From NCBI GenBank assembly GCA_020850535.1, contig JADZEM010000118.1, positions 1 to 64,000 of the forward strand: a DNA stretch of 64,000 nucleotides. The letters are read 5' to 3'. The notes beneath the pieces are model-generated. The model saw only the letters and a program-made list of their open reading frames with translations. It was not told the origin of the DNA and ran no database searches. This stretch comes from Chloroflexota bacterium. Its GTDB lineage: Bacteria; Chloroflexota; UBA6077; JACCZL01. Made by a program: the position numbers and the translations under genes. This document shows, piece by piece, positions 1-64,000 of the stretch (positions within the stretch are counted from its first letter, which is position 1; each line of letters opens with the position of its first letter).

Positions 1-147
1 GTCGCTGCGCGACGCTCCAGTCGCACCAGTGCCTGCCGTTCCCGACGGCCGTCGCGCAGCGACGGCGTGACTGTAGGCGGGGACTTCAGTCCCCGACCGC
101 CCGTTCCATGATGCTTCGGGTACACCAATGAACATGCAATCGCCCTG
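1..147. repeat. MITE-like dispersed repeat, copy A (cut by window start)
   Basis: The right part of a palindromic repeat that recurs at 161-374, 47738-47954 and 57821-58035, with a shortened form at 7755-7858. Visible parts are a GTCGCTGCGCGAC / GTCGCGCAGCGAC inverted pair, a GGGGACTTCAGTCCCC hairpin and the terminal AACATGCAATCGCCCTG. Its left end lies outside the window. No coding content is evident. Confidence 0.85.
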
Positions 148-160
148 AGTCACGAACCGG

Positions 161-374
161 AGCGATTGCATGTCGATGTCGTCGTGCCGCCGCGTCGGGG
201 CTTGAAAGCCCCGCCTACACGCATGCAGTCGCTGCGCGACGCTCCAGTCGCACCAGTGCCTGCCGTTCCCGGCGGCCGTCGCGCAGCGACTGAATGACTG
301 TAGGCGGGGACTTCAGTCCCCGACCGCCCGTCCCATGATGCTTCGGGTACACCAATGAACATGCAATCGCCCTG
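161..374. repeat. MITE-like dispersed repeat, copy B
   Basis: A nearly full copy. The left terminus is degraded (AGCGATTGCATG instead of CAGGGCGATTGCATG) and the right terminus is intact (AACATGCAATCGCCCTG). Internally it has the two small hairpins GGGGCTTGAAAGCCCC and GGGGACTTCAGTCCCC around a central inverted GTCGCTGCGCGAC pair. It lies 13 bp after copy A. No flanking duplication is clear, so the pair may be a nested or rearranged insertion. Confidence 0.85.
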
Positions 375-421
375 CTCGCCGGCCGTGGCCGCCGGCCGTG
401 ACCGGCGAGCAGGGCGATTGC
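363..421. repeat. 20-bp perfect inverted repeat at the repeat edge
   Basis: GCAATCGCCCTGCTCGCCGG at 363-382 is exactly repeated in inverse at 402-421, with a 19-nt GC-rich spacer. The outer part is the repeat terminus. The inner CTCGCCGG extends the symmetry beyond the repeat family. It could act as a transcription barrier before the next gene, or it could be a fused pair of repeat ends. Confidence 0.7.
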
Positions 422-479
422 ACGTGAGATGATCGCATGGCTTTCGCGGGGCCGAGGCATCCTGGTAGAGTTCGGCGCA

Positions 480-1754
480 ATGGCGCGCGGACGCTGGCTC
501 GGCATCGGCTTCCTCGTCGTGGGCATCGCATTGATGGCGTATGCGGCCGCGCCGCTCGTCACGTCCCGGGCTGCCGATGCCCGTGTCTACTATCGAGGCC
601 TGGCCCTGCAGACGCAGGCCTACACCTGGCGACACCTTGCCTACGCGGGCGGCACGCAGTCCTGCGAACAGGCCCCGTACCTGACCTATCGCCGCGATCT
701 CCTCAACAACTTGATCGCCGACCATTGGTACGTCGCGCTCCAGGTGCGGGCGGACGCCGCGCTGGTCGCCGGCGGCGACGACGCGTACCGCTGTCAGGTC
801 GAGAAGGCCTTGCCCTGGATGGAGTGGCTGTGGAGTCCGTCTCATTCGGGCTATGCGCCGCGCGCCGACCTCGACGGCGCGAATCCGACGCTCCAGGATG
901 TCTACGCCGACGACAACGCCGTTATCGGGCTGGCCTTCCTCGACATCGCGCGGGTCACGAAGGATCCTCGTATCCGTGCGCGGGCCATGCAGGGCGCGGT
1001 CCGCGCCGCGAAGTTCCCGCTGACGGCCGGCCTCTGGGACGGCGAGTTCGGCGGCGGCCTCTGGTGGACAAACCAGCGCGACGGCCTTGGGGAGGGCAAA
1101 CCGGCTCAGTCGACGGCGCTGTTGGCCTATGTCATGGCCGAGCTGTACGCCGAGACCGGCGACCCGGTCTACCGCCAGCATGCGCTCGACTCGCTGGCGT
1201 GGCTGGACCGGTACCTCTGGAGCGAGCACCACCAGCTGTACGCGTACAGCGTGCGCTACTCGCGGCGGAACCCGGGACAGATCGTTAAGACGGACCGCTA
1301 CTTCGGCTACGACCAGGCGATTGTCATTCAGGCGTTGCTGGCGCTGCACCGCATCGAGCCGGAGGGCACGACCTATCTGGCCCGCGCCCGGCAGATCGCC
1401 CGGGCGACCGATCGCCTGTTCTGGCAGCCGGAGCTTGGCGGCTACACTCTCGAAGCCGACGTGCCCGACCAGTACCCGTCGTACAGCGTCTGGATCTCCG
1501 AGGCGTTGATCGAGCTGTATCAGGCCGACGGCGACCGGCTCTGGCTGGATCGGGCGCGCGCAAACTACGACACGCTCGAAGCGCGATTTCGCGTCGGCTC
1601 GGACGGCGGCTACTATTACCGTCTGTTCCCGTGTCGCGACGAGTTCGCCGTGCTGTGTCGGCCCGGCGAGCAGTACGGACTCGACCGGAACATCTACACG
1701 CTGTCACAGGCGATGATGCAGCGCGTGGCTGCGTTGCTCGCCGCCGCGTCGTGA
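480..1754 (+). CDS. Membrane-anchored six-hairpin glycosidase-like protein (GH76-like)
   Basis: About 424 residues from the ATG at 480. An earlier in-frame ATG at 429 would add 17 residues, but the 480 start puts a hydrophobic signal or anchor (about residues 6-24) right at the N-terminus. The rest has the repeated Tyr/Trp-rich helical-hairpin pattern of the six-hairpin glycosidase superfamily. A YADDN motif carries an Asp pair in the place where GH76 alpha-1,6-mannanases keep their catalytic aspartates, followed by GLWDGEFGGGLWW. It is likely exported and acts on a surface or environmental glycan; the substrate cannot be read. Neighbouring GT-C glycosyltransferase genes fit a sugar-related role. 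The fold is fairly secure and the activity is inferred. Confidence 0.65.
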   Translation: MARGRWLGIGFLVVGIALMAYAAAPLVTSRAADARVYYRGLALQTQAYTWRHLAYAGGTQSCEQAPYLTYRRDLLNNLIADHWYVALQVRADAALVAGGDDAYRCQVEKALPWMEWLWSPSHSGYAPRADLDGANPTLQDVYADDNAVIGLAFLDIARVTKDPRIRARAMQGAVRAAKFPLTAGLWDGEFGGGLWWTNQRDGLGEGKPAQSTALLAYVMAELYAETGDPVYRQHALDSLAWLDRYLWSEHHQLYAYSVRYSRRNPGQIVKTDRYFGYDQAIVIQALLALHRIEPEGTTYLARARQIARATDRLFWQPELGGYTLEADVPDQYPSYSVWISEALIELYQADGDRLWLDRARANYDTLEARFRVGSDGGYYYRLFPCRDEFAVLCRPGEQYGLDRNIYTLSQAMMQRVAALLAAAS

Positions 1755-1857
1755 CCGCGAACGTAGCCGAGCACAGCGGCACGTGTCGGCGGCCCGCTGC
1801 ACAGTACCAGAGAAGGTCAGATCGTCGCGGACCAGTGCGACCAGAAGAAGGGGTGAC

Positions 1858-2235
1858 ATGAGGAAGATTCGCATCTCGGTGGGGAACGTCGTGCAGACGG
1901 CGACCCTGAACGACACGCAGACGGCCGAACTGGTCTGGGATGCCCTCCCGTTCGACATCTCGGGCAGCCGCTGGGGTGACGAGATCTACTTCTCGATCCC
2001 CGTCCACACCGGCACCGAGAAGGGACAGGCGACCGTCGGCGCGGGCGACCTCGCCTACTGGGAGCCGGGCAACGCGTTCTGCCTGTTCTGGGGGCCGACT
2101 CCGATGAGCCGGGGCAACGAGATCCGACCGGCCAATCCAGTGACGGTGTTCGGAAAGCTCGACGGCAACCCGAAGGAGTTCGACAGCTTCCGCTCGGGTA
2201 CGCGGGTCAAAGTGGAGCGCGTCGAAGACGCGTAG
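1858..2235 (+). CDS. Cyclophilin-like fold protein (DUF369/TM1367 type)
   Basis: A 125-residue cytoplasmic protein starting at the ATG at 1858, preceded by a good AGAAGAAGGGG ribosome-binding site. It resembles the small cyclophilin-like beta-barrel family typified by TM1367: RWGDEIYFSIP near residues 40-50, then a LAYWEPGNAFCLFWGPTP stretch and a C-terminal short beta strand. Members of this family lack a demonstrated prolyl isomerase function. The gene lies 103 bp after the glycosidase-like gene in the same direction and may be co-transcribed with it. Family recognition is by pattern only; the role is unknown. Confidence 0.7.
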   Translation: MRKIRISVGNVVQTATLNDTQTAELVWDALPFDISGSRWGDEIYFSIPVHTGTEKGQATVGAGDLAYWEPGNAFCLFWGPTPMSRGNEIRPANPVTVFGKLDGNPKEFDSFRSGTRVKVERVEDA

Positions 2236-2376
2236 TGCGCCGTCGCCTCGGTGCCGCGAGCGGTCAGGCGCGCTGAACGTGGCCTTGGCCAGACGAGGCA
2301 GAGCGACTGGCGCGGGATTCCCTCTCTGACAGAATTGACATTTCGACAGAATGCGGTTCGTCTCACGTGCTGATGC

Positions 2377-3723
2377 TCACGGAGGGGACTCACCGAGCCG
2401 CGCGCGTTCTGCCGCTCGCTGGCTCCAGCGACACCACGCGACGGTGATGGCGACCGCGAGGAGCAGGAATCCGACGCGGCCGGTCAGCAACACGGCCGGC
2501 CCACTCAGGTGCGCCTCGATGGGGTGACCCCAGCTCAGGACGCGCAGCGGGCCGGCCAGCAGGAGCAGGAACACGCTCCAGGCCACGGCGGCCGGCAGCC
2601 AGCGTCGTCGGACTGAGCGGCTCGGCGAGCAGAGCGCCAGCCGCAAGGCCGCAACCAGGCCGGGCAACAGCATGAAGAAGTGGTTCAGCTCTGAGAGGGG
2701 GCCGAACACGAAGAGCAGGCTCAGCAGCAGTCCGCTCTCGGCGAGCAGGACGAGGCCCGGCTGCTCGACCAGATCCGAGGCAGCCTCGTCTGGGCCAGCA
2801 GCCAGCGGACCGAATGGCATCGACCAGCGCCAGACACCGCCGACGACGACGGCAATCGCGGCGTTCGCCAAGGACGCCAGCAACGGACTGACGACCCAGG
2901 GTGTGGCGAACGGCGTGTCCGTGAACAGGCGCAGCCACAGGCCCGAGAGCGCGTGATTGTAGGGGAACGCAGCGAAGGCAGGCGACGCTGCGTACCGCGA
3001 TGCACCTGCCCAGGCGTCGACGAGCGTCAGTCCGCTGCCGAGGCTCGGCAAGAAGGACGCCACGAGGATCAGGGCGCCTGTCATGCACATGCTGACCGTG
3101 GCGCGCCACTGCTGCCGCCAGCACAGGAGGAGGAGCAGCACGGCCAGGAACGGTTTCCCTGACGCCGTTAGCCCGAGCAGCAGTCCGGCGGCGACAGGCC
3201 GGCCCCTGGCCAGGAGCACCAGGCCGCCGCTGCCCAGCAGGACGAGCAGCAGGTCAAGCTGTCCGTGATAGACGTTGTCGCGCACGGCGTATGCCAGCGT
3301 CGCAGCACCCGCCACAAGCCCGACGATGGGCCAGGGGACGGGCTGCCGAAACGCACGCAGCAGCAGCACGAGGCTGGCCAGGAAGCTGACCAGGCAGAAC
3401 AGCGACCACACGAGGTGTCCGCTCCGACCCGGCAGCGCCAGGGCCAGCGGCGCGACCATCCAGGCCACGGCTGGCGGGTACACGTATCCGTAGAGCACGG
3501 CGCCGTCTTCGCCGGGAACCTGGAAGGCATACGGATCGCCGCCCGCCACGAGCGTCAACGCCGCGTGCGCGTACAGGTCGTAGTCGACCCAGACTCCGTC
3601 GGGTGGCGTCCCCGCCCAGAGCCGAACGATCCAGGCAAGGCCAGCCACGAGCAGCAGCCCACCCAGCGCGACGGCGGCGTCAACCCGCCAAAGGACTCGC
3701 GGCGTCACTATGCGCAGCACCAT
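2377..3723 (-). CDS. GT87/DUF2029-type polytopic glycosyltransferase
   Basis: A 448-residue integral membrane protein. The ATG at 3723 has a GGGGGAG ribosome-binding site just upstream. About ten hydrophobic segments are seen. Marks of the GT87 (DUF2029) family are an acidic DYDLYAHA region after the first membrane segment, GGDPY, the YVYPP motif near residue 77, and GQLDLLL followed by a GKPFL motif. Family members transfer mannose or arabinose from polyprenyl phosphate donors outside the membrane. It follows two other GT-C genes on the same strand (85-bp gap), so the three probably form one surface-glycan assembly operon. The sugar and acceptor are unknown. Confidence 0.75.
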   Translation of the reverse strand: MVLRIVTPRVLWRVDAAVALGGLLLVAGLAWIVRLWAGTPPDGVWVDYDLYAHAALTLVAGGDPYAFQVPGEDGAVLYGYVYPPAVAWMVAPLALALPGRSGHLVWSLFCLVSFLASLVLLLRAFRQPVPWPIVGLVAGAATLAYAVRDNVYHGQLDLLLVLLGSGGLVLLARGRPVAAGLLLGLTASGKPFLAVLLLLLCWRQQWRATVSMCMTGALILVASFLPSLGSGLTLVDAWAGASRYAASPAFAAFPYNHALSGLWLRLFTDTPFATPWVVSPLLASLANAAIAVVVGGVWRWSMPFGPLAAGPDEAASDLVEQPGLVLLAESGLLLSLLFVFGPLSELNHFFMLLPGLVAALRLALCSPSRSVRRRWLPAAVAWSVFLLLLAGPLRVLSWGHPIEAHLSGPAVLLTGRVGFLLLAVAITVAWCRWSQRAAERARLGESPP

Positions 3724-3808
3724 GCTCCCCCGCGCCCGGATGCTCCTCCACAGCCGAGTGTTCGCATGCATACACGAGCCGTTGGGGCGGCAGGTGCTGC
3801 GTACAGGG

Positions 3809-5512
3809 TCACCGGCCGGCCGGCGTCTGCTGACGGAGCCGGTAGATCGCCACGTCGCCGTAGTTCTTGTGACGGACCACCAGCTCGTAGGTGGCGCGGC
3901 GGTCCAACTCGTTGTAGAGCAGCCGTTCGATGCGCCGATCCGTGGCGATCTTCGCATCCGTGATGACGAAGTCGGGCCGCACCTCGTCCAGGAACTGGGC
4001 GGCGGACATGCCGTCGGTTCGCTCCAGCCGCTCGTAGACGTAGACATCGACGAACGGGTGCTCCGACATGCCGACCCAGTAGAGCGGCGGGGCGAGGATG
4101 CGCGCACCCGGCCCGGCCAGCTCCTTGAGCTGACTGGTGAGCTGGGTGTACTCCTGACCGGCCCGGTAGCGGCGGGCCTGGATGTAGTTGTCCCAGGCCC
4201 GGTCTTCCAGCTTCATCGGCCAGATCGCCACGCCGCCGACCAGCAGCGCGAGCAGGGCGGCGCTGGCAGCGGCCGGCAACCATGAGGCCGCGACCACAGG
4301 CGTGCCGGCAGTGGGCGCCGGCGACACCGCCTCATGTGGCTGCGCCAGCGACGTGCGACCCACGATCCAGACCGCCGCCCGCTCCAGTACCCGCGCCAGC
4401 AGCAGCATGTACAGCGGATAGGTCAGCAGCATGTAGTACTTCGACTTCGTGCTGACGGCCACGATGAAGAACGCGCCGGCGAACAGCAACCCGAGCCAGA
4501 TCAAGCGGGCCGGGTAGGAGCCGCGAACGGCCATCCACAGGCCGCCGGCCAGGCCGACCAGCACGACGGCCAGCTCCAACGGCTCCTCGCCGAAGTAGTC
4601 CTGGTAGCGGGCGATCTCGTTGGTCACCATCGCCGCGAGCTTCGCTGCGATGCCGCCGGTGGCGCGGGCGGCAGGCGGCGCTTTGTCCACGCCGACCCAG
4701 TAGCTCAGCCCGCCGACGAAGCCGGCCGGGTCAGGCACGAAGCGGATCAGCAGGTAGTAGCCGACCGCCGCCACGCCGCCGCCGAAGAATGCCCAGAACA
4801 CCGGCCGGCGCAAGAGATCCCGCCAGCCGAGGCGCAGCAGGAAGGCCAGCCCGACCAGCGGAAAGAACGCGATGCCGTTCGGGTGCGTGTCCACGACCAG
4901 CACCAGCAGCAGGCCGGACAGGAACGCGTACACCAGCGGTCGGCGGCGAGCGGAGTCCAGGGCACGCTCGGCCAGCAGCAACGCGCCGAGAACGATGGCA
5001 ACCACCTGGATGTCCGGCCGCAGCGTGTGGGTAGCGACCAGGAACGGGTTCGAGATGGCCATCAGCGCGGCGGCTGCCAGCCCGACGCGCCGATTCCAGT
5101 ACCGTCTGCCGACCCAGTAGATCAGCAGCAGGACGAGGCCGCCCCACAGCAGCGAGGTCAGCCGCAGCTGGAAGACACCCAGGCCGAACAGGCGGAAGAT
5201 CAGCGCGGCGGTCGCGCCCTGCAAGCCGCCATTGCCCCAGGTCGAGAATCCCCGGTGGGCGTTCATCCGTTCGGCGGTGGGGTCCACGCGGGCGGCGGCC
5301 CAGAACAGGTTCGCCTCGCGGCCCTCGTCGTTGATGAGCGGCGGCCAGCGGGTCAGGCCGGGCATCAGCACCACGACGTACAGTGCGATGAGCGCGACGA
5401 CGGCAAGGTCGAACGCGCGGCCGGGATTCGCCGTCAGGGCGCGCGGCAGACGCGCGCTGAGCCGATCTGGCGGGATGCTGTGTGAGCCGCCGGCGGTCGT
5501 GGCGGTCGCCAT
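3809..5512 (-). CDS. GT39/ArnT-like polytopic glycosyltransferase
   Basis: 567 residues with about ten to twelve membrane segments and a C-terminal soluble region. An Asp-Glu pair (LINDEGREANLFW, residues 60-72) sits in the first extracytoplasmic loop, where PMT/ArnT family enzymes keep their catalytic aspartate. The enzymes use polyprenyl-phosphate sugars. The ATG overlaps the stop of the upstream gene by one base (TGATG), which indicates translational coupling. Another GT gene follows downstream. Donor and acceptor are unknown. Confidence 0.72.
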   Translation of the reverse strand: MATATTAGGSHSIPPDRLSARLPRALTANPGRAFDLAVVALIALYVVVLMPGLTRWPPLINDEGREANLFWAAARVDPTAERMNAHRGFSTWGNGGLQGATAALIFRLFGLGVFQLRLTSLLWGGLVLLLIYWVGRRYWNRRVGLAAAALMAISNPFLVATHTLRPDIQVVAIVLGALLLAERALDSARRRPLVYAFLSGLLLVLVVDTHPNGIAFFPLVGLAFLLRLGWRDLLRRPVFWAFFGGGVAAVGYYLLIRFVPDPAGFVGGLSYWVGVDKAPPAARATGGIAAKLAAMVTNEIARYQDYFGEEPLELAVVLVGLAGGLWMAVRGSYPARLIWLGLLFAGAFFIVAVSTKSKYYMLLTYPLYMLLLARVLERAAVWIVGRTSLAQPHEAVSPAPTAGTPVVAASWLPAAASAALLALLVGGVAIWPMKLEDRAWDNYIQARRYRAGQEYTQLTSQLKELAGPGARILAPPLYWVGMSEHPFVDVYVYERLERTDGMSAAQFLDEVRPDFVITDAKIATDRRIERLLYNELDRRATYELVVRHKNYGDVAIYRLRQQTPAGR

Positions 5513-7731
5513 CAGCGGGCGCGCTCCGCCGTGGCCGCGCCGCCCCGCGTGTCGAGGACGACGTACCAGCCGTCGTCGTGCACGACCTTCCAGCTCGACG
5601 GAAGGTCAGCCAGAGACAGCGAGTAGGCGGTCACCCGGATCAGCTCAAGGGTGGCCGCGCTCTCCAGACGGATCTCGTTGCGGCCAGCCCGCAGCTGGAC
5701 GTCGCGCCGAACGTCAGCCCAGGTATCCCGGGGTAGCTCGCTGTCCGCGATGGTGGTGGAGACGCCGTTCACCGTCAGCGTGCCGAGGGCGGCACGGGCC
5801 TGATTGCGGCGCTTGGCGCGCAGCACCAGGGTGGCGGTGCGGTCGGTGGGGCTGCTGATCGCCAGCGCGACGCGATTGTCGGGAGAGACGCGCAGGTACT
5901 CGTAGTGGTTGGTCTCGACGAGCTGGCCAGTCCCACGCGCGCCTTCCGCCGAGACGAGGCCATCGGCCGGCACATCCACGCCGGCCAGCCGGTCGCCAAG
6001 CTGCTTGAGCACCACGTAGCGCGCGGCGTACTTCTCGGCCACGCTGACGAGCGTGGCCGGATCGCCGTTGTAGGCGCGGACGAGATCGTTCGAGCGCTCG
6101 GCCTCGCCGAAGCCGGTCATGCGCTGCACGTCGTAGGCGAGCTTGATGGCGGCGGTCGGGTGCAGGTACACGACCTTCTGGCCGGCGTAGTACCAGACGA
6201 GCGTCGCCTCGGGGGTCGGCGCGAGGACGGTGCGCGGGCCGTCTCGGCGGGCTTCGGCGGCCAGGAATGGACCGAAGGCGAAGTTGCCGTCCAGCTCCCA
6301 GCGCTGATCGGCGAACTCGGGCTGGTTCCAGAATTCGCCCACCCGCTCGGCGGTGCCGATGGACCCCGGGACCGACGCCACCAGGCCGACCGCGACCAGG
6401 ATTCCGACCGCCAGCGTCGTGCGCGGTTTGAGCGGCCGAAGGATGCCGACGACCAGCGCCATACCGGCCATCAGCATCAGCGGCTGCGATGCGAACTGCC
6501 AGAGGCGGCGCGGAAAGAACGTGTCGCCGCCCGGGAAGCCAGTCGGGCGGAAGATCGCCAGCACGACGGGAACCAGGAACCACGTGAGCAGCAGCAGCGC
6601 CGCGAGCGAGCGCTCGCGCACCAGCCGCTGCGCGAAGAAGTAGAGGGCGATGGGCGCCAGGATCAGGAAGACGCCGAATTCGGCCGGGAACTCTTCGAGG
6701 GCCAGCTTGACCGGCACCCGATAGGCCGGCATGTTGACGCTGAACGAGCCGCTCTGCGCCAGCTCGACCAGCTGCCAGATCCACCAGAAGGCTGAGAGTC
6801 CGAGCGCCACGGCGGTCGTGACGATGCTCACGTTCACCATCGGACGGAACAGGTCGCGGCGCAGCAGCAGCACCAGCACAAAGTAGATCGCGATGAGCGG
6901 CGCGGCGAAAACGGCGGTCTGGGTGTGGGCCAGGATCATCAGGCCGAAGGCGAGGCCAGCCAGCGCACCGCCCGGCCGCCAGCCATCGACGACGCCTCGG
7001 TAGACGCACCCCAGCCCGAGCGGCAGCAGCAGGAAGGCGATGTCGCGCGGGAAGACCGGGAAGAAGTTGTGCTGTCCGACGAACAGCGCGTCCACCCAGA
7101 CCCGATCTTCGGTAGTCTTGATCGCCCCTGCAAACGTCGAGAAGAACGCGCCAACCAGCGCCGACGGCCGGTCCAGGCCAAGGACGCGGGCCAGCCAGTA
7201 GGCCGCCAGCGGTGTGAGCGGCGCGAAGACGATCGAGATGACGCGGATCGCCTCCGTCAGCTCGATGTGGGCCAGCGAACCGATGGCCGCCGCCGTGTAG
7301 TGAAAGAGTGGCGAGTAGAAGGCGGGGAGCCCGGCGTACGGTCCACCCGGCAGCAGCTCTCCCGACTGGATCTCGGCCATCACCGCGCGGTGGTAGATGG
7401 TGTCGCCGGTCCAGAGCCACGTCTTGTGGACGAATACGCCGCCCTGGATGAAGAGGGCCGCCAGGGCGATGGCCCCGAGCAAGGCGAGCGTCCGGCGAGT
7501 TGAGAGGACGAAGCTGTCAGCGCCCGTAGCGACAGCGTCGCCGCTGGCGACCGCGGGAGCCGTCACGCGCGGCAACGCGTCCGATGGCGAGGAGACAGAG
7601 CGTGGCTCGGCGAAGCTCATGCTGGCAGTCGGGTCGCTCTGTCCACGAGTAGGGCTCACCAGGAGGCGCGCCTTCTGCGCCAGCCTCTTAAGACTGAGTG
7701 ACTGTATCAGACGGTCCGGCCGCCGAGCCAC
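5512..7731 (-). CDS. Large polytopic membrane protein, GT-C glycosyltransferase-like
   Basis: Up to 739 residues from a GTG at 7731. An ATG at 7620 (residue 38) is also possible, and neither has a strong ribosome-binding site. After a variable N-terminus comes a hydrophobic half with about eleven membrane segments. Its first loop contains GDTIYHRAVMAEIQSG, like the acidic first loop of GT-C enzymes. The C-terminal 250 residues are soluble and contain beta-rich sequence. It is the first gene of a three-gene operon with two other GT-C proteins and is coupled to the next by a one-base overlap. Polysaccharide or glycolipid assembly is the best inference. Confidence 0.6.
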   Translation of the reverse strand: MARRPDRLIQSLSLKRLAQKARLLVSPTRGQSDPTASMSFAEPRSVSSPSDALPRVTAPAVASGDAVATGADSFVLSTRRTLALLGAIALAALFIQGGVFVHKTWLWTGDTIYHRAVMAEIQSGELLPGGPYAGLPAFYSPLFHYTAAAIGSLAHIELTEAIRVISIVFAPLTPLAAYWLARVLGLDRPSALVGAFFSTFAGAIKTTEDRVWVDALFVGQHNFFPVFPRDIAFLLLPLGLGCVYRGVVDGWRPGGALAGLAFGLMILAHTQTAVFAAPLIAIYFVLVLLLRRDLFRPMVNVSIVTTAVALGLSAFWWIWQLVELAQSGSFSVNMPAYRVPVKLALEEFPAEFGVFLILAPIALYFFAQRLVRERSLAALLLLTWFLVPVVLAIFRPTGFPGGDTFFPRRLWQFASQPLMLMAGMALVVGILRPLKPRTTLAVGILVAVGLVASVPGSIGTAERVGEFWNQPEFADQRWELDGNFAFGPFLAAEARRDGPRTVLAPTPEATLVWYYAGQKVVYLHPTAAIKLAYDVQRMTGFGEAERSNDLVRAYNGDPATLVSVAEKYAARYVVLKQLGDRLAGVDVPADGLVSAEGARGTGQLVETNHYEYLRVSPDNRVALAISSPTDRTATLVLRAKRRNQARAALGTLTVNGVSTTIADSELPRDTWADVRRDVQLRAGRNEIRLESAATLELIRVTAYSLSLADLPSSWKVVHDDGWYVVLDTRGGAATAERAR

Positions 7732-7754
7732 CGAATCGCTCGCGGCGCCCAGGC

Positions 7755-7858
7755 CACGTGCATGATGAGCGCATCGTGCAGCGTCGTCGGAGCTTGAAAG
7801 CCCCGCCTACCCGACACCGTCGCGCTTCGGGAACGCCAGTGACCGTGCAATCGCCCTG
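7755..7858. repeat. MITE-like dispersed repeat, shortened copy C
   Basis: About 104 bp with GTCGTCGGAGCTTGAAAGCCCCGCCTAC and the end GTGCAATCGCCCTG, matching the family. It lacks the central palindrome and the second arm. Probably an internally deleted, old copy between the GT operon and the aminotransferase gene. Confidence 0.65.
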
Positions 7859-7983
7859 CTGCGGCGGCAAGATACGGCCCGCCTGCCTGAACGGCGGTCA
7901 GGCAACCGGGCTACACTGGGCTGCGTCGCGACTCGGCGGGGGGCTAGCTGGCGGCGCAGACCTGCGAACGGGGGCCAGTTCCG

Positions 7984-9201
7984 ATGTCCGACGCGCCACG
8001 CCGCTTGCCGCCCGACCTCGCCTATGACGCCGCGGCCGACGCCCGTCACCAGGAGCTGCGCGGCCAGTTCCTGCTGCGGCCTGACGTCACGTTCCTGAAC
8101 CACGGCTCGTTCGGGGCCTGCCCGCGCTCGGTCTTCGAGCGGTACCAGGCGTGGCAACTTGAGCTGGAACAGCAGCCCGTCGAGTTCATCGGGCGGCGGG
8201 CGACGGCGCTGATGGCCGAGGCTCGGGCCGCGCTCGCAGCGTACCTCGGCGCGGACGCCGACGAGGTCGTCTACTTCCAGAACGTGACGGCGGCCCTCAA
8301 CGTCGTGGCGCGCTCGCTGCCGCTGCGCGCGGGCGACGAGATCCTGACTACCAACCACGAGTACGGTGCGCTCGACCGGACCTGGACGTTCGTCTGCCAG
8401 AAGACGGGGGCACGGTACGTCAACCAGCCGCTGCCGAGCCGACTCGACGATCCCCACGATGTCGTCGAAGCGGTCTGGTCGGGTGTCACGCCACGCACAC
8501 GAGTGCTGTTCCTCAGCCACATCACCTCGCCCACGGCCCTGATCCTGCCGGTTGCCGAGCTGATCGCGCGGGTTAGGGCGGCCGGCATCTGGACGGTGAT
8601 CGACGGCGCGCACGCCCCGGGCCAGGTCGACCTGGACCTTCATGCGCTGGGGGCCGATTTCTACGGTGGCAACTGCCACAAGTGGCTGTGCGCGCCGAAG
8701 GGGGCCGGCTTTCTGTACGCCCAGAGGGACGTTCAGCACCTGCTGGAACCGCAGATCGTCAGCTGGGGCTGGCAGGCCCGCGACCCGAGCGGCTCGCGGT
8801 TCGTGGACGAGCAGGAGTACCAGGGCACGCGCGACATCTCGGCGTTCCTGACGGTGCCAGCAGCCATCGAGTTCTTGCAGGCGAACGACTGGCCGCGTGT
8901 TCGCGCCGAGTGCCACCAGCTGGTGCGGATGGCCCGTGAGGAGATCGCGGAGATCACCGGGCTGCCACCGCTGACGCCCGACTCGCCGGCCTGGTTCGCG
9001 CAGTTGGGCGCGATCCCGCTGCCGCCGGGTGACGAGAAGGCGTTCAAGGCCCGGCTCTACGACGAGTACCGGGTCGAAGCACCGATTGTCGCCTGGGCGG
9101 GCCAGCGGTTCGTGCGGGTATCGGCGCAGGGCTACACGACGCAGGCCGACATCGAGCGGCTGACGCGCGCCGTCGGCGAGATCCTCGCGTCCGAACGCTG
9201 A
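7984..9201 (+). CDS. Class V aminotransferase, isopenicillin-N-epimerase-like
   Basis: A 405-residue PLP-dependent fold type I enzyme. FLNHGSFGACP near residue 37, IDGAHAPGQ near residue 208 (the Asp that contacts the PLP ring) and NCHKWLCAPKG near residue 230 (the Schiff-base Lys) match the isopenicillin N epimerase/CefD-like branch of the class V family. Related proteins include epimerases, cysteine desulfurase-like enzymes and ergothioneine lyases, so the exact reaction is open. No beta-lactam genes are nearby, so a role in that pathway is unlikely. The gene stands alone and ends in a hairpin shared with the convergent tatA-like gene. Confidence 0.85.
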   Translation: MSDAPRRLPPDLAYDAAADARHQELRGQFLLRPDVTFLNHGSFGACPRSVFERYQAWQLELEQQPVEFIGRRATALMAEARAALAAYLGADADEVVYFQNVTAALNVVARSLPLRAGDEILTTNHEYGALDRTWTFVCQKTGARYVNQPLPSRLDDPHDVVEAVWSGVTPRTRVLFLSHITSPTALILPVAELIARVRAAGIWTVIDGAHAPGQVDLDLHALGADFYGGNCHKWLCAPKGAGFLYAQRDVQHLLEPQIVSWGWQARDPSGSRFVDEQEYQGTRDISAFLTVPAAIEFLQANDWPRVRAECHQLVRMAREEIAEITGLPPLTPDSPAWFAQLGAIPLPPGDEKAFKARLYDEYRVEAPIVAWAGQRFVRVSAQGYTTQADIERLTRAVGEILASER

Positions 9202-9231
9202 GCGACCGGGCAGGATTCAGCGGGCAACGCG

Positions 9232-9260
9232 AAGCGCCCTGGCAGTCTGCCAGGGCGCTT
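9232..9260. terminator. Hairpin between convergent genes
   Basis: AAGCGCCCTGGCA and its exact inverse complement with a 3-nt loop form a 13-bp stem. It lies 30 bp after the aminotransferase stop and 26 bp after the tatA-like stop on the other strand. The symmetry and AA/TT flanks suit a bidirectional terminator. Confidence 0.7.
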
Positions 9261-9286
9261 GAACGGTTCGGCGTCGGGCGTAGAGT

Positions 9287-9736
9287 CTAGGCGACCGGCG
9301 TGTTGTTGGCCGGCACCTGGATCTTGTCACCCTCGTAGAGCACGCGGTCAGCCTTGCTCCAGCCGTTGGCGGCCAGCAGCTGCTCGACGGTCACGCCGTG
9401 CTTCGCGGCGACGCTGGTCGGCGTGTCACCGTCCTCAACGGTGTAGTTGACCGAAGCCGGCGTGGCGACAGGCGTCGTCACCGCCGCGGGAGCGGCCGGA
9501 GCCGGTGCGGTCTTCGGCGCCTCAACAGCGGCCGGAGCGGCTGGAGCAGCCGGCCGAGCCGGTGCCGCGGGTGCTGGCGGTGTCTCGTCTTCCACCGAAC
9601 CATCAGCAGCGCCCCGGAACTCCCGGATGCCCTTGCCGAGGGCCTGGCCGACCTCGGGAAGCTTTCCAACCCCAAAGATCAAAACGATGATGACGAGGAT
9701 GATGATGAGCTCTGGGGCCCCCAGCGTCGGCATCAT
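9287..9736 (-). CDS. tatA: TatA/TatE-type protein with C-terminal LysM domain
   Basis: 149 residues. Two adjacent ATGs (9736 and 9733) follow a GGGAGG site. Residues 1-45 are a TatA: a short N-terminus, one membrane helix ([13 protein letters not shown]), then the FGxxKLPExGxxLGxGIREF amphipathic helix. Residues about 50-98 are an Ala/Pro-rich linker. Residues about 100-146 are a LysM module ([19 protein letters not shown], with a closing GDKIQVP). TatA forms the twin-arginine translocation pore, and LysM binds GlcNAc polymers. In the normal TatA topology the C-terminus is cytoplasmic, so LysM would face the wrong side. No tatC lies nearby. Confidence 0.85.
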
Positions 9737-9811
9737 GTCCCTCCCGATAATTGTCACAGCCGAAGGCCGGACGCACGCTATGGTACCATACTCAACGGAG
9801 GCGCTGGCTAC
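9737..9811. promoter_or_regulatory. Divergent intergenic region with 12-bp palindrome
   Basis: The 75 bp between the tatA-like gene and the divergent glycosyltransferase gene hold a perfect palindrome, TATGGTACCATA (9779-9790), and a TTGTCA at 9751-9756. The palindrome could be an operator or part of facing -10 boxes. GGAGG at 9797-9801 serves the plus-strand gene. Confidence 0.4.
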
Positions 9812-11437
9812 GTGGTATCGCCCCTCAGTCAGAGGATAGAGCGTCCTGCGCGGCCGAAGGTACCATTTCTGAGCGCCGCCGCCCTCTTCGTCTTGTTTGT
9901 CCTGACATTCAGCGCCAGGACCGTCGGCCTGTCGCTCTTTGTGACGCCGGACGAAGACAACTGGATGCGCCGGACCGGCAACTTCGCCCAGGCGCTGCGC
10001 CAGGGCGACCTCGCCCGCACCTTCCAGAGCGGCCATCCTGGGGTCACCACGATGTGGATCGCGCGGGCGGGGATCGGACCGGACGCCGAGCGGCTGGCCG
10101 GCATCACAACCCAGGACAACCCGGTCACCCGAACGCCCGGCTTCATGGACCTGCTGGTCCGGGCGCGGCTGGCGATGATCCTGGTCAACTCGCTGCTGCT
10201 GGTCGGGATCGTCGGGCTGGCAGCGCGCCTCCTCGGCCTCTGGCCAGCCCTGATCGGCGGCGTGATTCTGGCACTCGACCCTTTTCTGGCGGCCCACGGG
10301 CAGGTGGTGCACGTGGACGGGCTCTCGGCTGGCTTCATGACGCTGGCGATGCTCGCGGCCGGTGTCTACTGGTGGGCGCGCGGCGGCATCGGCTACCTGA
10401 TCCTGTGCGGTATCGCTGCTGGACTGGCGGTCCTCACGAAGGCGCCCTCGCTTGTGCTTGGCGTTCTGGTGCCAGCGGTGGCGCTCTCCGCGCCGCTGGT
10501 GGACCGAGAGGCGTGGCCCTGGCCACGTGTCGTCAGGATGCTTCTGCTGGCCGGTGCTGTCGGTGTGGCCGTCGTCTTCCTGCTCTGGCCGACGCTGTGG
10601 GTTGCGCCGATGGCGTCCGTCGAGCGGTTCGTGCGCTTCACCCTCGAGACCAGCTCCGAGCATCGCCCGGGCAACTTCTTCCTGGGGCAGCCGGTGGCCG
10701 ATCCGGGACCGTGGTACTACCCGGTGGCGGTGATGTTTCGGATCTCGCCGCTGGCGCTGGCGGGGATGATCGCGCTGGCCGTCCTGCTGCCGCCCGCCGA
10801 AAAGCGCCGACCGACGCTCCTGTTGCTGCTGACAGGGATCGGTTTCATCCTGTTCATCTCGCTGGCCGGCAAGAAGCTCGACCGGTACACCCTGCCGATC
10901 TTCCCCTCACTGGATCTGCTGGCCGGCCTCGGCCTCTGGACGATGGGCGAGTGGATCGCGCCGTACATCGTGCGGGCCGGCCTCTCGGCTGCGCAGCGGA
11001 GCCTGCTGGCAGCAGGCGCGCTGGTGGCGCTCACCATCGGACAGGCCATTCCGCTGGCCATGGTCGCGCCGTACCCGCTGGCCTACTACAACCCGCTGGT
11101 CGGGGGCGGCCCGGCGGCCGGCCGGATGATCCTGGTGGGCTGGGCCGAGGGGCTGGACCAGGTTGCCGACTACCTCAACGCCCAGCCGAACCCCGAGCGC
11201 CAGTTGATCGCCGTGTACTTCCCGCTGGAGCTGAACTTTCAGGGGATGGTCAAGGGGACGGTGACGCAATTTGGCGACCCACGCCCGGTGACACACGTAG
11301 TGGACTACGTGAACGCCGCGCAGCGCGGGCATACGCCACCCGAGGTCGCAGGCGTGCCGCCCGTGAAAGATGTCTGGATCAACGGCATCCTGTATGCGCG
11401 GGTCTACCAACTCGACCCGCCACGCCGGGTACGGTGA
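9812..11437 (+). CDS. GT39/PMT-like polytopic glycosyltransferase
   Basis: About 541 residues if translation starts at the GTG at 9812, which has GGAGG ten bases upstream; there is no good ATG. About ten to eleven membrane segments are predicted by eye. The first outer loop carries [10 protein letters not shown] near residue 47, the acidic pair expected for protein O-mannosyltransferase/ArnT-like enzymes. Later loops contain [10 protein letters not shown] and GKKLDRY. It probably uses a polyprenyl-linked sugar. It is separated from the other three GT-C genes by the aminotransferase and tatA-like genes and ends at a very strong hairpin. The acceptor is unknown. Confidence 0.7.
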
Positions 11438-11459
11438 GTCCGACGAGGCCGCTGAACGT

Positions 11460-11498
11460 CGAGAGGGTCCGAGGACTGCCAGTCCTCGGACCCTCTCG
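11460..11498. terminator. 18-bp perfect hairpin between convergent genes
   Basis: CGAGAGGGTCCGAGGACT at 11460-11477 is perfectly inverted at 11481-11498 with a GCC loop. There is no U tract, but it sits 23 bp after one stop and 29 bp after the opposing stop, so it is a likely bidirectional terminator. Confidence 0.75.
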
Positions 11499-11526
11499 AT
11501 GCTGACGGCTGACAGAGCGGCGGTCG

Positions 11527-12600
11527 TCAGCGTCCGCGAACCGGCGTGAAGCCCGTCCGCGCGGTCACCGCGCCGCCCCGACCGCTGCAGGTCACGTCGA
11601 CCGGGACGTAGTGGCCGTAGGTCGAGCCCTTGGCGTCGAGCGTGAACGATGCCACGCCGTTGCCGTTGGTGCGGAAGCCGCCGTCCGGCTGCTTGATGGT
11701 GTTGGTGCGGAAGTAGACGGTCGCCATGCAGGAGGCGCCGGCCAGCGGCGCGCCGTTCTGCGTCGCCTTGACGCTGATGGTCACGACGGCGTTCTCAGAG
11801 ATCGGGTTGACCGGTGAGGCGCTGGCGGCCAGCTCGAACGGGCCACCCGTCGCCTGCGCCGCTGGTGGCGGGGCCGGCGCCTGGGGCTTCGGCGCGGCGG
11901 CCGCCGCCTGCTGCTGGGCCTGCGCGGCAGCCTGCTGGGCTGGGCTGTTCGGCTGCACATTGCTCGAAGGTGGCGGCGGGATCGGTGCGAGGGTCGGCTT
12001 GCCGACTGGCTGCTGGGCCGGCGACTCCGTCTGCGCGGCTGCGGCGGCCTGGGCGGCCGGCTGCGCCGGGGCGGCTGCCGGTGGCTGGGACGCGCCTGAG
12101 GCCGGCAGACCCGGCAGCCGGTCCGCGACGGCCGGCGCGATCTCGACGGACGGCTGGGTCGCCGCTGGCTGCGCCGGGGGAGGGGCCGGTGCGGCAGCCT
12201 GTGGCGCGGCCGGCGCCGCGTTCGCCTCGGGTGCGGGCTGCTGCGCTGCCGCCGCCGGCGGCTCCGGCGCGCCGACGGCGCTGGCGTCAGCCGGCACGAC
12301 GACGGTCGCTGCTGGGGTCTGCGTCAGCTGCGACTCGGTCACGGGGAACATCGCTTGAAGGCCGAGCCACAGGCCAGCGAGCGCCGCCACGCCAATCGCC
12401 CCCCGCACGAACCAGACCCGGGGATCCGGTCCCCGGCCCGGCGCCGGTCGCCGGGCCGTGCGAATGGGGCGGACGTCAGCTCGCCGGACTACGCGGTCGT
12501 AGCCAGGGGTGGTGGGGATGCGCCGAATGTTCTCCGGCGTCTCCGCTGGGAGATCGTCGTCGCGGTCGTCGAACGGATCGTAGACTGGTGTGCGTCTCAC
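11527..12600 (-). CDS. Membrane-anchored Pro/Ala-rich protein with Ig-like C-terminal domain
   Basis: About 357 residues from a GTG at 12600, which follows GGAG by 8 nt. A more upstream GTG at 12723 would add about 41 residues of unconvincing sequence. Order: a basic and acidic cytoplasmic N-terminus (DPFDDRDDD), one membrane helix (RGAIGVAALAGLWLGLQAMF), about 150 residues of Ala/Pro/Gln linker, then a C-terminal beta domain with PLAGASCMATVYF and GNGVASFTLDA. The last part resembles bacterial Ig-like domains. Two cysteines in this domain could pair. The likely location is the outer face of the cell. The function is unknown. Confidence 0.6.
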   Translation of the reverse strand: MRRTPVYDPFDDRDDDLPAETPENIRRIPTTPGYDRVVRRADVRPIRTARRPAPGRGPDPRVWFVRGAIGVAALAGLWLGLQAMFPVTESQLTQTPAATVVVPADASAVGAPEPPAAAAQQPAPEANAAPAAPQAAAPAPPPAQPAATQPSVEIAPAVADRLPGLPASGASQPPAAAPAQPAAQAAAAAQTESPAQQPVGKPTLAPIPPPPSSNVQPNSPAQQAAAQAQQQAAAAAPKPQAPAPPPAAQATGGPFELAASASPVNPISENAVVTISVKATQNGAPLAGASCMATVYFRTNTIKQPDGGFRTNGNGVASFTLDAKGSTYGHYVPVDVTCSGRGGAVTARTGFTPVRGR

Positions 12601-12952
12601 GGCGAGCACTCCGGTGGTGGCATCAGCAACGGCGTTCCTCCGGTAGACGGACGGCGCGCCTGAACGTCGCGGCGCAGGGGTGAGGCGTGACGGTCCTGGC
12701 GCGGCATTTGCCGCCTGAGGCACGAGGTTTGGGCCATTCTAGGTGCGGCTCGGCGGACATGCGCGCCGTGCGGCGTCACAGGCCGACCACTAGGCCGACA
12801 CAGGCGCGTCGCGGCCGGGCGGCCACTCGAAAGGGGCGCGGCCGGGCCGCCGGAACGACCGATGCGTGCCCAGGACGGGCTGCGTCCACGGGAAACATAT
12901 CGACCTCTGCAGCCAGTGTGACAGAAGAGCAGACGGCCAGGCTGGCCCAAGC

Positions 12953-12983
12953 ATTGACAACAACGTTATCAAGGATCTAGAAT
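12953..12983 (+). promoter_or_regulatory. dnaJ-hspR promoter with HAIR-like inverted repeat
   Basis: TTGACA (12954-12959), an 18-nt spacer and TAGAAT (12978-12983) form a strong sigma-70-type promoter 63 bp before dnaJ. Overlapping the -35 box is ATTGACA-N7-TATCAAG (12953-12973). This has the same half-site spacing as the HspR-binding HAIR element (CTTGAGT-N7-ACTCAAG) and keeps its TTGA and TCAAG core. Repression by the HspR encoded in the operon is the natural inference. Confidence 0.65.
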
Positions 12984-13046
12984 GGCTCGTGGGAGGCTCC
13001 AGGCGTGGGCCGCCCCGCACTTTCTGATGGGATATGGTGAGCCGGC

Positions 13047-14027
13047 ATGGCGAGGCGAGACTACTACGACGTGCTGGGTGTGTCTCGGTCGGCCTCGGAG
13101 AAGGACATCCGTGCGGCCTACCGTAAGCTCGCCCGGCAGTACCATCCGGATCTGAACCCGAACAACAAAGAGGCCGAGACCAAGTTCAAGGAGATCGGCC
13201 AGGCCTACGAGGTCATCGGCGATGCTGAGAAGCGCAAGCTGTATGACCGCTGGGGCCACGATTTCGAGAAGATCGAGCAGGCTCGCAAGTCGGGCGCTGG
13301 CTCGGCCGGGGCTGGGGCCGGGCCGTTTGGGTCTGGCGGCTTCGGTGCGGGGTCGGGCGGCTTCGGCTCCGGTCCGTTCACCTGGGGCGGCGGCTCCCAG
13401 ACTGGCGGCGGCGCGACCGTCGACGACGACATGCTGGGCGGACTGTTTGACCAGATCCTCGGCGGGATGGGTCGGGGGGCTGGCCGCCGGGGCGGACCAC
13501 AGCGCGGCGAGGACTACGACCATCCCGTCAGCCTGACCCTTGAAGAGGCGAACGCCGGCACCACCCGCCTGATCCAGATCACACCGACCAGCGGCGCACC
13601 GCTGACCATCGAGGCGAAGATTCCGGCTGGCGTGGCAGACGGCGCGCGCGTGCGGATCGCCGGCAAGGGTGGCCCGGGCATCGCTGGTGGCCTGTCCGGC
13701 GACCTGTTTCTGGTCGTCTCGATCAGGCCGCACCCGCGCTTCGTGCGCGAGGGTGACGACCTGACCGTCAAGGTGGAGGTGCCGCTGTACACGGCGGTGT
13801 TGGGCGGTGAGGTGCTGGTCCCCACCGTGAAGGGCAGCCGGCTGGCGTTGAAGATCGGGCCGGAGACCAACAATGGCCAGCGGATTCGTCTCGCCGGCCA
13901 GGGCATGAACAAGCTCGACGGCTCGCGCGGCGATCTGTACGCCGAGATCAGGATCGTGATGCCGACGGGGCTCTCCGAGCGCGAGCGCGAGCTGTTCACC
14001 GAGCTGGCGGCGTTGCGGGGGAGCTAG
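13047..14027 (+). CDS. dnaJ: DnaJ-type co-chaperone without zinc finger (CbpA-like)
   Basis: 326 residues. The J domain spans 1-70 with the HPD loop (YHPDLNP), followed by a Gly/Phe/Ser-rich linker to about residue 130. Two C-terminal peptide-binding beta domains follow, from about residue 160 to 315. The four CxxCxGxG zinc repeats of type I DnaJ are absent, so this is the CbpA/type II-III architecture. It would stimulate the DnaK ATPase and deliver unfolded clients; dnaK and grpE are not in the window. The next gene, 3 bp on, is hspR, an arrangement familiar from heat-shock operons. Confidence 0.9.
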
Positions 14028-14030
14028 GTC

Positions 14031-14381
14031 ATGGCTGAACGCACCAGCGCACAGGAGCAGATGGCCGACATGGCCTGCTTCGTCATCAGCGTGGCGGCCC
14101 GGCTGCTCAACGTCCACCCGCAGACCCTCCGCTACTACGAGCGGGCCGGCCTGATCGAGCCGTCTCGCTCGCGTGGGAACATTCGCCTGTACTCGGCGCG
14201 GGACATCGAGCGAGCGCAGCAGATCAAGCGGCTGATCGAGGATCTCGGCGTGAATCTGGCCGGCGTCGACGTGATCCTGAAGCTCACCGAGCGGATCCGC
14301 GAGCTGGAGCACGAGAACGAAGCGCTCCGAACGGACCGTGCTGCGGGGATGCGCGGCAAGCCAGCCGAATCGGCCAGGTAG
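14031..14381 (+). CDS. hspR: HspR-like MerR-family heat-shock repressor
   Basis: 116 residues. Residues about 15-85 are a MerR winged helix: ISVAARLLNVHPQTLRYYER, then GNIRLYSARDIERAQQI. A short C-terminal coiled segment (ERIRELEHENEALR) follows. The single N-terminal HTH without a ligand domain and the position straight after dnaJ identify HspR. In known systems it represses dnaK/dnaJ/clpB genes by binding HAIR repeats, with DnaK as co-repressor. A HAIR-like repeat overlaps the operon promoter at 12953-12973, consistent with autoregulation. Confidence 0.85.
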   Translation: MAERTSAQEQMADMACFVISVAARLLNVHPQTLRYYERAGLIEPSRSRGNIRLYSARDIERAQQIKRLIEDLGVNLAGVDVILKLTERIRELEHENEALRTDRAAGMRGKPAESAR

Positions 14382-14527
14382 CAACGTGCCAGGATCGGCG
14401 GCCCCGATCCTGGTATCCTTACGCCAGCGACCGGCGCTTCCGGCGTCCGGCGATCCGTCCGGGTCCGCCCGGGCGTAGACTCTCTGACACCCCACCTTTG
14501 ACGGGGCGACCCCGAGTCGGAGCGACT

Positions 14528-15073
14528 ATGGCCCACGACATGTTTCGAATTGACGACGAGCAGCCGGAGGCTGCGCGTCAACTGCATGCGTCGATCCGCA
14601 AGACCCTCTGGGACTATGAGCCGCTCCGTGCGACGCGCCCCGTGCTCGACATCTCGGTGCGCGACGGGCTGGTGACGCTCAATGGTCGGGTGCGGACCCT
14701 GGCGATCAAGGAGATCTCGGAGTACATGTTGCTCCGCGTGCCAGGGATTCGCGCTGTCCGCAACGAGCTGATCGCTGATCCCGAAGTTGTGCGAGCGGTC
14801 GCCGACGCGATCGCTGCCGACTCGGAGCTTGGCCCGACCTGCCCGATCATCGAGGCGCGCGACGGCGTGGCGGTGCTGGCCGGCGAGATGCCGTCTGAAG
14901 AGACGGCGCAGCGCGTCGTCGAGCTGGCGGCCTCAGTGCCGAATGTGGTCTCGGTGACCAGCCACCTGCGCGTACTGCCCCCGAAGGCCGTGCTGGCCAC
15001 CAACGGCGTCGCGTACGGTGCGGCGAACAGCTCGGTGGCGGTGGCGACGCCGGAGGAGCCCGGCGCCGCATGA
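14528..15073 (+). CDS. Double BON-domain protein
   Basis: 181 residues from the ATG at 14528, with a GGAG site upstream. Two BON-like repeats are seen: residues about 14-80 (ISVRDGLVTLNGRVRTLAIK ... VPGIRAVRNEL) and about 85-155 (IIEARDGVAVLAGEMPSEE ... VPNVVSVTSHL). There is no signal peptide, so it is probably cytoplasmic or membrane-peripheral. BON domains bind phospholipids and often respond to envelope stress. The stop overlaps the next start by 4 bp (ATGA), so the two genes are translationally coupled. Confidence 0.8.
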   Translation: MAHDMFRIDDEQPEAARQLHASIRKTLWDYEPLRATRPVLDISVRDGLVTLNGRVRTLAIKEISEYMLLRVPGIRAVRNELIADPEVVRAVADAIAADSELGPTCPIIEARDGVAVLAGEMPSEETAQRVVELAASVPNVVSVTSHLRVLPPKAVLATNGVAYGAANSSVAVATPEEPGAA

Positions 15074-15723
15074 GTCAAGAAGTCGGGACGAAGCGCGAGA
15101 AGCGCCTGGCTGCCCGCGAGCAGCGCAAGACGCAGGCGGCCCTCGCTCAGCGGCGCGCACGCATGACCCAGATCCTGGTGCTGGTCGTGGCCGCCGTGTT
15201 GCTGGTCGGCGTCGTGGCGATTGGCGTCAGCACGCAGATGTTCGGGCTGATGAGCGGGTCTATCGCGCCGATTGGGCGGGCGGTGGCGCTCGAGGGCGCC
15301 GATCATGTCGCGGACGGCACGATGCCGGTCTACAAGTCGCGCCCGCCAGCATCGGGGCCGCACTACAACACCTGGCTTCAGAGCTACGGGTTCATGGACC
15401 CGGCCCCACCAACCGGTAGCTGGCTTCACAACCTGGAGCATGGGGCCGTGGCGATTCTCTACAACTGCGCGTCTGCCTGCCCGGACCTCGAACAGCAGTT
15501 GAAAGATCTGTACACGGAGCTGCCGCTCGCGCCCAACACTCAGCGTGGCGGGGCGCGGGCGGTGATCCTGCCGTATACAGACATGGACACCAGGATCGCG
15601 GTGGTGGCGTGGGGCTGGATCCTCGAGCAGGATCAGCTCGACAAGGACCAGATCCTCAAGTTCTACGACCAGCGCATCAACCGTGGGCCGGAGTGCCAGA
15701 ACTTGCGCTGCCCGACACCGTAG
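15070..15723 (+). CDS. DUF3105 membrane-anchored protein
   Basis: 217 residues. A basic, coiled N-terminus (KREKRLAAREQRKTQ) precedes one membrane helix (LVLVVAAVLLVGVVAIGV, about 35-55). The outer domain has the DUF3105 pattern PPASGPHYNTW and NLEHGAVAILYNC, with conserved His residues and cysteines at the CASAC stretch and the C-terminal CQNLRC. The function of the family is unknown; the His/Cys pattern could bind a metal. It is coupled to the BON gene by an ATGA overlap. Confidence 0.8.
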   Translation: MSQEVGTKREKRLAAREQRKTQAALAQRRARMTQILVLVVAAVLLVGVVAIGVSTQMFGLMSGSIAPIGRAVALEGADHVADGTMPVYKSRPPASGPHYNTWLQSYGFMDPAPPTGSWLHNLEHGAVAILYNCASACPDLEQQLKDLYTELPLAPNTQRGGARAVILPYTDMDTRIAVVAWGWILEQDQLDKDQILKFYDQRINRGPECQNLRCPTP

Positions 15724-15752
15724 TACGTTGCCATGCTGGATGTGACGGGTGT

Positions 15753-15872
15753 GTCATCCCGACCGCGGCGAGGCACGAGCACACCCCTCCGTCATCCCGA
15801 CCGCGGCGAGGCACGAGCGGAGTGGAGGGATCTTCTCCTTCTTGGCGTGAGGAAGATCCCTCCACTCCGCTC
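15753..15872. repeat. 28-bp direct repeat followed by 20-bp perfect hairpin
   Basis: The 28-bp unit beginning GTCATCCCGACCGCGGCG occurs at 15753-15780 and 15791-15818. It is followed by GAGCGGAGTGGAGGGATCTT (15815-15834), perfectly inverted at 15853-15872 with an 18-nt loop. This looks like an intergenic REP-type repeat. It lies in the gene-free stretch 15724-16213, which also holds the 32-bp hairpin and one transposon end. Confidence 0.7.
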
Positions 15873-15958
15873 GCACGCTCGCTCCGCTCGGGCTGACTGG
15901 TATGATGCCGCCTTCTGCGCGGTGGAGTAGTAGGCGAGTTCTCAGTCTTCAGGTATCA

Positions 15959-16025
15959 GTCCTCAGCGATGAGAAAAGGGGCGGTCCGGAGATTCCGGAC
16001 CGCCCCTTTTCTCATCGCTGAGGAC
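15959..16025. terminator. 32-bp perfect stem-loop beside the transposon end
   Basis: Positions 15959-15990 and 15994-16025 are exact inverse complements around a GAT loop. The stem contains AAAAGGGGCGG and its complement, giving short T runs on both strands. It ends 14 bp before the transposon. Before insertion it would have lain between the convergent DUF3105 and gyrB genes, so it is probably their former shared bidirectional terminator. Confidence 0.8.
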
Positions 16026-16045
16026 CGACGACTGACAGCTGTAGG

Positions 16046-16162
16046 GTCTCGCAGATAGTGAGGCTGGACGGCCGGATACGCGGCGTTTGTCTCAGAGATC
16101 GTGCGCCGGGCGGTCGTCGCGGGCGGCCTCACGGCGTGCTGTCTCACAGTTCTTGAGACTGG
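16046..16162 (+). other. Three TnsB-like binding repeats, tnsA-proximal end
   Basis: Repeats begin with GTCTC at 16046 (GTCTCGCAGATAGTGAGGC), 16089 (GTCTCAGAGATCGTGCGCC) and 16141 (GTCTCACAGTTCTTGAGAC). The shared pattern is GTCTCa-n7-TGaG-n-C with about 22-nt units, as expected for TnsB sites. The third unit overlaps a promoter for the tns genes. Confidence 0.75.
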
Positions 16163-16181
16163 CCTCGGTCTGGCCGATAGT
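16153..16181 (+). promoter_or_regulatory. tns operon promoter inside a TnsB-like site
   Basis: TTGAGA (16153-16158), a 17-nt spacer and GATAGT (16176-16181) lie 33 bp before tnsA. The -35 box falls within the third GTCTC repeat, so TnsB bound at the end would be expected to repress its own operon. Confidence 0.5.
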
Positions 16182-16213
16182 GCTCCATTCACCTCACTCG
16201 AGGGGAGGGAGCG

Positions 16214-16870
16214 ATGCCAGTCCGCACGCCGTCCAACCGTGGTGGCAACACCATCGGCTGGTTTGCCTCCTACAAGATGCGCCGGAGCATCGCCTACGAG
16301 AGCCTGCTGGAGTGCGACTACCTCTACCTTCTCGATTTCGACGAAGAGGTGGCCGCGTTCGAGGAGCAGCCGCTCACCATCACCTACCAGCACGCCGGGC
16401 GCACCCATCGCTACACGCCCGATTTCCGGGTCAGCCAGGGCGGACACGAGCTGCTGATCGAGTGCAAGCCGCTGGCGCTGGTGGGCACCGACGAGAATCG
16501 CCGCAAGTTCGCCGCCGGGGAAGCGTGGGCAGCCGAGCACGGCCACCAGTTCCAGGTCGTCACCGAGCGGGAGATCCGTCAGGGGTGCCGGGTCGAGAAC
16601 GTCCGGCTCCTAACCCAGTTCGCGCGCTACCCGGTCGAGCCGGCGGTCCGGACGCGCATCCTCGGGGTGGTGTCCGCCACGCACGGGCCGCTGACGCTCG
16701 GTCAGTTGGCCGACGGGGTGGCGCTGCATGAGCCGGCCAGCGCAATGGTGCCGGCCATCCTGCACCTCGCCTACCAGCACGAGCTGATCGTTCCGCTCGA
16801 CGACGCCAGGATCACTGGCAAGACCGCCGTCTGGCGCCCGGCGCGGCAGAGCGCCCAGACCACGGAGTAG
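16214..16870 (+). CDS. tnsA: TnsA-like transposon endonuclease
   Basis: 218 residues with a GGGGAGGGA ribosome-binding site. The N-terminal restriction-endonuclease fold has E29 (YESLLE), D70 (YTPDF) and ECK at 83-85, matching the E-D-K catalytic set of Tn7 TnsA (E63, D114, K132). Residues about 130-210 form a winged-helix-like C-terminus expected to contact TnsC or TnsB. TnsA cuts the 5' strands at the element ends so that transposition is cut-and-paste. It is a separate gene here, not fused to TnsB, and lies 9 bp before tnsB. Confidence 0.9.
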   Translation: MPVRTPSNRGGNTIGWFASYKMRRSIAYESLLECDYLYLLDFDEEVAAFEEQPLTITYQHAGRTHRYTPDFRVSQGGHELLIECKPLALVGTDENRRKFAAGEAWAAEHGHQFQVVTEREIRQGCRVENVRLLTQFARYPVEPAVRTRILGVVSATHGPLTLGQLADGVALHEPASAMVPAILHLAYQHELIVPLDDARITGKTAVWRPARQSAQTTE

Positions 16871-16879
16871 GAGGGTGCC

Positions 16880-18967
16880 ATGGGCGTGCATCGCTTCGTC
16901 ACCGGGGCTTGCGTGGCCTGGCAGGACCGGGTCTACACCGTCACCAACCATCAGCCGCACGGGATGGTCACCCTCCGCGCCGTAGGAGATGGGGCGGAAC
17001 AGACCGTCGCCGAGGACGTACTGCGGCGAGCGCTCTTCGCCGGCGACCTGACGTTCGTTCCCACGAGCCGGCCCGGGCAACAGCCATCTGATGGGGACCG
17101 TGTTCCGATCGAGCGGTTCTCGCCCTGGGAGGCGTATCCGGCGTCCTTGCGAGCGGTCGCCGAGCATCGCCTGGCCGTCCTGGAGCCGTTGCTGAACATG
17201 GGCCCACAGGCCTGGCCGCGCCACCTCGTCGAGGAGCGGGTGCGGACGGTACAGCGCGGTTGGGATGCTGCCCCGGCCAACCGGACGCTGCACCGGACGG
17301 TCAGCGTCGCCTCGGTCTACCGCTGGCGTGAGCGGTACGTCTCAGCCGGCAACGACGTCCGCGCCCTGATCCCCGCCACCCGGCGACGCGGCGGCACGGG
17401 CCGCTCGCGCCTTGCCGCCATCGACGACCTGGTCAGCGCGGTCATCAACGATCTGTACTTCAAGCGCGAGCGGGTGACCATCGACGACCTCCTGCATGAG
17501 GTCGCGCGCCGGATTGCGGAGACGAACGCCGAGCGGCCCGAGGCGGAGCGGCTCAGCGTGCCCTCGCGGGCCACCATCGGGCGGCGGGTCGCGGCGCTCG
17601 ACGCACAGGCGACGTTCACCGCCAAGCACGGCCAGCACGCGGCACGCCGCCACTTCACCCAGTGGGGCGAAGCGACGGAGCCGGACCGCCCGTTGGCGCG
17701 GGTCGAGATCGACCACACGCGCATCCCGGTGATCGTCATCGACGAGCACGATAACCTGCCGCTCGGCCGCCCGGTCCTGACCTACTGCCTCGACGTCGCC
17801 ACACGCTACCCGCTCGGCTACTACCTCGGCTTCGAGCCGTTTAGCTACTACGCGGTCATGGAGTGCCTCTACCACGCGATCCGCCCGAAAGAGAGCAGCC
17901 GCGAGCGCTACGGCTGCGAGCAGGAGTGGCTGGCCTACGGCGTCCCGGCCGTGCTGGTGACCGACAACGGCTGGGAGCTGATCGGGCGCGACCTGCGCGA
18001 CGCTAGCCTGACGCTGGGCATCACGCTACAGCAGACGCCCGTCCGAACCCCGGAGTTCAAGGGCAGCATCGAGCGCTCTTTCTCGACCCTCGACACCGGG
18101 CTGTTCACCACCCTACCCGGGACGACCTTCGCCAACCCACGAGCGCGCGGCGACTACGACAGCGTCGACGAGGCCTGCCTCTCGATGCGGGACCTGGATC
18201 GGCTGCTCCACCTGTTCATCGTCGATCGCTACGCGATGGATCAGCACGCCGGGCTCGGCGGCGAGACGCCGGCCCACCGCTGGGCGACGCTCAGCGCCGA
18301 CCCGTTCGCCTTCCTGCCGTACGTGCCCGGCAGCGCCGACGACCTGAAGGTGCTGCTCGGTCGGGTGACGCAGCGGACCGTCCAGCCGTACGGGATCGAG
18401 CTCGAGGCGCTGCGGTACAACGGCGCCGAGCTGGCAGCGCTCCGGGACCGGCTGAAACCCGGCCAGAAGGTCACGGTGAAGTACCACCCGGGCGACCTGA
18501 GCCGGATCCACGTCCTCGACCCCTATGCCGAGCGGTACCTCGAGATCCCCGCCCTGGCGCGGCAGTACACCGAGGGCCTCTCGCTCTGGAAACACCGGGT
18601 GCTGCGGGCGCAGGTGCTAGCCGAACAGGAGCGGCTCGACCTGGCAGGGCTGGGCCGGGCCAAGCGCGCGATGCAGCAGATCGTTGAGCAGGCCCGGGAC
18701 CGGAAGCGGACGAACGCCCGCCTGGCGCGCTGGACGACCGGCGGCGCGCCGTTCCGCGACCTTGAGCCACCGGCGTCGGGCGAGCGGGCCGGCCGGACGC
18801 CCGAGGAGAGCACCACCTCGAACCCCGCCGACGAGACCGGCCCAGCCGACGACGAGCTGGAGGCGTTGCTGGCAACGCTCAGCCCGGAGGACGCGGGCTG
18901 GCGGCTCAGCTTCCCGTCGTCGGGCAAGGAGCCTGAGCGTGGGCCACGAGAGGAGGTCGAGGCATGA
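16880..18967 (+). CDS. tnsB: TnsB-like DDE transposase
   Basis: 695 residues with GGAGGG just before the ATG. N-terminal DNA-binding helices are followed by an integrase-core RNase H fold with D278 (VEIDHTRI), D362 (LVTDNG) and E398 (KGSIERSF). The D-to-E distance of 35 residues is typical. A Mu-transposase-like C-terminal beta domain follows near 490-550. TnsB binds the GTCTC repeats at the ends and cuts and joins the 3' strands. The last 150 residues are charged and probably contact TnsC. The stop overlaps the tnsC start by 4 bp (ATGA). Confidence 0.93.
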   Translation: MGVHRFVTGACVAWQDRVYTVTNHQPHGMVTLRAVGDGAEQTVAEDVLRRALFAGDLTFVPTSRPGQQPSDGDRVPIERFSPWEAYPASLRAVAEHRLAVLEPLLNMGPQAWPRHLVEERVRTVQRGWDAAPANRTLHRTVSVASVYRWRERYVSAGNDVRALIPATRRRGGTGRSRLAAIDDLVSAVINDLYFKRERVTIDDLLHEVARRIAETNAERPEAERLSVPSRATIGRRVAALDAQATFTAKHGQHAARRHFTQWGEATEPDRPLARVEIDHTRIPVIVIDEHDNLPLGRPVLTYCLDVATRYPLGYYLGFEPFSYYAVMECLYHAIRPKESSRERYGCEQEWLAYGVPAVLVTDNGWELIGRDLRDASLTLGITLQQTPVRTPEFKGSIERSFSTLDTGLFTTLPGTTFANPRARGDYDSVDEACLSMRDLDRLLHLFIVDRYAMDQHAGLGGETPAHRWATLSADPFAFLPYVPGSADDLKVLLGRVTQRTVQPYGIELEALRYNGAELAALRDRLKPGQKVTVKYHPGDLSRIHVLDPYAERYLEIPALARQYTEGLSLWKHRVLRAQVLAEQERLDLAGLGRAKRAMQQIVEQARDRKRTNARLARWTTGGAPFRDLEPPASGERAGRTPEESTTSNPADETGPADDELEALLATLSPEDAGWRLSFPSSGKEPERGPREEVEA

Positions 18968-20019
18968 GCACGGCAAGCCTGGGCATCGACCGCGTCAGCC
19001 ACGACGGGGCGGGCGCGATCACGCGGGCGTACGGCGCCTTCATCAGCTACCCGCGCCTCGATGCGCTGCACCGGGAGATCAGCCGCTGCCAGCAGCTCTC
19101 ACGGCTGGCCAATGAGCCGCAGTGCATGGCGCTCGAAGGCGCGACCGGGACCGGCAAGACGACCCTGATCCGGCACTACGCCGCCGCCTTCCCCAGGATC
19201 GAGACGACGACCGGGAGCCGGATCCCGGTGCTCTACGTCGAGACGCCGTCGCCGATCCGACCGAAGTGGGCCGCCTCAGCGATCCTCGAGCGGCTGGGCG
19301 ACCCGGCCGCCGACCGGGGCACCTTCGACGCGATGAACGCCCGCCTGGTCAAGCTGCTTGGGGCCTGCGCAGTCGAGCTGGTGATCCTGGACGACTTCCA
19401 TCACGTGATCGAACGTGAGACCAACCGGATCCTGGCGCTGGTCTCCGACTGGTTGAAGGTACTGATCAAGAACTCGGGCGTGCCGTTCCTGGTGGTGGGG
19501 ATCGACGGCCAGGTCGAGCGGATCCTGCGTGCGAACGACCAGCTCTCGCGGCTGTTCGCGGCGCGGGAGACGCTGGCGCCGTTCACCTGGGACACGGCCG
19601 ATGCGGACTCGGTGGCCCAGTTCGGGCGGTTCGTGCTCCTGGCCGAGCGGGCGATCGGTCTGCCGCTGACCACGGCGCTCAGCCGGGCCGCGCTGCTCGG
19701 CCTGATCTACGACGCGACCGGAGGCGTCGTCGCCAACGTTATGAACCTGCTGCGCTACGCCCAGCTCCTGGCCCTCGAGCGCGGCGGCAGCGCCGTCGAG
19801 CTTGACGATCTCCGGCTGACCTTCGAGAAGCGGCTGGCGAAGCACCTGGCGCCCCGGCCCAACCCGTTCGCCGTTCCGAGCGGGGGCACGGGATCACGTG
19901 ACGGTCCTGCCCGGTCCGCCAGCGTCTCCAGATCTGAACCGCGGGGCACACCGGGCGCGCCCGATCCGGTCGAGGCGGTGACGCGGCGGTCGCGCCGCCG
20001 CGCGCACGGCCCGGGCTGA
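18964..20019 (+). CDS. tnsC: TnsC-like AAA+ regulator ATPase
   Basis: 351 residues. Walker A is GATGTGKT at residues 59-66, and Walker B LVILDDFHH is near 139-147. Sensor-like arginines follow, and the C-terminus is Pro/Gly-rich and probably disordered. TnsC polymerises on DNA with ATP and links the target selector (TniQ/TnsD) to the TnsAB transposase, giving target immunity. It overlaps tnsB by 4 bp and is 3 bp from tniQ, so expression is tightly coupled. Confidence 0.9.
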   Translation: MSTASLGIDRVSHDGAGAITRAYGAFISYPRLDALHREISRCQQLSRLANEPQCMALEGATGTGKTTLIRHYAAAFPRIETTTGSRIPVLYVETPSPIRPKWAASAILERLGDPAADRGTFDAMNARLVKLLGACAVELVILDDFHHVIERETNRILALVSDWLKVLIKNSGVPFLVVGIDGQVERILRANDQLSRLFAARETLAPFTWDTADADSVAQFGRFVLLAERAIGLPLTTALSRAALLGLIYDATGGVVANVMNLLRYAQLLALERGGSAVELDDLRLTFEKRLAKHLAPRPNPFAVPSGGTGSRDGPARSASVSRSEPRGTPGAPDPVEAVTRRSRRRAHGPG

Positions 20020-20022
20020 CGC

Positions 20023-22299
20023 GTGGGCGAGGCCCATCCGGGCCCCTGCGCTCCGGTCGGGGCGCACGCTGGCGGACCCACGCTGCCCGGCCGCCTGCTC
20101 AGCCGGCCACCGCTCCAACTCGACGAATCGCTGCCCTCCTGGCTGGTGCGTCTGGACGTCGCCAACGGCTACGACGGCTCGCCGGGCCTGCTGGCGAGCC
20201 TGGTCTTGGGTCCGCAGCGCACGCCCGACCGGCTGCGCGATCGTCCGGGGCATCCGGCCCGTGCCGAGACGTTTCGACGGTTGGCGGCGCTGACCGGTGC
20301 GAGCGTCGCCGACGTGTACGCGGCGACGACCCACCGCTTCGCCCCGACGCTGACGCCGCCGGAGCAGACTGCGCCGACGCTCACGCTGCCCGACGGCGTC
20401 GTCGTCCCACTGCTGGGCATGGGATCGATGCAGAAGCGGCTGCGCCCGCCCGACGCCGGGGCGTTCTGCCCGCGTTGCCTGGCCGAGGCCGCCTACCACC
20501 GGCTGATCTGGACTGCACAGGCCGCCGCGGCCTGCCTGCGTCATCGGTGCCTGCTCGTCGACCGCTGCCAGCGGTGCGAGGCGGCACTGACCGTGCCGGC
20601 CATCGTCACCACGACCTGCGCCTCGTGCGGTGCCGATCTTACCTCCTGCTCCGGAGCGTCGGTCGCCGCGGATCGGTTCGGGCTCTTCGCGCAACGGGTG
20701 GTCCAGACCTGGCTGCTGGGCGAGTCGCCGACGGGCGACCCGCGCTTCCCGCTGCCGGACCTGCCGATCACCGTCGCCTACCGGGCGGTCGACGGGCTGC
20801 GCCTGCTTGCCCAAGGGGCCGGGCCGGGGTGGTCCCACTTGCATCAGCCGTGGTCGGAGACGGCCGGTGCGTCATCGGGGTTCGCGCTGACGCCCGAGCA
20901 GGCGTACGCCCTGTACGCGACTGCGCTCAAGGCGCTCCTCGACTGGCCACAAGGGTTCTACGACTTCCTCGACGCCTACACCGAGCGCGGGTCGACGACC
21001 GACCCGCCGGCCGTCGGCCTCGCGCCCAGACTCGGCATCTTGTACAGCGCGTGGCTCGGGTACCGCTGGCGACACGAGAGCTTCGGCTTCCTGCACGACG
21101 CCTTCGATCGGTACCTGCTGGACCGCTACGGTCGGGTCCATGCCATCAGCCAGTTGAGCCGCTGCCGGCGCGACCCCGACCTGATCGCGCGGCTGCCGTA
21201 CCCCAATCTTCGCCAGGCCGCCCGCCTGATCGGCACCAACGTGGCGATGGTCAAGCGCCTGCTCCAGGGCGGCCATCTCACGCCGTACGCGGCGGTCGAT
21301 TCCGGACGCGCGCGGCCGCCCACCCTGCTGGGCCGAGCGGAGGTGCTCGCCTGGCGCGAGGCGTGGCGCGACCAGCCGACCCGCGTGGAAGCCGCGGCCA
21401 TCCTGGGCGTCTCCTACTGGGTCGTCACCGACCTGATCGCCGGCGGCTTCCTCCCACCGCCCCATCAGTTCGCCGACGACCGACCGGGCTGGCGCTTCAA
21501 CCGCGCGGCGATCGTGGCCGCCCATGCGCGGGTCGCCGCGCAGGTCAGGCCCCTGCCAACCCCCGCGACGGCCGAAGCACCCGCGTACCTGACGCTCGCC
21601 GGGGCGGCACGGGTGCTGGGAGTGCTGGGGCTCAACGCCGCGGCGCTCCTGGCGCAGGTGGCCGAGGGCAGGCTCCCGGCCTACCATCCGGCCACCACGC
21701 CCGTGCGACTCGGCGACCTGCGCTTCTCCCCGGCCGACGTGCAAGCCTGCGCCGCCCGCGTCAAAGCCGAGCACGACTGGCTCGATCGCGTCGAGACGGC
21801 CCGTCGCCTCGGGGTCACCGAGCTTGCGCTCCAGCGGCTGGTGACTCGTGGGCTGCTCACCCCGGTGCCGATCAACTCGCACGCTCAGTTCTTCGAGCGG
21901 GGCACGGTCGAGCAGTTCCGGGACGAGCACGTGACGAGCCAGGAGGCGGCGGCGCTGCTGGGCGTCGGCCCGGACGTCATCCAGCGGTGGACGCGGCACG
22001 GTCGGCTCACCGCCGTCAGCGGCCCCGGGGTCGATAACGCGCACGCCTACGTCTTCAATCGCTCGGTTCTGGTGCAGTGGCGCGCGGAGCGCCTGCCCTT
22101 CGGCGAAGCCGTGACGCTGCTCGGCGTGGCCAAATCAACGCTGGCCCGCTGGGCCGCGACCGGACGGATCGCTCCGCTCGCGGACATGGGCGGCAAGCAG
22201 CGCTGGTTCGCCCGGGAGGATCTCCTCCGTCTGCGGAAAGATCGCCCACCGAGCGCATGCCATCCACGAGACGGGGAGACGTGCGAACAGATCTGCTGA
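20023..22299 (+). CDS. tniQ: TniQ/TnsD target selector with six tandem helix-turn-helix modules
   Basis: 758 residues from a GTG 3 bp after tnsC. Residues 22-200 are a TniQ domain (LPSWLVRL, then a zinc ribbon with CPRC at 149-152, CLRHRC, CQRC and CASC). From about residue 390 to the end there are six MerR/excisionase-like HTH units, spaced roughly 40-75 residues apart. Examples are ARLIGTNVAMVKRLLQGG, AAILGVSYWVVTDLIAGG, ARRLGVTELALQRLVTRG, AALLGVGPDVIQRWTRHG and VTLLGVAKSTLARWAATG; the unit near residue 525-555 is the least regular. TnsD of Tn7 binds the 3' end of glmS. This one probably reads a fixed DNA site, and the gyrB 3' end is the obvious candidate. Confidence 0.88.
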   Translation: MGEAHPGPCAPVGAHAGGPTLPGRLLSRPPLQLDESLPSWLVRLDVANGYDGSPGLLASLVLGPQRTPDRLRDRPGHPARAETFRRLAALTGASVADVYAATTHRFAPTLTPPEQTAPTLTLPDGVVVPLLGMGSMQKRLRPPDAGAFCPRCLAEAAYHRLIWTAQAAAACLRHRCLLVDRCQRCEAALTVPAIVTTTCASCGADLTSCSGASVAADRFGLFAQRVVQTWLLGESPTGDPRFPLPDLPITVAYRAVDGLRLLAQGAGPGWSHLHQPWSETAGASSGFALTPEQAYALYATALKALLDWPQGFYDFLDAYTERGSTTDPPAVGLAPRLGILYSAWLGYRWRHESFGFLHDAFDRYLLDRYGRVHAISQLSRCRRDPDLIARLPYPNLRQAARLIGTNVAMVKRLLQGGHLTPYAAVDSGRARPPTLLGRAEVLAWREAWRDQPTRVEAAAILGVSYWVVTDLIAGGFLPPPHQFADDRPGWRFNRAAIVAAHARVAAQVRPLPTPATAEAPAYLTLAGAARVLGVLGLNAAALLAQVAEGRLPAYHPATTPVRLGDLRFSPADVQACAARVKAEHDWLDRVETARRLGVTELALQRLVTRGLLTPVPINSHAQFFERGTVEQFRDEHVTSQEAAALLGVGPDVIQRWTRHGRLTAVSGPGVDNAHAYVFNRSVLVQWRAERLPFGEAVTLLGVAKSTLARWAATGRIAPLADMGGKQRWFAREDLLRLRKDRPPSACHPRDGETCEQIC

Positions 22300-22313
22300 C
22301 CGCCGGAGGAGCC

Positions 22314-25091
22314 ATGCCGAAGCCCATTACCCCGGACGTGATCGTCGCCCACCGTCAGTGCCCCCGCAAGGCGTTCTTACTTCTCTGTACGGATGAGGAA
22401 GGCTCGTCGCACGCCTATGCATCCATGCTGGCGAGGCAGCAGGCCGAGAACCGGGCCGGCTTCATCGGCCGTCTCAAGCAGCAGCACCCTGCCGCGAGGC
22501 CGTACGCCGGGAAGCTGCCCGGGAACGGACGGGAGATCCTTACCGAGGTTACGCTCCGGGTGCAGGATCTCGAAGCGCCTTGCGACGCTCTCATGCCGGT
22601 CACGCGGGCTGCGTCGATGCCAGCCCATCGCTATGAGCCGACGATCGTCGTTGGCACACGCACGATCAGCCAACAACAGCAGCTCGAGCTCCTGTTTGTT
22701 GGCTTCGTGCTCGGGCGGTTGCAGCGGGCGTTGCCGCCGACGGGCACCATCGTCGGCCTGGACGAACAGACCCACCGCGTGCCGCTGGCGAAGCGCTACG
22801 GGCAGATCGCCCCGATCGTCGAGGTTCTGCGCGCCTGGAAGCGAGCGCCGTCGGCCGACCCGCCACCCGTGATCTTGAACCAGCATTGCCACGAATGCCA
22901 GTTCCGGGTCGGGTGCCTGGCCCAGGCCGAACGCGATGACGACCTGAGTCTGCTGGACCGGATGACGCCCAAGGCCCGGCAGCGTTACCACAATCGCGGC
23001 ATCTTCACCGTCAACCAGCTCTCCTACGTCTACAAGCCTCGTCGACGAGGGAAGCGCGCACCGAAGGCACCGGTTCAGCACCAGCCCGAGCTCCAGGCTC
23101 TCGCGCTTCGGACCGGGAAGACGTACCTGCACGAGCTCCCCGTACTGACCAGACACGAGACTGAGCTGTTCCTGGACGTCGAAGGCGTCCCGGATCAGCG
23201 CGCGTACTACCTCTTCGGGCTTCTGGTGCACCAGGCCGGGACCACCACCTACCGGGCCTTCTGGGCTGACGCGCCGGAGGATGAGGAGCAGAGTTGGCGC
23301 CAGCTCTTGGCAGCCCTCGACGACTTCCCCGACGCGCCCATCTACCACTACGGACGGTACGACCAGCAGGCGATGACGACGATGGCCAAGCGATACCATA
23401 CCGATCACACGGGGCTTGAACAACGCCTCATCAACCTGAACGCGTCCGTCTACGGCAAGATCTACTTCCCGATCAGGTCGAATCGCCTGAAAGACATCGG
23501 CCGCTTCCTTGGCGCGTCCTGGACCGAACCGGAGGCATCCGGTCTCCTCAGCCTCGTCTGGCGGCAACGGTGGGAGGACACCGGGGCGCCCGATGACAAG
23601 CAGCGGTTGCTGACGTACAACGAGGAAGACTGCAAAGCGCTCCTGGCCCTGGCTAATGAGCTCACGCGGCTGCGCGACGCCGCCTCCACCGAGCCGACGA
23701 TCGACTTCGCCGCCCGGCCCAAGCGCTACGCGACCGAATCCGGCGAGCTGATCCACAGCCAGTTCGGGGCGATTCTCAGATCGGCACACGCCGGCTACGA
23801 GGGCGCGAAGATCAGCCTCGGTCGGACCGGCAGCCCGGCGCCTGTTGAGCGCCGGGCACGTGGGGCCCAACCGGCGCATCGAGGCTTTAGCCGCCGTGTG
23901 CCCAAGGCTGGAAAGATCGTTCAGGTGCCTGCCCGCGAAACGTGCTCTATGTGCGGAAACGCCCCGCTGAGGCCAACCACGAAGCTGGCTGAGAAGACGA
24001 TCATAGACCTGACCTTCTCGAACAGCGGCTGCAGAAAGACGATCACAAAGTACGTGGGTCCGTGGGGGTACTGCCCCAAATGCGGGAATCAGTACTTGCC
24101 AACCCAGATTCGCGCCCTCGGCTCTGGGGTCTTCGGACACGGCCTGAAGGCCTGGGTGCTCTACCAGCGTCTCGTCCTACGCTTGCCCTACCACGCCATC
24201 GTCCAGGTGCTGGAGGAGCAGTTCAGAGAGCACATCAGCGAAGCAAGCATCGCCAATTTTCTACGATCCTTTGCCGACTACTATGCCGAGACCGAGGAGC
24301 TCTGCCGGCAGCGGCTCCTCGAGAGCCCGTTCATCCACGCCGACGAGACCAAGATCAACATCCAGGGCACCGACCAGTACGTCTGGGTCTTCACCGATGG
24401 GAAGCACGTCCTCTTCCGGTTGACCGTGACCCGAGAGGCGACGATCGTGCAGGAGGTGCTGAAGGGCTACACCGGCATCCTCATCGCCGACTTCTATGCC
24501 GGCTACGACGCGGTCAACTGCCGCCAGCAGCGATGCCTGGTCCACCTGATCCGTGACTTGAACGAGGATCTCTGGCGTGCTCCGTTCGACACCGAGCTCG
24601 AGGTCTTCGTCCAGGCCGTGCGGGACCTACTGGTCCCCATCCTCGAAGCCGCCCAGAAGTACGGCTTGAAGACCCGTCACCTCGGCAAGTTCAGGAAGCA
24701 GGTCGATCGCTTCTACCGCAAGACCGTTGTTGACAGAGCGTACCGCTCCGAGCTCGTCCGGACCTACCAGAAGCGCCTCCAGCGGTACCGGCAGAGCTTG
24801 TTCACGTTCCTCGAGTACGATGGCATCCCCTGGAACAACAACATGGCCGAACGTGCCATCAGGCACCTCGCCGTACAACGAAAGATCTCGGGCCACTTCT
24901 TTGCCTCGGTCGCGCCGCAGTACCTGCTGCTCCTGGGGCTCGCCCAAACCTGCCGGTTCCAGGACAAATCGGTGCTGAAGTTCCTGCTCTCTGGTGAGAA
25001 CGACATCGATAGGTTCAAGGCGGCCAAGCGCGTCCGAAGCTCGGTCGTTGCCGCTGGGAAACCTGCTAGGACCATCGACGTGGAGACGTAG
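22314..25091 (+). CDS. Cas4/RecB-like and DEDDy exonuclease fused to IS66-type transposase
   Basis: 925 residues from the ATG at 22314, with GGAGGA 4-9 bp upstream and only 14 bp after tniQ. Residues 1-205 resemble the TM0106 RecB-like family. Cysteines C16, C192, C195 and C201 match the Cas4-type iron-sulfur spacing (C-xn-C-x2-C-x5-C), but a clear D...ExK nuclease triad is not seen. Residues 280-455 are an RNase H-like DEDDy exonuclease: FLDVEG (D288, E290), D350, and Y435-NEE-D439. Residues 540-595 hold a CxxC...CxxC zinc finger. Residues 600-900 are an IS66 TnpC-like DDE domain with D677 (HADET), D726 (ADFYAGY) and E846 (NNNMAERAIR). No IS66 tnpA or tnpB is present. It is an integral part of the tns operon; its role is unknown. 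Confidence 0.88.
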   Translation: MPKPITPDVIVAHRQCPRKAFLLLCTDEEGSSHAYASMLARQQAENRAGFIGRLKQQHPAARPYAGKLPGNGREILTEVTLRVQDLEAPCDALMPVTRAASMPAHRYEPTIVVGTRTISQQQQLELLFVGFVLGRLQRALPPTGTIVGLDEQTHRVPLAKRYGQIAPIVEVLRAWKRAPSADPPPVILNQHCHECQFRVGCLAQAERDDDLSLLDRMTPKARQRYHNRGIFTVNQLSYVYKPRRRGKRAPKAPVQHQPELQALALRTGKTYLHELPVLTRHETELFLDVEGVPDQRAYYLFGLLVHQAGTTTYRAFWADAPEDEEQSWRQLLAALDDFPDAPIYHYGRYDQQAMTTMAKRYHTDHTGLEQRLINLNASVYGKIYFPIRSNRLKDIGRFLGASWTEPEASGLLSLVWRQRWEDTGAPDDKQRLLTYNEEDCKALLALANELTRLRDAASTEPTIDFAARPKRYATESGELIHSQFGAILRSAHAGYEGAKISLGRTGSPAPVERRARGAQPAHRGFSRRVPKAGKIVQVPARETCSMCGNAPLRPTTKLAEKTIIDLTFSNSGCRKTITKYVGPWGYCPKCGNQYLPTQIRALGSGVFGHGLKAWVLYQRLVLRLPYHAIVQVLEEQFREHISEASIANFLRSFADYYAETEELCRQRLLESPFIHADETKINIQGTDQYVWVFTDGKHVLFRLTVTREATIVQEVLKGYTGILIADFYAGYDAVNCRQQRCLVHLIRDLNEDLWRAPFDTELEVFVQAVRDLLVPILEAAQKYGLKTRHLGKFRKQVDRFYRKTVVDRAYRSELVRTYQKRLQRYRQSLFTFLEYDGIPWNNNMAERAIRHLAVQRKISGHFFASVAPQYLLLLGLAQTCRFQDKSVLKFLLSGENDIDRFKAAKRVRSSVVAAGKPARTIDVET

Positions 25092-25125
25092 CCCGACCAC
25101 CGCATCAGATGCTGCGGGTCTCAGC

Positions 25126-25171
25126 GGCCGGGGCTGCTTGGCAACTCGTGGCTTGCCACGCAGCCCCGGCC
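25126..25171. terminator. Compound hairpin at the end of the transposon operon
   Basis: GGCCGGGGCTGC (25126-25137) pairs with 25160-25171, and an inner TGGCAA/TTGCCA stem (25139-25144/25153-25158) stacks on it. It lies 34 bp after the fusion gene and could also stop gyrB transcription entering from the other side. Confidence 0.65.
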
Positions 25172-25188
25172 CCGCCACTATCCACCTT

Positions 25189-25257
25189 GAGTCTCACGAA
25201 TCCTGAGACGCAGGAGCACTAACTCTGAGACAGGCTCAATAACCCTGAGACCCTACA
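25189..25257 (-). other. Three TnsB-like binding repeats, gyrB-proximal end
   Basis: Read on the minus strand from the terminus, GTCTCAGGGTTATTGAGCC starts at 25251, GTCTCAGAGTTAGTGCTCC at 25231 and GTCTCAGGATTCGTGAGAC at 25209. The three 20-22-bp units are contiguous here, whereas those at the other end are spread over 117 bp. This asymmetry is also found in Tn7-type ends. Confidence 0.75.
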
Positions 25258-25268
25258 CCTGCTCGCCG

Positions 25269-27311
<2,043 letters not shown>

Positions 27312-28256
27312 TCAGGACCGCTCGGCAAGCAATGTCTCGATGCGCTCCTGAAAGAAGAGCATCTTGGCGGCCACGAGGCCGCTCGCGATGTAGGCGTTTC
27401 CGACGATGCCGAGCGCCAGCCCCCACGGGGCAACCGATGCCAGCGCGTTCCAGAGAAGCGCCATGGCGATCAGCGAAGCCGTGACGACGATGGCAAGCAG
27501 GAGCGTCGCCCAGACGCCAGAGTGCACGACGGCGATGCTGTCCTTGATCGCCTGGAGCGGACCGACCCGGCGAATCAAGATGGCATCAGATGCGAAGTAG
27601 AGGTAGAGCTGAGCTACCAGCGCCAATGCGCCGACGACCGCCAGTACCAGGGCATCAAGGCCCACGCCCGCCAGCCGCGTGATGGCAGCCAGGAATCCGA
27701 ATGGGATCGTCAGGAGCAACGCTCCGGTGACCACCAGCACCGCCAGTGCGATGAGGCGCAGCCACGCAACGATGGAGAAGATCGGCGTGTTGAGCGGCTC
27801 AACCTGACCATCGCGGGCCTGCTGCGCGATGATGACCTGATAGATGCTGCCGAGCAGCGCGCCGAACAGCAGCGCGCCCAGCGCGATCAGGAACGCCGAA
27901 CTGATGGCGTCCACCATGACAAACGTCCCACGCGCCACCTGAAGCGCCGGAACAATGGTTGGCAGCGTCACGCCGCCCGGCGAGAGCAGGCCGAGCAGGT
28001 TGGCGTCCTCAGCGAACGCGATGACGGACGCGGGCGACTCAGCCCCCAGCGAGCGGCTGACCGACGGCGTGGTGACGAGCTGGCTCACCACCGGTGCAAT
28101 CGACACGCGCGGCCCGAGGAGGAAAAACAGGTCGAGCAGGACTGGGAGGAGCACCACCCACGGCTGCCCGTTCACCACTCCGAATCCGGCCGTCAGACTA
28201 TCGACGACACCGGTGGCGCGGGGGAGCGGTCCGCGTGTCGAAGTGGATTCTCTCAC
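27312..28256 (-). CDS. Multi-spanning membrane protein of unknown function
   Basis: 314 residues from a GTG at 28256. About six hydrophobic segments are seen, with one in the N-terminal third (VVLLPVLLDLFFLLG), a long loop, then closely spaced helices from residue 115 onward. No catalytic motif was recognised. The layout resembles small glycerophosphodiesterase-associated or DUF-type membrane domains, but I cannot assign it. The start has no ribosome-binding site and lies 6 nt after a TAAAAT box, which suggests a leaderless message. It is 24 bp upstream of gyrB and probably shares its transcript. Confidence 0.65.
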   Translation of the reverse strand: MRESTSTRGPLPRATGVVDSLTAGFGVVNGQPWVVLLPVLLDLFFLLGPRVSIAPVVSQLVTTPSVSRSLGAESPASVIAFAEDANLLGLLSPGGVTLPTIVPALQVARGTFVMVDAISSAFLIALGALLFGALLGSIYQVIIAQQARDGQVEPLNTPIFSIVAWLRLIALAVLVVTGALLLTIPFGFLAAITRLAGVGLDALVLAVVGALALVAQLYLYFASDAILIRRVGPLQAIKDSIAVVHSGVWATLLLAIVVTASLIAMALLWNALASVAPWGLALGIVGNAYIASGLVAAKMLFFQERIETLLAERS

Positions 28257-28268
28257 GCACCGATTTTA
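28257..28268 (-). promoter_or_regulatory. -10 box directly before a GTG start
   Basis: On the minus strand TAAAAT (28268-28263) is followed by 6 nt and then the GTG at 28256. The usual start of transcription after a -10 box would fall on the GTG itself. No good -35 box is seen. Confidence 0.5.
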
Positions 28269-28444
28269 CCAGATTTGGGTCGTCCTCAGGTAATCGTCCC
28301 CTTCTGGAGCAGGCGTTGTGAGAGGTCTGTACCAGCCGCGCTACCGCGTGTGAATGCCGGGTCCTGCCTGAGGTTCTCGCGTGCTCAGTCCGGCGCAGTT
28401 TGGGCGGAGGTCGCGGCGTTCATCCGGGTCGTGCTCCGCAGTCG

Positions 28445-28450
28445 TACAAT
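28445..28450 (+). promoter_or_regulatory. -10 box for the Uma2 gene
   Basis: TACAAT at 28445-28450 would place the transcript start near 28457, about 25 nt before the GTG at 28482 with a GAGGT site. The -35 region is weak. Confidence 0.45.
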
Positions 28451-28481
28451 GTTTCCATACCGCTCCCGACGAGGTCAGGTC

Positions 28482-29042
28482 GTGGCAATCCACCTTCCCC
28501 ATCATCGGTTCACGGTGGACGAATATCACCGCATGGCCGAGGTCGGCATTCTCCGTGAGGATGACCGGGTCGAGTTGATCGACGGGGAGATCATTGCCGT
28601 TCCGCCAATAGGCTCGGGACACGCAGGAACTCTTGAGGATCTGGCGGATCGCATGCGGGCCACGTTGCCGGCTGGTTTTCGCGTGCGTATGCAGAATCCT
28701 ATTGTGCTCTACGATGAGGCGGAGTCCCAGCCCGATCTCGCCATCGCCCCCGTTCGCGACGACAACTACCGGCGCGGGCACCCAAGGGATGCGGACGTCA
28801 TGCTCGTCGTTGAGGTGGCAGACACGTCGCTCGCCTACGACCGCCACACGAAGGCGCCGATGTACGCACGGGCGGGCATCCCCGAGCTGTGGATCGTCAA
28901 CCTGGTAGGCCGGGTGGTCGAGATCTACCGCGAGCCGCTGGACGGCGCGTATCGGAGCGTCGAGGTGGCTCGCCGAGGAGACACACTGCGACCGCTCGCG
29001 TTCCCAGAGATCAACTTCGCGGTGGCCGACCTGCTGGTCTGA
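28482..29042 (+). CDS. Uma2-family (PD-(D/E)XK-like) endonuclease
   Basis: 186 residues from the GTG at 28482. An ATG at 28449 would overlap the -10 box and is less likely. Features of the DUF820/Uma2 family are FTVDEYHRMAEVGIL, DDRVELIDGEII, then SQPDLAIAP and DVMLVVEVADTSL, giving the D...ExV catalytic pattern of this nuclease fold. Here the usual Lys position is Ala (VEVAD), as in most Uma2 proteins. The family is often multi-copy in Chloroflexota and cyanobacteria; its function is unclear. It sits alone, convergent with ribF and only 13 bp from it. Confidence 0.85.
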   Translation: MAIHLPHHRFTVDEYHRMAEVGILREDDRVELIDGEIIAVPPIGSGHAGTLEDLADRMRATLPAGFRVRMQNPIVLYDEAESQPDLAIAPVRDDNYRRGHPRDADVMLVVEVADTSLAYDRHTKAPMYARAGIPELWIVNLVGRVVEIYREPLDGAYRSVEVARRGDTLRPLAFPEINFAVADLLV

Positions 29043-29055
29043 CGCTGCCTTCGTG

Positions 29056-29988
29056 CTAGAGCGCGAGATCGACCGTTCGCGCTGCGTTGGCGTCGCGCCC
29101 GATCTGCGCGCGAAGGGCGTCGATCCCGTCGAAGCGGCGGGTGTCCCGCAAGCGGTCCACGAAATCGACGTCGAGTTGCTTGCCGTAGAGATCCAGCGTC
29201 GCGTCGAGCAGGTGGACCTCCAGCAGCCGTTCGCCTTCCTTGAAGGTCGGGCGCGAGCCGAGGTTCACGACGGCCCGATACTCGACCCCGTCGAAGGGAA
29301 CGACCGCCGCGTAGACGCCGTCGGCTGGCAGGGCACGGCGTGGGTCCGGCTTGATATTGGCGGTCGGAAAGCCGATCGTTCGTCCACGCTGCATGCCGCC
29401 CTCGACGATGCCGCCGATCCGGTAGCGACGCCCGAGCAGCCGGTTGGCGTGGCGAACGTTGCCCTGGGCCAGCAGGCTGCGGATAAACGTGCTGGAGATG
29501 ACCTCGCGGTCCATCCTGCGGGGCGGCACCACGTGCAGGGCGAACTCCTGGACCCGGCCGAGGTCGGCCAGCGCGGCGATGGTCCCGGAACGGCCCCGTC
29601 CGAGTGCGAAGTCGCTGCCGACCCACAGCTCGGCCAGCGGATGCTCTTCCGAGATCAGCCCCAGGAACTCTTCGGGTGACAGCATCGAGAGGGCCAGGGT
29701 GAACTCGATCACCTGGACGTGGTCGAGGCCAAGCTGGTGGAGCACCCGCTCCTTCTCGGCACGATCCGCCAGGTAGGAGAGCTTGCGCTCCGGATAGAGC
29801 ACCAGATCGGGGTGCGGATCGAAGGTGACGCACAGGCTGTCGAGACCGAGCGATCTGGCCCGGTCAACGACCTGACCGAGCAGGTCATGGTGACCCCGGT
29901 GGATCCCGTCGAACGCCCCGATGGTCGCAACCACCGGTCGCCGCGCCGGTCCCTGTACCGCTGCTGCTCCGTCCACCGCCTCTTTCAC
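29056..29988 (-). CDS. ribF: Bifunctional riboflavin kinase / FAD synthetase
   Basis: 310 residues. The N-terminal nucleotidyltransferase domain has GAFDGIHRGHHDLL (family GxFDGxHxGH) and a SSTFIRSLL motif. The C-terminal riboflavin kinase domain has GRTIGFPTANI and GVYAAVV, then NLGSRPTF. It converts riboflavin to FMN and then FAD. The start is GTG, overlapping the truB stop by 4 bp (GTGA). It is the last gene of the nusA-infB cluster. Confidence 0.95.
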   Translation of the reverse strand: MKEAVDGAAAVQGPARRPVVATIGAFDGIHRGHHDLLGQVVDRARSLGLDSLCVTFDPHPDLVLYPERKLSYLADRAEKERVLHQLGLDHVQVIEFTLALSMLSPEEFLGLISEEHPLAELWVGSDFALGRGRSGTIAALADLGRVQEFALHVVPPRRMDREVISSTFIRSLLAQGNVRHANRLLGRRYRIGGIVEGGMQRGRTIGFPTANIKPDPRRALPADGVYAAVVPFDGVEYRAVVNLGSRPTFKEGERLLEVHLLDATLDLYGKQLDVDFVDRLRDTRRFDGIDALRAQIGRDANAARTVDLAL

Positions 29989-30947
29989 CCCTGCTCCCCG
30001 GTCGCTGCGCCATCTGACGGCGTGCTGGCCAGTGCCAGCCGTGGCTGCCAGGCGCGCCGCCGAGCGTCGAAGTCGGCCAGCGCCAGCAGCCGGCCCTCAG
30101 AATCGTACACGCGGGTGAGGCCGGCCGTCGCCTGGGCGGGGTCTACGTCCGGGGCGGCGGGCCAGGACCGGCCGTGCCCGATGTCGATCAGCCGCGACGG
30201 GTCCACCACGATAGCCGGCAGCGCCGCCAGCGCGTCGTCGGCAGGCTGCAACACGGAGGCGACGTCGTCGCGTTCGACGGCCGCCGCGATCTCGTCCAGC
30301 GAGACGGCGGTTTCAAGGCGAAAGTCTCCGACCCAGAGCCGTACCAGCTGTGTCAGGTGCGCTCCGCACCCGAGCGAGGCACCCAGGTCGCGGGCCAGCG
30401 CGCGGATGTAGGTGCCTTTCGAGCAGGCAACGCGCACCGTCAGACGCGGCGTCTGCCAGCCGAGAAGCTCCAGCCGGTGAACGGTCACCTCGCGAGCGGC
30501 CAGCTCCGGGGCGTCGCCGCGCCGTGCGAGGTCGTAGGCGCGCTGCCCGGCCACCTTGATCGCGGAGAAGGCCGGCGGCGTCTGGGAGATGCGCCCGCGA
30601 AACGGCGCCAGGGCCGCGTCGAGCTGTTCGGCCGTCAGGTCGGGGAGGGGCCGACGCTCCAGCACGTCGCCCTCGGCGTCGTCGGTGCTCGTGCGCGCGC
30701 CCAGCTCGATCTCGGCGTGGTAGCCCTTCTCGGTGTCGGCGATCAGCTCGACCAGCCGGGTGTACCGCCCAACACAGAGCGGCAGGACGCCCTCGGCCAT
30801 CGGGTCGAGCGTGCCGGCGTGCCCGACGCGCCGCGTGCCGAGTGTTCGCCGCACGACGGCCACGACGTCGTGCGAGGTGAAGCCCTTCGGCTTGCGGACG
30901 TTCAGCAGGCCGTGAACGTCGGCGTCGTTTTTGCGGCGGCGGCTCAT
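29985..30947 (-). CDS. truB: tRNA pseudouridine-55 synthase
   Basis: 320 residues from the ATG at 30947, with a GGAGGT site. Motifs are GLLNVRKPKGFTSHDVV at the N-terminus, VGHAGTLDPMAEGVLP with the catalytic Asp, and CSKGTYIRALARDLG. A C-terminal PUA-like region is present. It makes pseudouridine 55 in the T loop of tRNAs. It lies between rbfA and ribF in the usual order. Confidence 0.95.
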   Translation of the reverse strand: MSRRRKNDADVHGLLNVRKPKGFTSHDVVAVVRRTLGTRRVGHAGTLDPMAEGVLPLCVGRYTRLVELIADTEKGYHAEIELGARTSTDDAEGDVLERRPLPDLTAEQLDAALAPFRGRISQTPPAFSAIKVAGQRAYDLARRGDAPELAAREVTVHRLELLGWQTPRLTVRVACSKGTYIRALARDLGASLGCGAHLTQLVRLWVGDFRLETAVSLDEIAAAVERDDVASVLQPADDALAALPAIVVDPSRLIDIGHGRSWPAAPDVDPAQATAGLTRVYDSEGRLLALADFDARRRAWQPRLALASTPSDGAATGEQG

Positions 30948-30981
30948 CGGACGAGCACCTCCGCCCCGCCGGGTGGTCGGC

Positions 30982-31392
30982 TCACGCGTCGCCGGTCGAC
31001 GTGGGGACCGTTGCAGCCTCAGACTCGGCGGGCGGCGTCTCGGGCGGCGGGGCGTGCTCGCGCAGCAGCGCCAGAACGCGCGCGCCTCGTGCAATCGACG
31101 GATCGTGCACGAACTCCAGCTCCGGCGTGTGGCGCAGGTTGATCGCCTGGGCGATCTCTCGCCGGTAGAAGCGAGCGGCCTTCCGCAGGCGCTTCATGAT
31201 CTCGTCGGCCTCCGGCCCCTCGTCGAGGGTGCTGACGAAGACCTTTGCCTTCTGGAGGTCCTGGGTGACCTGGACCTCGGTGACGCTGATCATGGTGGAG
31301 AGGGCCGGATCGTCGGTCTCATAGCGGAGCAGCCGGCTGATCTCGTCCCGCAGTAGTTGATTGATGCGTTGCTGCCGACGCTTATCGGCCAT
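30982..31392 (-). CDS. rbfA: 30S ribosome-binding factor A
   Basis: 136 residues. The KH-like core has RINQLLRDEISRLLR, MISVTEVQVTQDLQKAKVFVS and RHTPELEFVHD near residue 95. RbfA helps mature the 16S rRNA 5' end and is a cold-adaptation factor. A 30-residue acidic/Pro tail follows the domain. It is 114 bp after infB, with a GC-rich inverted repeat in the gap. Confidence 0.95.
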   Translation of the reverse strand: MADKRRQQRINQLLRDEISRLLRYETDDPALSTMISVTEVQVTQDLQKAKVFVSTLDEGPEADEIMKRLRKAARFYRREIAQAINLRHTPELEFVHDPSIARGARVLALLREHAPPPETPPAESEAATVPTSTGDA

Positions 31393-31458
31393 GATGACCC
31401 CCAGAGCATGCTCGGTGGGCGAGACGCCAGAACGGCGATCGGTCCCCTCACCCCCAAG

Positions 31459-31486
31459 CCCCCTCTCCCGGGCGCGGGAGAGGGGG
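31459..31486. repeat. Inverted repeat between infB and rbfA
   Basis: CCCCCTCTCCCG pairs with CGGGAGAGGGGG around a 4-nt loop. The surrounding CCTCACCCCCAAGCC looks like a dispersed intergenic repeat. It might lower downstream expression within the operon. Confidence 0.55.
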
Positions 31487-31506
31487 AGCCGAATCGGGGA
31501 TGCGGA

Positions 31507-33423
31507 CTAGATCGCGATGATCTCCTGCTGCCCGTACGACTCGATGATGTCGCCCTCGCGGAACTCGCTGTAGCCGTCGAGCAGGATGCCGCACTCGACG
31601 CCAGCACCGACCTCCTTGACCTCGTCCTTGATCCGCCGCAACGAGGCGATCTTGCCCTCCCAGAGGGCACGGTCGCCGCGCTTGACGCGAGCGGAGTCGG
31701 CGGCGAGCACCTGCCCGTCGGTGACGAGGCAGCCGGCAGCCGCGCCGCCCTTGCGGACCGGGAAGATCATGCGGATCTCGGCATGGCCGTGCACGACTTC
31801 CTGGAAGCGCGGCCCGAGCATGCCCACCAACGCCTTCCGGACATCTTCGACCACGTTGTAGATGACCGTGTAGTAGCGCAGATCGACGTGCTGCGTCTCG
31901 GCGGCGCTGCGGGCGCCCGGTTCGGCCCGCACGTTGAAGGCGACGATGATCGCTTTGGATGCCGACGCCAGCATCACGTCGGACTCCGTCACGTTACCCG
32001 TGCCAGAGCCGATGACCTTGACGCGCAGACCCTCCTCCTGAAGTCGCTGCAGCGACGTCACCAGCGGCTCGATGGAGCCCTGGACGTCCGCCTTGACCAC
32101 CAGGTTGAGGTCGCCGACCTCGCCGTCCTTCATGCGAGTGTAGATGTCTTCCAGCGAGACATCGCTGGCCCCGCGCTGCGCGTCCCGCTCGGCGTTGCGC
32201 TGGAAGATGGCGGCCTGCTGGCGCGCCGTCTTCTCGTCCGGCACCACCGTCAGGCGGTCGCCGGCCTTCGGCACGCCCGACAGGCCGAGGATCTCGACCG
32301 GCGTGGACGGGCCAGCCGCCTTGAGCCGCTTGCCCTTGTCGTCCAGCAGCGCCCGCAGCTTGCCGGTGATCCCGCCGATCACCACGACATCGCCGGCGTT
32401 GAGCGTGCCCCGCTGCACCAGGACCGTGGCGACCGGGCCGCGAGACTTGTCGAGCTTCGCCTCGACCACGAGGCCGCCGGCCACCCGGTTCGGGTTCGCC
32501 TTCAACTCGGCCACGTCCGCGACGATGGCGATGGTGGCCAGCAGGTTGTCGATGCCGTCGCCGGTGCGCGCCGACACGGGCACGAGCGGCACATCGCCGC
32601 CGTACTCCTCGATCAACACGTCCTTGTCGGCAAGCTGCTGCTTGATCCGGTCCGGGTTGATGTTCGGCCGGTCCATCTTGTTCAGCGCCACGACAATCGG
32701 CACCCTGGCCGCGCGGGCGTGGTCGATGGCCTCAGCCGTCTGCGGCATCACGCCATCGTCAGCGGCCACGACCAGCACGGCGATGTCCGTGGCCTGGGCG
32801 CCGCGTGCGCGCATCGCGGTGAACGCTTCGTGGCCCGGGGTGTCGAGGAAGGTGATCTTCCGCTCTTCGCCGTCCACGTCCACGTCGACCTGATACGCGC
32901 CGATGTGCTGGGTGATGCCGCCCGCCTCGCCGTGCGCCACGCGCGTCTGGCGGATGCGGTCCAGCAGGCTCGTCTTGCCGTGGTCGACGTGGCCCATCAC
33001 GGTGACCACCGCCGGTCGCGCCACGAGCTGGGCCTGCTCTTCCGCCGACAGCTCTTCCTCGGCGGCGTCCTCGTCGTCATCGCCGTCGCCAGACGACAGC
33101 TCGCTGGCCTCGAACCCGAGATCGCTCGCCACGGACGCCGCCGTATCGAAGTCGATCACCTGATTCATGGTCGCGAAGATGCCGTTCTTGATGAGTCCGG
33201 AGATGACGGCGGCCGGCGGCAGCGAGAGCAAGCCGGCCAGCTCCTCGACCGTCATTATGGGCGGCAACTCGATGGCGCGTGCCGCTACGGCAACGCCATT
33301 TCCGTTCTGCTCGAAGCCGCCCGGGGTGAACGGTCCCCGTCGATTGCTGTTGCGGCCACCACCACGATTCCCGCCTGGCCGCGGGCGGCCTCGGCCGCCG
33401 CCACGGCGAAAAGGTCTGGGCAT
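31507..33423 (-). CDS. infB: Translation initiation factor IF-2 (short form)
   Basis: 638 residues. An Arg/Gly-rich N-terminus (about 40 residues) and an IF2_N domain ([24 protein letters not shown]) come first, then an acidic spacer. The GTPase domain has [13 protein letters not shown] (G1), DTPGHEAF (G3) and NKMD (G4), followed by domains II-IV. It is shorter than the E. coli form, which has a long N-terminal extension. It brings fMet-tRNA to the 30S subunit. The ATG directly follows the ylxR stop. Confidence 0.97.
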
Positions 33424-33732
33424 TCAGGCTCCCCTTTCCTGGCGATCGTCGGCGGCCACGAGGGTGGCTTCGGACGCGCCAAAAGCTGTCAGGGCCGCTC
33501 GGTCGGCCTCCGACAGCTCGGTCTTCAATGCTCTATCAAGCGCGTGCCGCTTCAACGCCGTGTGCCAGCAGGAAGCCCGCAGGCAGAGGTACGCGCCCCG
33601 ACCGGACCGCTTGCCGGTGGGATCGATGCTGACAGCGCCGTCTGGCGCCCGCACGATCCGCACCATTTCTCGTTTGGGGCGTTCAGAGCGGCAGGCGACG
33701 CACGTCCGTTGCGGAATGTGACGTTGCGGCAT
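33424..33732 (-). CDS. ylxR: YlxR/RnpM family RNA-binding protein
   Basis: 102 residues with a GAGGAGG site. [22 protein letters not shown] and [13 protein letters not shown] give the four cysteines and basic face of the DUF448 family. The B. subtilis homologue modulates RNase P. It always lies between nusA and infB, as here; the infB start abuts its stop and nusA ends 12 bp upstream. Confidence 0.92.
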
Positions 33733-33744
33733 CCGGCCTCCTCG

Positions 33745-34929
33745 CTACCCCTCGCTTCGCACCTCACCGGGCGTCTGCGCGCCGGCCTCGGCGAGCGCAG
33801 GCTCGCCCGCGGCTTCGCTTGCTTCGCGGGCACGCTCGGCGGCTGCCCGCATCGCGGCCTCACTCTTGATGTCGATCCGCCAGCCGGTGAGCTTGGCGGC
33901 GAGGCGCGCGTTCTGTCCTTCCTTGCCGATGGCCAGGGACAACTGGCGCTCGGGCACGACGACCGTGGCCGTCTTGGTGTCTTCGTCCACGCTGACCCGC
34001 ACCACCTGGGCCGGGCTGAGCGCGTTCGCGACGTAGCGGGAGGGGTCTTCAGCCCACTCGACCACGTCGATCTTCTCGCCGTTCAGCTCGTTGACGACGT
34101 TCTGAATCCGCACGCCGCGCATACCCACGCACGAGCCGACCGGGTCGATGCCCTGCTGCCGCGCCTGGACCGCTACTTTCGAGCGCGCCCCGGCCTCACG
34201 GGCGATCGCCTTGATCTCCACGCGGCCATCGAAGATCTCCGGCACCTCCTGCTCGAAGAGACGCCGCAGCATCAGGCGGTGTGCCCGCGACACCACGATC
34301 TGCGGGCCGCGATGGGTGTCGTGAACCTCGGCCACGTACACGCGGATGCGCTGGCCCGGGTAGTACCGCTCGGTGGGCACCTGCTCGGCGCGCGGCATGA
34401 TCGCCTCGGCTCGCCCCAGCTCGACAATCGCCGTGCCGGCCTCGATCCGCTGGATCACGCCGTGCACGATCTCGTCCTTCCGCTCGGCGAACTCGTTGAA
34501 GACCATCTGACGCTCGGCGTCCCGCAGCTTCTGCAGGACCACCTGCTTCGCCGTCTGCGCGGCGATCCGCCCGAAAGCCGGCGGCGTCACGTCGTAGCGG
34601 ATGTACCCGCCGACGGTCGGCTCGCCCTCGGCGATCTTGTCGGCAGGGATCGCCTGGGCGTCGGCCAGCTTGATCTGATCCCAGACAGCGACGCCGTCGG
34701 GCTGCTCTTCGATCAAGTCCTCGACCACCAGGGCGCGGCGCATGATGGCGATAGACCGCTCTTGCGGCTCGTCGGGCCTCAGCTCGGCCTCGAGGTCGTT
34801 GGCGGGAGCGTCAAAGTTGCGCTTGTAGGCGGACACCAGGGCGGCCTTGAGCGCGTCAAGGACCATCTCCTTCGGAACGCCCTTTTCGCTGCTGAGCTGC
34901 GTGATCGCGGCAAGAAATTCGGACTTCAT
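33745..34929 (-). CDS. nusA: Transcription termination/antitermination factor NusA
   Basis: 394 residues. The N-terminal RNA-polymerase-binding domain spans 1-125. An S1 domain (about 130-200) and two KH domains follow, with [19 protein letters not shown] and [19 protein letters not shown]. The acidic C-terminal repeats of E. coli NusA are absent; the tail is short and Ala/Glu-rich. It heads the infB cluster; rimP, the usual upstream partner, is missing here. A promoter and a terminator-like hairpin lie in the 150-nt leader. Confidence 0.96.
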
Positions 34930-35013
34930 ACGCTATTCACGCCTCCCAGACAGGTGTTGTGATGTTGCAACGCTCCGGTGCGCTCGCGGCTCACATCGAT
35001 GTCCGCTCGGGCC

Positions 35014-35045
35014 TGACAACAAAAGAAGTGGGGAATGCCCACTTC
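35014..35045 (-). terminator. Intrinsic terminator in the nusA leader
   Basis: On the minus strand GAAGTGGG (35045-35038), loop CATTC, CCCACTTC (35032-35025), then TTTTGTTGTC. It is about 100 nt before nusA and about 35 nt after the presumed transcription start. The hairpin plus U-rich tract is a textbook intrinsic terminator and suggests attenuation of the operon. Confidence 0.7.
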
Positions 35046-35086
35046 AAACGGCCCTGTTAGACTGGTCGCTTGCGCGCTGTGAGCGA

Positions 35087-35116
35087 AGTATAGCACCCGT
35101 TCAGAGAGCCTCACAA
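35087..35116 (-). promoter_or_regulatory. nusA operon promoter
   Basis: On the minus strand TTGTGA (35116-35111), an 18-nt spacer and TATACT (35092-35087) preceded by GTGC. The same GTGCTATACT and spacing occur before rpsB. The rest of 34930-35271 holds no gene that I can see. Confidence 0.65.
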
Positions 35117-35271
35117 CAGAAGTGATGACAGCTGCCTGGTCAGATCAGCCGCTGTTCGCGATCTCTGAAGGTGGCCGTCGTCTGGGTCTCCGGCACCATT
35201 CTTGCAGCAAGATCGCTCCATCTTACGCGGGTGCGAGGGGATATCCGAGCAGCGCGAGAGTGAGGTCATCC

Positions 35272-36585
35272 GTGCCCGATGTCGCCCCGAACGCCATCCC
35301 CTGGCCCCACGTGCCAATCCTCTTTCGGCTCGGGTTGGCGCTCGGGATCGGGCTGTTCGTGGGGCTTGAGCGGGAGCGACGCGGCAAGGAGGCCGGCGTC
35401 CGCACGTTCGCGTTCGCGGCGCTGCTCGGATGCATGGGCGGCCTGCTGGGCGATGCGTACGCCCTGTTGGGCATGGGACTGCTGGGGGTGCTGGTGGCGC
35501 TCCTCTGCTGGCAGACCATCCGCGCGAACGGCGCCATCGAGCTGACGACCTCGGCGGCGCTGCTGGTGACCGGCTTCGCCGGGGTGGCGGCCGGCCAGGG
35601 GCACACCTTCACGCCGGTGGCCGTCGGCGTCCTGACGGCGGCGCTGCTCACCTGGAAGGAGCACCTGGCTGGCTTCAGCGTCGGGCTGCGCGAGGTCGAG
35701 CTGCGGTCAGCCGTTCTGCTCGCCATCCTGACGTTCGTGGTCTATCCGGTGCTGCCCACCGAGCCGGTCGATCCGTGGGGCATGGTCGAGCCGCGTGCGG
35801 CCTGGGTGACGGTGATCCTGATCGCGGCGCTCGGCTTCGGGAACTACATCCTGCTCAAACTCTACGGCGCGCGCGGCGTGGCGGTGGCCGGGTTCCTGGG
35901 CGGGCTGGTCAACAGCACGGTGACCGTCACCGAGCTGGCAGGGCGCGTCCGCGACACCGGTGGTCGGCTGACCGGCATGGCCTACCGAGGCGTCCTGCTC
36001 TCGACGACGGCTATGGTGGTCCGAAACGTGGCCTTGCTCGCGATGCTGGCGCCGGCCGCCCTGGCCTCCGCCGTCCTGCCGCTGGGGCTGATGCTGGTGG
36101 CGGCGCTGCTGCTGGCGTGGCTGGCGCCGATAGACGGGCACGACAAGACCGGTGCACCGGCGATCGAGCTTGAGTCGCCGTTCTCGCTGCGGGCGGCGTT
36201 GAAGTTCGGGCTGATCTTCCTGACGCTGGAAGTCGTCGGGACGCTGGCGCAGGTGATGCTCGGGCAGGCGGGCTTCTACGCCGTCAGCCTCGTCGGCGGC
36301 GTTGTCTCGAGCGCCTCGGCGGTCGCGTCCGCCGCGTCGCTCGCCGAGCATGCGCGCATCACGCCCGCCACCGCGAGCACCGGAGCCGTGCTGGCATCCA
36401 TCGCCAGCGCCATGATCAATCTGCCGCTGGTGGCACGGGTCGGCGGGCACCCTGCGCTCACCCGACGACTCCTGGGGGCCATGTCGGCCATCGCCGTCGT
36501 CGGCCTGCTGGGCATCAGCACGGTCTGGCTCACCGACGTATCCCCGATGCTGGAGCACGCCATGTTAGTCGTGACGAGCCGGTAG
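35272..36585 (+). CDS. MgtC/SapB-DUF4010 membrane protein
   Basis: About 437 residues from the GTG at 35272, preceded by GAGGT. The first 140 residues match the MgtC/SapB membrane domain (LALGIGLFVGLERERRGKEAGVRT). The remainder is DUF4010 with about eight membrane segments (AVAGFLGGLVNSTVTVTELA, then GGVVSSASAVASAASLAEH). Proteins of this layout are thought to be small-ion or Mg-related transporters, but the function is not established. It stands alone, divergent from nusA. Confidence 0.8.
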   Translation: MPDVAPNAIPWPHVPILFRLGLALGIGLFVGLERERRGKEAGVRTFAFAALLGCMGGLLGDAYALLGMGLLGVLVALLCWQTIRANGAIELTTSAALLVTGFAGVAAGQGHTFTPVAVGVLTAALLTWKEHLAGFSVGLREVELRSAVLLAILTFVVYPVLPTEPVDPWGMVEPRAAWVTVILIAALGFGNYILLKLYGARGVAVAGFLGGLVNSTVTVTELAGRVRDTGGRLTGMAYRGVLLSTTAMVVRNVALLAMLAPAALASAVLPLGLMLVAALLLAWLAPIDGHDKTGAPAIELESPFSLRAALKFGLIFLTLEVVGTLAQVMLGQAGFYAVSLVGGVVSSASAVASAASLAEHARITPATASTGAVLASIASAMINLPLVARVGGHPALTRRLLGAMSAIAVVGLLGISTVWLTDVSPMLEHAMLVVTSR

Positions 36586-36610
36586 CCATCACATTTGTGC
36601 TCGCTGATTG

Positions 36611-36639
36611 TTGACAGTTTGACGTGACGAGAGTACTCT
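36611..36639 (+). promoter_or_regulatory. Promoter of the first ABC cluster
   Basis: A consensus TTGACA (36611-36616), a 17-nt spacer and a weak TACTCT (36634-36639) lie 62 bp before the binding-protein start. Confidence 0.5.
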
Positions 36640-36701
36640 GCCGACATTCATGGCCGACAACCGCTGACTGACCTGGTGACGTGCGTCGGCTGGGAGGCGA
36701 C

Positions 36702-38456
36702 ATGGGAGACCGGCGACCCGCGCGCACGACGCGTCGACGATTCCTTGGTCTGATTGGTGGAGTGGCCACGCTCGGCCTCGCTGTCGCCTGCGGGCAGCCT
36801 GCTGCCCCCGCCGCGCCGGCGAAGCCCGCCGAGCCAGCGAAGCCTGCCGAGACGTCGAAGCCGGCCGAAGCCGCCAAGCCGGCTGCGCCTGCTCAGGCCG
36901 CCCCCGCCGCCACCTCCGCACCGGCCGCCGCCGCGCCGGCTCCGGCCGGTAAGCCAGCGGGAAAGCCGACTGGCAACAAGCCTGACGAGCTGATTCTGAC
37001 CTGGGGCACCTTCCAGCTGCAGGAGAAGCGCCTCGACCCACAGACCCACGTCGGCACCATTGCCGAGAGCCAGCTCAGGCACATGTACGAGCCGCTGGTC
37101 ATGATCGACCGCGACCTTCAGACCGTGAAGCCGGTCCTGGCGACCGAGTGGAAGCGCCTCGACGACCTCACCTTCCAGTTCAAGCTGCGGCAGGGCGTCA
37201 AGTTCCACAACGGCGAGGAGTTCGACGGCGAGGCCGCGAAGTTCAGCATCATGCGGCCGCTCGACCCGGCCAACAAGGCGAACGCTCGCACGACCTATGC
37301 TGGCATCTCTGACGTGCAGGTCGTCGACAAGTACACCATCAACGTCAAGACGGCCAAGCCTGACCCGGCCCTCTTGCTGCGGATGACCGGCTTCTCGATG
37401 GTGATGGTCGCGCCGAAGTGGGCCGGCCAGGGCATCCAGGTCTTCGACAAAGAGGCCAACGGGACCGGCCCGTACAAGCTCGACAAGTGGGAAGACCCGC
37501 TCAAAGACTGGACGATGGCCGCCAACGAGCAGTACTGGGGCGGCGCGCCGAAGATCAAGAAGGTGCGGATCAAGACGATCCCCGAGCTGGCGACTCGCAC
37601 GGCGGCGCTGCGCTCCGGCGAGGTGCACGTGGCGAAGGATGTCTCCGTCGAGGAGATGGACGCCATCAACTCCAGCGGCCGGGCGATGGCGAAGACGACC
37701 CCCAGCAACCGCATTCCCTACTACGTGATGGAGCTGCGCAAGCCACCGCTCGACAAGAAGGAGCTGCGGCAGGCGGTCAACTACGCCGCCAACATCGACG
37801 GCATCATCAAGTCGGTGCTCTACGGCAACGCCGACCGCGTGGCGACCGTCGTCGCGCCGTGGCACGTGGGCTTCAACCCCGATCTCAAGCCGTACGCCTA
37901 CGATCCCGACAAGGCGAAGGCGCTGATGAAGCAGGCCGGCGTTGAGGGCGGCTTCGACCTGAACATCAACTACATCCAGGGCCGCTACCTCAAGGACAAG
38001 GAGGTCGCGGAGGCCATCGCGCAAGAGCTGAACAAGGTCGGCATTCGGGCCAAGCCGGTCCTGCGCGACGCCGCCACCGACACGGCGGATCGCCTGGCGA
38101 TGAAGCAGGATGGGCTGATCTTCGCGTCGTGGGGCAACTGGATCTTTGACGCCGACAATATCCTCTATGCCCGCTGGCACAGCTCGCTGCGCGACACCAT
38201 CAACGGGGGCAAGGGTGACAGCGGCCTCCCATACGGCAACGCCGACTTCGACAAGGCGGTGGAGGCGGCCCGTGTCGAACTGGACGAGAAGAAACGACTC
38301 GACCTGTACAAGCAGGCGCAGTCGATCTTGTACGAAGACGCCGGCGCACTCTTCATGTGGACGCTCACCGACATCTACGGCGTGGACAACTGGGTCAAGT
38401 GGGAGCCACGCAAGGATGAGATGATGTGGGCGCACGAGATGGACTGGAACGGCTGA
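36702..38456 (+). CDS. ABC peptide/substrate-binding lipoprotein (SBP_bac_5)
   Basis: 584 residues from the ATG at 36702, with GGAGG upstream. The signal is twin-arginine-like (TTRRRFLGLIGGVATLGLAVAC) and ends in a lipobox Cys near residue 28. A stalk of PAKPAEPAKPAE-type repeats follows to about residue 90. The mature domain is the class C/SBP_bac_5 fold: MYEPLV, LATEWKRLDDLTFQFKLRQG, VKFHNGEEFDGE. It would bind oligopeptides or other solutes at the outer face of the membrane and deliver them to the permeases encoded next. Ligand unknown. Confidence 0.88.
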   Translation: MGDRRPARTTRRRFLGLIGGVATLGLAVACGQPAAPAAPAKPAEPAKPAETSKPAEAAKPAAPAQAAPAATSAPAAAAPAPAGKPAGKPTGNKPDELILTWGTFQLQEKRLDPQTHVGTIAESQLRHMYEPLVMIDRDLQTVKPVLATEWKRLDDLTFQFKLRQGVKFHNGEEFDGEAAKFSIMRPLDPANKANARTTYAGISDVQVVDKYTINVKTAKPDPALLLRMTGFSMVMVAPKWAGQGIQVFDKEANGTGPYKLDKWEDPLKDWTMAANEQYWGGAPKIKKVRIKTIPELATRTAALRSGEVHVAKDVSVEEMDAINSSGRAMAKTTPSNRIPYYVMELRKPPLDKKELRQAVNYAANIDGIIKSVLYGNADRVATVVAPWHVGFNPDLKPYAYDPDKAKALMKQAGVEGGFDLNINYIQGRYLKDKEVAEAIAQELNKVGIRAKPVLRDAATDTADRLAMKQDGLIFASWGNWIFDADNILYARWHSSLRDTINGGKGDSGLPYGNADFDKAVEAARVELDEKKRLDLYKQAQSILYEDAGALFMWTLTDIYGVDNWVKWEPRKDEMMWAHEMDWNG

Positions 38457-38478
38457 ATCGAGGCGTCAGGAGCCAGCG

Positions 38479-39405
38479 ATGATCCCGTACCTGATCCGCC
38501 GGTTGTGGCAGAGCGTCATCGTCGTCTTTGGCGTCGTGACGGTCGTGTTCTTCGTCCTCCAACTGACGGGTGATCCTGTCAGGATCATGCTGGGCGAGAC
38601 CGCCTCGGAAGAGGACATCCAGAACGTCAAGCGCCAGATGGGCCTGGACCGCCCGATCTACGAGCAGTACGTCAGCTTCCTGGTCAAAGCGGGGCGCGGC
38701 GACTTCGGCGAGTCGATACGGCAGCGCGGTCAGCCGGCCATGGCCATTGTGCTGAGCCGCTATCCCGCCACCATCAAGCTGGCGTTCCTGGCCCTCGCCA
38801 CCTCGGTGCTGCTGGCGACGATTCTCGGCGTGATCTCCGCCATTAAGCGGTACACCTGGATCGACAGCGTCGTGATGTTCCTGGCGCTGATCGGCCAGTC
38901 GGTCCCGAACTTCTGGCTCGGGATCATGCTCGTGTTGATCGTGGCCGTCCAGTTCGGCTGGTTGCCCTCGCAGGGAGCGGGGGACGGCGGCCTCCGCTAC
39001 CTGATCCTGCCGATGCTGACGCTGGCCGCCCCCGGCCTGGCCCGACTGACGCGCCTGGTGCGCTCGGGCATGCTCGACATCCTGGGGCACGACTACATCC
39101 GGACGGCCCGCGCCAAGGGACTCCATGAGAGTCGGGTGGTCTTCGGGCACGCGCTCAAGAACGCTGCGATTCCGCTGGTGACGGTCATCGGCCTGGACAT
39201 GGGGGCGCTGCTTGGCGGGGCGGTGGTCACCGAGCAGATCTTCGCCTGGCCGGGCGTCGGCCTCGAGGTGATCATCGCCATCAACGGGCGCGACTTCCCG
39301 GTGGTGCAGGCCGCCGTGTTCGTGGTGGCGGTGTCGTTCGTCCTGATCAACCTCGTGGTGGACCTTGCGTACACCTGGCTGGACCCGCGCGTGCGCCTGG
39401 TCTAG
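38479..39405 (+). CDS. ABC permease, DppB/OppB type
   Basis: 308 residues with about six membrane helices. The N-terminal MIPYLIRRLWQSVIVVFGV and VVFFVLQLTGDPV are typical of DppB. The EAA loop is near residue 215 (HDYIRTARAKGLHESRVVFGHALKNA). It pairs with the DppC-like permease downstream. It starts 22 bp after the binding-protein gene. No ATPase gene follows in this cluster. Confidence 0.92.
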   Translation: MIPYLIRRLWQSVIVVFGVVTVVFFVLQLTGDPVRIMLGETASEEDIQNVKRQMGLDRPIYEQYVSFLVKAGRGDFGESIRQRGQPAMAIVLSRYPATIKLAFLALATSVLLATILGVISAIKRYTWIDSVVMFLALIGQSVPNFWLGIMLVLIVAVQFGWLPSQGAGDGGLRYLILPMLTLAAPGLARLTRLVRSGMLDILGHDYIRTARAKGLHESRVVFGHALKNAAIPLVTVIGLDMGALLGGAVVTEQIFAWPGVGLEVIIAINGRDFPVVQAAVFVVAVSFVLINLVVDLAYTWLDPRVRLV

Positions 39406-39499
39406 ACAGCGCGCTTCATTCGCTTCTCGGCGTCGAGCAGCACGGCGGCGCTGCTCTCCTTAGGACACCTGGACGTGGTCACCAGGACGGAGTCAGCTG

Positions 39500-40477
39500 A
39501 TGGCACAGCGAACCGCGACCGTGCTGTTCGAGCAGGACGGGCAGCCTGAAGAGGCCCAGAGGACGCCGACGCGTCGGGCGCGCACCGACCTGTGGCGGAC
39601 GCTGCGGCGTGCCCGCCTCGGCCTAATCGGCGTGGTGGTGCTCGCGGTGATCGCCGTGGCAGCCGTCGCCGCGCCGGTCATCGCGCCGCACGATCCGATT
39701 CAGGGCGACCTGACTGCCAGCCGCGTCTGCCCGGCCTTCACGACCTGTCCGAACCTCGGCGGCTCGTTCGCCCGCACCACGGCATCCGTCGGCACGATGA
39801 AGTATCCGCTCGGCACGGACGCCAATGGACGGGATGTGTTCAGTCGGATCGTCTACGCCGCGCAGATCTCGCTGATTGTGGGGGTGACGGCGGTGGTGAT
39901 CGGCGGGACGGTCGGGGTGGTGCTGGGGCTGCTCTCCGGCTACTACGGCGGCTCCATCGACAGCCTGATCATGCGGATCGCCGATATCCAGCTGGCGTTC
40001 CCGTTCATTCTGCTGGCCATCGCCATCGTGGCGGTGCTGGGCGGCGGCCTGTTCAACGTGATCCTGGTGCTCGGCATCGGGTCGTGGGTGCCGTATGCCC
40101 GCATCGTTCGGGGGCAGGTGTTCTCGGCCAAGTCCCAGGAGTACGTGCTGGCGGCCCGCGCTATCGGCGCGCAGGATCGGACGGTCCTCTTCCGGCACAT
40201 CCTGCCGAACGTGGTGACGCCCGCCATCATCATCGCCACGTTCGGCGTAGCGGCGGCGATCATCGGCGAGGCGACGCTCTCGTTCCTGGGCGTCGGGATC
40301 CAGCCCCCGACGCCGACCTGGGGCAACATGCTGGCCGACGGGCGGGCCTACGTCAGCTCGGCGTGGTGGCTGGCGACGTTCCCGGGCGTGGCGATCATGC
40401 TGACCGTCTTCTCGATCAACGTCATCGGCGACTGGCTGCGCGACTACCTGGACCCACGCCTGCGGAACATCGACTGA
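39500..40477 (+). CDS. ABC permease, DppC/OppC type
   Basis: 325 residues. A cytoplasmic N-terminus of about 40 residues precedes six membrane helices. The PLGTDANGRDVFSRIVYAA motif and the EAA loop (EYVLAARAIGAQDRTVLFRHILPNV) are characteristic of OppC. It forms the channel with the upstream DppB-like protein. The cluster ends here without ATPases, so those must be encoded elsewhere or be shared. Confidence 0.92.
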   Translation: MAQRTATVLFEQDGQPEEAQRTPTRRARTDLWRTLRRARLGLIGVVVLAVIAVAAVAAPVIAPHDPIQGDLTASRVCPAFTTCPNLGGSFARTTASVGTMKYPLGTDANGRDVFSRIVYAAQISLIVGVTAVVIGGTVGVVLGLLSGYYGGSIDSLIMRIADIQLAFPFILLAIAIVAVLGGGLFNVILVLGIGSWVPYARIVRGQVFSAKSQEYVLAARAIGAQDRTVLFRHILPNVVTPAIIIATFGVAAAIIGEATLSFLGVGIQPPTPTWGNMLADGRAYVSSAWWLATFPGVAIMLTVFSINVIGDWLRDYLDPRLRNID

Positions 40478-40499
40478 CTCGGCGGGCGACCAGTCGGAG

Positions 40500-41567
40500 T
40501 TATCTGATCCCGAAGTCCACCGTGCCGAACGGGTTCTGGATGTCGTTCACGGCGATCAGGATCATCAGCGCGATCAGCACGACGATCCCCACGAAGTGGA
40601 CGAGGCTCTCGCGCTCGGGACTGATGCGCCGCCCACGAATCGCCTCGATGATGATGAAGAAGAGCCGGCCGCCATCGAGCGCGGGGATCGGCAGCATGTT
40701 CGCCACGGCGAGGCCGGCGCTGAACGTCCCCGTCATCACCAGGAGCGGGTAGAGGTAGCCTGACTGGCGCGTCGCCTCCACGGCCTGAGAGGTCACCTGG
40801 GCCATGCCAGGCAGTCCGATGGGCCGCAGCATCTCGGCCTGCATCGTGCCCTGAATGACCATCCAGGGCGCGGCCAGCGTGAAGCCGATCACGGTGACGG
40901 CACGCTGGAAGCCGTAGCCGATGGAGAGCAGCGGATTGTGGGCGACCGGCTGCGTCCGCGCCGCGATCTTCACGCCGATGGCGCCCTGGCCGGGCGGCGG
41001 ATCGACGCGCGGCGTCATGTTCGTCTGGACCGTCTGGTCGCCGCGCTTCAATTGCAGGGCGATCTGGCCGCCGGTGCGCTCGCGGACCAGCCGCTGGAAC
41101 TCCTCGATCCTGGAGACGTTCTGACCGTCAACGGTCACCACGACGTCGCCGGCCACGAGTCCTGCCGTCTGCGCCGGTGAGTCCGCCGCCACCTCGGCGA
41201 TCTCGACAGCCACCGGGGTCGGCCAGCCGGTCATGAACGCCAGGGCGAACACGACGACGGCCAGCAGAAAATTCATGATCGAGCCGGCCGCCAAGACGAT
41301 GCAGCGGGTCAGCTTGCTCTTGCTGGCGAAGCTGCCCTCGGAGGTCGGATCCTCTTCCCCGAGCATCTTCACGAACGCGCCGAATGGGATCCAGTTGAGC
41401 GAGTAGATGACGCCCTTGTACTCATAGCCCCAGATGCGCGGCGGCAGCCCGAACCCGAACTCCTGCACGACGATACCGGCCCGCCGCGCGGTGATGAAAT
41501 GCCCGAGCTCGTGGACGAGCATCAGCAAGCTGAGAATCGGAATGATCGCTACCCACTGAAGATCCAT
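40500..41567 (-). CDS. rseP: RseP-type site-2 zinc metalloprotease
   Basis: 355 residues from the ATG at 41567. HELGH (LMLVHELGHFITA) near residue 20 is the zinc site, and NMLPIPALDGGRL near residue 300 is the second ligand motif of S2P enzymes. One PDZ domain lies between (about 115-200, AGLVAGDVVVTVDGQ). Four membrane segments are seen. It cuts transmembrane proteins such as anti-sigma factors or signal peptides. It follows dxr, as in many genomes, but with its own possible promoter in the 192-bp gap. Confidence 0.93.
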   Translation of the reverse strand: MDLQWVAIIPILSLLMLVHELGHFITARRAGIVVQEFGFGLPPRIWGYEYKGVIYSLNWIPFGAFVKMLGEEDPTSEGSFASKSKLTRCIVLAAGSIMNFLLAVVVFALAFMTGWPTPVAVEIAEVAADSPAQTAGLVAGDVVVTVDGQNVSRIEEFQRLVRERTGGQIALQLKRGDQTVQTNMTPRVDPPPGQGAIGVKIAARTQPVAHNPLLSIGYGFQRAVTVIGFTLAAPWMVIQGTMQAEMLRPIGLPGMAQVTSQAVEATRQSGYLYPLLVMTGTFSAGLAVANMLPIPALDGGRLFFIIIEAIRGRRISPERESLVHFVGIVVLIALMILIAVNDIQNPFGTVDFGIR

Positions 41568-41649
41568 GCGATGCGTCACCTGACCAGACGGCGAGTGAGA
41601 AGATCGGCGGACAGCCGCATCATGACGTGCCGGCTGCCCACCAGGAAGC

Positions 41650-41660
41650 ACTATAGCACG
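41650..41660 (-). promoter_or_regulatory. Possible rseP promoter (-10)
   Basis: On the minus strand CGTGCTATAGT resembles the GTGCTATACT boxes before nusA and rpsB. It lies about 80 bp before rseP. No convincing -35 box was found. Confidence 0.4.
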
Positions 41661-41759
41661 GGGTTTCGCGGCCCTCAGACACTTTCTCCGATAACGAGTG
41701 GAGCGGCCAGATCGTGCCGGTTGCGGGGCGCGGCGGCCCGTCCGATCCTGGACCCCGGC

Positions 41760-42920
41760 TCACGCCGGCTGGAGCGCGACGCGGCGGCCAGCGTCGCGCG
41801 CCCAGGCGTCGGCGGCGCAGACTTCCTCCAGGCTGGGCGTGCGGATCGGCACATGCCGCTGCATCACCTCTTCGACGATGCACGGAATGCGGTCGAAGCG
41901 GAGTCCGCCGCCCAGGAACAGCTCGACCGCCACCTCGTTCGCAGCGTTCATGACGGTCGGGTAGCTGTCCCCGAGCCGCCCGGCCTCGATGGCCAGGTAC
42001 AGACACCTGAAGCGATCCTGCGCCACGTCGCCGAACGACAGCGAGCCGAGCTGCACGAGATCGAGCGGCGTGTATGGGGCCGGCAAGCGGTCGGGGTAGG
42101 TCAGCGCAAACTGGATCGGCAGCCGCATGTCCGGCAACGACATCTGCGCCTTCATACTGCCGTCCACCAGCTCGATGAGCGAGTGGATGATGCTCTCACG
42201 GTGCATGACGACGTGGACGTCATCTACCTGCATGTCGAACAGCCAGCACGCTTCGAGCACCTCAAGGCCCTTGTTCATCATGGTGGCCGAGTCGACGGTG
42301 ATCTTCGGCCCCATCGACCAGTTCGGGTGCTTGAGCGCCTGGGCCGGCGTGACGTTCGGCAGGTCGGCCAGGGGCAAGTCGCGGAACGCACCCCCGGAGG
42401 CGGTCAGGATCAGCCGCTGAACTCGCTTTCGGGTCTCGCCCAGCATGCACTGCCAGATGGCGCTGTGCTCGGAGTCGACGGGGATCAGCGGCGCGTTGTG
42501 CTCGCGGGCCAGCAGCGTCACGAGATGGCCGGCCATGATGAGCACTTCTTTGTTGGCCAGTGCGACCGGGCGTCCCAGTTTCAGGGCGGCAACCGTCGGC
42601 GCGAGACCGGCCGTCCCGCTGGTGGCGACGACGACGAGATCCACGTCCGGGGCTGTCGCCAGCTCGACCAGGGACTGGTCTCCCAGGCAGAGGCGCGTGC
42701 CATCCGGCGTCCAGGTGTCATCGGCGGCGGCTACGCCGGCCGTGAGCGCGGCGAGCTTCGGGCGGAAGGCGGCGACCTGCTCGCGGAAGAGCGGCGCGTC
42801 GCTGCGTGCGCCCAGCGCGACGACCTCGAACTGCTCTGGGTGCCACGCGACGACGTCGAGCGTCTGTCGGCCGATCGATCCGGTCGATCCGAGGATGACG
42901 ATCCGCTTCCGTTCGCTCAT
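41760..42920 (-). CDS. dxr: 1-deoxy-D-xylulose 5-phosphate reductoisomerase
   Basis: 386 residues. GSTGSIGRQTLDVV near residue 11 binds NADPH. VDSEHSAIWQ carries the metal ligands, and ASGGAFRDLP with HPNWSMGPKITVDSATMMNKGLE forms the active site. It makes 2-C-methyl-D-erythritol 4-phosphate for the MEP isoprenoid pathway, which feeds the undecaprenyl synthase encoded upstream. The ATG overlaps the cdsA stop by 4 bp. Confidence 0.96.
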   Translation of the reverse strand: MSERKRIVILGSTGSIGRQTLDVVAWHPEQFEVVALGARSDAPLFREQVAAFRPKLAALTAGVAAADDTWTPDGTRLCLGDQSLVELATAPDVDLVVVATSGTAGLAPTVAALKLGRPVALANKEVLIMAGHLVTLLAREHNAPLIPVDSEHSAIWQCMLGETRKRVQRLILTASGGAFRDLPLADLPNVTPAQALKHPNWSMGPKITVDSATMMNKGLEVLEACWLFDMQVDDVHVVMHRESIIHSLIELVDGSMKAQMSLPDMRLPIQFALTYPDRLPAPYTPLDLVQLGSLSFGDVAQDRFRCLYLAIEAGRLGDSYPTVMNAANEVAVELFLGGGLRFDRIPCIVEEVMQRHVPIRTPSLEEVCAADAWARDAGRRVALQPA

Positions 42921-43741
42921 GAGGTTGTCACCACATAGAAGTATGCCCCAACCACCGCCAGCAAGACGCTGTCGATGCGGTCGAGGACGCCGCCATGTCC
43001 AGGAATGAGGCCGCTGGAATCCTTCGCACCGCACTGCCGCTTGATGAACGACTCCATCAGGTCGCCGACGATGGCGCAGACGCCGATGACCAGGCCGAGG
43101 CCGGCCAGCCGGACCGGTCCGACGACGGCCGGGCCGCCGAGGCCAAACGTTGCGAGCGCCCCGCCCAGCATCGGACCGAGCGCCATGATACCCAGGACCG
43201 CGCCGACCAGACCGCCGACAGCGCCCTCGACCGACTTGCCCGGGCTGATGCGGGGCGCCAGCCGGGCCTTGCCCCAGCGCCGCCCCACGAAGAAGGCGGC
43301 GATGTCGCAGATCCAGGTGCCGATCAGCGCCGTCAGCATCCAGAACAGCCCGTCCGGCAGATTCCGGAGCTGGATGAAGTAGTGCATGGTGCCACCGACG
43401 TAGATCGCCGGCGCGAGCGTCAACGCCCAGTCCACCAGCGCCCCCGAGGAGTCCGGTCGCAGCATCATCTGGTACAAGCCGATCAGCACGCCGACCACCA
43501 GGATGGCCGGCATGATCGCGGCGTCGTGGGCCAGCGCGTCGAGCACCAGGGCCATCGTCAGGCCGATGCCCAGCGGCATCAGCGGGCGGTAGCCAGCGCC
43601 GCGCAGCATCGAGAACATCTCGAAGATGGCGACGGTTGCGCCGGCCGTCACGGCGACGACGAACCACCAGCCGCCTGCGATGGCGACGAACAGCAGGACC
43701 GGAACGCCGATGACGGCGCTTAGGACGCGTAAGCGGAGCAC
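42917..43741 (-). CDS. cdsA: Phosphatidate cytidylyltransferase
   Basis: 274 residues with about seven membrane segments. The signature near the C-terminus reads KRQCGAKDSSGLIPGHGGVLDRIDSVL, as in CdsA. It makes CDP-diacylglycerol for phospholipid synthesis. The start is a GTG (family form MLRxRVLSA) without a clear ribosome-binding site. It overlaps dxr by 4 bp and lies 72 bp after uppS. Confidence 0.93.
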   Translation of the reverse strand: MLRLRVLSAVIGVPVLLFVAIAGGWWFVVAVTAGATVAIFEMFSMLRGAGYRPLMPLGIGLTMALVLDALAHDAAIMPAILVVGVLIGLYQMMLRPDSSGALVDWALTLAPAIYVGGTMHYFIQLRNLPDGLFWMLTALIGTWICDIAAFFVGRRWGKARLAPRISPGKSVEGAVGGLVGAVLGIMALGPMLGGALATFGLGGPAVVGPVRLAGLGLVIGVCAIVGDLMESFIKRQCGAKDSSGLIPGHGGVLDRIDSVLLAVVGAYFYVVTTS

Positions 43742-43813
43742 CGAACCGGGCCAGACATCATCGAGTACGGCCTCCGCACGCTGACAGCTGTGGGCGATCC
43801 TGACGGCCGGCCG

Positions 43814-44578
43814 TCAGTCGGTATCGAGGAGGCCCCCGCGCACCGAGGTCAGGCTGCCAAAGCGACGCTCTCGCCCGCCGAACTCGTGTACCGCGCGTTC
43901 GAGGTCTTCCTTGCCGAAGTCCGGCCAGTACAGTGGCGTTGACCAGTATTCGGCGTAGGCCGCCTGCCAGATCAGGAAGTTGCTCAGGCGCATCTCGCCA
44001 GCGGTGCGGATGATCAGGTCGGGATCGCGCATGCCGCTGGTGTACAGGTACGAGCTGAACGTCTTCTCGTCCAGGTCGTCGGGGTTCAGGCCCTCGCGCA
44101 GCATGCGGCGGGCGGCCTCGATGATCTCATCTCGCCCGCCGTAGTTGAACGCCACGTTGACGATCAGCCGCGAGTTGTCCCGGGTCAGGTCGACCGCGTA
44201 ACGCACGCGCTCCTGGAGCGTCGCCGGCAGCCCCTCGAGCTTCCCCAGATGCCGCAACTGGACCCCGTTGCGGTGCAAGTCCTCAGTCTCGCGGTCGATA
44301 ACGTCGGCAAGGATCTGAAAGAGGCCGTTGACCTCCTCCTGCGGCCGGCGCCAGTTCTCCGTCGAGAAGGCGTAGAGCGTCAGGATCTTGACACCAAGCT
44401 CCACGCACCCTTCGATGATCGTCCGGATGTTGTCGGTGCCGGCGCGGTGTCCGAGCAGCCGCTCCTGGCCGCGCGTGCGTGCCCAGCGGCCGTTGCCATC
44501 CATGATGATCGCGATATGGTGCGGGACGGTCGCGAGCTGCTCGGCCGGTCTGCCAAGGGTCTGGGGCTGAGTCGCCAT
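43814..44578 (-). CDS. uppS: Isoprenyl (undecaprenyl) diphosphate synthase
   Basis: 254 residues from the ATG at 44578. HIAIIMDGNGRWA near residue 22 has the catalytic Asp. LYAFSTENWRRP and SGMRDPDLIIRTAGEMRLSN follow. The usual GExRxSNF motif is conserved, with Met at one position. It condenses isopentenyl diphosphate into the C55 carrier lipid for cell-wall and glycan assembly. The start overlaps the frr stop by one base. Confidence 0.95.
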   Translation of the reverse strand: MATQPQTLGRPAEQLATVPHHIAIIMDGNGRWARTRGQERLLGHRAGTDNIRTIIEGCVELGVKILTLYAFSTENWRRPQEEVNGLFQILADVIDRETEDLHRNGVQLRHLGKLEGLPATLQERVRYAVDLTRDNSRLIVNVAFNYGGRDEIIEAARRMLREGLNPDDLDEKTFSSYLYTSGMRDPDLIIRTAGEMRLSNFLIWQAAYAEYWSTPLYWPDFGKEDLERAVHEFGGRERRFGSLTSVRGGLLDTD

Positions 44579-45141
44579 CAAACTTCCTTGACCTCCTTCT
44601 CCTTGCGGTCGGCCGCCTCGTCGACCTGCTTGATCGAGCCATCGGTCAGCTTCTGCACGCGGTCGAGGGCGCGGCGCAGGTCGTCCTGCGACAGCTTGCC
44701 GTCCTTCTCCAGCTTCTTGAGGCCGTTGTCGGCGTCGCGGCGGACGTTGCGGACGGCGACCTTCGACTCCTCGGCGCGCTTCTTGACCTGCTTTGCCAGG
44801 TCGTTGCGCCGCTGCTCGTTGAGCTGCGGAAGCGCCAACCGAATGACCGTGCCATCGTTGTTCGGGTTCAGGCCCAGGTCGGACTTCTGGATCGCCTTCT
44901 CGATGGCGCTGATGAGGCTCTTGTCCCACGGCTGGATGACCAGCAGGCGCGGCTCGGGCACCGAGATGGTGGCGACGGACTGAATCGGCTGGGCGCTGCC
45001 CCAGGCGTCCACCTGCACCTTGTCGAGGAGCGAGGGCGTCGCCCGCCCGGTGCGAATCGCTGCGAGGTCCGCATGGAGCACTTCGAGCGTCTTCGCCATC
45101 CGTCGCTCGCAGTCCTCAATCACGGCACTACTGTCGCTCAC
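44578..45141 (-). CDS. frr: Ribosome recycling factor
   Basis: 187 residues from a GTG with a GGAGGTGA site. The family pattern is complete: HADLAAIRTGRATPSLLDKV, WDKSLISAIEKAIQKSDLGLNP and a KxxEExKVAVRNVRRD region. RRF with EF-G splits post-termination ribosomes. It lies 14 bp after pyrH in the standard order. Confidence 0.96.
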   Translation of the reverse strand: MSDSSAVIEDCERRMAKTLEVLHADLAAIRTGRATPSLLDKVQVDAWGSAQPIQSVATISVPEPRLLVIQPWDKSLISAIEKAIQKSDLGLNPNNDGTVIRLALPQLNEQRRNDLAKQVKKRAEESKVAVRNVRRDADNGLKKLEKDGKLSQDDLRRALDRVQKLTDGSIKQVDEAADRKEKEVKEV

Positions 45142-45155
45142 GGCTCACCTCCACG

Positions 45156-45917
45156 TCACGAGATGACGGTGCCGACGTTCTCGTCGCCCAGAACGATGCG
45201 CTCCAGGTTTGATGCGTTCATCAAGTCGAACACGACGATTGGTAGGCGGTTTTCCATGCACAACGAGAGCGCGGTGGTGTCCATGACACGCAGGCCGCGC
45301 TCCAGCGCTTCCATGTGGCGCAGTCGGCTGAACCGCTGCGCCTCGGGGTTGGTGCGCGGGTCCGAATCGTAGACGCCGTCCACGCGGTTCTTGGCCATCA
45401 GGATGACATCCGCGCCGATCTCGGCGGCACGTAGGGCAGCCGTCGTGTCGGTGCTGAAGTATGGGTTCCCCGTTCCCGCCGCGAAAATGACGACGCGCCC
45501 CTTCTCCAGGTGGCGGATCGCACGGCGGCGGATGTACGGCTCGCAGACCTCAGACATGGTGATGGCGCTCTGCACGCGCGTGTGCTGCCCGTGCCGTTCG
45601 AGGCTCGCCTGCAACGCCAGGCCGTTGATGACCGTGGCGAGCATCCCCATGTAGTCGGCGGTGGCCCGCTCCATGCCACGCTCGCTGGCGACGCCGCCGC
45701 GCCAGATGTTGCCGCCGCCGATGACGACGGCAACCTGTACCCCGAGACGCACAATCTGCGCAACCTGCCGAGCCATGTAGTCCAGCACGTCATGGTCGAT
45801 GGGCGAGGACGCGTCCCCCTGGACGGCCTCGCCGCTGAGCTTCAGAATGACGCGTCGGTACTGGAGTCCCGACCGCCTCGCTGGACCTGAGTCGCTGGCG
45901 TCCACCAGTGCGCTCAC
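45156..45917 (-). CDS. pyrH: UMP kinase
   Basis: 253 residues from a GTG. The amino-acid-kinase fold has [45 protein letters not shown] and [12 protein letters not shown]. It phosphorylates UMP to UDP and is usually feedback-controlled by UTP and GTP. It is 18 bp after tsf. Confidence 0.96.
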
Positions 45918-45935
45918 AGACTGCTCGTCACAGGC

Positions 45936-46436
<501 letters not shown>

Positions 46437-46548
46437 GTTCCACCTCTGTCCGCGCCCGTGCGGCGCGTGTCGCCCGTCGTCCGGCGCCGGTCAGGAACTC
46501 CCCTCGGTTGGGCTTCCCCCGCCCCGCCGCTCATTGCTCAGTAGGATG

Positions 46549-46570
46549 GTGGCCCGAAGTGTCGGGCCAC
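46549..46570. promoter_or_regulatory. Hairpin between rpsB and tsf
   Basis: GTGGCCCGA pairs with TCGGGCCAC around a 4-nt loop in the 161-bp gap. It may partly terminate or process the rpsB-tsf message. There is no U tract on the minus strand. Confidence 0.45.
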
Positions 46571-46597
46571 TACAGATTGTGATGCTGGTCAGGCCGG

Positions 46598-47533
46598 CTA
46601 CTCAGCCGCGTTGGTCGCCGCGGCCGGGGCTTCGGCCGGAGTCTCGGCCGTCGCGACAGCGGCCGGAGCCGGTGCCTCAGCCGCTGGCGTGGCCTCGGCG
46701 GCCGGCTCGGCAGCGGGGCTGACCTCAGCCGACTCGCCCGGCGCGAAATCATCCGGCGTGAAGACCAGGCCGCCCACGGCCTTCGCGTCCAGATCGTCGC
46801 CCTCGGCCGAATCGGCCTCAGCATCGCGCGCTCCGGAGGCGGCCTCGCGCTGCGCCACGCCTTCGAGCACCGCATCCGCGATCTTGCCCGTCAGCAGGCG
46901 AATCGCGCGGATCGCGTCGTCGTTGGCCGGGATCGGGTAGTCGATCTGGTCCGGGTTGCAGTTCGTGTCGACCATCGCGACGATCTCGATCTCGCTGCGG
47001 CGGGCTTCGGCGATGGCGATCTGCTCGCGGTGCGGATCGACGACGAAGATCGCGCCCGGGGTCCGGTACTGCTTCTTCATGCCGCCGAGCAGCCGCTCAA
47101 GCCGCTCCATCTCGTCGATGAGCTTGATCGCTTCCTTCTTGGGCAGCTTGTCGAGCTCGCCTTCCTCGCTCATCTGGTTGAGCTGTTCGAGGCGCTTGAT
47201 GCGGTTGAGGATGGTCTGGAAGTTCGTCAGCATGCCGCCCATCCAGCGGCGATTGACGAACGGCATGTTGCAGCGCCGCGCCTCTTCCTCGATCGTCTCC
47301 TGGGCCTGCTTCTTGGTGCCGACGAACATCAGCGTGCCGCCGCCAGCCACGAACTCGCGCACCCAGGTCATGGCATCTTCGAGACGCCGGACCGTCTGCT
47401 GGAGGTCGATGATATGGATGCCGTTGCGCTCCGTGAAAATGAACGGGCGCATCTTCGGATCCCAGCGGCGGGTCTGATGTCCGAAATGCACGCCGGCTTC
47501 CAGCAGGGTCTTCATCTGAACGGGACTGGCCAC
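46598..47533 (-). CDS. rpsB: 30S ribosomal protein S2 with acidic Ala-rich tail
   Basis: 311 residues from a GTG with an AGGAG site. [47 protein letters not shown] and [15 protein letters not shown] are all standard S2. After about residue 225 comes an extra tail of some 85 residues rich in Ala, Glu and Pro ([14 protein letters not shown], then [14 protein letters not shown]). Such tails are seen in some high-GC phyla; the role is unknown. It heads the tsf-pyrH-frr-uppS-cdsA-dxr series. Confidence 0.97.
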
Positions 47534-47689
47534 GAGGTACTCTCCTGTACGTTTCGTCTTCCGCGCCCTTCAACCCGGCGGGAACCCCGAGGCGTGGTGA
47601 CAGACCATCGACGGTCTGATGCAACAACTGCGGGGCACGTGCCGCTCGGTCCGAGCGCGTGCAGAATCGCTGCGTAGCAGCAGCCTGCG

Positions 47690-47719
47690 AGTATAGCACC
47701 GCGAAAAACGGCCCCACAA
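47690..47719 (-). promoter_or_regulatory. rpsB operon promoter
   Basis: On the minus strand TTGTGG (47719-47714), an 18-nt spacer and TATACT (47695-47690) preceded by GTGC, about 155 bp before rpsB. It has the same sequence logic as the nusA promoter. The repeat copy D was inserted just upstream of it. Confidence 0.6.
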
Positions 47720-47727
47720 TAAAGAGG

Positions 47728-47964
47728 ACCGGGCGCCCAGGGCGATTGCATGTTGATGTCGTCGTGCCGCCGCGTCGGGGCTTGAAAGCCCCGCCTACGA
47801 TCCTGCAGTCGCTGCGCGACGCCCCGGTCGCACCAGTGCCTGGCATTCCCGGCGGCCGTCGCGCAGCGACGGCGTGACTGTAGGCGGGGACTTCAGTCCC
47901 CGACCGCCCGTTCCATGATGCTTCGGGTACACCAGCGAACAGGCAATGGCCCTGACCGGGCGCC
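47728..47964. repeat. MITE-like repeat copy D with 10-bp target duplication
   Basis: The element at 47738-47954 (217 bp) starts CAGGGCGATTGCATGTT and ends GAACAGGCAATGGCCCTG. It is flanked on both sides by ACCGGGCGCC (47728-47737 and 47955-47964), a perfect 10-bp direct repeat. Internal hairpins are as in the other copies. Confidence 0.9.
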
Positions 47965-48170
47965 GCTGGAGCTTGCCGCACCGTCGTCAGGTGGTTGAGG
48001 GGCGGTTGTGGTTCGTGTGTGGACGAGGCCGGGGAGCGTCCCGCCTCTTGCGCGGCTTCTGTCTCCCTGGCAGTATTGCTGCAGAGAAGCGCCAGATTCG
48101 GCGGTGCGTGCGCCAGTATGTGCGCCGCCCGCCGGCGGTGCGATGATGTCCGCAAGGCAGGGTGCGGTGC
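47965..48170. other. Intergenic stretch without recognised features
   Basis: This is the remainder of the 637-bp gap between rpsB and the YvlD-like gene. I see no convincing gene, RNA or repeat; it probably carries the promoter of the next gene. Confidence 0.4.
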
Positions 48171-48545
48171 ATGTCGAAGCTGCTTGTTCGTCTGGCCGTC
48201 AGCGCGGGCGCGGTGTTGCTGGTCCAATGGCTGCTGGAGCAGTTCGCGCCGCCAGAGTGGCAAGTTGTGCGGGTGTCTGGCCTGGCCGTCGCGCTCCTGT
48301 TCGCGGTGGTGCTGGGTCTGTTGAACGCGATCCTCCGTCCGATCCTCCTCCTGGTCACCTGTCCGCTGAACTTCGTGACCCTTGGCCTCTTCACCTTCGT
48401 GGTGAACGCGCTCGTCTTCTGGCTGGCCGCCCGGCTCTTGTCTGACTACGGCATGAGCGTGCAAGGTTTCACCGGCGCGCTGATCGGCTCGCTGGCCGTC
48501 ACCATCTGCGTCGCCGCTGCCGACAACTATCTTGAGGAGCGATGA
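48171..48545 (+). CDS. YvlD/phage-holin-4-like membrane protein
   Basis: 124 residues from the ATG at 48171, with four membrane helices. The motif VVLGLLNAILRPILLLVTCPLNFVTLG is the signature of the YvlD (phage holin 4 superfamily) proteins, followed by NALVFWLAARL. Members are small envelope proteins of unknown function, sometimes linked to envelope stress. It lies 40 bp before the yvcK-like gene in the same direction. Confidence 0.85.
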   Translation: MSKLLVRLAVSAGAVLLVQWLLEQFAPPEWQVVRVSGLAVALLFAVVLGLLNAILRPILLLVTCPLNFVTLGLFTFVVNALVFWLAARLLSDYGMSVQGFTGALIGSLAVTICVAAADNYLEER

Positions 48546-48585
48546 GCCTGACTACACGGTCCCGCATCACGGTGCAACTGGCGCG

Positions 48586-49905
48586 ATGATGCGTCTGCTG
48601 AAGCTCCTGATACCTGGCTACCGCATCAAGCGCTGGCTCGGCCTGACGTTCGTCGGGCTGGTGGTGCTGGCCCTCGGCTTCGCGTACCTCTTTGTCGAGC
48701 TGTACCGGAACGTGCCGCTCCCGTCCGAGGCAGCGTACCTGACGCTGCAGTTCTTGCCACGCTGGCTGCGCGGCCTGCTGTTTGTGCTGGCGGGCGTGGC
48801 GGTGACGGCGCTGGCCGTCGTGAAGCTGAACCGAAACCTCGCGGCGCCGCTGGCACGCCAGCAGACGGGCGTGGGCATCGTCGATACGCTGGTTGGCTAT
48901 CGGCAGCGCGAGCGCGGACCGAAGATCGTCACCATCGGCGGCGGCACCGGCCTCTCGACCATGCTGCGCGGCCTCAAGAACTACTCGGCCAACATCACGG
49001 CCATCGTGACGGTGGCGGACGATGGCGGCAGCTCCGGTCGCCTGCGTCGCGACCTCGGCGTGCTGCCGCCCGGCGACTTCCGCAACTGTATCGTGGCGTT
49101 GGCCGACGCCGAGCCGTTGATGTCGCGGCTGTTCCAGTACCGCTTCGCCCAGGGGAGCGGCCTGGAAGGGCACAGCTTCGGCAACCTGTTCATCGTGGCG
49201 ATGAGCGGCATCACCGGCAACTTCGAGGAGGCTATCCGTGAGGCCAGCCGGGTGCTGGCGGTCCGTGGGCAGATTATCCCGTCCACGCTGGAGAACGTCG
49301 TGCTCGGCGCGGAGCTGGCGGACGATGCCCACGTGCTTGGCGAGTCCAACATCTCGGCGGCCAACTTGCCGATCAAGCGGGTCTACCTCCAGCCGGAGCG
49401 GCCGGCCGCCTTCCCGGACGCCGTCCGCGCCATTCTGGACGCCGATATCGTGATCGTCGGGCCGGGCAGCCTCTACACCAGCATCCTGCCGAACCTGCTG
49501 GTGGACGGCATCGCCAAGGCCGTCGCCTCGACAGAAGCGCTGCGGGTGTACGTCTGTAACGTCGCGACGCAGCCGGGCGAGACGGACGAGTTCCGGGCCA
49601 GCGATCATGTCCGGGCGCTGCTCAAGCATCTTCGAGGGACGCCGATAGACGTGGTGCTGGCGAACAGCAACCACGCCGGCGCGATCAAGCCCGAGTGGAA
49701 CGTGCAGCACGTCGTGGCGGACATCGACGCGATCGAGGAGATGGGCATCGACGTGGCGTTGCACGACGTGGTCGATCCGCACAACGCGCTGCGCCACAGC
49801 CCGGAGCGATTGGCGGCGGCGGTCGAGCAGGTGTACGAGCGGCGTCGGATGAACGGCAGCAGCAACGGGGCGGTGCGCTCGGCGGCAGCGGCGTCGAGCA
49901 TCTGA
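48586..49905 (+). CDS. yvcK: YvcK/CofD-like protein with N-terminal membrane anchor
   Basis: About 439 residues from the ATG at 48586; an adjacent ATG at 48589 is equivalent. Two hydrophobic segments (about 18-38 and 60-82) precede the Rossmann-like domain. That domain has KIVTIGGGTGLSTMLRGLK near 112, TVADDGGSSGRLR and LPPGDFRNCIVALA, then GPGSLYTSILPNLLV. YvcK proteins bind UDP-sugars and affect cell shape and gluconeogenic growth. The classical B. subtilis form is soluble, so the two anchors place this one at the membrane. Confidence 0.9.
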   Translation: MMRLLKLLIPGYRIKRWLGLTFVGLVVLALGFAYLFVELYRNVPLPSEAAYLTLQFLPRWLRGLLFVLAGVAVTALAVVKLNRNLAAPLARQQTGVGIVDTLVGYRQRERGPKIVTIGGGTGLSTMLRGLKNYSANITAIVTVADDGGSSGRLRRDLGVLPPGDFRNCIVALADAEPLMSRLFQYRFAQGSGLEGHSFGNLFIVAMSGITGNFEEAIREASRVLAVRGQIIPSTLENVVLGAELADDAHVLGESNISAANLPIKRVYLQPERPAAFPDAVRAILDADIVIVGPGSLYTSILPNLLVDGIAKAVASTEALRVYVCNVATQPGETDEFRASDHVRALLKHLRGTPIDVVLANSNHAGAIKPEWNVQHVVADIDAIEEMGIDVALHDVVDPHNALRHSPERLAAAVEQVYERRRMNGSSNGAVRSAAAASSI

Positions 49906-50001
49906 CGCTGTTGGCGCAACGGCCGACGCGGTCTGTCGTGGCCGCCGCGCGCTGGCGCACCCGTATACTACTGTCGCGCGCCTGCTGGGAGGGACGTCCT
50001 G

Positions 50002-50226
50002 ATGAATACCTATCTCTATATCGTGCAGATCCTGGTCTCGGTCGTCCTGATCTGCGTGCTGCTGCTCCAGGCGCGCGGCTCGGGCTTTTCGGCAACCTTC
50101 AGCTCGGACTCGTCGATCTACCGCACCCGGCGCGGCGTTGAGAAGACGCTGTTCAACGTCACGATTGGGCTGGCCGTGCTGTTTGTCCTGGTCTCGATCC
50201 TGAGCGTCGCGCTTAGCACCTTCTAG
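50002..50226 (+). CDS. secG: SecG preprotein translocase subunit
   Basis: 74 residues with two membrane helices: YLYIVQILVSVVLICVLLLQ, then a loop with RGSGFSATFSSDSSIYRTRRGVEK, then the second helix. The G-rich loop and RRGxEK are SecG marks. It assists SecYE in protein export. Just one base separates its stop from the GTG of an anchored binding-protein gene. Confidence 0.92.
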   Translation: MNTYLYIVQILVSVVLICVLLLQARGSGFSATFSSDSSIYRTRRGVEKTLFNVTIGLAVLFVLVSILSVALSTF

Positions 50227-50227
50227 C

Positions 50228-51988
50228 GTGCTGTCCCGGTACTTCCGGGCGGGAGCGACGCAACGGCGGTCTGCACGGCGTGTGCAGGCCGTCTCGATGT
50301 GGCCCCGGCGACCCCGGCGGTGGCCGTGGATCGTGGGCGGCGTCGGCGCGGCGCTGGTGCTGCTGCCGATCCTCTTCGTGGTCGGACTGCTGATCCTGGT
50401 GCCGCCAGCCGTCGCGCCCGATCGCTACGTTGAGGGCGTGGCCGGCGAGGCGCCGCTGCTCAACCCGATCCTGGCGCCGTACTCGCTGGCCGGCCAGGAT
50501 GTGCTGCCCCTGGTCTTCTCGTCGTTGACGCGCACGGATGCCGTGGGCAACGTGACGCTCGATCTTGCCGAGCGGCTGGACGTCGAGGACGACGGGCGGG
50601 CGTACCTCGTGCGGCTGCGTGATGGCCTGCTCTGGGATGACGGCGAGCCGCTGACCGCCGCCGACGTGCAGTTCACGGTGCGGCTGGTGCAAGCGCCCGA
50701 CCACCAGGGCAGCCAGGAGCTTGCCGAGTTGTGGCGAGGGATCGGGCTTGAGGTGGTCGATCCACGTACGGTGCGCTTCCGCCTGCCCACGCCGCTGGCC
50801 TCGTTTCCGGAGCACCTGACGCTGGGATTGCTCCCACGCCACGCCTTTGAGGGCGTGACGGCTGCGACCCTGCCGCTCGATCCGTTCAATCGCCGGCCGG
50901 TCGGGAGCGGCCCGTATCGGGTGGCCTCGTTCGACCCTGACCGGCTGGTGCTGGTGCGGAACGCACACTATCATGGCCCCGCGCCCACCCTCGGGCAGAT
51001 CGAGCTGCGGATCTATCCGGAGCGCCCGGCCGCCGTCCAGGCGTTGCTGAGCGGCGAGATCGAGGGGCTGGCCGGCCTGCGCCCTGATGAGGCCCGCGCA
51101 GTCGCCGCCTGGCCGGGACAGGTGCTCTACGCCTTTCCCGAGCGCGCCAAGACGGCCACTGTCCTGTTCAACGTCGATCAGGCTATCCTCAAGGAGACAG
51201 CCGTCCGGCGGGCGCTCGCGCTGGCGCTCGACCGCGAGGCGCTCATCCGCGATGCGCTCGACGGCCAGGGGGAGCCGGCCAACGGGCCGTTGCCGGTGCA
51301 GTCGTGGGCCTACGCGCGTGCACCAGCCGCCGCCAGCTACGATCCGGCCGGGGCAGCCGCCCTGCTCACCGAAGCCGGCTGGCAACCCGGCCCGGATGGC
51401 ATCCGTCTGCGAGGCGGCGTCCCCTTGCAGCTGACCATGCTCACGGCCGACACCCCTGAACGGCTGGCGGTGGCCCGCGTACTGGCCGCCCAGGTGGCGA
51501 CCATCGGGGTGCGGCTGGCGGTGCGGCCGTTGCCGCCCGACGAGCTGGTAGACGATTTTCTGGAGCCACGCCGCTTCGAGGTGGCGCTCGTCGGCCAGTG
51601 GAACATGGGCAGCGACCCCGATGTCTACCCGCAGTGGCATTCGAGCCAGATCGGCGTGTCTGGCGGCAACTACGTCGGGTTCAACGATCCCGACGTCGAC
51701 AAGTGGCTGGAGGTCGGGCGGCAGGAGCCAGACCGGGAGCTGCGCCGAAACGCCTACCTACACTTCCAGGCACGCTGGGCCGAGGCGCAGCCGGCCTTGA
51801 CGCTGTACCACCCGGTCTTCACGTTCGCCGTGGCGCGCGATGTCTGGGGCGTCGCCGCCGATCCGCTGCCCGATTCGTCGTCGAGGCTGCGCGGGGTTGG
51901 CGACTGGCGTCGGGTTGCCACGCCGACAGCATGGCAAGAGGCCCGCGCCGTGGTCACGGCGCGGGCCTCGCGAATGCTGGGTTGGTGA
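50228..51988 (+). CDS. Membrane-anchored SBP_bac_5 substrate-binding protein
   Basis: 586 residues from the GTG at 50228; an ATG at 50297 would give 563. A basic N-terminus (PRRPRRWPW) precedes one long membrane helix (about 33-60), with no lipobox Cys, so the protein is held by an uncleaved anchor. The rest is SBP_bac_5: LVFSSLTRTDAVGNVTLDLAE, LRDGLLWDDGEPLTAADV and RRPVGSGPYRV. No permease or ATPase lies nearby. Its place next to secG, one base apart, suggests co-expression. Confidence 0.85.
   Translation: MLSRYFRAGATQRRSARRVQAVSMWPRRPRRWPWIVGGVGAALVLLPILFVVGLLILVPPAVAPDRYVEGVAGEAPLLNPILAPYSLAGQDVLPLVFSSLTRTDAVGNVTLDLAERLDVEDDGRAYLVRLRDGLLWDDGEPLTAADVQFTVRLVQAPDHQGSQELAELWRGIGLEVVDPRTVRFRLPTPLASFPEHLTLGLLPRHAFEGVTAATLPLDPFNRRPVGSGPYRVASFDPDRLVLVRNAHYHGPAPTLGQIELRIYPERPAAVQALLSGEIEGLAGLRPDEARAVAAWPGQVLYAFPERAKTATVLFNVDQAILKETAVRRALALALDREALIRDALDGQGEPANGPLPVQSWAYARAPAAASYDPAGAAALLTEAGWQPGPDGIRLRGGVPLQLTMLTADTPERLAVARVLAAQVATIGVRLAVRPLPPDELVDDFLEPRRFEVALVGQWNMGSDPDVYPQWHSSQIGVSGGNYVGFNDPDVDKWLEVGRQEPDRELRRNAYLHFQARWAEAQPALTLYHPVFTFAVARDVWGVAADPLPDSSSRLRGVGDWRRVATPTAWQEARAVVTARASRMLGW
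51938..51969. terminator. 15-bp hairpin inside the 3' end of the coding region
   Basis: GAGGCCCGCGCCGTG (51938-51952) pairs with 51955-51969 across a 2-nt gap. It encodes part of the last 20 residues and lies just before the convergent small gene. It is a likely bidirectional terminator that is also coding. Confidence 0.6.
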
Positions 51989-52005
51989 TTCAGGGCGATC
52001 GACGG

Positions 52006-52206
52006 TCAGCTCGCCAGCGGGAGTTCTGCAAGCTCGGCCTTGGCCATCGCGACGACCAGCTCGCCGCTCGCGGGACCAACAACACCGTGCTCCAGGCGGT
52101 CGTTCTCGATCAGCCAGCGAAGGAACGTCAGCCGATTCATGTCCGGCTCACGAGTATCTTCGACAAACATTTGTAGAGCTGAATCGTACCGTCCGACTGC
52201 CTTCAT
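52006..52206 (-). CDS. Small hypothetical protein
   Basis: 66 residues (MKAVGRYDSALQMFVEDT...). The ATG at 52206 follows a very strong AAAGGGAGG site with good spacing, so translation is likely. It is acidic and helical, with a VEDTREPDMNRLTFLRWL core. No motif or family was recognised. It lies alone between a binding-protein gene and the histidine kinase gene. A second AGGGAGGTGATCC stretch upstream is followed by a possible 8-codon reading frame ending just before the ribosome-binding site. Confidence 0.6.
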   Translation of the reverse strand: MKAVGRYDSALQMFVEDTREPDMNRLTFLRWLIENDRLEHGVVGPASGELVVAMAKAELAELPLAS

Positions 52207-52374
52207 GGCTACCTCCCTTTAGCTGGCCCTCGACCGCGGGATCACCTCCCTACGAGAGCTTCCGTGATGTCCGCCGCATCCCTGCGGTTAGTCTTACTAT
52301 CGGCGGATTTTCCTGATCTAACAGTCAGAACGGGGACGAATCCGTTGTCGTGATGGCGCTGGGTCAGGTCAGCG

Positions 52375-54066
52375 TCAGGCGTGCGTGAGGCCGGCGTCAG
52401 AGTTTCGCTGCGCGTCGGGCGGCACATCGGGCGGCGCAGCCGAGCGGGGCAGCGTGAAACTGAAGCGACTGCCCTCACCGACAACGCTCTCGGCGGCGAC
52501 CTGGCCCGCCATCGCCTCGACCAGCTCGCGCACGATAGCGAGTCCGAGTCCGGCCCCGCCGCTGGCGCGGTCACGGGCGTCGTCGCCGCGCACGAAACGC
52601 TCGAAGATGCGGTCCAGCTCCTCGGCCGGGATGCCTGCGCCGGTGTCGGCGACGGTCACCTGAACGGCGTCTCCGACGACGGCTGCCTGCAACGAGACGA
52701 TTCCGCCCTCTGGCGTGTGGCGCAGGGCGTTGCGGACGAGGTTGCCGAGCACCTGAATCACCCGCTCGCGGTCGGCGCGGACGGCCGGCAGCGACTCGGG
52801 AGCATCCAGGAGGACGGTGATATGCCCCTCACGGCGGGCAAGCGGGCGGAAGGTCGCCGTGACCTCCTCCAGTACGCCCCCCAGATCGATGCTGCGGAGC
52901 GCCAGGCGCAGCCCGCCAGACTCGGTAGTCGAGAGCAGGAACAGGTCGTCCACCAGCCGGCTGAGCTGCTGCGCCTCGCGGTGCAGCACCGTCAGCGACT
53001 CGGCCCGCCGCGCAGAGGTGGCCGTCTCGCCGAGCATCAGCAGGGACTCGGCGTGGCCGCTGATCGAGGCCAGCGGCGTCCGCAGCTCGTGGGAGACGTT
53101 GGCGACCAGCTCGCGCTTGGCCGCCAGCGCGGATTCAGCCTCGCGGGTGCGCGAGTCCAACTGCGCGACGGTGGAGGTCAGCCGCTCAGCCATCACGTTG
53201 AAACGGCGGGCGAGCTGTCCGACCTCGTCGTCGGGGCCTTCGGCAACGCGCGTGTCGAGTGCGCCGGCCGCCAGCGACTCGGCAGCCGTCCCGACCTGTT
53301 CCAGCCGCCGCACCAGTGTCCGGGCCAGCACGTACCCGACTAGGGCAGCCGATGCCAGCGCGAACAGGAATGACGAGCTGAGCATCGCCAGCGTCGCTGC
53401 GCCGAACAGCAGAATGCCGCGCAACATCGCCCGGACGGGTGTGGCCTCGGTCAGCTCGCGCTTGGCCACGATCACCACGGTTGACAACGGTGCGTTCGCA
53501 TTCGCCATCCAGGGTGGGCCGTCCATCAGCCCGACAACCGGATACGCCCCGAGCGCGACCGGCCCCGGACCGCTTCGGCGGCGGGTGAGATCGGCCGTGT
53601 TGCGCTCGCCGGAGCGAGCCGCCCTGACGAGCGCGTCCCACTCGGAGCGCTCGGGCGGCGAAAACGCCGCGCCGGCCCCGTCTGAGCTGGCCAGCACCTC
53701 GCCGTTCGGCCCCACCACCGCGATGTAGCTGAGGCCGCGCAACGATGGCCCGATACCCTCCATACGCGAGGCCGGCTCCGGTGCGAACGGCCCCGGTCCG
53801 ATCTGCGGGCGGAGCGTGCCCCGCACCAGCGACCGCAGGATCAGGTTCAGCGTGTCGCGGTCGGTCGGCGACTCGGCCAGGGCGCCGATGGAGCGCGCCA
53901 CGATGCGGGCATCGTTCGCCGGCTCGCGGTTCGGGCTCGTCTGCACAGCGATCCACGAGCCGGCGAAGATGAAGATGGCCGCGATCATGCTGACCAGCGT
54001 CACCACGATGGCGACGAGGTGCGAGAGCGTCAGTTGCCAGCGCAGCCGGCGCAGGCGGCGTCTCAT
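52375..54066 (-). CDS. Sensor histidine kinase (HAMP-HisKA-HATPase)
   Basis: 563 residues from the ATG at 54066, overlapping the response-regulator stop by 4 bp (ATGA). Membrane helices lie near residues 13-40 and 215-245, with an extracellular sensor domain of about 170 residues between them. HAMP follows (RRLEQVGTAAESLAAGALDTRV). The H box is LVANVSHELRTPLAS. N (LGNLVRNALRHTPEGG), G1 (VADTGAGIP), F and G2 (GGAGLGLAI) boxes are all present. The signal is unknown. Its partner is the OmpR-type regulator encoded directly upstream. Confidence 0.93.
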   Translation of the reverse strand: MRRRLRRLRWQLTLSHLVAIVVTLVSMIAAIFIFAGSWIAVQTSPNREPANDARIVARSIGALAESPTDRDTLNLILRSLVRGTLRPQIGPGPFAPEPASRMEGIGPSLRGLSYIAVVGPNGEVLASSDGAGAAFSPPERSEWDALVRAARSGERNTADLTRRRSGPGPVALGAYPVVGLMDGPPWMANANAPLSTVVIVAKRELTEATPVRAMLRGILLFGAATLAMLSSSFLFALASAALVGYVLARTLVRRLEQVGTAAESLAAGALDTRVAEGPDDEVGQLARRFNVMAERLTSTVAQLDSRTREAESALAAKRELVANVSHELRTPLASISGHAESLLMLGETATSARRAESLTVLHREAQQLSRLVDDLFLLSTTESGGLRLALRSIDLGGVLEEVTATFRPLARREGHITVLLDAPESLPAVRADRERVIQVLGNLVRNALRHTPEGGIVSLQAAVVGDAVQVTVADTGAGIPAEELDRIFERFVRGDDARDRASGGAGLGLAIVRELVEAMAGQVAAESVVGEGSRFSFTLPRSAAPPDVPPDAQRNSDAGLTHA

Positions 54067-54764
54067 GGCGCGCTGTGTGGGAGGCTGGCCAGCCGGTAGC
54101 CGACGCCCCAGACCGTCTCGATCTGGTCGCCGCACGTCCCCAGCTTCTTCCGGAGCCGCAGCACGTGCGTGTCTACCGTACGGTCGAAGCCGCCGTACTC
54201 GTAGCCCCAGACCCGTTCCAGCAGGTAGTCGCGGGCGAACGCGCGGCCAGGGTTCTTGACCAGCAGAGCCAGCAGATCGAACTCCTTCGGCGTCAGATCT
54301 ACTGGCGCGCCATCCACCGTCACGGTGTGCTGGCCCAGATCGACGGTCAGTGCCCCGGCCCGGAGAATCGGCGGGGCCTCGTCGGTGGCGGCCTCGCGGA
54401 ACAACTCAACCCGCCGGAGCATCGCCTTGACCCGGGCCAGCAGCTCGCGGACGCCGAACGGCTTGGTCAGGTAGTCGTCCGCGCCGACCTCCAGCCCGAG
54501 CACCCGGTCGATCTCCTCTGAGCGCGCCGTCAGCATCAGGATTGGGACGATGGAGTCGCGCCGGACCCGCCGGCAGACCTCCAGGCCGTCCATCTTCGGC
54601 ATCATCCAGTCGAGGATGAGCAGGTCAGGTCGTTCGCGCTGGACGGCGGCGACAGCATCCGCGCCGTCGTACACCTGGACCACCCGGTGCCCCTCGTCCT
54701 CCAGGTGGCGGCGAACCAGGGCGTTCAGATCGCGTTCGTCCTCAGCCACGACGATGGTTGCCAC
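54063..54764 (-). CDS. OmpR/PhoB-family response regulator
   Basis: About 233 residues from a GTG at 54764, which has GAGG upstream; longer starts to 54863 are possible but add no domain. The receiver has IVVAEDERD, LLILDWMMPKMDG (phosphorylated Asp near residue 50), MLTARS and KPFG. The C-terminal winged helix is of the OmpR type (LTPKEFDLLALLVKNPGRAFARDYLLERVWGY). Symmetric 20-bp repeats upstream are likely its own operators. Confidence 0.92.
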   Translation of the reverse strand: MATIVVAEDERDLNALVRRHLEDEGHRVVQVYDGADAVAAVQRERPDLLILDWMMPKMDGLEVCRRVRRDSIVPILMLTARSEEIDRVLGLEVGADDYLTKPFGVRELLARVKAMLRRVELFREAATDEAPPILRAGALTVDLGQHTVTVDGAPVDLTPKEFDLLALLVKNPGRAFARDYLLERVWGYEYGGFDRTVDTHVLRLRKKLGTCGDQIETVWGVGYRLASLPHSAP

Positions 54765-54855
54765 GGTCGCCTCACTGGCCGCGCGCACGATATGCGCGCG
54801 ATGTGGTGGTCTCATGATGGATGGTAGCGCCGTGCGGTGCCTGATCGGTCGCCAA

Positions 54856-54935
54856 CCGGTCACGAATCTGTGAACGGCGGACTGCGCACCCGGGCGACGA
54901 GCGGAGGCCGCCAGCGTTCACCGTTTCGTGACCGG
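54856..54935. promoter_or_regulatory. Pair of inverted 20-bp operator-like sites
   Basis: GTTCACCGTTTCGTGACCGG at 54916-54935 recurs in inverse at 54856-54875 with two mismatches. Each is composed of TTCAC and TTCGTGAC half-sites in direct order, as for OmpR-family boxes. One faces the regulator gene, the other the DUF5666-like gene, each about 90 bp from the respective start. Candidate -10 boxes lie downstream of each: TACCAT (minus, 54826-54821) and TACGCT (plus, 54965-54970). Confidence 0.6.
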
Positions 54936-55024
54936 ACGGCCATGAGGGTGTGACCGGCGGGGCCTACGCTTGAGAGGAACAGGCGGCAAGCCCCATCGCC
55001 GCCTGCCACGAAAGGGGACGCATC

Positions 55025-55591
55025 ATGACTCGGTTTCGCTTCGCGCTCGCAGTCCTCGGCACATCGCTGGCACTGGTGCTGGGACTCGGAGCCGTGGGCG
55101 CGTTCGCGGTCAGCACGGCGTTCGCCAACGGCTTCGGGCCGTTTGGTGGCCCGTTCGGGCCGCACGCCATCCCGCCCGAGTTTCAGGGGCTGGAGCAACT
55201 GACGCCGGCCGAGCGCTTCAAGCACTTCAGCGGCGCACAGATCAACCTGCGCGACAAGGACAACAAGCCGGTCGCCATCAACGCCACGCCAGGGGCGGTG
55301 ACCTCGGTGAGCGGCACGAGCCTGACCATCGCCGGCAACGACGGCAGCAACAAGACGTTCACGCTGGATGACAAGACGGTCATCCGTGGCAAGCCCGACA
55401 CCACGACGCCTGGGAATCGCCCGGCCGCGACGACCCTCAAGCAGGGCGACCTCGTGGTGGTCGTCACCACGAACGGCGAGACGCTGGCGCGCTTCGTGAT
55501 GAGCGGCGGGACCGACGGCTTCGGGCCGCCGGCCGGCGGTGGTCCGTTCCGGGGACCGTTCGGCGGTGGCGGGCCGTTCAGCGGGCGGTAG
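55025..55591 (+). CDS. Exported DUF5666-like protein
   Basis: 188 residues from the ATG at 55025, with an AAAGGGG site. The signal peptide (FALAVLGTSLALVLGLGAVGAFA) probably ends near residue 35. A Gly/Pro/Phe-rich segment follows, then a beta domain of the DUF5666 type (VTSVSGTSLTIAGNDGSNKTF, then LKQGDLVVVVTTNGETLA). The C-terminus is Gly/Pro/Phe-rich. It is divergent from the response regulator and shares its operators, so it is probably a target. Its function is unknown. Confidence 0.72.
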   Translation: MTRFRFALAVLGTSLALVLGLGAVGAFAVSTAFANGFGPFGGPFGPHAIPPEFQGLEQLTPAERFKHFSGAQINLRDKDNKPVAINATPGAVTSVSGTSLTIAGNDGSNKTFTLDDKTVIRGKPDTTTPGNRPAATTLKQGDLVVVVTTNGETLARFVMSGGTDGFGPPAGGGPFRGPFGGGGPFSGR

Positions 55592-55623
55592 GCCTCGCCG
55601 CACGGGCCAGATCGAAGGCACGC

Positions 55624-55674
55624 AGCCCCATCTCGATTGAGATGGGGCTGTCGCCTGCATCCCGGGGATGCAGG
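55624..55674. terminator. Two adjacent hairpins
   Basis: AGCCCCATCTC/GAGATGGGGCT (55624-55649) and CCTGCATCC/GGATGCAGG (55654-55674) form two small stems after the DUF5666-like gene. They probably terminate its transcript. Confidence 0.6.
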
Positions 55675-55733
55675 ATGCACCCGCCGGTGTGAGCGGCCGC
55701 CCCGGAGCGGGTGGTTTTGGTCATGATCCCCCG

Positions 55734-55745
55734 TACAATGGCGAG
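55734..55745 (+). promoter_or_regulatory. -10 box directly before a GTG start
   Basis: TACAAT (55734-55739) is followed by six bases and the GTG at 55746. The layout equals that before the membrane protein gene at 28256, and both suggest leaderless mRNA. Confidence 0.5.
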
Positions 55746-56900
55746 GTGCGGATACAGATCGCGTCATCCCGGGTCGGCGGCGGCCACCAGAGTGTGGCCG
55801 AAGCGCTGCGACAGGCACTCCTGACCGTGACTGACGGCGAGGCCGAGGTCTGGGTCGATGACCTCTACGTCCAGTACGGCCGGTTTCCGCTGTCCTGGTT
55901 TCCGTGGGCATACGCCACCATCACGCGCCGCTCGCCCAGCCTCTGGCGGGCGATTTTCGACGTGACCAACCGGCCGCCCTCGGGGCCGCGCCTGAACTGG
56001 ATCGGCGACGTGCTGGGCGGGCCGGCCTTCAAAGAGGTGATCTCGGAGCGGCGGCCAGACGCCGTCGTGACGGTGCTCCCCGGTACGACGGGTTTCGTGG
56101 CTCGCTCGGTGATGCGCAGCGGCGTGCCGGCGAACATCGAGGTCGTGATCACCGATTGGGCGGACGTCCACCTCGGCTGGGCCTCGACGTTTCCAGTGCA
56201 GTACACCGTGCCGACAGACAACGCCGCCCAGACCCTGGCGTCGGTCGGCATTCGGCCGGAGTGGGTGGATGTCAACGGGTTCCTGGTCCGCGAGCCGTTC
56301 TCCCAGTTGGATATCGGATCGCAGGCGAAGCAGCAGGCGCGGGCGCGGCTCGACCTGCCGCGCGACCGCTTCCTGATCCTGATGATGGTCGGAGCGGAAG
56401 GCTCGCCGGCCGCCTACGCCCACCTCGACGCGCTGGCGCGGACCCCCCTCGACGCCGAGATCCTGGTCGTGTGTGGCCGCAATCAGCGGCTGTTTCGGCG
56501 GGTCCAGCGGATGAGCGGCGCCAACCGGATCCGGCCGCTCGGGTTCGTGGAGCACATCGCCGACTTGATGGTCGCGTCCGACCTGCTGGTCACGAAGACC
56601 GGCGGCGTCACCCTGGCGGAGGGCTTCAGCGCCGGCCTGCCCATCATCGGCTTCGATCCGCTGCCCGGCCAGGAAGAGGGCAACGCACGCTACATCGTCG
56701 AGGCCGGGGCGGCCGAGCTGGCGTCGTCGCCGAGCCACCTCGCGACGATCGCGACGGAGCTGCGCTGGCGCCAAGATCGGTTGGCCGCGCTCGTGGAGAA
56801 CGGCCAGCGGCTCTCAACGCCGGACGCGGCACTGGCAACGGCCGAGGCGATCGTCGAGCGGATCCGCTGCCGAGGCGTCGCCGCGCTGCCCGCGAGCTAG
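55746..56900 (+). CDS. MGDG-synthase/MurG-like GT-B glycosyltransferase
   Basis: About 384 residues from the GTG at 55746. The N-terminal half begins VRIQIASSRVGGGHQSVAEALRQAL, as in the MGDG synthase family, with PDAVVTVLPGTT and a VITDW stretch. The C-terminal half has the GT28 donor site: VASDLLVTKTGGVTLAEGFSAGLPII, then GQEEGNARYI. Such enzymes transfer a sugar from a nucleotide donor to diacylglycerol or lipid II-like acceptors. Chloroflexota often make glycolipids, so glycolipid synthesis is likely. It starts without a ribosome-binding site. Confidence 0.83.
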   Translation: MRIQIASSRVGGGHQSVAEALRQALLTVTDGEAEVWVDDLYVQYGRFPLSWFPWAYATITRRSPSLWRAIFDVTNRPPSGPRLNWIGDVLGGPAFKEVISERRPDAVVTVLPGTTGFVARSVMRSGVPANIEVVITDWADVHLGWASTFPVQYTVPTDNAAQTLASVGIRPEWVDVNGFLVREPFSQLDIGSQAKQQARARLDLPRDRFLILMMVGAEGSPAAYAHLDALARTPLDAEILVVCGRNQRLFRRVQRMSGANRIRPLGFVEHIADLMVASDLLVTKTGGVTLAEGFSAGLPIIGFDPLPGQEEGNARYIVEAGAAELASSPSHLATIATELRWRQDRLAALVENGQRLSTPDAALATAEAIVERIRCRGVAALPAS

Positions 56901-57154
56901 CCAACCTGGTGCTGTCCCAAGCCACGAGTTCACCGTTATAGTTGAGTGTTCAAATAGATCCGGTGCGGGCCGGCCGTGCGTAGTCACTGATGAACCCCGG
57001 TCGAGACCGCGCAGTCAGGACAGTGCCGACCCTACGGGGCGCCCACCGGCGATGGTCTGGCTGCCGAGCGCGGCGGCAACACCGATGACGTGCCGGCGCG
57101 CCTGCGCGGGCGCAACGGTCCTGGCTGGAGAACCTCTGGGCGCGGAGACGATTC

Positions 57155-57598
57155 GTGCAGAGACTTGAGCGGTTGAACCCTGGATACGGCATCGCCGTTC
57201 TCCGAATCATGGTCGGCGTCGTGCTGTTCCTGGCTGGCTACTCGAAGCTGATGGGTCCGGGTGTGGCCGGCATCGCCGGTTTCTTCTCCAACGTCGGCAT
57301 CCCGATGGCCGGCGTGATGGCTCCGCTGGTCATCGGCTTCGAGACGGTCGGCGGGCTGCTGCTGATCGCCGGCGCGTTCACGCGGATCGTCGGGCCGCTG
57401 ATGGTGGTGCAGTTCCTGGTGGCCGGGCTGGCGGTCAGCTTGCCATCGCAGATGGGGTGGGGCGCGGCCCGGCTCGACTTCATCATGGCGGCGGCTGGCG
57501 CGCTGTTCTTCCTGACCGGCGCCGGCCTGCCATCGGTTGACCGGTGGCTCGCGAGCCGCGAGAGCGGCGGACAGCCGCGCGTGCGCTCGTTCGCCTGA
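57155..57598 (+). CDS. DoxX-family membrane protein
   Basis: 147 residues from a GTG with GGAG upstream. It has four membrane helices with LRIMVGVVLFLAGYSKLMGP and IGFETVGGLLLIAGAFTRI, typical of DoxX/DoxD-like proteins. The role is uncertain; relatives take part in quinone-linked redox or oxidative-stress systems. The 254-bp gap before it holds a TATAGT (56937-56942) and a TTGAGTGTTCAA inverted repeat, but no gene. Confidence 0.85.
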   Translation: MQRLERLNPGYGIAVLRIMVGVVLFLAGYSKLMGPGVAGIAGFFSNVGIPMAGVMAPLVIGFETVGGLLLIAGAFTRIVGPLMVVQFLVAGLAVSLPSQMGWGAARLDFIMAAAGALFFLTGAGLPSVDRWLASRESGGQPRVRSFA

Positions 57599-57650
57599 TG
57601 CAGAAGACGTGAGCGCCGGCCCGGACCGGCGACTGGATCGACCGGGCCAG

Positions 57651-57691
57651 GGGCCGCCGGCGACGTGCAGAGCGTCGCCGGCGGCCCTTCT
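57651..57691 (+). terminator. doxX terminator
   Basis: GGGCCGCCGGCGACG (57651-57665) pairs perfectly with 57673-57687 around a 7-nt loop, followed by TTCT. It lies 52 bp after the stop. Confidence 0.7.
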
Positions 57692-57810
57692 GGCATGGTG
57701 ACAGACTCAGGCCCTGGCGGCTGTGCCGGCGGATCGGAAACTGACCGCCAGCCGCACAGGAACCCCACTCACCGTGCAGATGCCGATTCCGACGCCGACG
57801 TCGCGCAGCA

Positions 57811-58045
57811 ACCGCTTTCTCAGGGCGATTACATGTTCATTGGTACCCGAAGCATCATGGAACGGGCGGTCGGGGACTGAAGTCCCCGCCTACACGCATG
57901 CAGTCGCTGCGCGACGGACACCGGAAACGGCGTCGTCTGGTGAGACCGGGGCGTCGCGCAGCGACTGCAGGATGGTAGGCGGGGCTTTCAAGCCCCGACG
58001 CGGCGGCACGACGACATCAACATGCAATCGCCCTGACCGCTTTCT
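57811..58045. repeat. MITE-like repeat copy E with 10-bp target duplication
   Basis: The element at 57821-58035 (215 bp) is inverted relative to copy D: CAGGGCGATTACATGTT on the left, AACATGCAATCGCCCTG on the right. It is flanked by ACCGCTTTCT at 57811-57820 and 58036-58045, a perfect 10-bp duplication. It lies within the 646-bp gene-free stretch 57599-58244. Confidence 0.92.
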
Positions 58046-58053
58046 ACCGATCC

Positions 58054-58082
58054 TTGACACGCCGGTCTGCCGGCCATAGAAT
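58054..58082 (+). promoter_or_regulatory. Strong promoter of the second ABC cluster
   Basis: TTGACA (58054-58059), a 17-nt spacer and TAGAAT (58077-58082), 162 bp before the binding-protein start. Repeat copy E, with its duplication, ends just 8 bp upstream of the -35 box. Confidence 0.7.
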
Positions 58083-58244
58083 CGGGCAGCTTACTTTTCT
58101 TCTCCGCGTCTCCCGAACGGTTGCGCGTTCCTGGCGATGTCGCTGGAGCGCAGTCGGGCGGGGTAGAACATGGCGTCGCGTGACGGTGACGAGGCGCACT
58201 CTGATCTGGGCACGATGCCCACATGTCTGTTGGGAGACTCTACG

Positions 58245-60206
58245 ATGAGCGAAGACGCTCCGAAGCGAGGAATCGGCCGTCGTGCATTCTTGCGGACGAC
58301 GTCGCTGTTCGCAGCGGCGATCGGGCTGACGGCTGCCTGTGCTCCGGCGCCAGCCGCCCCGGCCAAGCCAGCGGAGCCGGCCAAGCCCGCCGAGGCCGCG
58401 AAGCCGGCTGCCCCTGCCGCTACCACGGCTCCGGCTGCCGCCGCGCCGGCCAAGCCGGCTGAGGCCGCCAAGCCCGCCGAAGCGGCGAAGCCCGCCGAAG
58501 CTGCCAAGCCGGCGGCTGCTGCGCCGGCTGGTGCTGCGAAGCCGGGCGACGTGCCGCGCAACCGAACCCTGATCGCCATCACCGGCAGCTCGGTGCAGCA
58601 GGGCAAGTTTACTGACGCCGAGCTGTGGAACCCGTACGCGGTCGGTTCCAACCACCAGTCCGGCCCGAACCTGCTCTACGAGCCGCTGGCCTTCTACAGC
58701 GCGTTCGCGGATAAGGAGCACCTCTGGCTGGCCGAGAGCTACCAGTACAGCCCGGACAGCAAGACGCTCACCATCAAGACCCGTTCCGGGATCACCTGGA
58801 GCGACGGCAAGCCGTTCAGCGCCGAGGACGTGGCCTTCACGTTCAACTCGTTGAAGGACATCGGCGGCAAGGTCCGCTGGGGCGTGGACGTCCAGCAGGT
58901 GCTGCAGGAGGCCAAGGCGACGGACGCGAACACCGTCGTCCTGAACTTCAAGGTGCCAGCCCCGCGCTTCTTCGAGTTCGTCACCTACAAGTACGACATC
59001 GGCGTCTACATCGTCCCCAAGCACATCTACGATGGTCAGGACTGGACGCAGTTCCGCGCGTTCGACCTCGCCAAGGAGTGGCCGGTCACCACGGGTCCGT
59101 GGAAGGTCAGCTACGCTGCGCCCGAGCAGAAGATCTTTGACCGGCGGGCTGACTGGTGGGCCGTCAAGGCCGGCCTCGTCAAGCAGATGCCGCAGATGCA
59201 GCGGCTGGTGATGCTGCCGACCCCTGGCGAGCAGCAGCTGGCGCAGGCCCTCATCACGAACCAGTGCGACTTCTCCACCAGCCTGCAGCCGTCCACCTTC
59301 CCCACGGTGCTGCAGCAGAACCCGAAGATCATCACCCACTCTGGCCGCGACAAGCCGTACGGCTATACGGACTGGTGGCCGGCCTCGCTCTACCTGAACA
59401 ACACCGCCAAGCCGTTCGACAATCCGGACATCCGCTGGGCCATCTCCTACTACATGGATCGGGACCAGATCATCGACGTGGGCTGGGGCGGCGCGAGCAC
59501 GCCGTCGCAGCTGCCGATGCCGACGTACCCGCCGCTGAAGCCGTACTTCGAGGCCGTCAAGGACCTGCTGGCGAAGTACAACACCATCGAGTTCAACGCC
59601 AAGAAGGGCGACGAGCTTCTGATGAAGAACGGCTTCAAGAAGGAGGGCGGCAAGTGGCTGATGGCGGACGGCCAGCCCTTCAAGCTCGACTTCATGGGTC
59701 CTGGCACGGGCACCTTCGCGGCCATCGGCCCGGTGGTGCAGGAGCTGCTCAAGCGGCAGGGCGTCGAGGCGACCTACAGCCAGCCGCCTGATGCCAGCAG
59801 CCGGTTCGAGAAGGGCGAGTACGTCGGCTTCCTGTACGGTCACGGCGGCAGCGTGCGCGATCCGTACTACACCCTGCGGCTCTACCAGGGCGCGACGCAG
59901 GCGGTGCCGGGCGCGCACCTCGTCAACTTCCCGAAGTGGAAGAACGAGAAGTACGATGCCATCGTCGACCAGGTGTTCGTCACGCCGATGAACGACACGG
60001 CCAAGCTGCAGAGCCTGTTCCACCAGGCGATGGAGATCTGGCTGCCGGAGCTGCCGGACGTTCAGCTCACCGAGTTCCACCACCGGATCCCGATGAACGA
60101 GACGTACTGGAAGAACTGGCCGACGGCGCAGAACCCGTACATCAACGGGGCGTTCTGGCACCTCACCCACCAGCTCATCCTCAACAACCTCGAACCCGTG
60201 CAGTAG
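58245..60206 (+). CDS. ABC peptide/substrate-binding lipoprotein (SBP_bac_5)
   Basis: 653 residues from the ATG at 58245, with GGGAG upstream. The signal GRRAFLRTTSLFAAAIGLTAAC ends in a lipobox Cys near residue 32 and has a twin-arginine-like RR. A long stalk of AKPAE repeats runs to about residue 100. The ligand domain has PLAFYSAFADKEHLWLAESY, SDGKPFSAEDVAFTFNSL and IVPKHIYDGQDW. It pairs with the two permeases downstream and is very similar to the binding protein at 62423. Ligand unknown. Confidence 0.88.
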   Translation: MSEDAPKRGIGRRAFLRTTSLFAAAIGLTAACAPAPAAPAKPAEPAKPAEAAKPAAPAATTAPAAAAPAKPAEAAKPAEAAKPAEAAKPAAAAPAGAAKPGDVPRNRTLIAITGSSVQQGKFTDAELWNPYAVGSNHQSGPNLLYEPLAFYSAFADKEHLWLAESYQYSPDSKTLTIKTRSGITWSDGKPFSAEDVAFTFNSLKDIGGKVRWGVDVQQVLQEAKATDANTVVLNFKVPAPRFFEFVTYKYDIGVYIVPKHIYDGQDWTQFRAFDLAKEWPVTTGPWKVSYAAPEQKIFDRRADWWAVKAGLVKQMPQMQRLVMLPTPGEQQLAQALITNQCDFSTSLQPSTFPTVLQQNPKIITHSGRDKPYGYTDWWPASLYLNNTAKPFDNPDIRWAISYYMDRDQIIDVGWGGASTPSQLPMPTYPPLKPYFEAVKDLLAKYNTIEFNAKKGDELLMKNGFKKEGGKWLMADGQPFKLDFMGPGTGTFAAIGPVVQELLKRQGVEATYSQPPDASSRFEKGEYVGFLYGHGGSVRDPYYTLRLYQGATQAVPGAHLVNFPKWKNEKYDAIVDQVFVTPMNDTAKLQSLFHQAMEIWLPELPDVQLTEFHHRIPMNETYWKNWPTAQNPYINGAFWHLTHQLILNNLEPVQ

Positions 60207-60216
60207 GGCCCGGGCG

Positions 60217-60256
60217 GCGGGGTCGGTGGGACGCCTGTGCGGTCTGCCGACCCCGC
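60217..60256 (+). terminator. Hairpin between binding-protein and permease genes
   Basis: GCGGGGTCGG pairs with CCGACCCCGC, followed by TTCTTTG. It probably acts as a partial terminator that gives more binding protein than permease. Confidence 0.6.
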
Positions 60257-60279
60257 TTCTTTGTGCTTCGGAGTAAGCC

Positions 60280-61287
60280 ATGCGCGCCGATTACGTGCTG
60301 AAGCGAGTCGGGTTCTTCCTGCTCATCACCTGGCTGGCAGCGACGCTCAACTTCTTCATTCCCCGGCTGTCGGGGCAGAACCCGATTCGCGAGCGGCTCC
60401 TCGAACAGGCGCTGGTCGGCGGCTACGTTCATGCTGGCATGAACGACATGGTGGCGGAGTACGAGGCGAAGTTCGGGCTGGATCAGCCGCTCTGGGTCCA
60501 GTACATCAGGTACCTCGGGGACGTCTCGCGCCTGGACTTCAACTACTCGATTGCGAACTATCCGCGGACCGTCTCTGAGATGATGATCGAGGCGCTGCCC
60601 TGGACCATCGGCCTGCTCGGCATGACGACCCTCCTGTCGTTCGTGCTCGGCACACTGCTCGGCGCATTCATGGGGTGGCCGCGCTCGCCGGCCTTTCTGA
60701 AGTACGTCCTGCCGCCGCTGCTGGCGTTGCACGCTATCCCGTACTACCTGCTCGGGCTGGTGCTGATGTACTTCCTGACGTTCCGCTTCCAGCTCTTGCC
60801 CAACATCGGCGGGTACACGGCTGGCACGTTCCCAGATGTGTACAGCCTGAGCTTCTGGCTGGACGTGGCGTCGCACGCGGTGCTGCCAGCCCTGTCGATC
60901 ATCCTGGCGGCCGTCGGCGGCTGGGCGCTGGCGATGCGGGCGATGGTGGTGACGGTCCAGGGTGAGGACTACATCAACTTCGCGGACGCCAAGGGTCTCT
61001 CGGGGCGAACCATCTTCCTCAAGTACGCTATCCGGAACACGCTGCTGCCCCAGGTGACCTCGCTGGCGCTGGCGCTGGGACAGGTCGTCTCGGGCGCCGT
61101 GCTGGTGGAAGTGGTCTTCGGGTATCCCGGCATCGGGACGGTCCTCTTCACGGCGATCCGGCAGTCCGACTGGTTCCTGCTGCAGGGTATGATCTTCGCC
61201 TTGATCGTCACGCTCGGCCTGGCGACGTTGATCCTCGACCTCGTCTATCCGTTGCTCGACCCGCGCATCACCTACCGGAGGGCCTGA
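60280..61287 (+). CDS. ABC permease, DppB/OppB type
   Basis: 335 residues with about six membrane helices and a long first outer loop (residues about 30-95). KRVGFFLLITWLAATLNFFIPRL opens the protein, and GEDYINFADAKGLSGRTIFLKYAIRN is the EAA loop that contacts the ATPase. It is 73 bp after the binding-protein gene and 1 bp before the next permease. Confidence 0.9.
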   Translation: MRADYVLKRVGFFLLITWLAATLNFFIPRLSGQNPIRERLLEQALVGGYVHAGMNDMVAEYEAKFGLDQPLWVQYIRYLGDVSRLDFNYSIANYPRTVSEMMIEALPWTIGLLGMTTLLSFVLGTLLGAFMGWPRSPAFLKYVLPPLLALHAIPYYLLGLVLMYFLTFRFQLLPNIGGYTAGTFPDVYSLSFWLDVASHAVLPALSIILAAVGGWALAMRAMVVTVQGEDYINFADAKGLSGRTIFLKYAIRNTLLPQVTSLALALGQVVSGAVLVEVVFGYPGIGTVLFTAIRQSDWFLLQGMIFALIVTLGLATLILDLVYPLLDPRITYRRA

Positions 61288-61288
61288 C

Positions 61289-62242
61289 ATGAGCGTCGTT
61301 CAGGGGGCCACCGGCTCCGACTCGGTGGCAGTAGGGCCACGTCCGTCGTCAGGAGATGCGGCAGCCCAGCGGCAGGACTCGGCGCGCGACAAGAGCATCG
61401 CCGTCCTGCACTACTTCCGCCGCAATCAGAGCCTGATGGTTGGCACGCTCATGGTCCTGGGCCTGCTGCTGTTCTCGCTGATCGGGACGTTCGCCTGGGA
61501 CGTGGAGCGGTACCGGCCGTTGTCGGTGCGGGCGCTGCAAGCGCCCTCCTGGGATCTGCCGTTCGGCAGTGACCGTCAGGGGCGCGACCTGTTCGCCGTC
61601 ATGATCGCCGGCACGCCGATGACGCTGCGTATCGGACTGATCGCCGGCATTCTCGGCGTTGGCATCGGGACGGCGCTGGCGTTCGTGGCGGCCTACTACG
61701 GCGGCTGGACCGACACCATCATTCGCGGCATCGTCGACGTGGGGCTGACGGTCCCGGGCCTGCTGGTGCTGATCATCGTGGCGATCACGGTGCGGCAGGC
61801 GCTCTCCGTCGAGATCATGGCGCTGGTGGTGGCGAGCTTAGCCTGGCTTTGGCCGACCAGAACGATTCGCGCCCAGGTGCTCACGATGCGCGAACGCTCG
61901 TGGGTGCAGGTTGCGAAGCTGTCCGGCATGAGCGGGCCGGAGATCATCGTCAAAGAGATGCTGCCCAACCTGTTCCCGTACCTCGCGGCGGCGCTGGTGA
62001 ACAGCATCTCGTCGGCGATCCTGGCGTCGGTCGGCCTGGAGGCGCTCGGCCTCGGCCCCATCGACTCGCCGACGCTCGGCATGACGGTCTACTGGGTGCT
62101 CTTCAACGCCGCGCTGATCAACGGCTGGTGGTGGTGGTGGGCGCCGCCCATCGTGATCCTGTTCATCCTGTTCGTAGGCCTGTTCGCCGTTTCGGTCGGG
62201 CTGGATGAGATCGCCAACCCGCGCCTGCGAAAGACCGTCTAA
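61289..62242 (+). CDS. ABC permease, DppC/OppC type
   Basis: 317 residues. The cytoplasmic N-terminus is about 55 residues. PFGSDRQGRDLFAVMIAGTPMTLRIG is the OppC motif, and SWVQVAKLSGMSGPEIIVKEMLPNLF is the EAA loop. A C-terminal hydrophobic run with WWWWWAPP is unusual in its Trp density. It pairs with the DppB-like permease one base upstream. Confidence 0.9.
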   Translation: MSVVQGATGSDSVAVGPRPSSGDAAAQRQDSARDKSIAVLHYFRRNQSLMVGTLMVLGLLLFSLIGTFAWDVERYRPLSVRALQAPSWDLPFGSDRQGRDLFAVMIAGTPMTLRIGLIAGILGVGIGTALAFVAAYYGGWTDTIIRGIVDVGLTVPGLLVLIIVAITVRQALSVEIMALVVASLAWLWPTRTIRAQVLTMRERSWVQVAKLSGMSGPEIIVKEMLPNLFPYLAAALVNSISSAILASVGLEALGLGPIDSPTLGMTVYWVLFNAALINGWWWWWAPPIVILFILFVGLFAVSVGLDEIANPRLRKTV

Positions 62243-62274
62243 ATCTGTGCGAGCGTGGATGGCCCACGTGGGGC

Positions 62275-62300
62275 TAGCCGCGAGCGCCTGCTCGCGGCTA
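62275..62300 (+). terminator. Hairpin after the permease gene
   Basis: TAGCCGCGAGC pairs with GCTCGCGGCTA around a 4-nt loop, followed by CCCTTTC. It is 33 bp after the permease stop and 123 bp before the next binding protein. Confidence 0.65.
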
Positions 62301-62422
62301 CCCTTTCGCCTGTCATGAGGTAGCGGCCGGTCGCGACAGACCGAGGTCCGCTGCCATCCGGAGCATTGATGCTCGGGGCGGCGCGCATGTGCGCCGCCCA
62401 GAAGCGCATGGAGGAGGATCCG

Positions 62423-64000
62423 ATGATGGATCAGCCAGTCCAGAAGCGAGCGGTGAGTCGCCGGCGATTCCTGAGCCTTGCCGTGCTGGTGGGCGCGGCG
62501 GCCAGCGGTACATCGCTGCTTGCCGCCTGCGGCCAGCCAGCACCGGCCGCGCCCGCCAAGCCCGCGGAGCCGGCGAAGCCCGCGGAAGCCGCGAAGCCGG
62601 CCGAGGCGGCCAAGCCCGCGGCCCCCGCTGGCAACCCGAACGCCGGCCCCCCGGCCGGGAATCCGAACGCCGGTCCGCCAGCAGGCAATCCGAACGCAGG
62701 TCCGGCGGCGCAGGCCCCGGCCGCCGCGCAGAAGCCGGCCGATACGCCGTCGGGCGTCAAGCAGGTGGCGCGCAACCGGACGCTGATCCAGGTGCGCGGC
62801 GGCACCCAGGGCAAGTTCATCGCGCATGAGCTGTGGAGCCCGTACGCCATCGGATCGACGCCGCAGATCGGCCTCAACGCGATCTACGAGCCGCTCGCCT
62901 TCTACAGCGCCTACGCTGACAAGGAGACGATGTGGCTGGCCGAGAGCTACCAGTTCAGCCCCGACTTCAAGACGCTGACCGTCAAGACCCGGCAGAACGT
63001 CAAGTGGAGCGACGGCAAGCCGTTCAGCGCCGAGGACGTGACGTACACCCTCAACATGCTGCGGGATCTCGGCCCCAAGGTGAAGTGGGGCAAGGACGTT
63101 CAGGACTCGGTCACCGAGGCAAAGACGGCGGACCCGAACACCTGTGTGATCACGTTCCAGCGTCCATCGCCGCGCTTCTTCTATCACATGCTGTCGTACA
63201 AGTACGACATCGGTCTGCACATCGTCCCGAAGCACATCTTCGACGGGCAGGACTGGACCACCTTCACGCACTTCGACGTGGCGAAGGGCTGGCCGGTCAC
63301 CACGAGCCCGTGGCAGGTCGTGGCGGTGTCGCCGAATCAGATGATCATGGATCGACGCCCCGAGTGGTGGGGCACGGGCGTGGTCAAGGACTTCGGGCAG
63401 TTGCCGAAGGTCGAGCGGCTGGTCTGGCTGCCGGTCCAGGGCGAGCAGCAGCTCGTCCAGGGGCTGATCACGAACGACCTGGACTTCACCACCGGCATCG
63501 AGGTGGACTCGTTCGGGACGGTCTTCAAGGGCAACGCGAAGATCACCACCTACAGCGGCCAGAAGCTGCCGTACGGCAACATGGACTGGTGGCCGACCTC
63601 CCTGTACGTCCAGACCCAGAAGCCGCCGTACAACAACCCGGAGTTCCGCTGGGCGCTCAGCTACCTCATCGACCGCGATCAGTTGATCAAGGTGGGCTGG
63701 GGCGGCTCGTCTGAGAAGACCGAGCTCCCGATGCCGAACTTCCCGGCGCTGCGGCCGTTCTTCGACGCCGCGAAGCCGCTGCTGCAGAAGTGGCCGACGA
63801 ACGAGTTCAACCCCGAGAAGGGCCACGCGATGATGTCGAAGCTGGGCTGGAAGCGCGGCTCCGACAACATGTACGTGGACCCGAGCGGCGCGAAGTTCCA
63901 GATGGACATCATCGCCAACCCGGACTTCCCCTCGCCGGGGCCGGTGCTGGTGGAGCTGCTCAAGCGGCAGGGCATCGCCGCGACCTTCGCCATCCCGCCG
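62423..64000 (+). CDS. ABC substrate-binding lipoprotein, C-terminus beyond the window
   Basis: 526 codons are visible. The start is one of two adjacent ATGs (62423, 62426) after GAGGAGG. The signal RRRFLSLAVLVGAAASGTSLLAAC ends in a lipobox Cys. The stalk has AKPAE repeats followed by three copies of a GNPNAGPPA unit near residues 74-95. The ligand domain closely resembles the binding protein at 58245 (SDGKPFSAEDV, IVPKHIFDGQDWT, LPYGNMDWWPTSLY). It is probably a paralogue with its own permeases beyond the edge, or a second receptor for the same permeases. Confidence 0.88.
   Translation, partial: MMDQPVQKRAVSRRRFLSLAVLVGAAASGTSLLAACGQPAPAAPAKPAEPAKPAEAAKPAEAAKPAAPAGNPNAGPPAGNPNAGPPAGNPNAGPAAQAPAAAQKPADTPSGVKQVARNRTLIQVRGGTQGKFIAHELWSPYAIGSTPQIGLNAIYEPLAFYSAYADKETMWLAESYQFSPDFKTLTVKTRQNVKWSDGKPFSAEDVTYTLNMLRDLGPKVKWGKDVQDSVTEAKTADPNTCVITFQRPSPRFFYHMLSYKYDIGLHIVPKHIFDGQDWTTFTHFDVAKGWPVTTSPWQVVAVSPNQMIMDRRPEWWGTGVVKDFGQLPKVERLVWLPVQGEQQLVQGLITNDLDFTTGIEVDSFGTVFKGNAKITTYSGQKLPYGNMDWWPTSLYVQTQKPPYNNPEFRWALSYLIDRDQLIKVGWGGSSEKTELPMPNFPALRPFFDAAKPLLQKWPTNEFNPEKGHAMMSKLGWKRGSDNMYVDPSGAKFQMDIIANPDFPSPGPVLVELLKRQGIAATFAIPP

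Follow-up and report, generated by a model that had tools for sequence, protein, structure and literature searches.

According to a paper on Frankia (PMC11946415), ISs of the ISAs1 family carry IRs of 14–22 bp that begin with CAGGG, together with a direct repeat of 10 bp. The bacterial MITEs Chunjie (from Geobacter uraniireducens), Correia, and MITEPlu5/ERIC are short, gene-less elements with inverted ends and target duplications, which are present in tens to hundreds of copies. Two copies of an element can also move jointly from their outer ends, as in composite transposons and IS tandem dimers. Tandem MITEs are known to exist in corals, where they have been explained by replication slippage (PMC2872659). 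The words "tandem" and "dimer" are absent from the review of prokaryotic MITEs, in which the composite form is described, and no case of a bacterial tandem or dimeric MITE was found in literature searches of an open-access library.

The element described here is a new MITE, and the transposon family to which it belongs is a known one. It shares the CAGGG-starting IRs and the 10-bp duplications of the ISAs1-family ISs (those with a PF13808 + PF01609 transposase), but it has no transposase and only the ends are in common. It folds strongly, as MITEPlu5 does, whereas MITEPlu5 resembles IS630-type elements and has TA duplications. The CMITE tandem arrays of corals have been put down to slippage at one locus (PMC2872659), whereas in the present case the same spacer is found at many loci, many of which have fresh outer duplications; and unlike composite transposons and IS tandem dimers, the pairs carry only a 10-bp spacer as their cargo, and both copies are non-coding. 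This is a bacterial MITE family with recurring head-to-tail pairs across the genome, tagged by a fixed 10-bp spacer. That the element is an ISAs1 MITE and that it forms recurrent dimer families is, taken as a whole, considered likely with good confidence.

The genome amounts to 7.65 Mb and is assembled in 227 contigs; the window, i.e., the whole stretch of DNA analyzed, consists of 64,000 nucleotides of it (C118, positions 1–64000). The following copies of the element and associated features were identified in it:

1..147, minus strand: copy A, second element (E2) of copy B's dimer, cut by the contig start
148..157, unstranded: dimer spacer AGTCACGAAC, 10 bp, of the "beta" spacer family, found again at other loci
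158..374, minus strand: copy B, 217 bp, first element (E1) of the tandem dimer, inner terminus at 158 altered (CGGAGCGATTG), outer terminus at 374 intact
7750..7858, unstranded: copy C, decayed short relative, 109 bp, flanking 10-mers agreeing at 7/10 positions
47728..47737, unstranded: left target duplication ACCGGGCGCC of copy D
47738..47954, minus strand: copy D, a complete 217-bp monomer of the MITE
47955..47964, unstranded: right target duplication ACCGGGCGCC of copy D
57811..57820, unstranded: left target duplication ACCGCTTTCT of copy E
57821..58035, plus strand: copy E, a complete 215-bp monomer of the MITE, inverted-repeat ends CAGGGCGATTACATGTT / CAGGGCGATTGCATGTT, the whole element forming one hairpin
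58036..58045, unstranded: right target duplication ACCGCTTTCT of copy E

The features typical of a MITE are all present: a length of 217 bp, 17-bp inverted ends, one long hairpin, and a size too short for a transposase gene. The hairpin folds with z-scores of -9.7 (DNA) and -10.7 (RNA), and none of 200 shuffled sequences folded equally well; no family was matched in an Rfam search of the window. A sequence-only reading of this DNA had described an inverted-repeat element of about 217 bp with exact 10-bp flanking repeats around copies D and E, and both the CAGGGCGATTGCATGTT ends of these copies and their duplications (ACCGGGCGCC and ACCGCTTTCT, respectively) were confirmed. As regards the five copies it had counted, the positions of D and E stand, whereas copy B begins at 158 instead of 161, its terminus having been altered to CGGAGCGATTG, and copy C extends over 7750–7858 and is decayed. 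Copies A and B, which had been listed as two copies, are indeed present, but they form a single head-to-tail pair around the spacer AGTCACGAAC, that is, one tandem dimer with a 10-bp spacer. The dimers and the dimer families had gone unnoticed. Copy E is intergenic, with a DoxX gene (57155–57598) on one side and an SBP_bac_5 gene (58170–60206) on the other, and copy D is located in the divergent gap between the gene of ribosomal protein S2 (46598–47533, minus strand) and a CofD gene (48532–49905, plus strand). In this divergent promoter gap, copy D is on the upstream side of the ribosomal protein S2 gene, at a distance of about 200 bp, and could have an effect on expression there.

The 15-base terminus CAGGGCGATTGCATG gave 307 + 292 = 599 matches in the genome with at most one mismatch, as against 0 + 1 in the case of the reversed control, which bears out the large genome-wide family expected from the window. 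Intact elements having two ends and many dimers three, this number corresponds to an estimated copy number of roughly 200–300 in this Chloroflexota genome. In 15 further genomes belonging to this order, the same terminus is found only 0–3 times each; the sister genome has two exact matches, and these are the opposite ends of a single IS. A search with the whole element, which covered 60 relatives and, across the phylum, 400 genomes, detected no copy outside its own genome at the sensitivity used, apart from a weak 31-bp match; as only two candidates per genome were scored in part of this search, the terminus search in the relatives gives the firmer negative. A plasmid collection searched with the element gave no match either.

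Of the copies that are solitary, of full length, and internal to a contig, 35 were examined: the 10-bp duplication is exact in 19 of them and has one mismatch in four. The outcome by which the sequence-only reading stood to fall, namely that most other copies lack any 10-bp duplication, was thus not observed. In two further solitary copies (in C108 and C14), the flanks agree after a small register shift, and a clean 10-bp duplication is absent from 10/35 even when this shift is allowed. These copy statistics are based on a portion of the genome (about 1.85 of 7.65 Mb) in which element loci are overrepresented. A strong sequence preference is not apparent in the duplications, and their GC content is that of the genome. 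An exact reverse-complement mate was found for 102 of the 343 outer ends (0.9 would be expected with shuffled letters), and in the case of 30 outer ends the mate is located at another locus, mostly at another contig's end. The assembly therefore broke where an element lies, and both flanks of a given insertion can be matched up again. Exact 10-bp duplications match across the ends of C70/C125, C72/C176, C167/C146, and C226/C146, for example, and the dimer inside C146 joins two flanks that have mates elsewhere, which suggests that the join is chimeric or that a rearrangement has really taken place. The elements explain assembly breakpoints, and the matching 10-bp duplications connect contig ends and could be used for scaffolding.

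On the strength of its anatomy, the element is firmly assigned to the ISAs1 family, as a non-autonomous MITE. As had been predicted, the 10-bp duplication narrows the choice of transposase, in this case to ISAs1. The search for a full IS with the same termini was successful in a sister genus, where a 1256-bp ISAs1 element starts with CAGGGCGATTGCATGTT (17/17 matches with the left end of the MITE) and ends with CAGGGCGATTGCATG, but not in the element's own genome, which carries only two ISAs1-type transposase genes (PF13808, PF01609), both of which are degraded. These two genes are preceded by CAGGGGGATTGCATAAC and CAGGGCGATTGTATAGT, with a terminus agreement of 13/15. The genome yielded no intact copy of ISAs1, so that the driver acting today is missing, lost, or unassembled. 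In the sister-genus IS, the reading frame of the gene changes near the end, and there is no recognizable duplication; its transposase is 100% identical to one in a Chloroflexi MAG (JACCZL010000153.1), to which the sister genome corresponds, and by this kinship the window belongs in Chloroflexota. A total number of 68 related ISs from named genomes were scanned for duplications of 7–12 bp, and only the elements with exact duplications were counted, because the scan could pick the wrong ends in the others: all 21 of these have a 10-bp duplication, and nearly all their ends are of the CAGGG type. The element is very probably mobilized by an ISAs1-type transposase acting in trans, which would recognize the CAGGGCGATTGCATGTT ends and insert the element by making a 10-bp staggered cut. 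Duplications of about 10 bp are also made by some other IS families, and the driver might accordingly belong to another transposase family with duplications of this length, such as another group of the IS4 superfamily; given the match between the CAGGGCGATTGCAT ends and the ISAs1 elements in the same genome, in the sister genus, and in the wider family, this is highly improbable. An initial guess that the repeat was of the Xanthomonas type was dropped, as the sister genome is that of a Chloroflexota MAG and the next-nearest relative of the transposase comes from a Thermomicrobiales MAG. A distinct, near-palindromic 107-bp repeat (L060, 162–268; 48-nt arms, 83% complementary) was observed about 1.1 kb from a degraded ISAs1 copy.

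Throughout the genome, 67 junctions were identified, consisting of two facing termini with any 10 bases between them. A separate search for the commonest spacer, ATGCTGCTAC, which defines the alpha family, gave 61 junctions that have it in this or a slightly changed form; the further recurrent spacers are AGTCACGAAC, AGGGCAGCGC, ACGAATCAGT, AGCGAGGGGG, and CACGTGACCG. The orientation labels of the rare epsilon and zeta dimers, which are uncertain, were left out of account. The fully read entries for the alpha, beta, and gamma dimers show exact outer duplications in 9/29 cases and duplications with one mismatch in four more, and a clean 10-bp outer duplication is missing in 15 of the 22 fully read alpha entries. 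Fully read dimers often show an exact outer duplication that differs from the spacer; examples are TCTGGGATCC, ACCTGCAGCT, and AGCGGGTGAG around dimers with ATGCTGCTAC, GGTGGGAAGT, CGTCACCCCT, and GGCGGAAGGC around dimers with AGTCACGAAC, and CGTAACGAAT and CGGCCAGGAA around dimers with AGGGCAGCGY. The same internal junction is therefore combined with fresh outer duplications, as expected of a dimer serving as the transposing unit. Local tandem duplication is unable to account for one spacer recurring at many loci whose outer duplications differ. The sharing of spacers shows that either entire pairs or just the junctions have been spread through the genome. Some dimers pair elements of unequal lengths (217 with 203/204). 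In two dimers (C19:12033–12483 and C80:2031–2464), a 17-bp spacer, TAGTGGCAGGGGCGAGT or its reverse complement, was observed, with exact outer duplications.

Many contigs end in element repeats, and the flanks of the C146 dimer mentioned above have their mates at the starts of other contigs, which is what might be expected if the dimers were artefacts of the short-read assembly of a repeat-rich genome. In every major spacer family, however, there are dimers that are flanked left and right by an exact outer duplication within a single contig, and misjoined monomers cannot yield a recurrent 10-bp spacer, so that there is very little chance of this being the explanation, even though some of the joins may be chimeric, the assembly being fragmented at these repeats.

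The inner terminus of E1 is altered differently in the three best-sampled spacer families, where it reads CAGTG, CGGAG, and CAGGA. The terminal CAGGG is intact at only 4/58, 3/12, and 2/7 of the E1 inner ends in three spacer families, and at all 77 of the E2 inner ends; it is intact at 45 of 50 monomer ends, and the outer ends of the dimers are mostly intact as well. This pattern fits the idea that a dimer turns into a mobile unit once its first element has lost the ability to leave by itself. Part of the alpha inner end (AATCG for GATTG) is also present in some monomers, and not every inner-end change need therefore be damaging.

These data can be accounted for as follows. A dimer (element – 10 bp – element) would arise, most simply, by duplication of, or re-insertion into, a copy's own 10-bp target duplication, which would remain behind as the spacer. 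A few dimers would then have spread; what the data show is that an identical spacer recurs at many loci together with an identical altered inner terminus, and that many of these dimers have an outer duplication of their own. Each dimer would move as one unit, starting from the outer ends, which are intact, and aided by the loss of the E1 inner end, and homologous recombination among copies has since reshuffled the bodies of the elements, as the contrast between spacer and body diversity indicates. The inner-end pattern makes us lean slightly towards movement as units, to which we give about an even chance. The whole proposal, namely that this is a new mobile unit in which head-to-tail dimers formed over their own target duplication are locked by the loss of the E1 inner end and spread as composites of about 444 bp, with recombining bodies and a neutral 10-bp spacer acting as a lineage barcode, is put forward tentatively, as being somewhat less probable than that.

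The diversity of the sequences bears on this point. Spread from one founder by transposition alone would be expected to leave the bodies of the alpha dimers roughly as uniform as the spacer. Pairwise diversity amounts to 2.6% in the alpha spacer (bootstrap 0.7–5.0%), as compared with a median of 10–12% in the element bodies (10-bp windows). At 16 body sites, the same two alleles segregate in the alpha elements and the monomers, the left half of E1 is not associated with its right half (r = 0.02), and the bodies are near linkage equilibrium. No two alpha dimers are closely alike over their bodies, where even nearest neighbors are separated by at least 19 differences in about 412 sites, and this does not look like recent transposition as units. 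In view of the uniform spacer and the diverse bodies, either the bodies have been reshuffled by recombination or the junction has been copied into monomers.

According to the latter possibility, it is the junctions and not the dimers that have spread: a locus would first receive a monomer with its own duplication, and the junction would later be copied into it from a dimer elsewhere, either through gene conversion or through a 227-bp circle (element + spacer) that integrates. The alpha-specific variants are in fact limited to the last ~25 bp of E1 and the spacer, the bodies being as diverse as those of monomers; the outer segments (E1 left and E2 right) show the highest distance correlation, although it is not significant (r = 0.26, p = 0.07, Mantel test); and trimers with repeated or mixed spacers exist, one of which has GGGCCATCTG on either side. 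Junction spread does not, however, account by itself for the three differently altered E1 inner ends beside intact E2 ends, and dozens of conversion events from a few donors would be needed; it is a possible explanation, considered somewhat less likely than movement as units. Trimers with repeated or mixed spacers were observed at C71:57680–58295, C59:1–540, C69:3668–4318, C217:10250–10930, and C112:46360–47060, and an exact outer duplication encloses the C217 trimer.

It might also be supposed that the dimer is the ancestral mobile form and that the monomers are collapsed dimers, from which recombination has removed one element and the spacer while the outer duplication stayed in place. Deletion between direct repeats 10 bp apart is to be expected, and monomers and dimer elements have alleles in common. 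The existence of several spacers and of unequal element lengths (217 with 203/204) points, however, to repeated origins, and the larger diversity of the bodies would stay unexplained, which makes the collapse of dimers an unlikely source of the monomers. The spacer can be used as an internal clock and barcode, since its low diversity separates the spread of the junctions from the reshuffling of the bodies, and the contrast between spacer and body makes unit transposition versus gene conversion a testable matter.

Short relatives of 89 and 108 bp, which have the element's ends and exact 10-bp duplications and interiors that are mostly different, were also observed at C127:12708–12796, C104:5853–5960, C104:16825–16932, and C15:27180–27287.
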